DNA of 43,571 bases from an uncultured Synergistales bacterium. Its GTDB lineage: Bacteria > Synergistota > Synergistia > Synergistales > Aminobacteriaceae. Under the pieces are notes generated by a model. It was not told the origin of the DNA, ran no database searches, and saw nothing but the letters and a program-made list of their open reading frames with translations. Positions within the stretch are counted from its first letter, which is position 1. Every line of letters starts with the position of its first letter. The stretch is from positions 1 to 43,571 of the forward strand of contig CAJOLN010000002.1 in the NCBI GenBank assembly GCA_905235395.1, read 5' to 3'. Of this stretch, positions 1 through 43,571 are shown piece by piece. Both the position numbers and the translations under genes were made by a program.

Positions 1-588
1 CGCATAATAGATTTTCACAAGTACGCAAACGAAAAACTTCCCCAAGCTGTATTCTGGCTCTACACAAACGGAAGTTTGCTTACATTTGAGAAGTTCATTA
101 AAATCATGCCGTATCTTGACCTGTTGATTATTGACAACTACAACGACAAAAAAGAAATCAATTCACCGGAGCTTAAGAGGATATATGATTATAGTCAGGA
201 ACGTCATGAATTGTCTCAACGCGTTAGATTCTCATTTAGGCTTCAGAACCAAGTACTCTCATCTCGAGGAGGCCAGGCCCCTAATAAACAAGGCACTAAT
301 GATAAAAAAGCTGTTAATATGCTTTGCACGCTTCCATTCATGCAGTTAATCATAAGGCCAACGGGTGAAGTGAGTTTGTGTTGCAATGATGCACTCGGAA
401 AATATACGTTAGGTGATTTGAATGTTCAGAGCATTGCAGAAGTATGGACATCAGAAAAATACAAAGAGATCCGCACTGAGATGCTAACTAACAGAAGAAG
501 AAATCTTCTGCTATGTAGTAAGTGCGATTCCATTCCTGGACAACATATTCTCGGAACAAAAATTATCACTGAAAGACAACGACCGTAA
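1..588 (+). CDS. Radical SAM protein with C-terminal SPASM-like domain (5' truncated by window edge)
   Basis: Frame 1 is open from base 1 to the TAA at 586-588. C-terminal part has MLCTLPFMQLIIRPTGEVSLCCND...GDLNVQSIAEVWTSEKYKEIR...CSKCDS, typical of SPASM cysteine-rich domains. Confidence 0.8.
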   Translation, partial: RIIDFHKYANEKLPQAVFWLYTNGSLLTFEKFIKIMPYLDLLIIDNYNDKKEINSPELKRIYDYSQERHELSQRVRFSFRLQNQVLSSRGGQAPNKQGTNDKKAVNMLCTLPFMQLIIRPTGEVSLCCNDALGKYTLGDLNVQSIAEVWTSEKYKEIRTEMLTNRRRNLLLCSKCDSIPGQHILGTKIITERQRP

Positions 589-712
589 AAAATATATACT
601 CCGTGTAATAATTTCTGTGAGGCCTGTATTATATTCTCAGTCAGAGTATCTTGAAGGAGGCAAATTGAAATTGTGAGAATGATTGAATACGGCAAGATAA
701 AATTTGAGGTTA

Positions 713-1018
713 ATGGAATATGGAATATTATTCACATGGGACGACAAGAAAGCAGAGAGTAATTTTAGAAAACACGGAGTAAGTTTCGCTGAGGCAGCAG
801 CAATATTCTTAGACGAAAATATGTGGATAGAAGTAAATTCATATGACGAATACACAGGTGAAGAAAGATTGCAGGCTGTTGGTTTAGTTTACGGCGATAT
901 AATGTATATGGTTTATGTTGAACATATAACTTTGAACAACGAAGATATAATCCGTATAATATCAGCAAGAAATGCGACAAAAGAGGAGGAAGAATTTTAT
1001 GCTTATGGGCTTGCATGA
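713..1018 (+). CDS. brnT: BrnT family toxin (DUF497)
   Basis: MEYGILFTWDDKKAESNFRKHGVSFAEAAAIF...ISARNATKEEEEFY matches the BrnT pattern (WD..K...N..KHGVSF.EA; ISAR.AT..E...Y). ORF track starts at 704 on TTG; ATG at 713 is more likely. Confidence 0.88.
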   Translation: MEYGILFTWDDKKAESNFRKHGVSFAEAAAIFLDENMWIEVNSYDEYTGEERLQAVGLVYGDIMYMVYVEHITLNNEDIIRIISARNATKEEEEFYAYGLA

Positions 1019-1244
1019 TATTCTCGCGGCAGTGCAAGACACTCAAGAACGCGAAGAGATACGTAAAAGATTTTTGATGCGAATGGATGCAAAACGACGT
1101 GAAATAGACCTTTCAGACATTCCGGAAGCAACAGATTTTTCACGCTTTAGACCAGGCAAACCATACATCGATAAGATGCGTGAACATAATCTGAGAGTGA
1201 GAGCAGAACGAGAAAAGCAGGAACAGGCAATCTTGACAAAATGA
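999..1244 (+). CDS. brnA: BrnA-like antitoxin
   Basis: Overlaps the 3' end of brnT; contains KRREIDLSDIPEATDFSRFRPGKPY, similar to BrnA-type antitoxins. GAGGAGGAA Shine-Dalgarno upstream of ATG 999 (track start 972). Confidence 0.65.
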   Translation: MLMGLHDILAAVQDTQEREEIRKRFLMRMDAKRREIDLSDIPEATDFSRFRPGKPYIDKMREHNLRVRAEREKQEQAILTK

Positions 1245-1260
1245 ACGCAAGCGATATAAT
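1233..1260 (+). promoter_or_regulatory. Sigma70-type promoter for the tRNA cluster
   Basis: TTGACA (1233-1238), 16 nt spacer, TATAAT (1255-1260), about 30 nt before the first tRNA. Confidence 0.75.
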
Positions 1261-1290
1261 ACGTGATTGTTGAATACGCAAAAGCAACAG

Positions 1291-1368
1291 CGGGATGTAG
1301 CGCAGTCTGGTTAGCGCACCTGCTTTGGGAGCAGGGGGTCGGAAGTTCGAATCTTCTCGTCCCGACCA
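1291..1368 (+). tRNA. tRNA-Pro(TGG)
   Basis: Acceptor CGGGATG/CGTCCCG, TTCGAAT T-loop, anticodon loop TTTGGGA, encoded CCA. Confidence 0.95.
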
Positions 1369-1380
1369 GAGTGACAATGT

Positions 1381-1457
1381 GCGGGAATAGCTCAGTTGGC
1401 TAGAGCGATGGCCTTCCAAGCCGTAGGTCGCGGGTTCGAATCCCGTTTCCCGCTCCA
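1381..1457 (+). tRNA. tRNA-Gly(TCC)
   Basis: Acceptor GCGGGAA/TTCCCGC, anticodon loop CTTCCAA, encoded CCA. Confidence 0.95.
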
Positions 1458-1482
1458 GTAATTTGACAAAAATATATTGTAC

Positions 1483-1559
1483 GCGCTCTTAGCTCAGCTG
1501 GATAGAGCAACGGCCTTCTAAGCCGTAGGCCGCGGGTTCGAATCCTGCAGGGCGCGCCA
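1483..1559 (+). tRNA. tRNA-Arg(TCT)
   Basis: Acceptor GCGCTCT/AGGGCGC, anticodon loop CTTCTAA, encoded CCA. Confidence 0.95.
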
Positions 1560-1573
1560 GTTGTCAGCAAGAT

Positions 1574-1651
1574 GGTGAGTGTAGCGCAATTGGTTAGAGC
1601 TTCGGATTGTGGTTCCGGCGGTTGAGGGTTCAAGTCCCTTCACTCACCCCA
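1574..1651 (+). tRNA. tRNA-His(GTG)
   Basis: Acceptor GTGAGTG/CACTCAC with G-1:C73, anticodon GTG, encoded CCA. Confidence 0.95.
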
Positions 1652-1665
1652 GCAATGTAAATTAT

Positions 1666-1739
1666 GCGCTCGTAGCTCATCTGGATAGAGTGACAGACTT
1701 CGGATCTGTAGGCAGCGGGTTCGAATCCTGCCGGGCGCG
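1666..1739 (+). tRNA. tRNA-Arg(TCG), no encoded CCA
   Basis: Acceptor GCGCTCG/CGGGCGC, anticodon loop CTTCGGA; the 3' end reads G-TCA rather than G-CCA. Confidence 0.92.
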
Positions 1740-1767
1740 TCAGAAAGTAAAATGACAATCAAATAAT

Positions 1768-1843
<76 letters not shown>

Positions 1844-1946
1844 TTCAAATCAAATCATATTTTTAAAATAATAAATTTTATCATTAGGTATCTTAGCATC
1901 TTTGTGTTATCATTGCCGAAATTAATTTTTACGAGGTGATTCACTT

Positions 1947-2474
1947 ATGAAGCGTTCAAATTTATTCAAGGTATTATGCGCAGTCATCGCAATAATGATA
2001 TTCGCAAGCATGGCCTCCTCTGCTTCCAGAAGAAGGAGAACTCCTCCCAAACCTCAGCCAGTAAGAGACACACTTACATTTGAAGGCGATCTCATTCTGC
2101 TCGTAGGCGACGAAACAATACGCGTGAGGAAAAGCGAAACCATCTCTATGCCTTCGGAAATACGAATCGAAACTCAGGATGATCATCCTTCAGTCATTGC
2201 TCAGATATTAGTGGATGAAGGTTACACAAGACAGAATGCAAGCGTGTCTGTCAGAGTATCGAGAAAAACGAATTCATTCAAAGTCAGCGGAAGAAGAGTT
2301 GAGGGTGTCTATGAGATACGCAGGGTCAGAGGAGAGAGACGGCTTGAAGCACTCAGAGGCAGAACGATACCGGCAAAAACAGGAGATTATTACATCAAAC
2401 TGTCCAACAAAAGAGAAGACAGATCTGAAGATGCAACTGTTCTTCGTTATGTGAAAATTCGTGTACGTGATTGA
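1947..2474 (+). CDS. Secreted protein of unknown function
   Basis: N-terminal signal peptide (MKRSNLFKVLCAVIAIMIFASMASSAS); SD ACGAGGTGATT upstream; no family recognised. Confidence 0.75.
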   Translation: MKRSNLFKVLCAVIAIMIFASMASSASRRRRTPPKPQPVRDTLTFEGDLILLVGDETIRVRKSETISMPSEIRIETQDDHPSVIAQILVDEGYTRQNASVSVRVSRKTNSFKVSGRRVEGVYEIRRVRGERRLEALRGRTIPAKTGDYYIKLSNKREDRSEDATVLRYVKIRVRD

Positions 2475-2495
2475 AGACACATTCGCAAAGTCAGA

Positions 2496-2528
2496 GGCAG
2501 TTCCGAAAAAACGGAGCTGTCTTTTTTT
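2496..2528 (+). terminator. Rho-independent terminator
   Basis: GGCAGTTCCG-AAAAAA-CGGAGCTGTC followed by TTTTTTT. Confidence 0.85.
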
Positions 2529-2548
2529 ATGAGCTGATTGAATCTAAA

Positions 2549-2577
2549 TTGACAAAAAATTTTCACAGTGTTATAAA
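2549..2577 (+). promoter_or_regulatory. Sigma70-type promoter upstream of cstA-like gene
   Basis: TTGACA, 17 nt spacer, TATAAA. Confidence 0.7.
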
Positions 2578-2615
2578 ATTTTGAATTTATTAACACGAAA
2601 GAAGGAAAATTTTTC

Positions 2616-4283
2616 ATGAATGGTTTAACTCTCGTAGCCATTGCCATAGTCGTATTGTTACTCGCATACATTCTCTATGGAAAATGGCTCGTTAAGACTT
2701 GGGGAATCGATGAGACTGCTAAAACTCCTGCTTACAGATTCGAGGACGGACAAGATTATGTACCCGCATCACGCTTCACAGTTTTCTCACATCAATTCAA
2801 TTCAATCACAGGTGCAGGCCCGGTTACAGGCCCGATTATCGCCGTGATGTTCGGATGGCTTCCCGCGTTCTTATGGCTCTTAGTTGGAGGCGTATTCTTC
2901 GGTGCGGTTCAGGATTTCACAGCTCTGTATGCTTCTGTAAAGAATGAAGGCAAATCTATGGGATTGATTATTGAACGCTATATCGGCAGGACAGGAAGAA
3001 AATTATTTTTGTTATTCTGCTGGCTGTTCACATTGTTAGTCATTGCTGCCTTCGCTGACATTCTCGCAGGAACGTTCAACGGCTTCACAAAAGACGGCGG
3101 TCAGAATGTGCCCGGTGCATCAGCCGCATCAATCTCAATGATATATATATTCGTAGCAATGATTTTCGGAGTGTTCATGAAGTTCTCAAAGTCAGGTGAA
3201 CTCTCAAAATTCATTGTAGGTGTCGTTCTCGTCATCGCAATGTTATGGGCAGGCATAGCTAATCCGTTATATTATGACGCTCAGACATGGCGGTATATCG
3301 TTTTCGGATATTGCTTCATCGCTTCCGTTCTTCCTATGTGGTTACTCAAACAGCCCCGTGATTATCTCAGCGTGTTTCTTCTTCTCGGAATGATTTTAGG
3401 AGGAGCAATCGGAATCATCGTAGCTAATCCGACAATAGAGGCACCAATGTTCGTAGGCTGGACAGTGAAAAATCAGCCATTGTTCCCCATGCTCTTCATA
3501 ACAATTGCATGCGGTGCTGTATCAGGATTTCACAGTCTCGTATCTTCAGGTACATCTTCTAAATCAATTGCTAATGAACGTGATATGCTCACTGTAGGTT
3601 ACGGTGCAATGATAGTTGAAACTTTGCTCGGTGTTGTTGCTCTGGTCATTGCATGTTCAGCAGTAAAAGGCGGAGGTCTTCCTACAGGTAACCCGTTTCA
3701 GATATTCGGAAGTGCTGTAGGTGAATTCTTCACTATGTTCGGTCTTCCTGCTCACGTTTCTTCATGCGTGATCATGATGTGCGTTTCTGCTCTCGCTATG
3801 ACTACCATTGATGCAGTCACACGAATCGGCAGAATGTCTCTTCAGGAATTTTTCTCACCTGCTGAAGGCGGCGATAAAGGATTCATTGAGACTGTCGTTT
3901 CCACAGTAATCACTTTAGCTTTCGCATATACTTTGTGCCTCGCTGGTTACGCAAATATATGGCCTCTCTTCGGTGCGGCAAATCAACTTCTTTCTGCTCT
4001 GGTACTCACTGCTCTTTCTGTCTTCCTGAGAGTTACTGGCAGAAAAGGCTGGATGCTTTATGTGCCAATGACATTTATGTTCATCGTCACTATGTCAGCA
4101 TTAGCTATCAGTGTCTATAACATCATTGAGAAGGTAAACGCAGGAAATTTCGTTCCTATGGTTGACGGTATGCAGCTCGTTATTGCATTGGCTTTGATGA
4201 CACTCGCAGTACTTGTTGTATATCATTGCTGGAAAGAATTAATCTCACCAAGAGTTGATAAGAATATAGCAGCAGCTCATTAA
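2616..4283 (+). CDS. cstA: Carbon starvation protein CstA-family peptide/pyruvate transporter
   Basis: YGKWLVKTWGID...DYVPASRFTVFSHQFNSITGAGPVTGPIIAVMFGWLPAFLWLLVGGVFFGAVQDF and other CstA hallmarks; multiple TM helices. Confidence 0.93.
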   Translation: MNGLTLVAIAIVVLLLAYILYGKWLVKTWGIDETAKTPAYRFEDGQDYVPASRFTVFSHQFNSITGAGPVTGPIIAVMFGWLPAFLWLLVGGVFFGAVQDFTALYASVKNEGKSMGLIIERYIGRTGRKLFLLFCWLFTLLVIAAFADILAGTFNGFTKDGGQNVPGASAASISMIYIFVAMIFGVFMKFSKSGELSKFIVGVVLVIAMLWAGIANPLYYDAQTWRYIVFGYCFIASVLPMWLLKQPRDYLSVFLLLGMILGGAIGIIVANPTIEAPMFVGWTVKNQPLFPMLFITIACGAVSGFHSLVSSGTSSKSIANERDMLTVGYGAMIVETLLGVVALVIACSAVKGGGLPTGNPFQIFGSAVGEFFTMFGLPAHVSSCVIMMCVSALAMTTIDAVTRIGRMSLQEFFSPAEGGDKGFIETVVSTVITLAFAYTLCLAGYANIWPLFGAANQLLSALVLTALSVFLRVTGRKGWMLYVPMTFMFIVTMSALAISVYNIIEKVNAGNFVPMVDGMQLVIALALMTLAVLVVYHCWKELISPRVDKNIAAAH

Positions 4284-4295
4284 AAAATGTTACAA

Positions 4296-4330
4296 TCCCT
4301 CTCATTAAAATGGGAGGGAATTTTTTTTTG
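4296..4330 (+). terminator. Rho-independent terminator
   Basis: TCCCTCTCA / TGGGAGGGA stem followed by a long T run. Confidence 0.8.
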
Positions 4331-4332
4331 TC

Positions 4333-5187
4333 ATGAAACGCATATTAATCACAGGAATTAACAGCTACACAGGAAACGCATTGAAAAAATATTTATCACA
4401 ATGGCCGAATGAATATGAAACACGAACAATAAGCCTTAAAGGTGAATCATGGAAGTCTGAAAATTTTTCAGGATTCGATTCTGTATTTCACGTTGCAGGG
4501 ATTGCACACGACAGCACAAAAGGTTCTGATAAAGAAGCATATTACGCAGTGAACTCACAGTTAGCATATGACACTGCACGCAAGGCCATGAATGACGGTG
4601 TGAGGCAATTCATATTCATGAGTTCATCTATCGTCTACGGGAAGCATTCAGGGATTATAACTCGTGATACGCAGGTTAATCCTTCAGGTTATTACGGTGA
4701 AAGCAAAATTAAAGCTGAGGATATGTTACGTTCAATTGAAAGTGAAAGTTTCAGAGTATGCATAATGAGATGTCCAATGATTTACGGAAGAAACTGCAAA
4801 GGGAATTATGTCATGCTCTCGAAAATTGCACAGAGACTTCCCGCATTCCCTTACGTAAAAAATTTTCGCTCTATGCTTTACGTCAAGAACATGGCCGAAT
4901 TCGTGAGACTCATGATTGATGATAATGCACATGGATTATTCTGGCCTCAGAACGGAATCTACTCTAACACTTCTATGCTCGTGAAAATGATTGCTGATGT
5001 TCATAATCACAGAATAAAATTGATTCGCAATCTTGAAAGTGCAGTGCGATTCATGTCGCGTTTCTCAAGGAAATTACGAAAGGCATTCGGAAATCTCGCA
5101 TATGATATGAGCATGAGTGATTACATTCATGACTATAGAGCCTACACGCTGAGTGAAAGCATAATTGAGACTGAACTATCTCTTTGA
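4333..5187 (+). CDS. NAD-dependent epimerase/dehydratase family (SDR) protein
   Basis: MKRILITGINSYTGNALKKYL (Rossmann start), FMSSSIVYG, YGESKIKAE (YxxxK). Confidence 0.85.
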   Translation: MKRILITGINSYTGNALKKYLSQWPNEYETRTISLKGESWKSENFSGFDSVFHVAGIAHDSTKGSDKEAYYAVNSQLAYDTARKAMNDGVRQFIFMSSSIVYGKHSGIITRDTQVNPSGYYGESKIKAEDMLRSIESESFRVCIMRCPMIYGRNCKGNYVMLSKIAQRLPAFPYVKNFRSMLYVKNMAEFVRLMIDDNAHGLFWPQNGIYSNTSMLVKMIADVHNHRIKLIRNLESAVRFMSRFSRKLRKAFGNLAYDMSMSDYIHDYRAYTLSESIIETELSL

Positions 5188-5775
5188 ACCTGTTCCGCCT
5201 TCAACAACTCCTTCATGAGTGAACACGTTCGTTATCGTCCGCATAATGCACATGCAATCAAACATGAAGGATTCACGCTGAACATATTCGCCATCATACC
5301 TGGCCTTCTCGGATATTTCAAGTTCATCGCGTCCGTTAATCTGTGCCCAACCCGTTAGACCTGGACGTATATCATTTGCTCCGTACTTGTCGCGTTCATG
5401 AATCAAATCGTCCTGATTCCATAATGCTGGTCTTGGCCCAACGATTGACATATCACCCTTTAAAATATTGAATATCTGAGGCAGTTCATCAATCGAATAT
5501 TTCCGCATCCACCTGCCGCATTTCAAAATATACTGTTCGGGATTATCAAGCAAATGTGTCGGCGTATCATGAGGCGTATTCATCTTCATGGATCTGAACT
5601 TGTACATCATGAAAAATTTTTTATGCTTCCCAATTCGTTTTTGTGTGAAGAACGCAGGGCCTTTATCTTCAAGTTTAATGATGAGCGCAAAAATTAACAT
5701 AGGAACTGCAAGAATTAACAGTGCCAGTAATGAAAGAATGATATCGAGAATACGTTTTATGAATAATTTATACAT
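5176..5775 (-). CDS. Undecaprenyl-phosphate sugar phosphotransferase (bacterial sugar transferase)
   Basis: MYKLFIKRILDIILSLLALL...GPAFFTQKRIGKHKKFFMMYKFRSMK...SIDELPQIFNILKGDMSIVGPRP...RPGLTGWAQINGRD. Likely ATG at 5775 (track start 5829). Confidence 0.92.
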   Translation of the reverse strand: MYKLFIKRILDIILSLLALLILAVPMLIFALIIKLEDKGPAFFTQKRIGKHKKFFMMYKFRSMKMNTPHDTPTHLLDNPEQYILKCGRWMRKYSIDELPQIFNILKGDMSIVGPRPALWNQDDLIHERDKYGANDIRPGLTGWAQINGRDELEISEKARYDGEYVQRESFMFDCMCIMRTITNVFTHEGVVEGGTGSKR

Positions 5776-5796
5776 GATGAAAATTATATCGTAAAG

Positions 5797-5824
5797 TTGA
5801 CAAAAAAGTTTTAACTGATAAAAT
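5797..5824 (+). promoter_or_regulatory. Sigma70-type promoter for tRNA-Gln
   Basis: TTGACA, 16 nt spacer, TAAAAT, about 47 nt before the tRNA. Confidence 0.65.
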
Positions 5825-5870
5825 TTCACGAGTGCTTAGAGATTAAGACACACAGAATGAAAATCAAAAT

Positions 5871-5944
5871 TGGGAATTGGTGCAACGGCAGCACGCTTGA
5901 CTCTGGATCAAGTAATTGGGGTTCGAATCCCTGATTCCCAGCCA
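5871..5944 (+). tRNA. tRNA-Gln(CTG)
   Basis: Acceptor TGGGAAT/ATTCCCA, anticodon loop CTCTGGA, encoded CCA. Confidence 0.93.
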
Positions 5945-5972
5945 AAAATTTTAAGACGACGGACGAAATTAT

Positions 5973-6010
5973 TCCCCTGTTTAGAAAAAACTAGACGGGG
6001 GATTTTTTTT
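5973..6010 (+). terminator. Rho-independent terminator after tRNA-Gln
   Basis: CCCCTGTTTAG-AAAAAA-CTAGACGGGGG followed by TTTTTTTT. Confidence 0.85.
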
Positions 6011-6038
6011 GCGTCTAAGGGAGGATTTCGATTCACAC

Positions 6039-7424
6039 ATGCTCACTTTCATTATCATCTATGCCGTAATTCTTGTTGCTCTCGGTGCGTTTATCGGCAG
6101 GCGTGCGAAGAGTGCATCGGATTTCTTTGTTGCCGGAAGAAATTTCAACTCCGGTTTATTATTCACAACTCTCATTGCCGCTAATCTCGGTGCAGGTTCT
6201 ACTGTAGGTGTTACTGCCTTAGCGTATCAGCATGGCCTCTCCGCATGGTGGTGGATTGGCAGTGCAGGTATTGGCTCAATGATATTAGCTTTTATTGTTG
6301 GGCCTCGAATATGGAGAATATCACGCGAACATAATTTTTATACTCTCAGTGATTATCTTGATGAACGTTACAGCAAATTTTTTTCAGGCGTAATTTCTCT
6401 CATGATGTCTGTGGGTACGCTCGCTTTGTTTGCAGGTCAGTTACTCGGCATCGCATGGATTCTCGAAGTTGTAGCGAATGTTCCAAAAACAGAAGGCGTA
6501 ATAGCAGGTGCAATTGTTACGACATTATATTTTGCAGCAGGAGGATTATTGTCGAGTGCAATCGTGAACATAACTGAGGTTGCTGTTATTCTAAGCGGAT
6601 TCATCGCCGCTTTGCCGTATGTATGGAATTACGCAGGAGGCTTTGAAGCTGTTCATGCAGCTGTGAGTTCTGAATCATATTTTGACTTTTTCGGAATGGG
6701 AAGCTCTGCCATAATCGGATATATCGTTATGCTTGTGCCTTCGTTCTTCATATCGCCTGGCTTAATCGGAAAAGTTTTCGCCGCAAAAAATGAACGTGCA
6801 ATCAAAATCGGTACGGCCATGAATGGAATCGTTCAACTTGTTTTTGCAGTTATTCCCGTCTTAATCGGAATGTGTGCGTATTCATGTTTCCCTGATTTGT
6901 CACGCGCAGATTTAGCTTTGCCCACAGCAATGAAAAATATGATGCCGTTCTATGCCGCAAGTATCGCATTGGCCGCCATATTTGCCGCAGAGGTCAGCAC
7001 AGCAGATACAGTTTTATACATGCTCGCAGGTTCACTCGTGAATGATTTGTACAGACGCTTCATTAATCCGAATATCAGCGACAAAAAATTATTATGGTCA
7101 TCTCGAATCACAAGTTTAATCTGCGGTATCATTGGTGTGTTTCTCGCATTGAGACTTGAAAGCATAATCTCTGCACTCACAATTTTTTATTCTCTCATGA
7201 GCGTATCTCTTTCTGCTCCGTTAATCTTCGGGCTGTTCACTAAACGTGCCTCTAATTTCGGTGCTGTTCTCTCTGCTGTTCTCGGTGTGAGTTTGACCGT
7301 GTATATGACCTTCGGAGGTTTCGGAGGCGGGATTGTCATTGCAGGAGTGAGACTGAATGCGTCAACATGCGGAATAATATTATCTTTTATCGTTATGTCG
7401 TTATCATTGCTGAAGCACAGATGA
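6039..7424 (+). CDS. Sodium:solute symporter family protein
   Basis: ASDFFVAGRNFNSGLLFTTLIAANLGAGSTVGVTALAYQHGLSAWWWIGSAG...LSDYLDERYS is a typical SSS-family pattern. ATG 6039 with SD GGGAGG (track start 6009). Confidence 0.9.
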   Translation: MLTFIIIYAVILVALGAFIGRRAKSASDFFVAGRNFNSGLLFTTLIAANLGAGSTVGVTALAYQHGLSAWWWIGSAGIGSMILAFIVGPRIWRISREHNFYTLSDYLDERYSKFFSGVISLMMSVGTLALFAGQLLGIAWILEVVANVPKTEGVIAGAIVTTLYFAAGGLLSSAIVNITEVAVILSGFIAALPYVWNYAGGFEAVHAAVSSESYFDFFGMGSSAIIGYIVMLVPSFFISPGLIGKVFAAKNERAIKIGTAMNGIVQLVFAVIPVLIGMCAYSCFPDLSRADLALPTAMKNMMPFYAASIALAAIFAAEVSTADTVLYMLAGSLVNDLYRRFINPNISDKKLLWSSRITSLICGIIGVFLALRLESIISALTIFYSLMSVSLSAPLIFGLFTKRASNFGAVLSAVLGVSLTVYMTFGGFGGGIVIAGVRLNASTCGIILSFIVMSLSLLKHR

Positions 7425-7466
7425 TTGTGCTAGTATACATGAATTCAAAATTTTATGAGGGAGCAG

Positions 7467-8597
7467 ATGTTTATGTTAGGCGACAACATAAAGAAGCTCG
7501 GTTTTGGTTTAATGCGTCTTCCGAGAATTGAAGGCAGTGATGACGTAATTGACATCGAGCAGACAAAACAAATGGTTGATGAATTTCTTGCGGCAGGGTT
7601 CACGTATTTCGATACTGCGTGGGCATATCCCGGAAGTGAGGACGCAGTACGTCAGGCACTTGTTGAACGCTATCCCAGAGAAAAATTTCAGCTTGCAACG
7701 AAAAATGCAGTGTGGATAGGACGAAAGACAAAAGAAGATGCAATTGAACAATACAATACTTCACTTCGCAGGACAGGAGCAGGATATTTCGATTTCTATC
7801 TTCTTCATAATCTCGGAGATTCACGGACAAAAGTATTTGATGATCTTGATCTCTGGAATTATTTTCTCAGCGAGAAGGAAAAAGGAAAAATTAAGCACTT
7901 GGGATTTTCGTTTCATTCGACACCTGAACAATTAGACGAAATTTTGAATGCACACCCTGAAGCGGAGTTCGTACAGTTACAGATAAACTATGCAGACTGG
8001 GATAGTCATTCGATTCAGTCCGGGAAATGCTATGAGGTTGCACGCAGATATAATAAGCCAGTTATCATTATGGAGCCTGTCAAAGGAGGGAACTTAGCGA
8101 ATCCTCCTGAGAGTGTAGCGAAAATATTCAAGAATGCAGAACCAGAATCATCATGTGCATCATGGGCTTTGAGATTCGCAGCAGACCTTGAAGGAGTGAT
8201 TACGGTTTTGTCTGGAATGTCGAGCATTGAGCAGATGAGAGATAATCTTTCATTCATGAAGGATTTCACGCACCTAATGCCCGAACAGAAAAATGTGATT
8301 GAACGTGCACGCATTGAACTCGCAAGTATTCCCGTCATACCCTGCACAACATGCAATTATTGTTCTAAGGTCTGCCCGATGAACATAGGTATATCTGGAT
8401 CATTCGGGGCATTGAACATGTATGCTCTCTATAAGAATTACAGCCTCGCAAAGATAAGGCATAACTGGGACGTTATGGGTCATGGCCACAAGAGAGCAAA
8501 TGAATGCATAAAGTGTGGTGCATGTGAAGGTGTATGTCCTCAGCATATAGAAATTCGCAAAGAACTTGAACGTGTTGCAGAGACATTCAAAGATTAA
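7467..8597 (+). CDS. Aldo/keto reductase with C-terminal 4Fe-4S binding region
   Basis: LGFGLMRLPR...FTYFDTAWAYPGSEDAVRQAL...FDFYLLHNLG; C-terminal CTTCNYCSKVCP and CIKCGACEGVCPQHI. SD GAGGGAG before ATG 7467 (track start 7455). Confidence 0.93.
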   Translation: MFMLGDNIKKLGFGLMRLPRIEGSDDVIDIEQTKQMVDEFLAAGFTYFDTAWAYPGSEDAVRQALVERYPREKFQLATKNAVWIGRKTKEDAIEQYNTSLRRTGAGYFDFYLLHNLGDSRTKVFDDLDLWNYFLSEKEKGKIKHLGFSFHSTPEQLDEILNAHPEAEFVQLQINYADWDSHSIQSGKCYEVARRYNKPVIIMEPVKGGNLANPPESVAKIFKNAEPESSCASWALRFAADLEGVITVLSGMSSIEQMRDNLSFMKDFTHLMPEQKNVIERARIELASIPVIPCTTCNYCSKVCPMNIGISGSFGALNMYALYKNYSLAKIRHNWDVMGHGHKRANECIKCGACEGVCPQHIEIRKELERVAETFKD

Positions 8598-8610
8598 GTG
8601 AAAAATTTTC

Positions 8611-8645
8611 ATTCCCCTTCAGTTAATGTGAGGGGGAATTTTGAT
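8611..8645. terminator. Bidirectional hairpin terminator between convergent genes
   Basis: ATTCCCCTTCA ... TGAGGGGGAAT between AKR (+) and CYTH-like gene (-). Confidence 0.65.
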
Positions 8646-8649
8646 TTAT

Positions 8650-9159
8650 TCAGAATATCCTTAAGAGCTTGCCGAGAAATATTGCATCATCATTCGTGAA
8701 TATCCTGCAGAGATTTTTATTGTAGTACCTCAAATCATCTGTAACATCCCTCAGTATATTAAACTCTCCGCCGTGATAATCAGAAAGTTCATTTGCTTCA
8801 TCTTCAAGCAGATAATCACAGAATCCATTTGACTCTAGCATCTTATCCAGAAAAATTCTGCCGCTGATAGATCTCCTTTTCAGCACAAAAGGAAGTCCGA
8901 CCATGAAGTTCGGAGAGAAATCACGAATATCAAGATACTTCACCTGTTTTGAATTTCGTCCGATGCTGATAGTATTTTTCATGATTTCAGCATAGATAAT
9001 ACGCGCTTTCAAAATATCAAAGGCAATCTTAATTTTCGTATGACCATTCTCCTCAACGCATACGTACCATTGATATACTATCTGTTCTTTATCCCATAAA
9101 CCTTTTTTGCTGACATCAGAGACAAGATACTTCCGTTCATTTTCTTCAAGCGTAATCAT
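8650..9159 (-). CDS. Divergent CYTH-like (triphosphate-tunnel) domain protein
   Basis: ENERKYLV fits the CYTH ExExK signature; IVYQWYV resembles IxQxYL; C-terminal VTDDLRYYNKNLCR resembles the CYTH 'VT.D.RYSN..LA' end. Start MITLEEN overlaps the upstream stop as ATGA. Confidence 0.65.
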   Translation of the reverse strand: MITLEENERKYLVSDVSKKGLWDKEQIVYQWYVCVEENGHTKIKIAFDILKARIIYAEIMKNTISIGRNSKQVKYLDIRDFSPNFMVGLPFVLKRRSISGRIFLDKMLESNGFCDYLLEDEANELSDYHGGEFNILRDVTDDLRYYNKNLCRIFTNDDAIFLGKLLRIF

Positions 9160-10343
9160 GATTTCACTCCGCATTTAAACAATAGTTCATTTGCAATATC
9201 ATCGGCAGTAAAAGCATCTGAACCGTCAGCTGATTCATACATCACCGTAAATATGAAATCCGCATTTGATGAAAAATCTGCTTTCCTCTCTGGATGAAGG
9301 ACATTAATCTGAAGCTCGCATTTTCCTAATCTCTGTTCAAAAACTCTGCGGCATTCTTCCAAATCGTAATGCACAGGCACGCGCAAACGATTAAACACAT
9401 AATCCATTCTAAGAAACGGCGACATAACATAAAAGCTGTCAACATTCTGGTTAGTGATGAGGCTGATATACTCTTCAATAATGTCCCGGCCATAGATTCG
9501 CGAAATAAATTTCTTGTAGTAACTTCCTCCTCCTACACCAATATCCATTTCTATCACATCAATCCTAGAATCCGAAACTATAACATCTGCCTTAATGATA
9601 GTACTGATGATGCCGGAAGATTTTACGAAACGACCGAAAAAATTTCTGAGCCTGGACAAATCTTTCTCCTCATAGCGAAGTCTGCCGAGAAAGAATGTTC
9701 CGCGATACGATTCACGCAATATAGGAGCAAGAAGTTTAATCTGCCTGTCTTGGACAATCAACATACAGCGGTATTCTCTCCCTCTTTGAAGAACCTGAAT
9801 AACACTCTCTGAAGCAATCATCCGTTTATCAAGCATATCTGAGAGTTCCTGCTTGCTTACGATTTCAACTCCTTCACTGCCTCGTCCTGCAGAAGGTTTC
9901 ACTATAAACATTTTATCAGAACATTCTGCGCTTAATTCTTGAATAGATAAGTTTTTTGCTCTCCATGTTTTTATCTTTGATAAATTATACTTGCTGTACA
10001 TTCTCTGCTGCTGAATTTTATCCGAACCAACTATCAGAGATTCAGGTATGGCAGTATGTGTATGATAATAATTCGTTAACCTCTGAACTACATCAATCGC
10101 TCCTCCTCCAGCAAAAGAACCTACAGCTGTTATTCTGACCGCAAGAGAGTCAATCCACGCCGAAGCACCTTCAAAATCACGTGTATCAATTTCTGCTGTG
10201 TAATCACATAATGAAACTGCCTCTTCGGAATTTTTCCCCTTCCCGAATCCAATGACTTTATACCCGTGTGCCTTAAGTCTTTTTATGAATTCAAGCTGAC
10301 CGTAACCAATGCCGACTGAAATCACAAAATTTTTATTAATCAT
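9156..10343 (-). CDS. ATP-grasp domain protein (carboxylate-amine ligase-like)
   Basis: N-terminal pre-ATP-grasp fold (YGQLEFIKRLKAHGYKVIGFGKGKN), KMFIVKPSAGRGSEGVEIVS, VIEMDIGVGGGSYYKKFI. Start MINKNF overlaps the upstream stop as ATGA (track start 10358). Confidence 0.8.
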   Translation of the reverse strand: MINKNFVISVGIGYGQLEFIKRLKAHGYKVIGFGKGKNSEEAVSLCDYTAEIDTRDFEGASAWIDSLAVRITAVGSFAGGGAIDVVQRLTNYYHTHTAIPESLIVGSDKIQQQRMYSKYNLSKIKTWRAKNLSIQELSAECSDKMFIVKPSAGRGSEGVEIVSKQELSDMLDKRMIASESVIQVLQRGREYRCMLIVQDRQIKLLAPILRESYRGTFFLGRLRYEEKDLSRLRNFFGRFVKSSGIISTIIKADVIVSDSRIDVIEMDIGVGGGSYYKKFISRIYGRDIIEEYISLITNQNVDSFYVMSPFLRMDYVFNRLRVPVHYDLEECRRVFEQRLGKCELQINVLHPERKADFSSNADFIFTVMYESADGSDAFTADDIANELLFKCGVKS

Positions 10344-11461
10344 AGCATATTCTTCCATGCTTCCCTTTCTGCAAGATATATATCTGCTGTATCAGTGCGC
10401 TTGTATATATCTGAGCTGTATATTAAATCCAAATACTTTTCTGCAATTTCCCTGCCGCCTTTATGCCACACACAATTTTTGTCTTCAAGCAATGCTTCTC
10501 TGATTCCTCCGCTCCAGAAATATGCAGTCAGTTTCTCCGAATAATTTTCCGGCATTCGATTCATTATTCCGTAATCAGACAGAAACGCTTCGATAAAAGG
10601 TATCCCCGCATCAACGTAAAGCTGAGACGGTCCCCACATGCGAGGATTTGCCTCTATCATATAATAATTGCTGCCCTTCCTGCGCAGTTCGACCATTATG
10701 AACCCATAAAAACCTAAAGACCTGAACATACGCATATAATCATCGGATATTTTTTCGCGGTGTGTATCCCACGAGATTGCTGCAATGATTGATTTTCCGC
10801 CGGGCTGCTGAACAAGATTCCTCTGTGAGAACGATAAAGTCTTTCCATGTCTTGAAAGATAATACAGCAGATAAATACTCTCGCCGTCAACATACTCTTG
10901 AATGTCGAAATCAGAAGCGCTGTAATTCGGTAAAAATTCTTTGTGCTTGTCTTCATTATCAACAATTACGGGGATCAATCGTTTTCCTGACGATGAAACA
11001 TACGAAACAGGTTTTGCCGCATACATGAATTTATACGTATCAGATATTTTAACTATCTGCGGAACTTTAAATCCTTCGGCACGGCATAAGTCCCAGAAAG
11101 TATGCTTATCGGAAATTTTTTCGTAAATATCTTTGTCAGCAAGAGGGACTGTAACACCAAGCGATTCAATTTCTTCACGGTTATTGAGCAAAAATCTGTT
11201 CAGCCCTTCGCTGCTCGGTACAACCAGTGTAACATCACCGGCGGCCTCATCAGCAATCATCTTCATTGCTCCGTATAACTCCGGCTTGTAAAGTTCACGA
11301 TGCTTACGTATTAAGCATACATTCTTAACGTATAATGATCTCAAAACAGGGTCATCATCTCCACACGCCAATATCCTGACATCTTCAATGTGATTTTTCT
11401 CCAAAGCACGGAGCATAGCTACAACTGCACGCTGATTAAAACCAGAGAATACAATTATCAT
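10340..11461 (-). CDS. ATP-grasp domain protein (CarB-like ligase)
   Basis: DKHTFWDLCRAEGFKVPQIVKI, FDIQEYVDGESIYLLYYLS, GFIMVELRRKGSNYYMIEANPRMWGPSQLYVDAGIPF. Confidence 0.85.
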   Translation of the reverse strand: MIIVFSGFNQRAVVAMLRALEKNHIEDVRILACGDDDPVLRSLYVKNVCLIRKHRELYKPELYGAMKMIADEAAGDVTLVVPSSEGLNRFLLNNREEIESLGVTVPLADKDIYEKISDKHTFWDLCRAEGFKVPQIVKISDTYKFMYAAKPVSYVSSSGKRLIPVIVDNEDKHKEFLPNYSASDFDIQEYVDGESIYLLYYLSRHGKTLSFSQRNLVQQPGGKSIIAAISWDTHREKISDDYMRMFRSLGFYGFIMVELRRKGSNYYMIEANPRMWGPSQLYVDAGIPFIEAFLSDYGIMNRMPENYSEKLTAYFWSGGIREALLEDKNCVWHKGGREIAEKYLDLIYSSDIYKRTDTADIYLAEREAWKNML

Positions 11462-11608
11462 CGCAAGTTCTCATCATGGTCTATCTCAACAACTCCTGTC
11501 TTCAACTCTGAAATTATTTGTTACATATTGAGATTTCCATCAAGAAAAAATCTGCGCAATATTCATAATCCAGATACAAAGACTACAAAACATGCGCAAA
11601 AACAATCT

Positions 11609-11628
11609 TGCACATAACTGCACATAAC
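11609..11628. repeat. Perfect tandem 10-bp repeat TGCACATAAC x2
   Basis: Read directly: ...ctTGCACATAACTGCACATAACataat... Confidence 0.9.
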
Positions 11629-11659
11629 ATAATCTTTCCGTAGTCTTAACTTTCCTATG

Positions 11660-11668
11660 TGCTATAAT
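11660..11668 (+). promoter_or_regulatory. Extended -10 promoter element
   Basis: TGCTATAAT = TGn-TATAAT, immediately upstream of the candidate RNA at 11675. Confidence 0.5.
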
Positions 11669-11674
11669 TGACAC

Positions 11675-11787
11675 GAGGACAAAATAAAGAATACTGGCTT
11701 GTACGATTGCAAGTCATGTGCGTAATATATCAAGCAAAATTATTATAGCATAAAAATTTTGTCCTTGCTTTTATTGTATTTTTTTAT
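11675..11787 (+). ncRNA. Candidate structured RNA / 5' leader upstream of cobS
   Basis: AGGACAAAAT (11676-11685) and ATTTTGTCCT (11756-11765) form a perfect 10-bp closing stem; internal hairpin GGCTTG...CAAGTC; T-rich tract follows; extended -10 precedes. Confidence 0.4.
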
Positions 11788-11842
11788 TTGTTCAGCAGAT
11801 ATATAATTCTATTGATTGTTATTCCCTGTTACATTCTGTTAC

Positions 11843-12595
11843 ATGGAGTGTTTGAAAATTTTAACCTCGTTCTTAATTGCAGTTTCGTTCATCTCAATAT
11901 TGCCAATATCAGTTCAGGAATGGAACTCTTGTAACCTTCGCTTCTTCTGCATTATGCTTCCCATTGCAGGAATATTATTTTCGCTCTCATGGTTTATTCT
12001 ATGGTTCACACTTTCACATCTCGTAATGCTCTCATGCAGTCTTCGGGGATTTATTATGTGCATATTCACACTCGCATTAACCGGCGGACTTCACACTGAT
12101 GGATTGATGGACACATGCGATGCAATATTCTCACATAAAGACCGTGAGACGCGTTTGAAAATTCTATCAGATACTCACGCAGGAAGTTTCGCAGTTATGG
12201 GCTGCATTATTATTCTCATGGCCAAGTCATTTCTTTTCGCTGAACTCTTAATGTCTCATACTGACATTCTCACACTCTCATTCATTCCGTCATATTCGCG
12301 GCTTGGAATGTCATTTATACTCGTTAATCTTCCATTCGCAAAGAATAACGGCCTTGCTGTAATGTTAGGTTCATCACGGAATAAGCACGATAACATTTCA
12401 ATTGTCATTATGCTTCTGGTATTCTCATTCTTCACTCATAAGATAATTCCCTTCATCATGATTATATTTGCGTTCCTTTGGGGTAAACTGTGCATGAAAA
12501 TCTTCGGAGGCATAACGGGTGATTTGCTCGGTGCATTCGTTGAGCTTTCTGAAGTCATTATGCTAATGGGACTGGTGATATTGAATTGCATCTGA
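11843..12595 (+). CDS. cobS: Adenosylcobinamide-GDP ribazoletransferase (cobalamin synthase)
   Basis: ALTGGLHTDGLMDTCDAIFSHKDRETRLKILSDTHAGSFAVMG is the CobS motif; C-terminal GGITGDLLGAFVELSE. ATG 11843 likely (track start 11816). Confidence 0.93.
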   Translation: MECLKILTSFLIAVSFISILPISVQEWNSCNLRFFCIMLPIAGILFSLSWFILWFTLSHLVMLSCSLRGFIMCIFTLALTGGLHTDGLMDTCDAIFSHKDRETRLKILSDTHAGSFAVMGCIIILMAKSFLFAELLMSHTDILTLSFIPSYSRLGMSFILVNLPFAKNNGLAVMLGSSRNKHDNISIVIMLLVFSFFTHKIIPFIMIIFAFLWGKLCMKIFGGITGDLLGAFVELSEVIMLMGLVILNCI

Positions 12596-12960
12596 TACTT
12601 GGAGGGCGTTACATGGGCAAGAGAGCCTATGCATTGAAGCTCTACGGACACTTTGATTATGAGTGCGATTTTGAAAGTGAAAACGATATAACAGCTTCAG
12701 GATTAATCACAAACATACATACAGGAATTAGAAAACTCATGCTCGAAAATATAAACCCTCGTGAGTTCTTCATGTCCAGAATAAATATTCTCAGGCAGTG
12801 CGTCATAATCGGTAATGATATTTCATGCGGCGTAATTCCCCTTGATGAGTTCTCCCGTAAATGGCGTGATGAGACCGGCAAGATATATCAGGAATTAGCG
12901 AGGGAAGCAGAGATTGTAGACAGGATATTTGCGGGGTTATCATTAAGGCTGAAAGGGTGA
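12586..12960 (+). CDS. cobU: Very short CobU-like protein (adenosylcobinamide kinase/guanylyltransferase-like)
   Basis: HLILGGRYMGKRAYA resembles the CobU P-loop; C-terminal CVIIGNDISCGVIPLDEFSRKWRDETGKIYQELAREAEIVDRIFAGLSLRLKG resembles the CobU C-terminus. TTG start overlapping cobS. Confidence 0.7.
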   Translation: MHLILGGRYMGKRAYALKLYGHFDYECDFESENDITASGLITNIHTGIRKLMLENINPREFFMSRINILRQCVIIGNDISCGVIPLDEFSRKWRDETGKIYQELAREAEIVDRIFAGLSLRLKG

Positions 12961-12966
12961 AATGAT

Positions 12967-13740
12967 ATGTATGTATTCTTTGACATAGACGGAACGCTGA
13001 TTAGCCATAGAGGGATCAGCCACATACCAGATGAAACACGAAAGGCAGTGAATGAACTCAAAGCACATGGCCATGTTCCTGCAATCGCAACAGGACGCAC
13101 GTATTTTCTCGCAAAGAACGCGGCAAAAGAATTCGGAATTGAATATCTAGTGTGTTCTGGAGGCTCAGAAATAATTGTGAGAGGTGAAAAGATTTACGAG
13201 AAATATTTTCCCGATGAGCATATTAAATCGTTTGTGAAAGTTGCAGAGAAATTCCCGAAGGTTTGTGCTGCTGTTGACGATAAATATTTGTATGCCGGAA
13301 ATGCTTTCAGTGATTTCTTCGCATACTTCAATTCACAGGCTGGTTACGACTGCATACGCCCGTTAAGCGAAATGAAACGCGCAATAATATGTTACATTAT
13401 GCTTCCTCATGAGACACTGACACATGAACACGGGATATTCTATTCTCCTCCTGAAGGTGTGAGGCTTGAACTCATGCATCAGTTCACGGAAGCGAGACAT
13501 GCAAGTGCATCGAAATGGAACGGAATAGAAATGCTGATTGCGAATGAAGGTGCAAGTCTTGATGATGTGATTGTCTTCGGAGACGGGCCTAATGATATTG
13601 AGATGATTGAACGTGCGAAGATTGGTGTTGCTGTTGAACGTGCAGGCGATGACGTGAAGATACATGCAGATTATGTATGTGAAGACATTGATGACGGAGG
13701 AATATTGAAGGCTTGTGAACATCTTGGCCTGATTGCATAA
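12967..13740 (+). CDS. HAD superfamily (Cof-like) hydrolase
   Basis: FFDIDGTLISHRG, ATGRTYFLAK, VIVFGDGPNDIEMIERAKIGVAVERAGDDVK. Confidence 0.92.
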   Translation: MYVFFDIDGTLISHRGISHIPDETRKAVNELKAHGHVPAIATGRTYFLAKNAAKEFGIEYLVCSGGSEIIVRGEKIYEKYFPDEHIKSFVKVAEKFPKVCAAVDDKYLYAGNAFSDFFAYFNSQAGYDCIRPLSEMKRAIICYIMLPHETLTHEHGIFYSPPEGVRLELMHQFTEARHASASKWNGIEMLIANEGASLDDVIVFGDGPNDIEMIERAKIGVAVERAGDDVKIHADYVCEDIDDGGILKACEHLGLIA

Positions 13741-13747
13741 AAACAGC

Positions 13748-13872
13748 ATCCGCAGAAACCGTGTAATGAGTGTTCTGACCCGTCCCTAATAAGACATTTA
13801 AGCCTGTGGCATCAGCCTGAAGTAAACGAGTGTTGGCTCAGAACGTAATCACTATCACGTGAATCCGCAGAA
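13748..13872 (+). ncRNA. Candidate structured RNA in intergenic region
   Basis: GTTCTGA (13772-13778) pairs with TCAGAAC (13838-13844), CGTG (13760-13763) with CACG (13856-13859); flanked by a perfect 10-bp direct repeat ATCCGCAGAA (13748-13757 and 13863-13872). Confidence 0.35.
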
Positions 13873-13926
13873 GCATGTGATAAATTATATCAGGTTTTGA
13901 AATTTTTCAATGCGAGGTTGTGAATC

Positions 13927-15384
13927 ATGATTAAGAAATTTAGAAGTGTCTTTGTTCCCGCTCTCTTTATCTTATTGTTGAACTCTGGCATTGCTCATTC
14001 AGTCACTCGTTATGAATTCCTCTCTAACTTACTCACTGCAAGAGGCTTAGACTGGAGCGACTCAGAAGAAGCACAGTACAATGACGGTGCAGGGTTTATT
14101 CTCAAGAGCGGATACGTAACAGATGATGTTGAACGTCTTAACGGCAATGTAACGAGGCGTGAAGTGTTACGCTGGTGCATTCAGTCTCTTGGCCTGACGT
14201 TTGAGGCAGAATTACTTTCTGATTATCCGTTACCCTTTGAAGATGCAAAGAAACTCACGGAATTTGAACGAGGCTGTCTGGTTGTTGCGTCTAACATGAA
14301 CCCTCCGATTTTCACATACGATGAGAAGTTCAGAGGCAATGACCAGTTAACGCAGAATGAAGCCAGAGAAATTTATAACAGAATCAGAAGTGCAAGCATG
14401 AACCTTACGTTTGATATGGTGCGTAACCCTGTGAAAGGTCTTCGCGTATTCATTCACCGTGAAGGAGTTCCTACAGGCTATCCGTCATGGCGTGTATTAG
14501 TTACAGGACTTCCAAGCAAAGCTAATGCTGAAGAAACAAAACGCATTTTAAAAACGCAGGGCTATGATGTGAATGTTACATCTTCAGGAGGCTCTTATGG
14601 ATTCAGGACACAGAAAATTGATGACTATAATCAGGTCAGAAGAATGCTGGGATATGCGAAGCTGAGAAAATTAAGCGCAAAAGTTTGGCCCTCAATGACA
14701 AACACAAATATGCGTATAGTTCCAAGATTCTGGATCATGCTGGTGATAGATCCGTCTTACTGGAAAATTCAGCCTATTGCTTCGTATCTTGGCCCTAACG
14801 ATTTAGCTCCCCTCTCGCGAATCAATTCAGAGAATGAAGCAGGAGCATCAATCAATGCAGGGTTCTTCGCAACACAGAAAGGAGGCAGGGGTTATCCAAT
14901 CGGGGCACTGAAAATTTCAGGGAGAATGATAAGCGAGGCTTACGAAAATCGCGGCTATCTTGGCTGGAATAATGAAGATGACGAAGCAGTATTTGCAGTT
15001 GCATCAGAGGAAGCTAATTCGTGGGTCAACATGAGCAATATCATTCAGGCCGGGCCATTATTAATTGAGAACGGAAATCCCTCAATGCATGATGAAAATT
15101 TCAATAATACGTTCACTACAGCAAGACACCCTAGATCTGCTGTAGGTCTCACGAATGAAGGAAAATGGGTCTTCCTTGCTGTAGACGGCAGAAACGGAAT
15201 GCATTCATCAGGAGCAACTATAAGCGAACTCACAGACATAATGCGTGCAAAGAATATAATCTATGCTCTGAATCTCGACGGAGGAGGCTCAACTGAAATC
15301 ATCATCAACGGAAAGATATATAACATGCCTTCAGACGGTCATGAAAGAAACATAAGCTATGCATTGGGCGCAATATCTCGCTAA
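13927..15384 (+). CDS. Secreted SPOR + phosphodiester glycosidase (NAGPA) domain protein, possible N-terminal SLH-like region
   Basis: Signal peptide; YPSWRVLVTGLPSKANAEETKRILKTQGYDVNV (SPOR-like); SINAGFFATQKGGRGYPIGALKISG, RHPRSAVGLTNEGKWVFLAVDGRN, NLDGGGSTEIIINGK (NAGPA). Confidence 0.85.
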   Translation: MIKKFRSVFVPALFILLLNSGIAHSVTRYEFLSNLLTARGLDWSDSEEAQYNDGAGFILKSGYVTDDVERLNGNVTRREVLRWCIQSLGLTFEAELLSDYPLPFEDAKKLTEFERGCLVVASNMNPPIFTYDEKFRGNDQLTQNEAREIYNRIRSASMNLTFDMVRNPVKGLRVFIHREGVPTGYPSWRVLVTGLPSKANAEETKRILKTQGYDVNVTSSGGSYGFRTQKIDDYNQVRRMLGYAKLRKLSAKVWPSMTNTNMRIVPRFWIMLVIDPSYWKIQPIASYLGPNDLAPLSRINSENEAGASINAGFFATQKGGRGYPIGALKISGRMISEAYENRGYLGWNNEDDEAVFAVASEEANSWVNMSNIIQAGPLLIENGNPSMHDENFNNTFTTARHPRSAVGLTNEGKWVFLAVDGRNGMHSSGATISELTDIMRAKNIIYALNLDGGGSTEIIINGKIYNMPSDGHERNISYALGAISR

Positions 15385-15444
15385 AAAAGAAAATGTGCTA
15401 AAATACACGGAAATTTATATATTAGTGAAAGGTTGTGCAATTTT

Positions 15445-16002
15445 ATGAAAAAATTCGTAGTATTTGCTCTACTTATTGCCCTTATCGCGGCTATGTCAGT
15501 TCCAGCTATGGCATGGGACGCATCAAAACAGAAGTCGCTCGGTCAGGACAAAAACAAAATGACGTGGTACATTCTTGATTACGGCAAAGATGCAAACGGT
15601 GTACCTTTCGCAATTTCCAGAAAATATTACACCAACACCACGATTAAGAATGACACTATTGAACTTCTCATGTCAAAGTTCGGAATTTCTCCGGAAGTTG
15701 CCGGCAGTCTTTACTTCACGGAGTACGGTTATGAGTATACAGCCGACGGGAAGCAATTCGCACAGACATACGTGCGTCATTATGACATGCTTGGCAATGA
15801 GATTCACGGAACAGTTTTTGATGACAGCACAGAGGCAACAAAGAAGAATTTCATCGCACTCTCAGCAGTTGCAGGCTCAACACCAGCGAAGGCAGCAAAT
15901 TATGCGTTTGGAAGAAATGTAACACCCCCAGCAAAAAGTCAGGCCCCAGCAAAAAGCAGCACAGTACCTGAGAAGAGAGTTGTACGCGCAAAAGGGAAAT
16001 AA
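15445..16002 (+). CDS. Secreted protein of unknown function
   Basis: Signal peptide MKKFVVFALLIALIAAMSVPAMA; no family recognised. ATG 15445 likely (track start 15433). Confidence 0.7.
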   Translation: MKKFVVFALLIALIAAMSVPAMAWDASKQKSLGQDKNKMTWYILDYGKDANGVPFAISRKYYTNTTIKNDTIELLMSKFGISPEVAGSLYFTEYGYEYTADGKQFAQTYVRHYDMLGNEIHGTVFDDSTEATKKNFIALSAVAGSTPAKAANYAFGRNVTPPAKSQAPAKSSTVPEKRVVRAKGK

Positions 16003-16020
16003 GGGAATTATATTTAAGGC

Positions 16021-16053
16021 TCCTCCCGAAATTTTATCGGGGGGAATTTTTTT
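16021..16053 (+). terminator. Rho-independent terminator
   Basis: TCCTCCCGA ... TCGGGGGGA followed by T run; sits between convergent genes. Confidence 0.7.
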
Positions 16054-17398
16054 ATCTGCCTCTCAGAACAGCATATAAAGTTTTAAGCAATATCTCAGTA
16101 TCAAGCCACACAGACCAGTTACGTATATAGTATAAATTCATCTCACGCCGTATATCTGCCTGCGAAGCCCTTAGTCCGCTTACCTGCCATAAGCCTGTCA
16201 TGCCGGGTTTCACTGCGTATGTATGCTTTGGTAAACATGAAGGCTCTGGCCCTGTGAGACTCATTTCTCCTTTGAGGACATTGAATAATTGCGGAAGTTC
16301 ATAAAGTTTTGTGCGTCTCAGAAATCTTTCTGTCTTCGTGCTGTCTTTGCATGCTGTCCTGAATTTATATATCCTGAATGGCTTCAAGTTCCTGCCTATT
16401 CTTTCCTGAACCATTAAAACCGAGCCGCCTTTATCTCTCTTCAGACTCAATGCAGCCCATAGCATTACAGGTGAAAATATTATCAGCGCAATTATTGCTC
16501 CGCTGTAGTCCATTATGTTCTTTATTGCCCTGTTCAATGGGTTCATCAGTCCCTGTGAGGCTGAAATTAACGGAAGACCTTCAACATCTCTGATTGAAGA
16601 TGAAAACGTTGTGAGCATATACATATCAGGAATATAATGCAGTTGTCTCACATGAAATTCTGTCATGCTGAGTATGTGCGTTAAAAGATCTCGTGATGCT
16701 GTAGAAATTGCAATTGCTGCTTCATCTATTTGCTTCTCTTTGTACATTCTCTCTAAATCATCAAGACGGCCAAGTACAGGAAAGCCTGCGATTAATTTTC
16801 CCTGTTTGCTTTCATCATCATCAAGAAAGCCCACAACTTTACATGCCGTGAATTTATGCTCAGTTATTTTTTCTGCAAAGAGTTTTCCTGTTCTGCCCGC
16901 ACCTAGTATTATTATGTTCGTTGAGAGAAGTCCAAGCGCAAAAAAAATTCTCCTGAATGCATATCGCGTTATCAGGCACAAAGGCACAAAAATAAATATA
17001 CCTACAGTGAGTATAAATCGGGAGATATTGAATTTCTGAGAATAAAGATACAGAACAATCACCAGTAAGATTAAGACGGAAGATTTCAGAATGGCTTTGA
17101 ATTCATTCCAGAGAAGCCAGTTTTGAAAACTATAAAGTGAATTGAAATAAAAAACAGTCAGCATAGTACCCGTGAAGAATGTTGCTGTTTCAAAATCAAA
17201 AACACTTGTCACGTCATCTGAAAGCCATAATACAATAACTAACGCAAAGCTGAACCAGTATAAGCAGATATCTGTCACAGCCTGAGAAAAAGCTAAAAAG
17301 GGCCTTATAAAGACTGTAGTATTATTCATACGCAAAATTAAAGAATGCCTTTCATAGATGGTAATTTTTTCGTTTAATTGTATCATTAAGCAATTCAA
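16052..17398 (-). CDS. Polyprenyl glycosylphosphotransferase (sugar transferase, long WbaP/WcaJ-type)
   Basis: N-terminal TM helices, NIIILGAGRTGKLFAEKI, C-terminal VLMVQERIGRNLKPFRIYKFRTA...LYELPQLFNVLKGEMSLTGPEP...VKPGMTGLWQVSG. Start may be further in (MNNTTVF). Confidence 0.92.
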   Translation of the reverse strand: MNCLMIQLNEKITIYERHSLILRMNNTTVFIRPFLAFSQAVTDICLYWFSFALVIVLWLSDDVTSVFDFETATFFTGTMLTVFYFNSLYSFQNWLLWNEFKAILKSSVLILLVIVLYLYSQKFNISRFILTVGIFIFVPLCLITRYAFRRIFFALGLLSTNIIILGAGRTGKLFAEKITEHKFTACKVVGFLDDDESKQGKLIAGFPVLGRLDDLERMYKEKQIDEAAIAISTASRDLLTHILSMTEFHVRQLHYIPDMYMLTTFSSSIRDVEGLPLISASQGLMNPLNRAIKNIMDYSGAIIALIIFSPVMLWAALSLKRDKGGSVLMVQERIGRNLKPFRIYKFRTACKDSTKTERFLRRTKLYELPQLFNVLKGEMSLTGPEPSCLPKHTYAVKPGMTGLWQVSGLRASQADIRREMNLYYIRNWSVWLDTEILLKTLYAVLRGR

Positions 17399-17421
17399 AG
17401 ATGCTCAGGAGATAATGAAAA

Positions 17422-18774
17422 ATGCATAAGGATTTATCAGATGCTCAGGAAAGAAAATATACAATGATGACCAGGCAGCCTGTTGAAAAATTAGTGCTTC
17501 GTCTTGCAGTTCCCTCAATGATAACTATGATGATAAGTGCAATATACAACATGGCCGATACGTTTTATGTTGCCAGAATTGATATTCAATCACCTGCCGC
17601 TGTTGGAATAGTTTTTTCATACATGGCTTTCATACAGGCAATCGCTTTCTTCTTTGGACACGGAAGCGCAAATTACATCTCGCGTGCACTTGGAGCAAAG
17701 GACAGAGAAGGAGCTGCACTGATAGCGTCAACGGGATTTTTCACGTCATTCATTGCGGGAGTATTAATCGCATCACTGGGATTTATTTTCATGGATTCAC
17801 TGCTTAAACTCTTAGGCTCAACTGATACTATTCTGCCTCATGCACGTGCTTACTTCAGGTATATCTTAATCGGAACGCCGTTAATCATGTCTTCGTTCGT
17901 TATGAACAATCAAATGCGTTTTCAGGGGAACGCTTTTACTTCCATGCTTGGAATAACCTTCGGGGCATGCCTTAATATCATTCTTGATCCGATTTTTATT
18001 TTTACGTTCGGAATGGGAGTATCTGGGGCTTCATTTGCAACAATGTTATCTCAGTTTGTGAGTTTCGTTATTCTTCTAAGGCTCACAGGACGAGGAGACG
18101 GAATTAAAATCAGTTTCAGAAATTTCAAGCCTGCATTTGCACATTACAAGGAGATTGCGGCGGGAGGATTTCCTTCACTGGGTCGTCAGGGGCTTGCAAG
18201 TTTTGCTCTTGCGTACATGAATCAGCTTGCGGGTATCTATGGTGATACTGCTATAGCGGCATTATCAGTAGTGAACAGAGTAATCATGTTTTCAACGTCA
18301 ATGGTTCTGGGGTTCGGTCAGGGTTTTCAGCCTGTATGCGGATTCAATTACGGAGCAAAAGAATTTTCACGTGTCAGGCGTGCATTCTGGTTCACGGTCA
18401 TCACGACAAGTGCGTATTGCTGTGTATTAAGCATAACGGGCTATATCTTCGCAGAAAATGTGATTGCTATTTTCAGACCTGATGATATAGATTTAATTTC
18501 AATTGGCTCACGCGCTTTACGATATGAATGCATAGTTTATACAACTGTTGGGTTCGTCACTATATCCAACATGTACCTTCAGAGCATACGAAAGACAATA
18601 AGAGCGAGCATATTGGCGGCATCACGTCAGGGAATAATGCTTTTCATTGCACTTCAGATAGGAATAAATTTCTTTGGCCTTAATGGTGTCATAATGGCTC
18701 AACCTATGTCTGATGCTTTTACGTTCCTTCTTGCTATCCCGTTTTCATTGAGCGCATTGAATGAGACAAAATAA
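17422..18774 (+). CDS. MATE family efflux transporter
   Basis: PVEKLVLRLAVPSMITMMISAIYNMADTFYVARI...GFGQGFQPVCGFNYGAKEFSRVRRAFW. Confidence 0.93.
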   Translation: MHKDLSDAQERKYTMMTRQPVEKLVLRLAVPSMITMMISAIYNMADTFYVARIDIQSPAAVGIVFSYMAFIQAIAFFFGHGSANYISRALGAKDREGAALIASTGFFTSFIAGVLIASLGFIFMDSLLKLLGSTDTILPHARAYFRYILIGTPLIMSSFVMNNQMRFQGNAFTSMLGITFGACLNIILDPIFIFTFGMGVSGASFATMLSQFVSFVILLRLTGRGDGIKISFRNFKPAFAHYKEIAAGGFPSLGRQGLASFALAYMNQLAGIYGDTAIAALSVVNRVIMFSTSMVLGFGQGFQPVCGFNYGAKEFSRVRRAFWFTVITTSAYCCVLSITGYIFAENVIAIFRPDDIDLISIGSRALRYECIVYTTVGFVTISNMYLQSIRKTIRASILAASRQGIMLFIALQIGINFFGLNGVIMAQPMSDAFTFLLAIPFSLSALNETK

Positions 18775-18823
18775 TATATAATTTAATCGTAAAAAATTTT
18801 TCATTCAGGAGGTAATGCGTATA

Positions 18824-19900
18824 ATGAAAATGACTTTTCGATGGTACGGAAGCAAAGCAGACCCAATCCCTTTGAAGTATATTAAGCAGATTGCAGGCAT
18901 GACCGGATTAATGGGATTGCTCGACAAACCAGCAGGAGTTGTATGGGAAGACGCAGAGATAGCCGCACTCGTAAATGAAGTTCATGAAGCAGGACTTGAA
19001 CTTGAAGTTATTGAGAGTGTGAATGTTCATGAGGATATCAAGATAGGACTTCCTTCACGCGATGAATATATAACGAATTACATTGAGAGCATAAAGAATT
19101 TAGCGCGTCATGGTGTTAAGGTCATCATCTATAACTTTATGCCTGTGTTTGACTGGTTGCGCACTGACCTTGCGAGATTAATTCCTGAAGACGGAAGCAA
19201 TTCATTATATTTCGATGAAAAAGAACTCGGTGATATGGGGCCTCTTGAAATCGTCAGAAAAACAGCAGAAGATTCACAGGGCTTCACGTTACCGGGCTGG
19301 GAACCTGAGAGACTGGCGTTGCTTGAGACCACACTGAAACAGTATGAAGGCATGACACCCGATATGCTCCGATTGAATTATAAGTACTTCCTTGATGCAG
19401 TAATCCCTGTATGCGAAGAACTCGGCGTGAAAATGGCATGTCACCCTGATGATCCTGCGTGGCCTATATTCGGGCTTCCGAGAATTGCGCACTCACAAGA
19501 TGATTATGACAAGATAGTACAGCTTCATGATTCACCGGCTAATACTGTCTGCCTGTGCACTGGTTCGTTAGGTTCAAATCCGTATAACGAAATCCCCGAA
19601 ATAATCCGGCACTTCGGAAGCATGAATCGAATCGGAGCTATGCATGTGCGTAACGTGAAGTATCTCGGACATCATCAGTTCCGTGAAGCCGCTCACCTCT
19701 CATGCACTGGAGATTTGGACATGTACGAGATTATGAAGGCAATATATGAGACATGCCCTGACACGTATGTGAGACCAGATCACGGACGCATGATTTGGGA
19801 CGAGAAAGGCAGACCAGGCTACGGACTTTATGACCGCGCTCTTGGTGCTGAATATCTGCTTGGTCTTTGGGAAGCAATAGACAAGAACGCGAAAAAGTAA
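18824..19900 (+). CDS. uxuA: Mannonate dehydratase
   Basis: [31 protein letters not shown]...[17 protein letters not shown]...[19 protein letters not shown]...[11 protein letters not shown]...[11 protein letters not shown]. Confidence 0.95.
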
Positions 19901-19949
19901 CGTGATATAATTGCGTGAAATTTTTGTTACGAAAGGCGGAATTATTGAA

Positions 19950-20207
19950 ATGTCAGATACTAAAATCTGTCCAGTATGCAATAAGGCAATGAAACTCAAA
20001 GAAGCAGGCTATCCTATGGGCAGTGCTCTTCTTAAAGCAGACAGAGTTCATGTTGATATTTATACGTGTGAGGACTGCGGAAAGGTTGAACTCTTCGAGG
20101 CAAAAAGTGATCTTGTGAAATGCCCTGTATGCGGAACATTGCATAGTGCAAAAGAGGCTTGTGCTATCTGTGCTTTGAACAAAGGTTTAGATGCCGCGAA
20201 TCATTAA
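19950..20207 (+). CDS. Small zinc-ribbon protein of unknown function
   Basis: CPVCNKAM, CEDCGKVELF, CPVCGTLHSAKEACAIC. ATG 19950 likely (track start 19911). Confidence 0.7.
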   Translation: MSDTKICPVCNKAMKLKEAGYPMGSALLKADRVHVDIYTCEDCGKVELFEAKSDLVKCPVCGTLHSAKEACAICALNKGLDAANH

Positions 20208-20222
20208 GAGAATATTAATCCC

Positions 20223-20256
20223 CCCAGTTTAAATCGCTGAGGGGAATTTTTTTTAT
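20223..20256 (+). terminator. Rho-independent terminator
   Basis: CCCCAG...CTGAGGGG hairpin followed by TTTTTTTT. Confidence 0.65.
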
Positions 20257-21461
20257 GCCTTTATCGCTTCAAGTCTTCCGGGATATGCCGCTAATGCATG
20301 TTTCAGAATGTTCAATGCCTTCTTTAAGTCTTCACTCTTAAGCACATATGCCATTCTTACTTCATCAACGCCTAATCCGGGCTGTGCATAGAAACCTGAT
20401 CCTGGTGCCGCCATAGTAGTCTCACCGTTGATGTCGAAATTCTGAAGCATCCAGATTATGAACTTCTCTGAATCATCAACAGGTAACTTCACCATTGTAT
20501 AGAATGCTCCCTTAGGTTCATGACATATTACGCCGTCAATCTCCTTCAGGCCATTATATAAAACATCACGGCGCATTTTGTATTCTTTGTTGACTTCCTG
20601 AAGATAACTCTTAGGTGTGGAATATAATGCCGCAGCTCCTACCTGTTCAATTGCAGATACGCTCAGTCTTCCCTGACATAACTTCATGACTTCCGCAAGA
20701 AACTCTTTGTTCTTTATCGCTATACAACCTATACGTGCTCCGCATGCACTGAAACGTTTTGATACACTGTCTACCATGATAACACGGTCTAATGCATCTT
20801 TTGCATCACCAAAGCTCATGAATGTTCCAGATTCATATATGAATTCACGATACACTTCATCAGCGATGATATATAGGTCATGTTTTTTTGCGAGACGTAC
20901 AAGCATTCCAATTTCATCAGGCGTATAGGCTACTCCCGTCGGGTTGCAGGGATGAGACACCCAGAATGCACGTGTCTTTGATGTGATGAGTTTTTCGATT
21001 GTCGATTCACTTGGAAGATGAAAACCCGTATCTGCCTTCGTTGGAATCGGAACAAGTTTAGCAAGTGCGAGTTTCGCGAACGTGTTGTAGTTTGCATAGA
21101 AAGGTTCAGGTACAAGAATCTCATCGCCAGGATCGCATATTATCATCACAACGAACTGTAACGCTTCACTTCCTCCGCATGTAACATACACTTCATTTGG
21201 CTCATAGTTCACGTTCATGGCCTTGTAGTAATTGCTTATTGCCTCGCGTAACTCAATGATACCCTGTGAAGGCTGATATGCTATCGTTGAAGGGTGAAAA
21301 TTTTTGACCGCCTCAAAATATTCTTCAGGTGTCTTAATGTCTGGCTGTCCGATATTCAGATGATACACTTTCTTTCCCTGTGCTTTTGCCTCATCAGCAT
21401 ACGGGATTAGCCTTCGTATAGGTGAGATCTTTAACGCCTTGATTCTTTCGGATAAATGCAT
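20253..21461 (-). CDS. PLP-dependent aminotransferase, class I/II
   Basis: HLNIGQPDIKTPEEYFEA, VTCGGSEAL, WVSHPCNPTGVAYT, IIADEVYREFIY, VDSVSKRFSACGARIGC. ATG at 21461 likely (track start 21470). Confidence 0.93.
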   Translation of the reverse strand: MHLSERIKALKISPIRRLIPYADEAKAQGKKVYHLNIGQPDIKTPEEYFEAVKNFHPSTIAYQPSQGIIELREAISNYYKAMNVNYEPNEVYVTCGGSEALQFVVMIICDPGDEILVPEPFYANYNTFAKLALAKLVPIPTKADTGFHLPSESTIEKLITSKTRAFWVSHPCNPTGVAYTPDEIGMLVRLAKKHDLYIIADEVYREFIYESGTFMSFGDAKDALDRVIMVDSVSKRFSACGARIGCIAIKNKEFLAEVMKLCQGRLSVSAIEQVGAAALYSTPKSYLQEVNKEYKMRRDVLYNGLKEIDGVICHEPKGAFYTMVKLPVDDSEKFIIWMLQNFDINGETTMAAPGSGFYAQPGLGVDEVRMAYVLKSEDLKKALNILKHALAAYPGRLEAIKA

Positions 21462-21470
21462 GATGTTCAC

Positions 21471-22217
21471 CTACTTCGCTTTTCCCTGTGATGCTACTGC
21501 TGCCTGTGCCTTTGCTATTGCTTCCGCGTCTCCAAGATAACGATGTGATTTCGGGGTCATATCGTCATTGAGTTCATATACCAGAGGAACACCTGTAGGG
21601 ATATTGAGTTCGAGAATGTCCTTGTCGGAAACGTTATCGAGATACTTCACCAATGCACGAAGTGAATTTCCATGTGCCGCAATGATTATCTTCTTTCCCG
21701 ATTGTATTGCAGGTACAATGCTTTCCTTCCAATACGGAACAACACGCGCTACTGTATCAGCGAGGCATTCTGTCAAAGGCAGTTCTGATTCAGTGAGACC
21801 TGTATATCTCGGATCATGTCCCGGATAACGTTCGTCATCTTTCGTTAGCACTGGAGGCTGAATATCATAGCTTCGTCGCCATATCTTCACCTGTGCATCT
21901 CCAAACTTCGCCGCCGTGTCTGCCTTATTGAGTCCCTGAAGAGCACCGTAATGTCTCTCATTGAGCTTCCACGAATGCTGAATCGGAATCCACATTCTGT
22001 CCATTTCCTCAAGAACAAGCCATAAGGTTTTGATTGCACGTTTCAATACGCTCGTGAATGCATAATCAAACGCATAGCCTTCCGCTTTGAGAAGTCTTCC
22101 TGCACTTCTTGCCTCCTCAATTCCCTTCTCAGACAGTGGTACGTCTGTCCAGCCCGTAAATCTGTTCTCTTTGTTCCACGCTGATTCACCATGACGGATT
22201 AATACGATTTCATACAT
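21471..22217 (-). CDS. gpmA: 2,3-bisphosphoglycerate-dependent phosphoglycerate mutase
   Basis: [36 protein letters not shown]...[22 protein letters not shown]...[18 protein letters not shown]...[12 protein letters not shown]. Confidence 0.97.
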
Positions 22218-22337
22218 GAATGAATTTCTCCCTTCTGATTTTTTTCAGGAAAGATTATCAGAAAATTCAAGTTTTTGAAAGTATATGAGGCTATAATAGC
22301 GGCAACAAAAATTTCACGAAAGAAGGTTTGAATCATA

Positions 22338-22931
22338 ATGCGAAGATTTTTCATGCTCATCATGTTTATCATCGTGCTGGCATCAGTTGCACATGCTGAC
22401 CAAAAGATTGAGTTCAACGTCTACAAGTGCAAAGTCTGCGGAAAGGAATTCAGGAGCTTTCGGGGAGATGAACTTGACGACAGGAAGTTTCATAACGGAA
22501 GTGAACAGATAAAATATATCTTTCAGTTCTGGAAGTATGATAAAAATTTTCCTGAGTGCAAAGGCGGAAGCAAATGGCATCATTTCGAGAAGAAGACTAC
22601 GAACTCAATGCAGGTCAGTAATCTATCAAAGTCAAATGTATCTGAATATATTGCGGCAGTGAAAGACGGAAAAACTCTTAACGGCATAAAGATAGTCGAA
22701 TGGGAATGCGTGTACTGCAAGAAAAATTTTTATTTCTTCAATGATGACATTCCCAATATAAGAGACTGGGAACAACAGCAGGATAAAATTTTCAATTTGA
22801 AAGGCAGAGCTATAACGAAATGTCCTGAACCGAAAGTTTACGGTCATATCTTCGCGAAGAAGAGAACGAATGACGCAAAATCATTTGACCTTGCAAAGAA
22901 TGCTGAAAAACTTTACTGGGTCAAGAACTAA
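22338..22931 (+). CDS. Secreted Cys-pair protein of unknown function, paralogue A
   Basis: Signal peptide; CKVCGKEF, CVYCKKNF, RDWEQQQDKIFNLKG...GHIF. Similar layout to the next gene. Confidence 0.75.
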   Translation: MRRFFMLIMFIIVLASVAHADQKIEFNVYKCKVCGKEFRSFRGDELDDRKFHNGSEQIKYIFQFWKYDKNFPECKGGSKWHHFEKKTTNSMQVSNLSKSNVSEYIAAVKDGKTLNGIKIVEWECVYCKKNFYFFNDDIPNIRDWEQQQDKIFNLKGRAITKCPEPKVYGHIFAKKRTNDAKSFDLAKNAEKLYWVKN

Positions 22932-22946
22932 GGAGGTTGAATTATA

Positions 22947-23555
22947 ATGAAAAAATTCATGCTGTCTGTCGCGTTTATTCTTCTGTGTGCCGTGAGTGCA
23001 TATGCGGAGATTAAACTTCCAATAAGGTCGTATCGCTGTGATGACTGCGATAAATATTTCTACAGCATAGACGGAGATGATCTCTCACAACTTGATTTCC
23101 TTGTTCCCTCCAATCAGATTAACAGGATATTCAAGCTCAGTAACTATCAGGCGAATCTTGAACCATGCAAAGGGAAAATGATACATAATTTTGAATACAA
23201 TATGACACGTGATTTGCCCATAAGTGAAGTGCTCAAGCATTCATCAAGAATCGCAGTGATAAAAGACGGAGCAAGATTAAACTGTCTTGCAACTTCATCA
23301 TGGTGGTGTGTAAATCCCGGCTGTAATGACCCGTTCATAATCTACTCACTTCAAAATGACAGCTTCATTCTGAGAGACTGGGAGCAGCAGCCCGATAAAA
23401 TAATCAACATGAAGACATTGAAGGGCGTTGTGAAATGTAATATGCCGTACAGTTTTGGCCATGCATTCAAATACGATTCAGGAACTCATGATACACCTGT
23501 GAGTTCGTATAGTTTTGCGAAAAGCCTTGAGGATTATTATTACGTCAAAAATTAA
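22947..23555 (+). CDS. Secreted Cys-pair protein of unknown function, paralogue B
   Basis: Signal peptide; CDDCDKYF, WWCVNPGCNDPF, RDWEQQPDKIINMKTLKG...GHAF, C-terminal YYYVKN (paralogue A: LYWVKN). Confidence 0.75.
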   Translation: MKKFMLSVAFILLCAVSAYAEIKLPIRSYRCDDCDKYFYSIDGDDLSQLDFLVPSNQINRIFKLSNYQANLEPCKGKMIHNFEYNMTRDLPISEVLKHSSRIAVIKDGARLNCLATSSWWCVNPGCNDPFIIYSLQNDSFILRDWEQQPDKIINMKTLKGVVKCNMPYSFGHAFKYDSGTHDTPVSSYSFAKSLEDYYYVKN

Positions 23556-23567
23556 GGAGGAACTCTC

Positions 23568-24260
23568 ATGAAGAAAGTTTTTTTAGCAGTATTGTTATTC
23601 GTGTTGTCAGCCGCAAGTGTAGTTCATGCCGCATTGCCGAAGACCTATAAGGAATTCAAAGAACGTTACCAGACAGAAGGCACTACACCAGAAGGAGCAG
23701 TGAAGTTATACTTTGAGGGAGTATTTGCGTACATGAATGCTGAGACACGCAAGGAAGGTGCGAAAATGCTTCGTTATGCTCTTCATTCAGATCGTCCGAT
23801 TGAACGTTCAACACATTATGCTACGTTCGTGGAACGCATGAAAGACCCTGATTACAATTACGCATTCAGGAGTTTCGCGAGGGGTTCATCACCTGAGAAT
23901 AACTATGCAATGAATCCCGATCACTTCAGAATTATGTACGCAGGGAAATTCACGAGAGATCCGGGCGGTTATCTCAAAGTTCCGCTGAGGAGTTCAGGAG
24001 CAGACAGCCCCCGCATAATCTGGGTGAAGGAATATGAAGACGGCCTTTGGTACGTAATCAATAATGCCGCAACATATGTTCAGGTTCAAATCCCAAAAGT
24101 TGAAGCAATACGCCGCAGTCATGCACATGATTCAGATTATGATGAAGAAGATGAAGATGAAAAACCTTCACAGCAAACAAGTACAGAGCATACGCAAAAC
24201 TCTTCGGCTAAAACGACAGATAATAATGATGAAGAGTACGATCATGACTTCTTCAAATAA
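23568..24260 (+). CDS. Secreted protein of unknown function with acidic low-complexity tail
   Basis: Signal peptide MKKVFLAVLLFVLSAASVVHA; SD GGAGG; C-terminal DSDYDEEDEDEKPSQQTSTEHTQ...DNNDEEYDHDFFK. Confidence 0.7.
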   Translation: MKKVFLAVLLFVLSAASVVHAALPKTYKEFKERYQTEGTTPEGAVKLYFEGVFAYMNAETRKEGAKMLRYALHSDRPIERSTHYATFVERMKDPDYNYAFRSFARGSSPENNYAMNPDHFRIMYAGKFTRDPGGYLKVPLRSSGADSPRIIWVKEYEDGLWYVINNAATYVQVQIPKVEAIRRSHAHDSDYDEEDEDEKPSQQTSTEHTQNSSAKTTDNNDEEYDHDFFK

Positions 24261-24284
24261 ACATTAAGGATGTGAATGTGATAA

Positions 24285-24833
24285 ATGGCAAATAATTTTC
24301 TCGGCTACATGATGATTGAAGGCACAGATAGTTCATTGCGAGGTGTTGCACTCATCACTGATACACGAGGAATACCGAAAGAATTTGTACGCACTGATCC
24401 ATTAAGACCTGAAGCATTGGACAGAATTCTTTACGGCGAATCATTCAGTGCATACGCGAAACAGAGTTTAATCCTTGAAAATCTTCTTGATGCTGTGAGC
24501 AATGACCCACAGATATGGATTTGCAATGACGAGGAAATTCTTGAACCATTAAAAACGGTCAGCAGAATCAAATCAGTAATGCTTGAGGAAAGTCCTCATG
24601 TTCCTCTTGATGCTCACGGTCACATCGAGACATCAGCAGAACCTAATGTTTATCTCATTCAGGCATATGTGAACGGTGCCCCGCTGAGAGCTGAATTCCC
24701 TGAAGGAACACGGACAGATGAAGTTGAACAGTCAGCAGGAATTCTCACTGAAGCAGGAAAGAGCATGAATATACTTGAACCTTTCAACAGACTTCAGAAA
24801 TCATTATCATATCTTGCAACTGGAAGAGCTTAA
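24285..24833 (+). CDS. Protein of unknown function
   Basis: Intact ORF directly abutting the next gene (stop then ATG); codon usage matches neighbours. Confidence 0.65.
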   Translation: MANNFLGYMMIEGTDSSLRGVALITDTRGIPKEFVRTDPLRPEALDRILYGESFSAYAKQSLILENLLDAVSNDPQIWICNDEEILEPLKTVSRIKSVMLEESPHVPLDAHGHIETSAEPNVYLIQAYVNGAPLRAEFPEGTRTDEVEQSAGILTEAGKSMNILEPFNRLQKSLSYLATGRA

Positions 24834-25409
24834 ATGGGTATACGTTCATACTTCGCAAGGCATATCAAAAAACATATTGATGTCTATAGAATTGATGACT
24901 TCAATCTTGAACCTCCAGACATACATACACTTGAACATGAAGTGAATGTATTTAGGATTGAGCCTTCTATGACTGTGAACGTGACATCATGGACATCTTC
25001 AATAAAAATGAAATGCAGAGCAGAAAGCAGAATATTTTCTGAGTACAGGGTTAATGCAAAAAGCTATCTTGTGAAGAGATATGTTAAGCAGAACGTTAAG
25101 GCATACAGTCATGAAGTGAAAAGCAAAATCAAAGTGCATGATGCAATGAAACTGATTCGGGATATGCCGCTTGAATTATCGGACATGCTGAAGTATCAGT
25201 CCGTGAAGCCCAAACTGCTCAATAATGAGATGCTGCTTGCATGGTACGGGCCAATAGTTGAAGGTGCCGTGATAAAATTAGTTTGGAACAAACAGCGCGG
25301 AACCCTCTTAGTCTGGTATAACCCTCAAAGCAGGCAGTATAAAGCAAAAGGCGTATATCTGATCAGGAGACTGGGCTTCGGAGAAAAACCTGAATGGCGC
25401 TGGGTGTGA
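24834..25409 (+). CDS. Protein of unknown function
   Basis: Intact ORF immediately after the previous stop; no family recognised. Confidence 0.65.
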   Translation: MGIRSYFARHIKKHIDVYRIDDFNLEPPDIHTLEHEVNVFRIEPSMTVNVTSWTSSIKMKCRAESRIFSEYRVNAKSYLVKRYVKQNVKAYSHEVKSKIKVHDAMKLIRDMPLELSDMLKYQSVKPKLLNNEMLLAWYGPIVEGAVIKLVWNKQRGTLLVWYNPQSRQYKAKGVYLIRRLGFGEKPEWRWV

Positions 25410-25440
25410 CAAAAATTTTTTTCTTTCAAGGAGCTATACC

Positions 25441-25989
25441 ATGTCAGAGGCTAAGACAACTGACCTCACAGTACAGAACGAATTGCATGAAGGTGAAATA
25501 ACAGAATGCACCGTAGAACAGATTATGCCTTACGGAGCGTTTGTGCGGATCATGAAGAACGGCAGAAAGGGAATGATACATATATCAGAATTGTCGTATT
25601 CGTTTGTGAAGAACATCAGCGATATTCTGAAGGTGAATGACAGGATACAGGCAAAAATCATCAGGATAGATGAACGCGGAAGGATAGATTTATCCCTCAA
25701 GCAGACAATGGAACCTCCTAAGCACCAGCAAAAACCTTCATACCCAAAACGTGATATGAGATCATCGAGGCCGTCAGGAGAATTTCATGAAGTGCATGAC
25801 TATCATGATATGAGAGAAGCGATGAATATTCCGCCAGTTGGAAGCAATGAGAGCTTTGAACAGAAGATGAGTGCATTTCTGAAGACGAGTGAGGCCAAGA
25901 TAACAGATTTGAACACGAGGAATTCATCGAGGTCATCATCACGTTCATCAAGAGGTTCAAAGGGACGCAGGAACAGCCGTGACTATTAG
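25441..25989 (+). CDS. S1 RNA-binding domain protein with Arg/Ser-rich C-terminal tail
   Basis: EGEITECTVEQIMPYGAFVRIMKNGRKGMIHISELSYSFVKNISDILKVNDRIQAKIIRIDERGRIDLSLKQ (S1 domain); tail NSSRSSSRSSRGSKGRRNSRDY. Confidence 0.88.
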   Translation: MSEAKTTDLTVQNELHEGEITECTVEQIMPYGAFVRIMKNGRKGMIHISELSYSFVKNISDILKVNDRIQAKIIRIDERGRIDLSLKQTMEPPKHQQKPSYPKRDMRSSRPSGEFHEVHDYHDMREAMNIPPVGSNESFEQKMSAFLKTSEAKITDLNTRNSSRSSSRSSRGSKGRRNSRDY

Positions 25990-25991
25990 GT

Positions 25992-26480
25992 ATGCGGTTT
26001 GATTTGGAAATAGTATCGGGTTGTGCCAGACGATGCCGGTTCGGAAAAGTTCAGGTTATCGTCTGCAAACCCATATCTCAAACTGGAAGATTATTTCCCA
26101 CAAATTTCTGGCTCATGTGTCCGCATTTAATTCACAGGGCAGGCATGATTGAATCACAGCAGGGAGTTCATGAGCTTGAAGACTGGATGACGAAACGAAA
26201 ATTCTTTCATCAATGGAGAAAATACAATATAGCTCATCAGACATTGAGGCTCTCACAGATTAACACACATCAGTTATCTTTCATAAGAAAATATCACAAA
26301 GGCATATTCAGACATTTAATCGGAACAGGAATAGGCGGAATGAAATACACGGACATAATAACAGTGAAATGTCTTCACCTTCAGACAGCTTCATATCTTG
26401 CAATGCGTTATCACCCAGCAGAAGAATGGCTGATTTCTAAAGGTCTATGCGGAGAATGCCAAACGTGTATGTGCACGTGA
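25992..26480 (+). CDS. DUF501 family protein
   Basis: FPTNFWLMCPHLIHRAGMIESQQGVHELEDW and C-terminal cysteines CGECQTCMCT fit DUF501 proteins. Confidence 0.75.
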   Translation: MRFDLEIVSGCARRCRFGKVQVIVCKPISQTGRLFPTNFWLMCPHLIHRAGMIESQQGVHELEDWMTKRKFFHQWRKYNIAHQTLRLSQINTHQLSFIRKYHKGIFRHLIGTGIGGMKYTDIITVKCLHLQTASYLAMRYHPAEEWLISKGLCGECQTCMCT

Positions 26481-26550
26481 TATTCAGGCGCAATTAATAA
26501 AAACGTGCAATAATATGCTGATATAAAAACAAAAAGGAGGAATTTCAATC

Positions 26551-28068
26551 ATGAAAAGATTTCTTATGTCATTAACCGTGTTTTTATGTCTCACGGTCAG
26601 GCCGTCATTTGCAGATATACCAGAAATTACAGCAATAGACTTTTACCCTAACGGCGCAAAATTCACGTTCACTCTTCAGACTGAGGGCGATACATTCAAT
26701 GCAGAGATACCAGGAGCTTTTCAGATAGACAGCGTGAAGATGATTGACCCTGATATTTTCGATGATGTAAAGATATTCAGGCAGTCACGCGAAGAATGGA
26801 TACCAGAATCACTTCAGGAGATTCATGAACAGCTTGAAGCAAAACGTCAAACAATCCGTGAAATTCAGACTCGCAAATCTGCAATTGAACACACACTTGA
26901 ACTTCTCAATAAGGCGCAGCCTCCCACGCGGACAGACGCAAAAGACATAATTGCGTATATTCAGATGTCAGAGAGCATGAAGGAATCATCAGAGAATGAA
27001 ATAGCGGAACTGAATCAGAAAATGAAAGAAGAATCCGACAAAGCAGAGTTGCTGATGAAAGAATATGAAAAACGAAAGCCAGTTAATTCTGAAAGTTTAA
27101 TTTGCATATCAGGGCACATAAAGGCAGGCAAAGAAATTAAATTTGAGGCATTCACTTCAAATGCAAAATGGAAACCTGAATACATTATGGATTTAAACAG
27201 TCATGAAGGAAAAATCACAACGAGAATTCAGACACGTGCATCTCAGCATACAGGACTTGATTACACCGGTGATGTGACATTTCACACAAAGAGACCGAAT
27301 GAGAGTGTAAGTACCCCAGAATTGAATCCTCTGAAAGTGAGCATAAAGCCGAAGGAACGTTACAGGGAAGAGGTTATGTATGACTATGCGGCACCAATGG
27401 AGATGTCAGAAAGAAATTATATGAGAGCATCAGGTTCAAGGCGTACACAAGAACCTTCTATGCAGGCTACACTGTCAGACCACATAATAGCAGGCAAAGG
27501 AACACTCACGGGCGATAACATAGAGGCATTGTTCATGCATGGAGAACTTGAACTCAACGGAAAAATTATATTTGAGCTTATACCGGAACAAAGAAGCGAT
27601 GTGTGGATACTTGTCAGCATGAACGAGGGAAATATTGCGCTGATACCCGGAGAAGCAGAACTGAGAATAGACGGAATGCCGGCAGGAAAAACATCAATTC
27701 CTGAGTATGGACTTGGCCAGAAGAAAATTGCGTTTGGCTATGCACCTCAAATAACGTCAAAGAAAGAAGCAATGATAAGCACAACGGGAAGTTCATGGTT
27801 CAGCGGAACGAATTCATCAGGCTACACGCTCAAAATAACGAACGGAACAAAAGAACATAGACGCGTAACAGTTCGTGACAGGCTGCCGATACCTACGAAT
27901 GAAAAAATAAAACTTGAGGTTAAGAGCATAGAGCCAGAACCAAAAGAACGAGACCGCGAGAATAAATTAATGTGGGAAATTGAACTTGAAGCCGGAGAAA
28001 CGAAAACGATTCTTGTTGATTACACTTTGAGTTATCCTTCAGGTGAAGAATTGCAGTTCAGCCGTTAA
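26551..28068 (+). CDS. DUF4139 (mucoidy inhibitor A-like) domain protein
   Basis: Signal peptide, coiled coil, AFTSNAKWKPEYIMDLNSHEGKITTRIQTRASQHTGLDYTGDVTFHTKRPN, C-terminal KLMWEIELEAGETKTILVDYTLSYPSG. Confidence 0.8.
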   Translation: MKRFLMSLTVFLCLTVRPSFADIPEITAIDFYPNGAKFTFTLQTEGDTFNAEIPGAFQIDSVKMIDPDIFDDVKIFRQSREEWIPESLQEIHEQLEAKRQTIREIQTRKSAIEHTLELLNKAQPPTRTDAKDIIAYIQMSESMKESSENEIAELNQKMKEESDKAELLMKEYEKRKPVNSESLICISGHIKAGKEIKFEAFTSNAKWKPEYIMDLNSHEGKITTRIQTRASQHTGLDYTGDVTFHTKRPNESVSTPELNPLKVSIKPKERYREEVMYDYAAPMEMSERNYMRASGSRRTQEPSMQATLSDHIIAGKGTLTGDNIEALFMHGELELNGKIIFELIPEQRSDVWILVSMNEGNIALIPGEAELRIDGMPAGKTSIPEYGLGQKKIAFGYAPQITSKKEAMISTTGSSWFSGTNSSGYTLKITNGTKEHRRVTVRDRLPIPTNEKIKLEVKSIEPEPKERDRENKLMWEIELEAGETKTILVDYTLSYPSGEELQFSR

Positions 28069-28078
28069 AGGAGGAATT

Positions 28079-28774
28079 ATGATGAAGAAAATAATTTTTG
28101 CACTGATGTTTGTTATCGTGTGTACAGGTTCTGCGTCATGCACAGAATATCCTGCAATCGGAATGTGTTCAGCCAATTACGTGAGATACAGGGATAAAGC
28201 CGGAACAGATTCAGAGATACTCGGACGCATTCATGAATATCAGAACGTAATAGTCTTATCTGAGGCGCGTCATAAAGGCGAGAAATGGTACAGGATAGAG
28301 AATCCGATAGACAAAGGGGAAGCGTGGGTATTAGCTAAGTATATCTACATATACGAACCTGAAAACGAATCAAAGCGATTATATGCTCTTAAGGTGAATA
28401 TCATGCAGAACTTCGGAATCAGACCAGAGAAGACGCGTGTATTGCTAGGTAAGCCTAAGCGTGTAAAGAAAGATGAATTTTACTTTGAGCCTGCAGAACA
28501 GGATCTCAGAGAAGAGACATTGCAGTATGAAGGCTGCCGTCTGGTATACATTGAAGATGCACTGAGCACAGTTGAAGTTACGAATGAGAATTATGCGTTC
28601 GGAGATTTGCATGTAGGAGATACAAGGCAGGTTGTGCTTGATACGCTCGGAACCCCTGAAGCTGATAATCCTGATTTATGGCTGTACCGTCTGAATGACC
28701 TTGAGATGATAAATTTTGAATTCAATAAGGACGACAGGATAAAACAAATGACGCTTGAACATAATCTTGACTGA
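28079..28774 (+). CDS. Secreted SH3-like domain protein
   Basis: ANYVRYRDKAGTDSEILGRIHEYQNVIVLSEARHKGEKWYRIENPIDKGEAWVLAKYI. ATG 28079 with SD AAAGGAGG (track start 28043). Confidence 0.75.
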   Translation: MMKKIIFALMFVIVCTGSASCTEYPAIGMCSANYVRYRDKAGTDSEILGRIHEYQNVIVLSEARHKGEKWYRIENPIDKGEAWVLAKYIYIYEPENESKRLYALKVNIMQNFGIRPEKTRVLLGKPKRVKKDEFYFEPAEQDLREETLQYEGCRLVYIEDALSTVEVTNENYAFGDLHVGDTRQVVLDTLGTPEADNPDLWLYRLNDLEMINFEFNKDDRIKQMTLEHNLD

Positions 28775-28787
28775 GGAGAAAAACTTA

Positions 28788-29513
28788 ATGCCGATAATAG
28801 ACGTATACAATCTCGTTAAGATATACAAGACAGGAGATATAGAATTACGTGCTCTTGATGATGTAACGTGTTCAATCAATAAAGGTGAATTCGTGTGTAT
28901 CATGGGGCCTTCAGGTTCAGGCAAGTCTACCATGATGAACATACTCGGTTGCCTTGATGTCTTAACGTCCGGGAAATATCTTCTTGACGGAATAGATGTG
29001 AAAGATCAGAACAAAGCAGGACTTGCTGACATTCGCAATCAAAAGATAGGATTTGTTTTTCAGGGCTATAATCTTCTTCCGAGAGCTGACGCAATAGAGA
29101 ACGTTGAACTTCCTTTGCTGTATCGAGGGGTATCAGGTTCAAAGCGTTCAAAAGCGGCCAAAGAAGCACTAGACCGAGTAGGATTAGGAGACAGGATTCA
29201 CCATAGGCCGAATCAAATGAGCGGAGGACAGCAGCAAAGGGTAGCAATAGCAAGAGCAATCGTTGGGCATGCACCGATACTAATGGCTGATGAACCGACT
29301 GGAGCATTAGACACAAAGACAACGGTTGAAATCATGAAGATATTCTCAAGTCTTCATCAGGAAGGTACAACGGTAATTGTTGTTACGCATGAGCCTGACA
29401 TAGCGACATGGGGAGAACGTGTATTGAGATTCAGAGACGGACAACTGATAGCAGATGAAAAAGCTCCACAGAAAGTTACGGAACATGAAGTGAAACCAGG
29501 AACAGAAGCATAA
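28788..29513 (+). CDS. ABC transporter ATP-binding protein (MacB/LolD-type)
   Basis: VNLVKIYKTGD-like start, GPSGSGKST, LSGGQQQRVAIARA-like (MSGGQQQRVAIARAIV), LMADEPTGALD. ATG 28788 likely (track start 28755). Confidence 0.92.
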   Translation: MPIIDVYNLVKIYKTGDIELRALDDVTCSINKGEFVCIMGPSGSGKSTMMNILGCLDVLTSGKYLLDGIDVKDQNKAGLADIRNQKIGFVFQGYNLLPRADAIENVELPLLYRGVSGSKRSKAAKEALDRVGLGDRIHHRPNQMSGGQQQRVAIARAIVGHAPILMADEPTGALDTKTTVEIMKIFSSLHQEGTTVIVVTHEPDIATWGERVLRFRDGQLIADEKAPQKVTEHEVKPGTEA

Positions 29514-29526
29514 TATTTAAGAATGA

Positions 29527-29562
29527 GACTCGGAAAGCAAAAATTTTCCGGGTCTTTTTTTT
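29527..29562 (+). terminator. Rho-independent terminator
   Basis: GACTCGGAAA...TTTCCGGGTC followed by TTTTTTTT. Confidence 0.85.
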
Positions 29563-29564
29563 AT

Positions 29565-29581
29565 GGACAAAATAAGTTAAA
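29565..29581 (+). promoter_or_regulatory. Candidate CtsR operator (direct heptamer repeat)
   Basis: GGACAAA-ATA-AGTTAAA resembles the CtsR box GGTCAAA-N3-GGTCAAA, just upstream of ctsR. Confidence 0.5.
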
Positions 29582-29610
29582 CTTTCAGATTGCTAAAGGA
29601 GATGGTCACA

Positions 29611-30081
29611 ATGGAAGAAAATTTAACTCATACGATTGAGCAATACATACTTGAATTGCTTGAAGGAGAAGAAGAAAACTTTGTATCATTGAGACGTAAG
29701 GAACTGGCAGAGAGATTTGAATGTGTACCCAGTCAGATAAATTATGTTTTGAGAAGCAGATTTTCACCCGAACACGGTTATCTGATTGAGAGCAGGAGAG
29801 GAGAGCATGGATACATAAGGATATTGAGGATAACATGTGAAAATCCCGAAGAAAAGCAGAGACACATAGAGGATTTGATAGGTAACAGCATTTCGCTTCA
29901 TGGTGCGCATAAACTTTTACTGAGATTGAAAGACAGAGGATTAATCACGGACAGAGAACAATTACTGATAGAGATATCACTTAATCATGATGTTGAATAT
30001 TTTGATATACCGCAGGAAATGTTTAACAGAATGAATGCGGAAAGATTGAAACGAATGCTGAAAGGAATAATGCTGATTTAA
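29611..30081 (+). CDS. ctsR: CtsR family transcriptional repressor
   Basis: FECVPSQINYVLRSRFSPEHGYLIESRRGEHGYIRILRI is the CtsR signature. ATG 29611 with SD AAAGGAG (track start 29590). Confidence 0.92.
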   Translation: MEENLTHTIEQYILELLEGEEENFVSLRRKELAERFECVPSQINYVLRSRFSPEHGYLIESRRGEHGYIRILRITCENPEEKQRHIEDLIGNSISLHGAHKLLLRLKDRGLITDREQLLIEISLNHDVEYFDIPQEMFNRMNAERLKRMLKGIMLI

Positions 30082-30102
30082 GGCAGAAGGGAGAAAAAAA
30101 TA

Positions 30103-32577
30103 ATGTGGCAGTTCTACACGGAAAGAGGAAAGAGAATAATTCAGTTGGCACATCATGAGGCGTTGAGTATGGGGCATACTATGGTTGAACCTGAACATCT
30201 TCTGCTCGGACTGTTAAGCGAAGGCGGAGGCGTGGCATGTCAGGCATTAAGTGAACTTGGAGTTGATCCTGATAATCTTGCGGCACATATGCGTGATTTA
30301 ATCGGAACATCAAAAGATGTAATCTCAAAACCTGTTGATTTGCCATTAAGTCCGAGAATGAAACGTGCGTTAGATTTGTCGATGATGGAATCGCGGAAAA
30401 TGGGAGTGAATTATGTAGACAGTGAGCATATATTACTTGGCCTTCTTGCTGATGATACGGGATTAATAGTACAGCAGTTCAGGTCAATGGGAATAACACC
30501 GCAGGCAGTATTGAAGCAGGTGACCGAATTAATATCGAACGGGACAGGGCGGAACATGAACCGTGATTACGGGAAGCAGACAGATACGGACGGTAAGAGA
30601 AAAACGAAAGTTAGAACACCGACACTTGATCATCTTGGGACGGATTTAACGGAGCGTGCGAGAAACGGCGAACTTGATCCTGTAATAGGGCGTGAGAAAG
30701 AAATAAAACGTGTAATGCAGGTATTATGTCGAAGGACAAAGAGCAATCCGGTTCTGATAGGAGATCCAGGAGTAGGAAAGACAGCAGTAGTTGAGGGATT
30801 AGCGAGGCAGATAGCTTCAGGGACAGCTCCTGACCCATTGCAGGATAAGCGAATAGTTCAGCTAAATATGGGAACATTAGTAGCGGGAACAAAATATCGC
30901 GGAGAATTTGAAGAGAGACTGCGAAGGATAGTGAAGGAATTAACGGACAGCAAAGGAGATGTGATACTATTTGTAGATGAAGTACATACGATAATCGGGG
31001 CAGGAAATGCGGAAGGAGCAACAGATGCGGCAAATATTTTGAAGCCTGAATTATCACGTGGAGCATTTCAGCTTATCGGAGCAACGACACAAGATGAATA
31101 CCGCAAGTATGTAGAGAGGGATAAGGCACTGGAAAGAAGATTTCAGCCAATACAGGTAGAAGAACCGAGTGTAGACGATTCGATACAGATACTGAAGGGA
31201 TTGAAGGATAAATACGAAACACATCACAATGTAATATTCACGGAAGATGCTATAGATGCGGCGGCTAAACTTTCATCACGTTATATTCAGGACAGATTTT
31301 TACCGGATAAGGGAATAGATCTGATAGATGAGGCAGGAGCGCGAACGAGACTTTTATCACTAGAGCCTCCTGAATACATAAATGACATTCAGAAGGAACT
31401 GGATAACGTTCGTAAACAGAAAGAAGAGGCTGTAATGTCAGAGCAGTATGAATTAGCGACACATCTTCGTGATACTGAGCGTAAAATTTCAGACGAACTT
31501 GATCATGCATTTCAGGAATGGCATAAAGCACGGAAGAATATAAAGCATAAAATCACGTCAGAAGATATAGCGTCAGTTGTAGCAGAACAGACAGGAGTAC
31601 CAGTGAAGCAATTAACGGAAGCTGAGACGACGCGGTTATTGAAAATGGAAGAGGAGATATCGAAGAGGTTAATCGGACAGGACGAGGCAGTAAGTGCGGT
31701 ATCACGTGCAATAAGGAGAGCACGTACAGGATTGCGTGACCCGCGAAGGCCAATAGGGAGCTTTCTGTTCATGGGGCCTACAGGAGTGGGAAAAACAGAA
31801 CTTGCGAGATGTCTTGCGAGATTCTTATTTGGCAGAGATGACGCGATGATTCGAATCGATATGAGCGAATTCATGGAACGTCATGAAGTTTCAAAACTTG
31901 TCGGAGCACCTCCCGGATATGTTGGTCATGAGAGCGGAGGAAAATTAACTGAACTTGTGAGACGCAAACCATACAGCGTGATTCTGTTTGATGAAATCGA
32001 GAAGGCACACCCTGAAATTTTTAATATATTATTGCAGGTTCTTGATGACGGCAAACTCACTGACGGACAAGGCAGAAAAGTAGACTTCAGAAACACGGTA
32101 ATCATAATGACAAGCAATGTAGGAGCGAAGGAAGCACAGCAGGGTAATTCATTAGGATTTGGAATGAATGCGGAGAGCCAGACACAAAGAGATTGGGAAC
32201 GTTCAAAGAAGATAATCATTGAGGAAGCAAATAAACTCTTCAGGCCGGAATTTCTGAACCGCATTGATGAGATTGCAGTGTTCAAACCGTTATCGCGTGA
32301 TAATCTCCTGAAAATTATTGATAACATGCTTGATGATTTATCAGTAAGACTAGACACTAAAGGAGTGAAACTCGAAGTATCAGATGATGTGAAGGCAAAA
32401 ATTCTTGAAAAAGGATTCAAGCCGAAGTATGGAGCGCGTCCATTGAGGAGGGCAATACAGTCAATGCTTGAAGATAAGATAGCGGACTTCATGCTTTCAG
32501 GGAAAATGAATGACAAAAGTACGAAGATAAGTGTAAACCTCAAAGGTGAAGAGCTTACATGCGAGCTGACAAAGTAA
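30103..32577 (+). CDS. clpC: ATP-dependent Clp protease ATP-binding subunit ClpC
   Basis: Two Clp N repeats, GDPGVGKTAVVEGLA, UVR-like region, GPTGVGKTELARCLA, VGAPPGYVGHESGGKLTELVRRKPYSVILFDEIEKAH. Confidence 0.97.
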   Translation: MWQFYTERGKRIIQLAHHEALSMGHTMVEPEHLLLGLLSEGGGVACQALSELGVDPDNLAAHMRDLIGTSKDVISKPVDLPLSPRMKRALDLSMMESRKMGVNYVDSEHILLGLLADDTGLIVQQFRSMGITPQAVLKQVTELISNGTGRNMNRDYGKQTDTDGKRKTKVRTPTLDHLGTDLTERARNGELDPVIGREKEIKRVMQVLCRRTKSNPVLIGDPGVGKTAVVEGLARQIASGTAPDPLQDKRIVQLNMGTLVAGTKYRGEFEERLRRIVKELTDSKGDVILFVDEVHTIIGAGNAEGATDAANILKPELSRGAFQLIGATTQDEYRKYVERDKALERRFQPIQVEEPSVDDSIQILKGLKDKYETHHNVIFTEDAIDAAAKLSSRYIQDRFLPDKGIDLIDEAGARTRLLSLEPPEYINDIQKELDNVRKQKEEAVMSEQYELATHLRDTERKISDELDHAFQEWHKARKNIKHKITSEDIASVVAEQTGVPVKQLTEAETTRLLKMEEEISKRLIGQDEAVSAVSRAIRRARTGLRDPRRPIGSFLFMGPTGVGKTELARCLARFLFGRDDAMIRIDMSEFMERHEVSKLVGAPPGYVGHESGGKLTELVRRKPYSVILFDEIEKAHPEIFNILLQVLDDGKLTDGQGRKVDFRNTVIIMTSNVGAKEAQQGNSLGFGMNAESQTQRDWERSKKIIIEEANKLFRPEFLNRIDEIAVFKPLSRDNLLKIIDNMLDDLSVRLDTKGVKLEVSDDVKAKILEKGFKPKYGARPLRRAIQSMLEDKIADFMLSGKMNDKSTKISVNLKGEELTCELTK

Positions 32578-33227
32578 AACGTGCATTTAAAGATACATTA
32601 CCCGTCATGACAGGCTATGTAGTACTCGGATTAGGTTTCGGGATACTCATGGCCTCAAAGGGTTATAATGCGTTTATAGTTCTTTCTGAGGGCATATTGA
32701 TTTACTCAGGAACAATGCAGTTTGTTCTTGCTGATATGCTCTCAGGGGGCGTAACATTAGGTGCATGTGCATTGACTGCCTTAATGGTAAGCGCAAGGCA
32801 TTTATTTTATGGTCTCTCAATGATAGAACGCTATCATGATATTCACGGCCTGAAAAAATTTTATGTGATTTATGCTCTCACTGATGAGACATATTCATTA
32901 GTCTGTGAAGCAAATGATGCAGATTATTGTTTCATGGTCTCTCTGTTCAATCATTCTTACTGGCTCATTGGTACTCTTGCAGGTTCGCTTGCAGGTCAGG
33001 TACTGAAATTTGATGCACGTGGAATAGATTTCTCGTTGACCGCGTTATTCCTGAGTATATGTGTTGAGCAATGGCTGAATACAGATAATCACATTCCGGC
33101 TCTAACAGGGCTTATTTCAAGTGTATTATGCCTGATGATATTCGGTGCAGATAATTTTCTGATACCTTCAATGATTGTGATTACATGTTCACTTTTCATT
33201 TTCAGGAGGAAGATTGAGAATGTATGA
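32559..33227 (+). CDS. azlC: AzlC family branched-chain amino acid exporter subunit
   Basis: LPVMTGYVVLGLGFGILMASKGY...GTMQFVLADMLSGG...NARHLFYGLS-like (SARHLFYGLSM); overlaps clpC 3' end by 19 nt. Confidence 0.9.
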   Translation: MRADKVKRAFKDTLPVMTGYVVLGLGFGILMASKGYNAFIVLSEGILIYSGTMQFVLADMLSGGVTLGACALTALMVSARHLFYGLSMIERYHDIHGLKKFYVIYALTDETYSLVCEANDADYCFMVSLFNHSYWLIGTLAGSLAGQVLKFDARGIDFSLTALFLSICVEQWLNTDNHIPALTGLISSVLCLMIFGADNFLIPSMIVITCSLFIFRRKIENV

Positions 33228-33519
33228 TACGTTTATGCTCATCATAACTGCTGGTGCTGTTACTGTTTTTTTGCGCTTCATTCCGTTTATTGCATTCAGG
33301 AAAAAAATTCCGTCATTAATTCTGTATCTTGGAAGGGTACTGCCTTATTCGGTAATGGCCATGCTTTTTGTATATTGTCTCAGGAATACAGGTACATATT
33401 TTCTGCCTGAGGCTTTATCCTGCGGCCTCGTAATTTCACTTCACATATGGAAACGCAATACACTTCTGAGCATTATTGCAGGAACAGGTTTATACATGAT
33501 AATGCTTCAGTATGCATGA
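33220..33519 (+). CDS. azlD: AzlD family branched-chain amino acid transport protein
   Basis: Small TM protein overlapping azlC stop as ATGA; FLRFIPFIAFRKKIPSLILYLGRVLPYSVMAMLFVYCL. Confidence 0.85.
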   Translation: MYDTFMLIITAGAVTVFLRFIPFIAFRKKIPSLILYLGRVLPYSVMAMLFVYCLRNTGTYFLPEALSCGLVISLHIWKRNTLLSIIAGTGLYMIMLQYA

Positions 33520-33526
33520 AAAAAAA

Positions 33527-33560
33527 AGGCCCTCCTCATAACAAAGGGGGGCAAAAAAAA
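33527..33560 (-). terminator. Rho-independent terminator for the minus-strand gene
   Basis: On the minus strand GCCCCCCTTTGTTATGAGGAGGGC followed by TTTTTTTTT. Confidence 0.65.
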
Positions 33561-33562
33561 AT

Positions 33563-34291
33563 TCATCTTCTTCTGTTTGATTTTGCTTCAGGCTGGTCAA
33601 ATAATTCTTTCATTGATGCCTTAATGATATTCTCAACTACTCCCATGACATCACCGCCCTGATACTCACGGTATATTTTATGAACAACTATTGCCTTATA
33701 GTCTCCGTCGAAGTCATCAATGGAATACATTGTAGGCTGACACACGGTATAAAGATAAGTGACATCATGAGCAGGAATAACTTCTGTTTTTTCTTCCGGA
33801 ATTTTCAGAACCTCGATTAATCTTCCATGACGGTCTCGTCTTTCAACTTCACGATATACTGTGTAAGTTCTAATTTCTTCAGGAACATGTTCCGTCTCGA
33901 AGTTCTGCCATATTGACGTGCGTATGAATGCCGTATATCCCATTTCTTTGGCATGGTCGAAGAAATTTCTTGTCTTAGGGTCTGAATCGCTGTAAATGAA
34001 TTTCATATCGTCAATTAATTCATCAACAGGCTTTATTATATTCGTACCTTTTCTTTTTGTTCCTGAACGTACAGCATCAATCAGCCAGTTCATTATCTGT
34101 TTATTCTGGCTTCTCACTGGTGCTAAACTCTTTCCTGCTTTGAGTTCTGTCTCAGCCGGTAAGACAAAAATTTTTCTCTGTTCATTCAGTCTGAACGAAG
34201 GATCATGCCATACTTCAACATCACTAGCTGAAGCTATGGACGCAAACAGAAGCAATAATACGGATAAAGCTATTCTTTTCACTGTTATCAT
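33563..34291 (-). CDS. Secreted protein of unknown function
   Basis: Signal peptide MITVKRIALSVLLLLFASIASAS; no family recognised with confidence. Confidence 0.7.
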   Translation of the reverse strand: MITVKRIALSVLLLLFASIASASDVEVWHDPSFRLNEQRKIFVLPAETELKAGKSLAPVRSQNKQIMNWLIDAVRSGTKRKGTNIIKPVDELIDDMKFIYSDSDPKTRNFFDHAKEMGYTAFIRTSIWQNFETEHVPEEIRTYTVYREVERRDRHGRLIEVLKIPEEKTEVIPAHDVTYLYTVCQPTMYSIDDFDGDYKAIVVHKIYREYQGGDVMGVVENIIKASMKELFDQPEAKSNRRR

Positions 34292-34343
34292 CTCCCGATG
34301 TCAATTATAATACTGTCATTATCATACTACGGAGGAATTTAAC

Positions 34344-35399
34344 TTGTCTCTCAGAAAAGGTTTAATTATATTTATAATTCTTGCATTCGGAGTTAATGCG
34401 TTCATCATCATAAAGAGTGTTGATGCTCATACAATACATTCACTGCTGCATGCTGACAAAATAAAATTGCTTCTGGCACTTTGTGTAGTGTTTGGAGCAT
34501 GGATATGTGATGCAGGAAGGTTCTGTGCATTGTCATATGCGGCCGGAGAAAAAGTTTCATTTTCACTTGGAATAATCTTAACGTGGCTGAACTATTTCGG
34601 AAGTGCAGTTACACCTATGCAGTCAGGAGGAGGCCCGTTTCAGGTGTATGTGCTGTATAAAAAGGGAATTCCTGTAGGCAAGGGAATAGCGATAACATTA
34701 ATGCGAACAATGCTGACGATTTTAATTCTCACGCTTTCTGTTCCTGCTGCATTATTGCTTGACCCTGAGATTTTAGCCGGAAGTCCATTCCTCAAGGGAT
34801 TAGTCTCGTATGTATTTGTTGTGATACTGGCTACATGGGCATTTGTGGCATTCACGATAGCAAAACCAGAACTCATCAAGAAACTTGCACGCGTGATTGT
34901 GATGTGGCTTAGGAGATTTAAATTCATGAATTCAAATCGCAGAGTGATAAAAATATTTCAATGGTTTGATCATGAAGTTGATAATTATATTCTGAACTTC
35001 AAGTTAGCATTCAATTCCGGAAAATTCTGGCTCATACTCTCTGTTATTCTCTCTGTACTGCATCTTCTCGCATTGTTCTCAGTTCTTCCTGTCTTAATGT
35101 CAGCAGTGGGATTGAAATTTAGATATGTGCAGACGATTGCGGTTCAGGCAGTGTTTATGTTCATACTGTATTTTGTGCCTACACCTGGAGCGAGCGGAGT
35201 AGCAGAAGGAGGCGGAGCATTACTGTACAGTATTTTAATGCCTCAGAACATGGCCGGTATCATGTCTATAATATGCCGTTTCTTCACGGATTACATTTCG
35301 ATATTTATGGGAGTAGTTGTCGTGATTCGTATGTTAGGCTGGGGAGTGACGGAGAACATTGCGCGAAACAAACGTGAAGGTGATATGAATAATGCGTAA
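34344..35399 (+). CDS. Lysylphosphatidylglycerol synthase TM region / flippase-like membrane protein
   Basis: WLNYFGSAVTPMQSGGGPFQVYVLYKKGIPVGKGIAITLMRTMLT...YFVPTPGASGVAEGG (flippase-like family). Confidence 0.85.
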   Translation: MSLRKGLIIFIILAFGVNAFIIIKSVDAHTIHSLLHADKIKLLLALCVVFGAWICDAGRFCALSYAAGEKVSFSLGIILTWLNYFGSAVTPMQSGGGPFQVYVLYKKGIPVGKGIAITLMRTMLTILILTLSVPAALLLDPEILAGSPFLKGLVSYVFVVILATWAFVAFTIAKPELIKKLARVIVMWLRRFKFMNSNRRVIKIFQWFDHEVDNYILNFKLAFNSGKFWLILSVILSVLHLLALFSVLPVLMSAVGLKFRYVQTIAVQAVFMFILYFVPTPGASGVAEGGGALLYSILMPQNMAGIMSIICRFFTDYISIFMGVVVVIRMLGWGVTENIARNKREGDMNNA

Positions 35400-35952
35400 A
35401 TGGTTCTTCAAAATGCGCGGAGGTTTATGGACATTGCTATTTGTGTTCATGCTTATAATCTCCCGTGTTCCTTCATTCAGCCAAATAATTTATGGTCTTG
35501 TGTTAATTTTTGCAGGTCAGTTATGGCGTTTATGGTCAGCAGGAGTAATCGGCTTATATCGCGGCGAGAACGTGAAAGCACTGAAACTTTCAACTAAAGG
35601 CCCGTATGCGTTAATGCGTAACCCTTTATACTTCGGAAATTTCATGATAGGCATAGGCTGGGCAGTTATAGCAGGATTAAATGCCGTGATAGTTTTCGTA
35701 ATTTCGTTCATTGTGCTTTATGTTCTGGTTATTATCCCATATGAAGAAGATTTCCTGATGAAAAAGTTCGGAGGTGAATATGAATCATATTGTGAAAGAG
35801 TAAAACGTTTCTGGCCTGTGAAATTCACGAAGAAAGACATAAATGCAGATTTTGATGTTAATGTGATAATGCGCAGTGAGATTCACACGGTAATATCAAC
35901 AATTGCGGGAACTTGTATAATACTAGCTGTGAGTATATATAAAGGAGCGTGA
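35392..35952 (+). CDS. Isoprenylcysteine carboxyl methyltransferase-like membrane methyltransferase
   Basis: STKGPYALMRNPLYFGNFMIGIGWAV...IPYEEDFLMKKFGGEYESYCERVKRFWP. Confidence 0.85.
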   Translation: MRKWFFKMRGGLWTLLFVFMLIISRVPSFSQIIYGLVLIFAGQLWRLWSAGVIGLYRGENVKALKLSTKGPYALMRNPLYFGNFMIGIGWAVIAGLNAVIVFVISFIVLYVLVIIPYEEDFLMKKFGGEYESYCERVKRFWPVKFTKKDINADFDVNVIMRSEIHTVISTIAGTCIILAVSIYKGA

Positions 35953-35958
35953 TGAAAA

Positions 35959-36558
35959 ATGTGTGAGGCGAGGAAGACACAAAAGAAAAAGATAATGATG
36001 AGTGATTTGATGAATGCTATTTCTGAATCTGAATACCCGCAGTACATTCTTTATGCAGTTGAACAGGTTCAGGAATGGATGAAAGAGATGATAAATCCAG
36101 AAACGGAGCATAGTGAAGATGCAGATATATTCAGTGCATTGTTTCAGTTTGCAGATGACGAAGATGAATTGAGCAGACTTACTGCCAGGCTTGAGAGCGT
36201 GAAGGAATATGCAGATGTAATGCCGTGTTCAGAAATTCCTAACGGCAAGCCCGATGCGGTGATAGTGAGTATAGCACCTTCAGACTATGAATCAGGATTA
36301 CGTGACGCAATAGATTATGCGGCAGTCTTCAACAGAGGAAGCTGCAGGAGAGTATGGATAATCAGTGACACGTTTGTATTCGATGAGATAGCGAAGTATA
36401 TACATCATGTAGATGCATTGAGTGAGCAGGGAATAACATTGAGGTACATACTGGTAACGGCATGGGGGTGGGTTGAAATGCCTCTAAGCGGGAACATGGC
36501 CGCGAAGCATAATTTTATGTTTCAGGCAGAGGAAACCAGACGAAGAAGGAAGAAATAG
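35959..36558 (+). CDS. Protein of unknown function
   Basis: Intact ORF 6 nt after the methyltransferase stop; no family recognised. Confidence 0.6.
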   Translation: MCEARKTQKKKIMMSDLMNAISESEYPQYILYAVEQVQEWMKEMINPETEHSEDADIFSALFQFADDEDELSRLTARLESVKEYADVMPCSEIPNGKPDAVIVSIAPSDYESGLRDAIDYAAVFNRGSCRRVWIISDTFVFDEIAKYIHHVDALSEQGITLRYILVTAWGWVEMPLSGNMAAKHNFMFQAEETRRRRKK

Positions 36559-36614
36559 ATTCATTCATGAATTGCGGACTTCGAAGAAGAAAAATCTTTG
36601 AGGTCTGCATATTC

Positions 36615-36642
36615 AAATTCATAAAGGAAAATTCATAAAGGA
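36615..36642 (+). repeat. Perfect 14-bp tandem duplication AAATTCATAAAGGA x2 carrying the Shine-Dalgarno
   Basis: Read directly; the second copy supplies AAAGGAG upstream of ATG 36652. Confidence 0.9.
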
Positions 36643-36651
36643 GATTGACAA

Positions 36652-37882
36652 ATGCACGATAACAAAGCTATAATCGATCAACGACCAACGACCAACGACC
36701 AACGCTATTATTGCGTTCGTAAAGAAATGCATTAAGCGTATTATCAGGTTTACTGTTTGCACAATAATAGAATTTCTTTCCTTTTTTGTTCCTTCCCAAA
36801 AAATTATTCTGTACGAGAGCTATCCTGATTTCACAGACAACACTTATCCTCTGTACCTGAAATTGAAAGAGCTGATGCCTGACTATAAACATGTTTGGTT
36901 CATTCATCATGGAATGATTCACAAAGAAGCAGATGATGTGATATATTCTGAAAGAAAAACTCTGCGTGAAAAGCTGAAGTACTTGTACTATATGTCGAGA
37001 TGCAGAGCATTAGTTCAGTGTAACGTCACTCGTAGAAAATTCAAACGTTCTCAGCTTTCATTATATCTTTCTCACGGAAGCCCAATCAAGGCTGCTCATG
37101 CCGCAAGTCTCAAAGGCTCTCGTATTGATTATGCGTGCATTCAATCACACTCATTTGATGATATGCTCGTCAAATATCTCAATGGCAGAAAAGAACAGTT
37201 CATCTATACCGGTTTTCCACGATGCGATTATTTTTATGCTGAATCGAAACCAGAAGCGATAAACGAAATTGTGAACGGGAAATATATCATCTGGCTACCG
37301 ACATTCAGAATTCATAGATGCAAGACCAGAGATGATGCTCCCGGCTCAGTATTCAATCATATCGGTGTTCCGTTGTTCTATGACATTCAGAACCTGAGAG
37401 ATTTCAATTCATTCCTGATAGACATGAACATTCACATACTCTATAAGCCACATTTTGCGCAGGATATGGACATAGTGAAGCGTGAAACCCTCTCGAACTT
37501 TCACATGATTCATGACCCTGATATTCTTGGTCGTAACCTTCAACTCTATGAAGTCATTGCACATTCAGAGGCACTCATCACAGATTATTCTTCTGTATTC
37601 TGGGATTATTTACTCCTAGACAGACCGATAGCACTCACAATTGATGATGTTGAAAGCTACAGAAAGGGATTAGGCTTTGCTGTCGATTTCGATGCAATAT
37701 CATCAGAGGCTTCAGAGAGATTAAGTGATTCAAAAGAGCTTCGTGAATTCGTCCTGAATGTGATTCATCATAGGGACATAATGTGTGAAGGCAGACGGAA
37801 ATGGAGAGATATAGGGAACATGCATCAAGATGGTAAGAGTGCAGAACGTACAGCAGAATTCATAAAGTCTATGCTAAAATGA
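36652..37882 (+). pseudogene. CDP-glycerol glycerophosphotransferase-like gene, out of frame at a heptamer repeat (phase-OFF candidate); intact main ORF 36863..37882, same frame open from 36674
   Basis: KIILYESYPDFTDNTYPLYLKLKELMPDYKHVWFIHHG...YTGFPRCDYF...ILYKPHF...ALITDYSSVFWDYLLLDRPI. Best RBS/ATG (36652) is frame 1; the body is frame 2; shift lies in (CAACGAC)3.7. Confidence 0.8.
36682..36707 (+). repeat. Heptanucleotide tandem repeat (CAACGAC)3.7
   Basis: Read directly: CAACGAC CAACGAC CAACGAC CAACG, 10 codons after the likely start. Confidence 0.9.
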
Positions 37883-37918
37883 TTCATCTTTTAACTTTCA
37901 GGAGATGATTCCCTTTTC

Positions 37919-38302
37919 ATGAAGCAATTGATCATCTATGGAATAGTAGGAGGTATAACAACAGTTATTGCTATTGTCTCATACTGGCTCGTATCACGCT
38001 TATTGTTTATACCTGTCGTACCGTCGTCCATAATCTCATGGTTAATCGCATTCTTTTTCGCATTCTGGGCTAACCGTAAGTTTGTTTTTCAATCACATAA
38101 CCCAGTTCTTCCGGAATTATTTGAATTCTTTATGTGCAGAATTTCAACAGGAGTTTTAGACATAGTTATCATGTTTATATTCGCTGATGTATTAGGGTTT
38201 TATGATTTAGGCGTAAAAATTGTGAGCTGTGCAGTCGTTATCATTCTAAACTATATAGCAAGCAAGTTATTCATCTTCAGGAACAAAGGAGAAAATGCAT
38301 AA
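37919..38302 (+). CDS. GtrA family membrane protein
   Basis: IIYGIVGGITTVIAIVSYWLVSRLL...FFAFWANRKFVFQS...NYIASKLFIFRNK. Confidence 0.88.
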   Translation: MKQLIIYGIVGGITTVIAIVSYWLVSRLLFIPVVPSSIISWLIAFFFAFWANRKFVFQSHNPVLPELFEFFMCRISTGVLDIVIMFIFADVLGFYDLGVKIVSCAVVIILNYIASKLFIFRNKGENA

Positions 38303-40017
38303 TGAGAATAGCAGACATAGCACGTGGAGATACACCCGCAGAACTTGTGATAAAAAACGCAAGAATAGCGAACATCTTCACGAATGAATATGAACTTTCA
38401 GACGTAGCAGTGTATTCAGGAAAGATAGCGGGCATTGGGAAATATGACGGAGAAGTAGAATATGACGCAGAAGGAAGAGTAGTAATACCCGGAATGATAG
38501 ACGGCCATGTTCACATTGAGGATACGATGATGACACCTGGAGCATTTGCAGAGATTGCCGCCTTGCACGGGACAAGTGCAGTAATGGCTGACCCTCACGA
38601 AATTTCAAATGCACTCGGAATGTCAGGACTTCAGTATATGTTCAGGGCTTCTCAGGATTTACCCGTTGATGTATTTTTCGGAGCACCTTCATGCGTACCA
38701 GCGAGCGATTACGAATCAGCGTATGAGGAACTTGATATGACAGCAATACACTCGATGTTCATGAAGGAATACACTTGGCATCTCGCTGAAATGATGAACT
38801 ATCCTGCGGTGATAAACGGCGATGCTTCAGTGTGGGGGAAAATTCTTGCGGCCGGAAATGTTCCTTTAACAGGTCATGCACCCAATGTTACAGGCTACGC
38901 TCTCAATGCGTATCTCTCATCGGGGATAAACTCAGATCATGAATGCAATGAGTTGGACGAAGCACGTGAGAAACTCAAGCGCGGAATGTGGATTATGATT
39001 CGTGAAGGAGCAAGTTTCCCAAATCTTAGAACATTACTTCCGTTGATACGCGATAATGTCCTTAATGCTTCACGATGTATGGTAGTGAGTGATGACATTA
39101 CAGCACGTTACCTTCTTGAACAGGGACATATGGACGTGAAAATGAGAATCATGCTTGAGGAAGGGATTAATCCTTTCGTTGCTTTGAGAATGGTTACACT
39201 TTCACCCTCAGAATATTTCAGACTTTATGACAGAGGCATAATAGCTCCGTCAAAACTGGCTGACTTTGCGATTCTTGATTCAGAAGTGATTGATGAAAAA
39301 TTCACTGTCAATGATGTATTCAAGAACGGAAGGCAGATTGTGAGAGATAAAGATGTATTTGTTCCTTACGAACAGGAACATATTGCGCCCGCCATTAAGA
39401 CGAAAGTAACAAAAATTCCGTCAGTTGAAGACATACGTGTGAAGGCAGAAGGAAAAATCATAAAAGCAATCGGAGTTACAGAAGGCACAGTTTTAACGAA
39501 GACACTTGAACTTGAAGCCAAAATTGAAAATGGATATGTGGTGAGTGATTCAGAAAATGACATCGCAAAGATAGTTGTGCTTGAACGTCATCGTAATAGT
39601 GGAAGGTTCGCTGTAGGTTTCGTTCATGGCTTAGGAATTCATAGCGGTGCAGTAGGTTCGAGCGTTGCACATGATGCACATAACTTTGTTGTTGCTGGTT
39701 ATGATGATGAATCAATAATCACTGCTCTTCATGAACTCGCTGATATGGGCGGAGGTCTCGTTGTCTCCAACGGAAAGAACGTAACAGAGAAATTCGCACT
39801 GCCAATCGGAGGACTCATGAGCTATCTGAAACCCGAAGAAGTATCGCGTGAACTGACAATCATGGAAGATGCCGCAGTCAGAACAGGAATTCTTATTCCT
39901 CATCCGTTTATGGTCTTATCGTTCTTATGTCTCAGCGTAATTCCAGAACTGAGAATCACTGACAAAGGATATATTGACATAACGAAAGGCGGAATTCAGA
40001 AAATATTTGTGAGATAA
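38302..40017 (+). CDS. ade: Adenine deaminase
   Basis: ADIARGDTPAELVIKNARIANIFTNEYELSDVAVYSGKIAGIG, VIPGMIDGHVHIEDTMMTPGAFAEIAALHGTSAVMADPHEI, NSDHECNELDEAREKLKRGMWIMIREG. Confidence 0.96.
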   Translation: MRIADIARGDTPAELVIKNARIANIFTNEYELSDVAVYSGKIAGIGKYDGEVEYDAEGRVVIPGMIDGHVHIEDTMMTPGAFAEIAALHGTSAVMADPHEISNALGMSGLQYMFRASQDLPVDVFFGAPSCVPASDYESAYEELDMTAIHSMFMKEYTWHLAEMMNYPAVINGDASVWGKILAAGNVPLTGHAPNVTGYALNAYLSSGINSDHECNELDEAREKLKRGMWIMIREGASFPNLRTLLPLIRDNVLNASRCMVVSDDITARYLLEQGHMDVKMRIMLEEGINPFVALRMVTLSPSEYFRLYDRGIIAPSKLADFAILDSEVIDEKFTVNDVFKNGRQIVRDKDVFVPYEQEHIAPAIKTKVTKIPSVEDIRVKAEGKIIKAIGVTEGTVLTKTLELEAKIENGYVVSDSENDIAKIVVLERHRNSGRFAVGFVHGLGIHSGAVGSSVAHDAHNFVVAGYDDESIITALHELADMGGGLVVSNGKNVTEKFALPIGGLMSYLKPEEVSRELTIMEDAAVRTGILIPHPFMVLSFLCLSVIPELRITDKGYIDITKGGIQKIFVR

Positions 40018-40053
40018 TATACACTCATTTTCATTTTTGGAGAGTGATTTAAC

Positions 40054-41358
40054 TTGTCATTATTCAATATGCGCGAGACCGGCACAAACTTTATCACCGA
40101 AGTCTTAGCGGGCATAACAACATTCGTAACCATGTCGTATATCATCTTCGTGAACCCTGACATTCTCAGCAAAACAGGTATGGACTTCAACGCTCTTGTA
40201 GTCGTAACATGTCTTGCGTCTGCACTCGGTACCTTCTGCATGGCATTCTTCGCGAATTACCCGATTGCTCTCGCTCCTGGAATGGGACTGAACGCATTCT
40301 TTGCATTCGGAGTAGTCTTGAACATGAAGATTAACGGTGCACCAGTGACTTGGCAAATGGCACTTGCGGCAGTGTTCATTGAAGGAGCAATCTTCGCAGT
40401 ACTTACGATGACATCAATACGTGAAGCAATCATGAATTCGATACCCAAGACACTCAAAATAGGTATCAGTGCAGGAATTGGATTATTTATAGCGTTCATT
40501 GGTCTTCAGTCAGCAGGAATAGTTGTGAATAACGATGCAACACTTCTTGGTCTCGGAAGTATCCGCAATAATTTTCAGATGATGATGTCATTGCTCGGTC
40601 TGTTCATAATGGCCGTACTTACAGCATGGAACATAAAAGGCGCACTCCTAATCGGTATTCTTGTAGTAACAGGAATATCAATCGCATTAGGTCATACACA
40701 ACTGCCTGAAACTTTTGTATCAACACCTCCGTCAATTATGCCTCTCGTAGGACAGTTAGACTTCTCATTGATTAAATCGCCGGAATTCTGGATAGTCGTA
40801 TTCACATTCTTCTTCGTTGATTTCTTTGATACATTAGGAACTCTCGTAGGTGTGTGCAATCGTTCAGGACTTCTCGATGAGAAAGGAAACTTACCGCGTG
40901 CTAAAGGTGCGTTAATGGCCGATGCAGTTGCGACAATGGCAGGAGCATTTATTGGAACATCAACGGTAACATCATATGTAGAATCATCATCAGGAGTAGC
41001 ACAGGGAGGACGTACAGGTTTAACTGCAATAGTTACTGGACTGTTATTCATATGTGCAATATTCTTCACGCCTCTTGTCGGAATCGTTCCAGGTTATGCT
41101 ACAGCTCCTGCGTTAATCATCGTTGGAATATACATGATGATGTCATTGCGTGATCTGAACTATGATGACTGGACAGAACTTATACCTTCACTTTTGGGTT
41201 TCTTCATGATGCCGTTAGCATACTCAATCGCAATAGGAATTGAATTCGCAATAGTGAGCTATGTATTCATCAAGATACTCACAGGAAAGTTCAAGGACGT
41301 TTCATTCCTAATGATAGTATTGAGTGCACTATTCGTATTGAAAGAATTCTTAGCATAA
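40054..41358 (+). CDS. NCS2/AzgA-type purine permease
   Basis: TNFITEVLAGITTFVTMSYIIFVNPDILSKTGMD...APGMGLNAFFAF...FFFVDFFDTLGTLVGVCNRSGLLDEKGNLPRAKGALMADAVATMAGAFIGTSTVTSYVESSSGVAQGGRTGLTAIVTG. Confidence 0.95.
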   Translation: MSLFNMRETGTNFITEVLAGITTFVTMSYIIFVNPDILSKTGMDFNALVVVTCLASALGTFCMAFFANYPIALAPGMGLNAFFAFGVVLNMKINGAPVTWQMALAAVFIEGAIFAVLTMTSIREAIMNSIPKTLKIGISAGIGLFIAFIGLQSAGIVVNNDATLLGLGSIRNNFQMMMSLLGLFIMAVLTAWNIKGALLIGILVVTGISIALGHTQLPETFVSTPPSIMPLVGQLDFSLIKSPEFWIVVFTFFFVDFFDTLGTLVGVCNRSGLLDEKGNLPRAKGALMADAVATMAGAFIGTSTVTSYVESSSGVAQGGRTGLTAIVTGLLFICAIFFTPLVGIVPGYATAPALIIVGIYMMMSLRDLNYDDWTELIPSLLGFFMMPLAYSIAIGIEFAIVSYVFIKILTGKFKDVSFLMIVLSALFVLKEFLA

Positions 41359-41378
41359 ACTTTTTAAGAATAAAAGCA

Positions 41379-41413
41379 TGGCCTCCTGAAATAAAATCGG
41401 GAGGTCATTTTTG
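41379..41413 (+). terminator. Rho-independent terminator
   Basis: ATGGCCTCCTGA...TCGGGAGGTCAT followed by TTTTT. Confidence 0.75.
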
Positions 41414-41418
41414 TTATG

Positions 41419-41447
41419 TTGACATAAAAATATACATAAACTAGAAT
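41419..41447 (+). promoter_or_regulatory. Sigma70-type promoter upstream of glnN
   Basis: TTGACA, 17 nt spacer, TAGAAT. Confidence 0.7.
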
Positions 41448-41504
41448 AAATTAAAATTTAAGCAGAAAATTTTAAAATAAATCTGCATAATAGGAAGTGA
41501 AATA

Positions 41505-43571
41505 ATGCAAGAGAAAGAATATCAGCCTCAACGGGAAATTTTTGGGACATTGACGTTTGATTTGAATGTGATGAAGGAGAAATTGAATCCAGAAATCTAT
41601 ACGCAGGTAATAAATGCAATGGAAGGAAGAGAGAGATTAACTCCTGAATCGCTGGACATAATTGCAGGAGCATTAAGGGACTGGGCAATCTCAAAAGGCG
41701 CAACGCATTGGTCTCATTGGTTCCAGCCTTTAACGGAACTGACTGCGGAGAAACATCAGAGCTTCACGTTAGACGGACATGAAACCTTCAGAGGAAAGAA
41801 TTTAGCACAAGGAGAACCTGATGCGTCAAGTTTTCCGAGCGCAGGAAACAGATCAACGTTTGAGGCACGAGGTTATTCAGCATGGGACATATCAAGCCCG
41901 GCATTCATAGTGAAATCTCCAAAAGGCGGAACTCTTTATATTCCTTCTGTCTTCCTGTCATATGACGGGACGAGCTTAGACCTCAAGACACCGTTACTGC
42001 GATCACTTGAGGCATTAGAGACACGTGCATTGAAGTTAATGCGAACACTTGGACAGCGTGGAGTGCGTTACGTGAAGATGACCGCAGGAGCAGAACAGGA
42101 ATATTTTCTGTTAGACAGACCACGTGCACAGCTCAGGCCGGACATAAGGCACTGCGGACGTACATTAATCGGAGCACAGCCAGCGAAGGCTCAGAAGTTA
42201 GATCATCATTATATGGGAGCAATTCCTCCGAGAGTGTTGCGTTACATGGAAGATGTTGAACGTGATTTATCGCGGTTAGGAGTTAGTGTTCTCGCGAGAC
42301 ATAATGAGGTTGCAAGGTGTCAGTTCGAGTTCGCACATCTCTTCAGTGATGCAAACAGGGCATGCGACCAGAACCAAATCTTAATGGAAACGATGAGGAA
42401 ACTTGCACGTCAGCATGAACTGAGATTGCTATTCCATGAGAAACCGTTTGCGGGTATGAACGGATCAGGTAAGCACACGAACATATCACTAATGGACAGT
42501 GAAGGAAGAAATTTGCTCAAGCCGTCCAATTCACACAGAAGGAACGTAATCTTTCTTGCGTTCATGTCGGCAGTGGTACTCGGATTGTCGAAGTATCATT
42601 CACTGCTTCAGGCGAGTGTTGCAACATACGGAAACTTCTTCAGGCTTGGAGGCCATGAAGCACCGCCGTCAATAATGAGCGTGTATCTTGGTTCTGCATT
42701 GACGGATTTGATTCGCAGACTGAACGAATACGGAGATGCGAGTCTTCCTGAAAAGGGTACGCTGGATTTGGGACTCTCGAAACTTCCAGACATAATACCG
42801 TTTGATTCGGACAGGAACAGGACATCACCAGTTGCGTTTACGGGAGACAAATTTGAATTCCGTGCACCTGGTTCATCTCAGAGTATTGCATTGCCGGTTA
42901 CGATGTTTGCGTCAATCTGGGCATATGGAATTGATGAATTGATTCGGCGAACAGAAGAAGGAATTTCGCGAGGGCTTGAACCGATAGATGCGGCGATTGA
43001 TGCTTCACGTTCAGCGTTCAATGAGGGCAAGAACATTTTGTTTGAGGGTGACGCATATAGTTCAGAATGGCGCGAGGAAGCGAAGAGAAGAGGTCTTATT
43101 GAGGCGGAGAGCATACCCGACAGGATAGAATTGTTCCTGAAGCCAGAGAATAAATCATTGCTTGAAAGTCTCGGTGTGTACAAATCACATGAACTCGAAA
43201 ATCTTCGTGATATTCGCATGGAAAGTTTTGCGACTGGTCTTGAGGTTGAAGCGGCAGTACTTTATGACATGTTATATGAGGGAGTATTACCAGCAATATC
43301 GAAGCAGCTTACTCTTGAGAGAAATTCGATGCTTTACTTTGACGATGTTGATTTCGGTGATATGTCCCCATGGAGGGATTACGTTACAGGATTAGGGAAG
43401 GCTAAGAATGCATTGATTCATGATGCGAATATGCTTTACGGTCTTCGTGAAAATCTTTCGGGAATGAATGCACGTGAACGTTCTGATAGTCTTGTGAATG
43501 ACATTGTGCCATTGATGGAGCAGATACGTGCGAGGTGTGATGCGGCAGAACTAGTTACAAGTGCGGATATA
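41505..43571 (+). CDS. glnN: Type III glutamine synthetase (3' end beyond window)
   Basis: Own translation: MQEKEYQPQREIFGTLTFDLNVMKEKLNPEIY...ATHWSHWFQPLTELTAEKHQSF...GAEQEYFLLDR...HHYMGAIPPRV...RHNEVARCQFEFA...LLFHEKPFAGMNGSGKHTNISL...QASVATYGNFFRLGGHEAPPSIMSVYLG. Absent from the ORF track because no stop lies in the window. Confidence 0.95.
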   Translation, partial: MQEKEYQPQREIFGTLTFDLNVMKEKLNPEIYTQVINAMEGRERLTPESLDIIAGALRDWAISKGATHWSHWFQPLTELTAEKHQSFTLDGHETFRGKNLAQGEPDASSFPSAGNRSTFEARGYSAWDISSPAFIVKSPKGGTLYIPSVFLSYDGTSLDLKTPLLRSLEALETRALKLMRTLGQRGVRYVKMTAGAEQEYFLLDRPRAQLRPDIRHCGRTLIGAQPAKAQKLDHHYMGAIPPRVLRYMEDVERDLSRLGVSVLARHNEVARCQFEFAHLFSDANRACDQNQILMETMRKLARQHELRLLFHEKPFAGMNGSGKHTNISLMDSEGRNLLKPSNSHRRNVIFLAFMSAVVLGLSKYHSLLQASVATYGNFFRLGGHEAPPSIMSVYLGSALTDLIRRLNEYGDASLPEKGTLDLGLSKLPDIIPFDSDRNRTSPVAFTGDKFEFRAPGSSQSIALPVTMFASIWAYGIDELIRRTEEGISRGLEPIDAAIDASRSAFNEGKNILFEGDAYSSEWREEAKRRGLIEAESIPDRIELFLKPENKSLLESLGVYKSHELENLRDIRMESFATGLEVEAAVLYDMLYEGVLPAISKQLTLERNSMLYFDDVDFGDMSPWRDYVTGLGKAKNALIHDANMLYGLRENLSGMNARERSDSLVNDIVPLMEQIRARCDAAELVTSADI

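Follow-up and report, generated by a model that had tools for sequence, protein, structure and literature searches.

An operon of two ATP-grasp ligases and a CYTH-like protein in a Synergistales bacterium, with probable links to the decoration of amino sugars

The operon and its surroundings

The stretch of DNA analysed here (the window) comprises 43,571 nucleotides from an uncultured Synergistales bacterium, referred to below as the host, and carries three tightly packed genes on its minus strand that encode two ligases of the ATP-grasp superfamily, AG1 and AG2, and a small CYTH/TTM-like protein:

11461 to 10340, minus strand: AG1, ATP-grasp ligase, 373 aa
10343 to 9156, minus strand: AG2, second ATP-grasp ligase, 395 aa
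9159 to 8650, minus strand: CYTH/TTM-like protein, 169 aa
10340..10343, minus strand: ATGA stop/start overlap of AG1 and AG2, read in the sequence
9156..9159, minus strand: ATGA stop/start overlap of AG2 and the CYTH-like gene, read in the sequence

An earlier reading of this DNA from its letters only (the sequence-only reading) had described three minus-strand genes joined by two ATGA overlaps, and the sequence indeed confirms this arrangement. Mechanical first-ATG calls place the starts of AG2 and the CYTH-like gene slightly more upstream (at 10358 and 9174, respectively), and the starts of their homologues (AG2 of loci L034 and L039, the CYTH-like protein of L027) align with the ATGA starts. 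The trio is flanked by a convergent gene for an iron-sulphur aldo/keto reductase on one side and a divergent cobS on the other, with no sugar-aminotransferase genes beside it in the window and no flagellin recognised among the window's ORFs. A 124-aa CobU-like ORF (12586-12960) overlaps cobS; its match to the Pfam model is confined to the model's C-terminal third (positions 115-168), yet its N-terminus keeps a P-loop-like GGRYMGKR. Searches of plasmids with AG1, AG2 and the CYTH-like protein gave no match. A role of the trio in defence was rejected after PADLOC returned no match, as was a phage origin after the PHROG search returned no meaningful one.

A widespread ligase family and its rare partner

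Both ligases hold up as ATP-grasp proteins, with the Pfam model ATP-grasp_3 just under its cut-off, and both are weakly similar to PylC while being only about 21% identical to each other. Among the NCBIfam models, AG1 matches those of carbamoyl phosphate synthase-like proteins (E 1e-10) and PylC (2.5e-7), all below the curated cut-offs. It has the signature residues of the superfamily: the ATP-binding lysine K150 is found in 42 of 43 aligned rows, the remaining one being a gap, and E258, E270, N272 and R274, which form the Mg-binding Glu/Glu/Asn and the following Arg, are invariant in all 43.

The AG1 of the window is 37-40% identical to those of loci L020 and L021, and of 188 genomes searched in the phylum, just two have relatives at 38-40% identity. 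A profile scan of GTDB genomes returned 43 loci, among them loci of Bacillota, Bacteroidota, Pseudomonadota and Chloroflexota. Adding the window and two loci from Synergistota, and removing two duplicates, gives 44 distinct AG1 loci. In 39 of them, a SAM-dependent methyltransferase gene lies next to AG1 or is fused to it (38 found automatically, 33 adjacent and 5 fused, plus L053, whose overlapping frame was assigned by eye), and a sugar aminotransferase of the DesI/VioA type is encoded within 5 kb of AG1 in 33 of the 44. Among them are clusters of the O-antigen type and clusters for flagellin glycans, where RmlA/RmlB, a flippase and glycosyltransferases are common, and 11 of the 44 contain a flagellin gene. 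The family to which AG1 belongs is widely distributed and would serve to decorate sugar nucleotides; its genes are associated with those of DesI/VioA-like aminotransferases and methyltransferases, with O-antigen genes and with flagellins. We found no name for this module of AG1, methyltransferase and aminotransferase, which spans many phyla, in the literature searched.

The AG1-methyltransferase fusions are single ORFs of 603 to 643 aa (L023, L025, L033, L050 and L052), and at L051 (5441-8065) a GT1 glycosyltransferase and AG1 are joined in an 875-aa ORF, with NeuB/NeuC-like genes alongside. Across all loci, the divergence of AG1 shows no overall correlation with that of the aminotransferase (Spearman 0.08), so their link rests on gene neighbourhood and nearest partners and not on global co-evolution. 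In the AG1 tree, the protein of the window groups with those of L022, L023 and L025, and two of these neighbours, L022 and L025, carry the aminotransferases closest to the one found in the host.

AG2 matches ATP-grasp_3 with an E-value of 4e-4 (its homologues with 1e-8) and is known from just four loci, namely the window, L027 of Anaerovirgula multivorans, L034 of Halomonas and L039 of Litchfieldella, two of which come from one family. It is 36-42% identical to its three homologues, and the ATP-binding Lys-Pro (K149, P150), the Gly/Ser loop (G153, R154, G155, S156) and the metal-binding acids D253, E265 and D267 are invariant in all four proteins; the Asn of the metal site is replaced by Asp, and the superfamily residues are otherwise present. 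A match of residues 219-304 (of the frame at 9159-10343, minus strand) to phosphoethanolamine methyltransferases (E 3e-4) is driven by the SAM-motif-like IEMDIGVGGG and was rejected as a chance likeness, because this segment corresponds, in an alignment of the two ligases, to the metal-binding IEANPR of AG1.

Two weak matches to the AG2 profile (E about 4e-14) were seen at L068 and L069 in the Clostridia genomes G312 and G972. These apart, no further AG2 turned up in partly overlapping sets of genomes: 29 with AG1, 391 from the class of Anaerovirgula, 247 from its order and 181 from the Halomonas family. No second full AG2 was present in 188 genomes of the host's phylum, and the profile gave no match in viral contigs. 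A scan of genome contigs with the single AG2 protein also gave no match, a weak negative given that the collection does contain AG2 homologues.

The four AG2 loci are all among the five that lack an AG1-type methyltransferase (Fisher p = 3.7e-5 over 44 loci), and the part of the host genome that was read, 1.64 Mb or 83%, yielded no such methyltransferase. On the AG1 tree, the association with AG2 requires at least three gains or losses, which means that the swap between methyltransferase and AG2 recurred or that AG2 was lost repeatedly. At L027, AG1 and AG2 are fused in one ORF. A CYTH-like gene accompanies AG2 at two of its four loci, the window and Anaerovirgula; the two Halomonadaceae loci have no CYTH-like gene and encode a 220-aa protein upstream of AG2 (L034:4750-5412 and L039:4843-5502) that was typed only by its NTase-like GNDID motif and by a weak resemblance to LicD in Pfam.

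The CYTH-like protein

Searched by itself, the third protein has no Pfam or PDB match and does not reach the gathering score of PF01928, a model that found matches in other genomes but none in the host when applied genome-wide. A profile built from 11 short CYTH proteins nevertheless gives it 15.9 bits, which ranks first among 2280 ORFs and was reached by none of 2000 shuffles, with both ends of the match collinear with the profile. It is 40% identical to the homologue of L027, and none of the other 100 relatives searched has it. A comparison of profiles gave 27.2, a score that 100 column shuffles did not approach beyond 19.0.

The residues point the same way. Twelve positions of NeuTTM (PDB 3TYP/2FBL) are invariant in the alignment (E4, E6, K8, Q26, K52, K85, R87, D101, E114, E116, Y142 and N144), and nine of them (E4, E6, K8, K52, K85, R87, D101, E114 and E116) are retained in both the window and the L027 proteins. 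These include the N-terminal ExExK, shared unchanged with NeuTTM and further short CYTH proteins, the last-strand ExE (E114/E116) and the tunnel residues K52, K85 and R87. Compared to the short triphosphatases of this type (PDB 2FBL, 3TYP), the window protein has in common ExExK, ExE, the conserved Lys/Arg and a C-terminal YxN, but it is only 20-21% identical, has KxK for the RxR of tripolyphosphatases, has largely lost the middle acidic pair and is encoded with glycan-type ligases. These sequence comparisons support its assignment as a CYTH/TTM-like protein that keeps the metal-binding and most of the basic tunnel residues of triphosphatases.

It could instead be a small protein, degenerate or unrelated to CYTH enzymes, whose role is that of a scaffold for the ligases. 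Such a view would account for the missing sequence matches, the KxK motif, the AlphaFold models of low confidence (pLDDT 39 and 31 for the protein alone and with one homologue), which are uninformative as to the eight-stranded tunnel fold, and the score of the L027 homologue, which by itself does not rise above shuffles. We consider it very unlikely because of the collinear match at both ends, the comparison of profiles and the nine NeuTTM residues kept in both homologues.

Two specific activities were rejected. Class IV adenylyl cyclases carry HFxxxxExExK and an Ala as the second residue of the ExE pair (PMC8233210), whereas the window protein has no HF and keeps the second Glu; the W/YxRxR signature of thiamine triphosphatases (PMC8233210) is replaced by TxKxK. 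The residue motifs favour a phosphatase site of the TTM type over a cyclase.

A candidate pathway for decorated amino sugars

At the Anaerovirgula locus, the counterparts of the trio lie beside genes of sugar enzymes: the AG1-AG2 fusion is followed by the CYTH-like gene, an aminotransferase, RmlA and RmlB, with a flagellin gene upstream. The host encodes equivalent enzymes away from the trio. A DesI/VioA-like aminotransferase on contig C21, whose best NCBIfam match is DesI below its cut-off, is 71%, 67% and 62% identical to those of L025, L022 and L027, respectively, while the other three full-length aminotransferases of the host reach at most 32-33% identity to any AG1-linked one. Its gene adjoins that of a GT56-family glycosyltransferase and lies near a GT2-family one. 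Contig C30 encodes RmlA (59% identity) and RmlB (54% identity), and the host genome also has several flagellin ORFs.

We propose that the trio catalyses the last steps toward a dTDP-linked 4-amino-4,6-dideoxyhexose that bears a small acyl or peptidyl group and is destined for a flagellar or surface glycan, with AG1 acting before AG2, and give this reading a probability of roughly 0.58. RmlA, RmlB and the aminotransferase would make dTDP-4-amino-4,6-dideoxyhexose, and AG1 would activate a carboxylate as acyl phosphate and join it to the 4-amine of the sugar. At most loci of the family, the methyltransferase would then modify the AG1 product; here AG2 would take its place and add a second carboxylate or amino acid, before a glycosyltransferase would transfer the decorated sugar to the flagellar or surface glycan. 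The weakest step is that of the CYTH-like protein, whose site points to a metal-bound triphosphate and which may act as a metal-dependent, triphosphate-binding partner, probably by hydrolysing a triphosphate or transferring from it. The NTase-like protein at the other AG2 loci weakly suggests a nucleotide- or phosphate-transfer role for it. A bolder version, in which the CYTH-like protein was recruited into glycan decoration and would act with the two ligases on an aminoacyl amino sugar by adding or processing a phosphorylated group, with the NTase-like protein of Halomonas and Litchfieldella as an unrelated functional stand-in, seems to us unlikely.

The two ligases might also work in parallel, each acylating its own amino group, either within one diamino sugar or on two separate sugars. 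Their low mutual identity agrees with this idea, and so does L039, where AG1 and AG2 lie beside NeuB/NeuC-like genes of nonulosonic acid synthesis. We nonetheless regard it as unlikely, since the AG1-AG2 fusion and the replacement of the methyltransferase by AG2 fit successive steps on one product better. Free dipeptides are frequent products of ATP-grasp families, and the trio, which stands alone in the window and whose ligases weakly resemble PylC, could make a free, dipeptide-like or amidated small molecule independently of any glycan, with the CYTH-like protein hydrolysing a by-product or sensing a triphosphate. The presence of AG1 relatives in glycan clusters with aminotransferases, and the position of the Anaerovirgula genes directly before the aminotransferase, RmlA and RmlB, speak against this explanation, which we consider improbable.

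The sequence-only reading had inferred a dedicated pathway that ligates small carboxylates or amino acids and senses or processes a triphosphate. That such a pathway is self-contained is not borne out by the sugar-decoration clusters around AG1 or by the remaining sugar enzymes encoded elsewhere in the host. Its list of parts and their co-occurrence fared better: profiles and motif residues support two ATP-grasp ligases and a CYTH-type protein with most of the tunnel residues present, and the trio recurs in another phylum, where the Anaerovirgula fusion and its CYTH homologue indicate that the three proteins act together. What it had missed was the glycan context.

Peptidylated amino sugars have precedent in the type B flagellin of C. 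difficile, where Fuc3N bears the peptide taurinyl-Ala-Gly; when an ATP-grasp gene is lost, the terminal peptidyl-sugar is missing (PMC5207245, PMC5207246). The responsible locus (CDR20291_0241-0247) for this sulfonated peptidylamido-glycan resembles the present system in gene content, with an FdtB-like sugar aminotransferase and an ATP-grasp ligase (PMC5207245, PMC5207246); this pairing recurs here, with the aminotransferase on another contig in the host and adjacent at L027. The C. difficile genes follow fliC just as the Anaerovirgula genes lie downstream of a flagellin gene, unlike the trio of the window. Furthermore, C. difficile has one ATP-grasp ligase, a FemAB-like acyltransferase and an alanine-dehydrogenase-like gene where the trio has two ATP-grasp ligases and a CYTH-like gene, and its sugar is a 3-amino sugar in contrast to the 4-amino sugar predicted for the trio. 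The sfmABCDE operon for the flagellin glycan of Shewanella oneidensis combines methyltransferase and ATP-grasp genes like the AG1 loci (PMC3765264), but it has a nonulosonic-acid-like unit of 274 Da, a TPP-binding enzyme and a reductase, and neither a second ATP-grasp nor a CYTH gene. The AG1-methyltransferase-aminotransferase module itself has the same AG1 and aminotransferase families and differs in that the window has AG2 and the CYTH-like gene in place of the methyltransferase.

Amino sugars decorated with amino acids or peptides are already known, with the C. difficile type B glycan as proof that peptidylated sugars exist and the AG1 family as candidate enzymes; what is new is an AG1 module that has two alternative partners, together with the CYTH-like gene. 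The apparently unnamed family is tied to the decoration of amino sugars, in clusters for O-antigen and flagellin glycans of many phyla, and the modular swap of a methyltransferase for a second ligase predicts capped versus extended acyl groups. The operon also places a CYTH-like protein in a putative glycan pathway; the literature searched contained no report combining ATP-grasp with "CYTH domain", and one paper mentions the two words separately, in the context of phages.

Among the flagellin-like ORFs of the host, two frames are exceptionally long from stop to stop, one of ca. 965 codons on contig C40 (L166:5288-8182, minus strand) and one of ca. 1186 codons on contig C101 (L247:2080-5637, plus strand), and L166 contains a second very long one (1815-4610). 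Judged from their similarity, these frames may encode giant flagellins.

Follow-up and report, generated by a model that had tools for sequence, protein, structure and literature searches.

Organization of the locus

The locus studied here raises the question of why a long, intact gene body should lie out of frame with the start codon that precedes it. It is situated on the forward strand of a 43,571-nt stretch of contig DNA, called the window below, from an uncultured Synergistales bacterium. A good Shine-Dalgarno sequence (AAAGGAG, 36637–36643) is followed by ATG 36652, from which the reading is MHDNKAIIDQRPTTNDQRYYCVRKEMH-stop; this ORF (36652–36735) would give a product of 27 residues and then stops. 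The enzyme body is open in frame 2 alone, from 36674 to 37882 (402 codons plus stop), and is directly preceded by TAA 36671–36673, so that any earlier start in that frame is blocked. The offset between the two frames sits at a perfect heptamer tract, (CAACGAC)3.7 (36679–36704; called by TRF as period 7, 4.3 copies, 36675–36704), and the loss of one unit or the gain of two would bring ATG 36652 and the body into one frame. The earlier note on this DNA had described the start signals with their early stop, the conserved body in frame 2 from 36674 and the frame arithmetic at the repeat, all of which we could reproduce. A tandem tract with a unit that is not a multiple of three lies between start codon and body, as in contingency loci and, judging from its frames, the copy as assembled is OFF.

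The same note had conceded that a start in frame 2 beyond the repeat would overturn its reading. We looked for one, and the window sequence has no ATG, GTG or TTG in the body frame before TTG 36863, which is ca. 87 nt inside the Pfam match (starting at residue 35, ca. 36776). Translation might instead begin at a near-cognate codon past the tract, such as ATT 36707, making the tract irrelevant; ATT- or TTG-like codons do occur in the post-tract motif of many copies of the module described below. Nevertheless, the post-tract ATGs of copies heading GT8 genes are out of frame with the body, and a near-cognate start leaves unaccounted for the stop-free units and non-triplet periods reported below, besides the lack of a regular in-frame start. 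We consider its probability negligible.

TTGACA (36645–36650) and TATAAT (36669–36674), separated by an 18-nt spacer, form a promoter-like core with a 12/12 match to the consensus, whose predicted +1 falls at or within the tract. The Shine-Dalgarno region is doubled just upstream of the core by a 14-bp direct repeat, AAATTCATAAAGGA twice (36615–36642; TRF, 100%). Farther upstream, TGCATATTC (36606–36614) is a weak candidate −10, placed by analogy with the upstream promoter TGNTATAAT of other copies, which it matches poorly. After the tract there is a short motif, CTATTATTGCGT (36705–36716), that by eye resembles (C)TTAATTATTGYCC of other copies. RNA folding of this 5′ region was unremarkable (z −0.88).

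The enzyme and its cassette

The body matches PF04464 over its full length (ca. 36776–37864; profile positions 5–365 of 367, E-value 2e-40, 139.3 bits against a cut-off of 22.1), which bears out the proposal of the earlier note that it resembles glycerophosphotransferases of the CDP-glycerol type. By family, its assignment as a CDP-glycerol:poly(glycerophosphate) glycerophosphotransferase-like enzyme is confirmed, and activity on CDP-glycerol is predicted; related enzymes use other CDP-polyols. Weak sequence matches in the PDB were to TagF and the TagF-like capsule polymerase Cps3D (3l7i, 8qoy), with which the product shares the same Pfam family, although it differs from them in its single-domain body of 402 codons, in the 5′ switch module and in its occurrence in Synergistota. 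The best relative in the genus, from genome G016, shows 55% identity over 391 aa and is also headed by the module; it carries 2.4 copies of another heptamer and is likewise out of frame from the module start. dS between the two genes is saturated. Another relative of the enzyme (L002:127-1710, contig G016:C104) has an extra C-terminal domain that by eye, from its NGVFDMFHAGHL motif, resembles a glycerol-3-phosphate cytidylyltransferase.

A search of genome contigs for related loci with the window protein gave no match. Using adenine deaminase as a query, we obtained syntenic relatives, by which this genome stands close to metagenome-assembled genomes of ruminant-gut Synergistaceae/Synergistales (goat, deer, reindeer). 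In two near relatives, L062 (ca. 91% nucleotide identity downstream) and L068, module and gene are missing exactly between the two flanking genes: in L062 position 3576 pairs with 36520 and 3615 with 37917, and in L068 position 3598 pairs with 36556 and 3619 with 37918. The cassette (ca. 36559–37916, ends approximate) was thus either inserted here or lost there.

A putative switch module at heptamer and pentamer repeats of the genome

At two further places of this genome the heptamer CAACGAC heads a glycosyltransferase gene, one of them GT8-like and out of frame, the other GT2 and in frame (MNDKVAIIDQRPTTNDQRPAPLLSVVVTSYNE). A census of perfect simple sequence repeats (SSRs) over 1.03 Mb, about half the genome, found 19 heptamer, 2 pentamer, 7 hexamer and 1 trimer tracts, the first two classes with thresholds of at least 18 nt and at least 3 copies; the same census on a shuffled 1.03 Mb found none. 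With 21 heptamer or pentamer tracts against zero, and with CAACGAC standing before two other glycosyltransferase genes, the tract in the window is not due to chance.

All but one of these 21 tracts follow a single module, mostly before genes for surface polysaccharides. Its order is upstream −10, Shine-Dalgarno, TTGACA, start codon, TATAAT and tract, and it is present at 18 heptamers (two recognized by eye) and at both pentamers (by eye, then by mismatch count). Among the 18 pentamer and heptamer tracts of this genome with enough flanking sequence, TTGACA plus TATAAT with at most one mismatch lies just upstream in 16, compared with 2 of 4,000 random positions; the two exceptions are a TTGACA-15-TATAAT and the GAAATGA tract, which lacks the module. 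The latter (L183:14574-14594, three copies) is the sole heptamer without a module in the census, and its unit has a stop codon. No module was found at the hexamer tracts of the census, where the core has 5–6 mismatches. Conversely, a looser module pattern gave 7 distinct matches in the first 1.02 Mb, all of them running into heptamers. These results support the reading, made from sequence, that the window gene is one of ca. 20 putative switch copies in the scanned half of the genome of this rumen bacterium.

The heptamer units behind the module differ (GCCTATC, GCTTATT, GGTATCA, GCACATC and others). This bears on the idea that ribosomes shift frame at the repeat in a programmed manner and make full protein constitutively, for which it can be said that shifting by +1 within the tract would connect both frames of the window gene. 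Such a signal is hard to reconcile with many unit sequences and two unit lengths at the same place, and both the copy number and the shift needed vary by locus, some loci needing none; we regard programmed frameshifting as extremely unlikely.

Distribution of the module in the genus and order

Across the genus, in a comparison set of assembled genomes with one per species, CAACGNN tracts, with 3 to 14 copies of the unit, follow this one module; CAACGGG tracts lacking an obvious module proved, by eye, to have it on the other strand. Pentamer tracts behind the module also occur elsewhere in the genus. A pattern that ignores the tract (GGAG, TTGACA, 16–19 nt, TAWAAT) had ca. 160 matches in the genus, compared with 3 for its reversed form. 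The strict module (AAAGGAG-TTGACA-17/18-TATAAT) was present at 50 places, spread over 23 of 43 congeneric genomes, and had no match when reversed. The strict module had no match in 140 genomes from 58 other genera of Synergistales. Within the genus its distribution is patchy, and about half of the genomes lack a match, including the near-complete G009, G014 and G019. Genes headed by the module encode GT2, GT4 and GT8 glycosyltransferases, MBOAT and other acyltransferases, sugar transferases, LicD, cytidylyltransferase and Glyphos_transf (PF04464) proteins.

Tract length differs between related genes of different species or loci (61 nt in L103 and 25 nt in L184; 40 nt in L148 and 86 nt in L149). 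Two very similar module-headed regions of one genome (L146 and L147, on G005:C23 and G005:C68) are two units apart, with 5.4 and 7.4 copies. Contigs often end inside tracts (G031:C33, G061:C136, G062:C95, G021:C19, G004:C41, G024:C46, G026:C24 and G016:C43), and breaks fall on that side of the module where the tract lies: six matches on the minus strand and one on the plus strand are within 125 nt of a contig start; in L152 there is a scaffold N gap inside the tract (642–645). Breaks and gap are consistent with length polymorphism or with repeat collapse.

Two architectures

Module-headed loci fall into two architectures. The window gene belongs to architecture A, with the tract fused to the coding sequence itself. 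Loci of architecture B have the tract inside a leader ORF, and the next gene has its own start, mostly 40–140 nt away. Typically, one frame of a B leader stops just after the tract, another midway and the third at an ATGA or TAATG overlap with the next start, so that the upstream ORF ends at or overlaps the downstream start, as in translational coupling. With downstream starts picked by rule, one frame was open into the next start in 30 of 35 loci; dinucleotide-shuffled leaders gave 11.7 ± 2.2, and 0 of 500 shuffles reached 30.

Evidence for translation of the tract and for selection on the genes

Were the tract translated, its units should respect the reading frame, and they do so in two ways. 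Among 94 modules the tract period is 7 (67) or 5 (11), 16 having no tract by our rule, and no period is divisible by three. The 31 distinct units contain no stop codon in any frame of the coding strand, whereas 14 of the 31 have one on the opposite strand; when letters are permuted within units, 4.9 units with a stop are expected (P = 0.0024, a nominal level, as are the others given here, since modules are related by descent and their counts are not independent).

Start signals point the same way. An ATG, GTG or TTG is found in 93 of 93 TTGACA–TATAAT spacers, ca. 60 being expected after shuffling, and the distances between start codon and Shine-Dalgarno cluster at 8–10 and 15 nt. An exact TATAAT lies 24–48 nt upstream of TTGACA in 44 of the 93 modules, 35 times as TGNTATAAT, while the next windows upstream hold 5 and 0; it is therefore plausible that an mRNA includes the Shine-Dalgarno. 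Because this set of 93 was gathered with TTGACA/TANAAT and the Shine-Dalgarno as requirements, the frequency of these elements is judged solely on the tract-based census.

A different reading of the module is a transcriptional or 5′-UTR switch, in which the core is a working promoter with its +1 in the tract; a tract of varying length would then adjust transcription, mRNA stability or spacing instead of the frame. The core is indeed a near-perfect sigma70 consensus, the tract starts where +1 would fall, and the downstream genes of architecture B have their own Shine-Dalgarno and start. But transcripts from the core would lack a start codon for A genes such as that of the window, and a switch of this kind does not account for unit lengths that are never 3, 6 or 9, for units that are stop-free on one strand only, for leaders that hold one frame open to the next start, or for a separate upstream −10, exact in about half of the copies. 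We consider it improbable. On the stop-codon, period and coupling tests, two views of the heptamer, as an intergenic repeat element and as a promoter plus UTR-length switch, were dropped as sole explanations.

The scorable tract loci comprise 25 ON and 37 OFF in the assembled sequences (13 and 22 in architecture A, 12 and 15 in architecture B); the share ON, ca. 40%, is near the one third expected were frame irrelevant, so that alone it proves nothing. OFF gene bodies nevertheless stay intact, and a pair of GT8 homologues that are both OFF has a dN/dS of 0.26, indicating purifying selection. This speaks against the window copy being a decaying pseudogene or an assembly error with no link to switching. 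In favour of decay or error are an assembly fragmented into 183 contigs, contigs and scaffolds that often break at tracts, and near relatives without the gene; against either stand, besides the selection on OFF homologues of another family, the 402 open codons with a full-length Pfam match and the many intact genes headed by the module. We judge this reading very improbable.

A model for the switch

Very probably, the locus in the window belongs to a family of contingency loci that is spread through the genus and has a translational switch in common. The proposal of the earlier note, an OFF state of a contingency locus, stands with the comparative support of module, frames, units and selection, but it was too narrow, as it covered a single locus of a system that extends across the genus and overlooked both the second promoter core and the version with a leader ORF. 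From the anatomy, the frames, the conservation of the module, the coupling frame and the selection on gene bodies, we infer slippage itself, its effects on expression and a phenotype as follows. The upstream promoter would yield an mRNA with Shine-Dalgarno and start codon, and the ribosome would read through the heptamer or pentamer tract; slipped-strand mispairing would add or remove a unit and change the frame. In architecture A, one of three frames would continue into the fused enzyme. In architecture B, one frame alone would bring the ribosome to the overlap with the next start, and the next gene would then be translated by coupling. As the switched genes modify surface polysaccharides, a population would be a mosaic of cells with different surface structures.

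The translational model leaves unexplained the consensus core inside the translation-initiation region. Placed after the Shine-Dalgarno and before the tract, this near-perfect sigma70 core (TTGACA-17/18-TATAAT) encloses the start codon in its spacer. The core is conserved in spite of a variable spacer, and since the frame in which it is read changes from copy to copy, it does not encode a peptide signal. RNA initiated at the core would start within the tract and lack both Shine-Dalgarno and start codon, so that A genes could not be expressed from it. The core may serve B genes as a basal promoter, it may interfere with the upstream promoter, or it may promote slippage through open-complex melting or scrunching at the tract. 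In its strongest form, the last role would make the core a dedicated instability element, at which RNA polymerase, opening and scrunching DNA at the tract start, raises the slippage rate; we put this forward as an unlikely suggestion. If it is true, the module carries its own mutability control plus a translational switch.

Comparison with known systems and significance

Haemophilus influenzae has tetranucleotide contingency loci (lic, lgtC and mod) and, more rarely, coding pentamers (GACGA in hsdM, TCAGC in an LPS flippase gene; PMC2651432). As in those loci, an SSR with a unit not divisible by three lies in or near the 5′ end of surface-glycan or restriction genes and sets the frame ON or OFF. 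The loci described here differ in their 7- or 5-nt units of many sequences, in a single 5′ module that contains a promoter core and is common to all copies, in a second class that acts through a leader ORF, and in their host, a gut commensal of a different phylum. The heptanucleotide tracts of hmw1A and hmw2A in H. influenzae also stand upstream of surface genes, but they do so ca. 100 bp away and within the promoter region, from where they modulate expression (PMC2651432). The module tract follows the start codon and is frame-constrained; its periods, stop avoidance and open coupling frame are not those of a promoter or untranslated tract indifferent to frame.

Translational coupling at ATGA/TAATG and phase variation have been treated as separate causes of frame transitions (PMC3711429). 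The B leaders resemble coupled genes in that the stop of an upstream ORF overlaps the downstream start, but differ from plain coupling in that an SSR picks the coupling frame, which joins the two. In the open-access literature we found no paper on SSR-selected translational coupling and no description of SSR phase variation in Synergistota; the loci appear to form a large, previously undescribed phase-variation system in this phylum.

Many phase-variable surface genes per genome, as found here, are also known from the SSR phasomes of Campylobacter and Neisseria (PMC11868660). Here, unlike there, a single conserved module recurs as the switch in front of unrelated genes. Phase-variable genes of Campylobacter and Neisseria have their own leaders. 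With ca. 20 loci in half a genome, this would be a large SSR phasome, and we found none described for the phylum or for the ruminant gut. It would be built from one reusable module and not from repeats arising gene by gene. The conserved promoter core makes it possible to test whether the mutation rate of a repeat is set by transcription there. The leader-ORF version would join phase variation to translational coupling, so that the switch may act on any gene and leave its protein unaltered.
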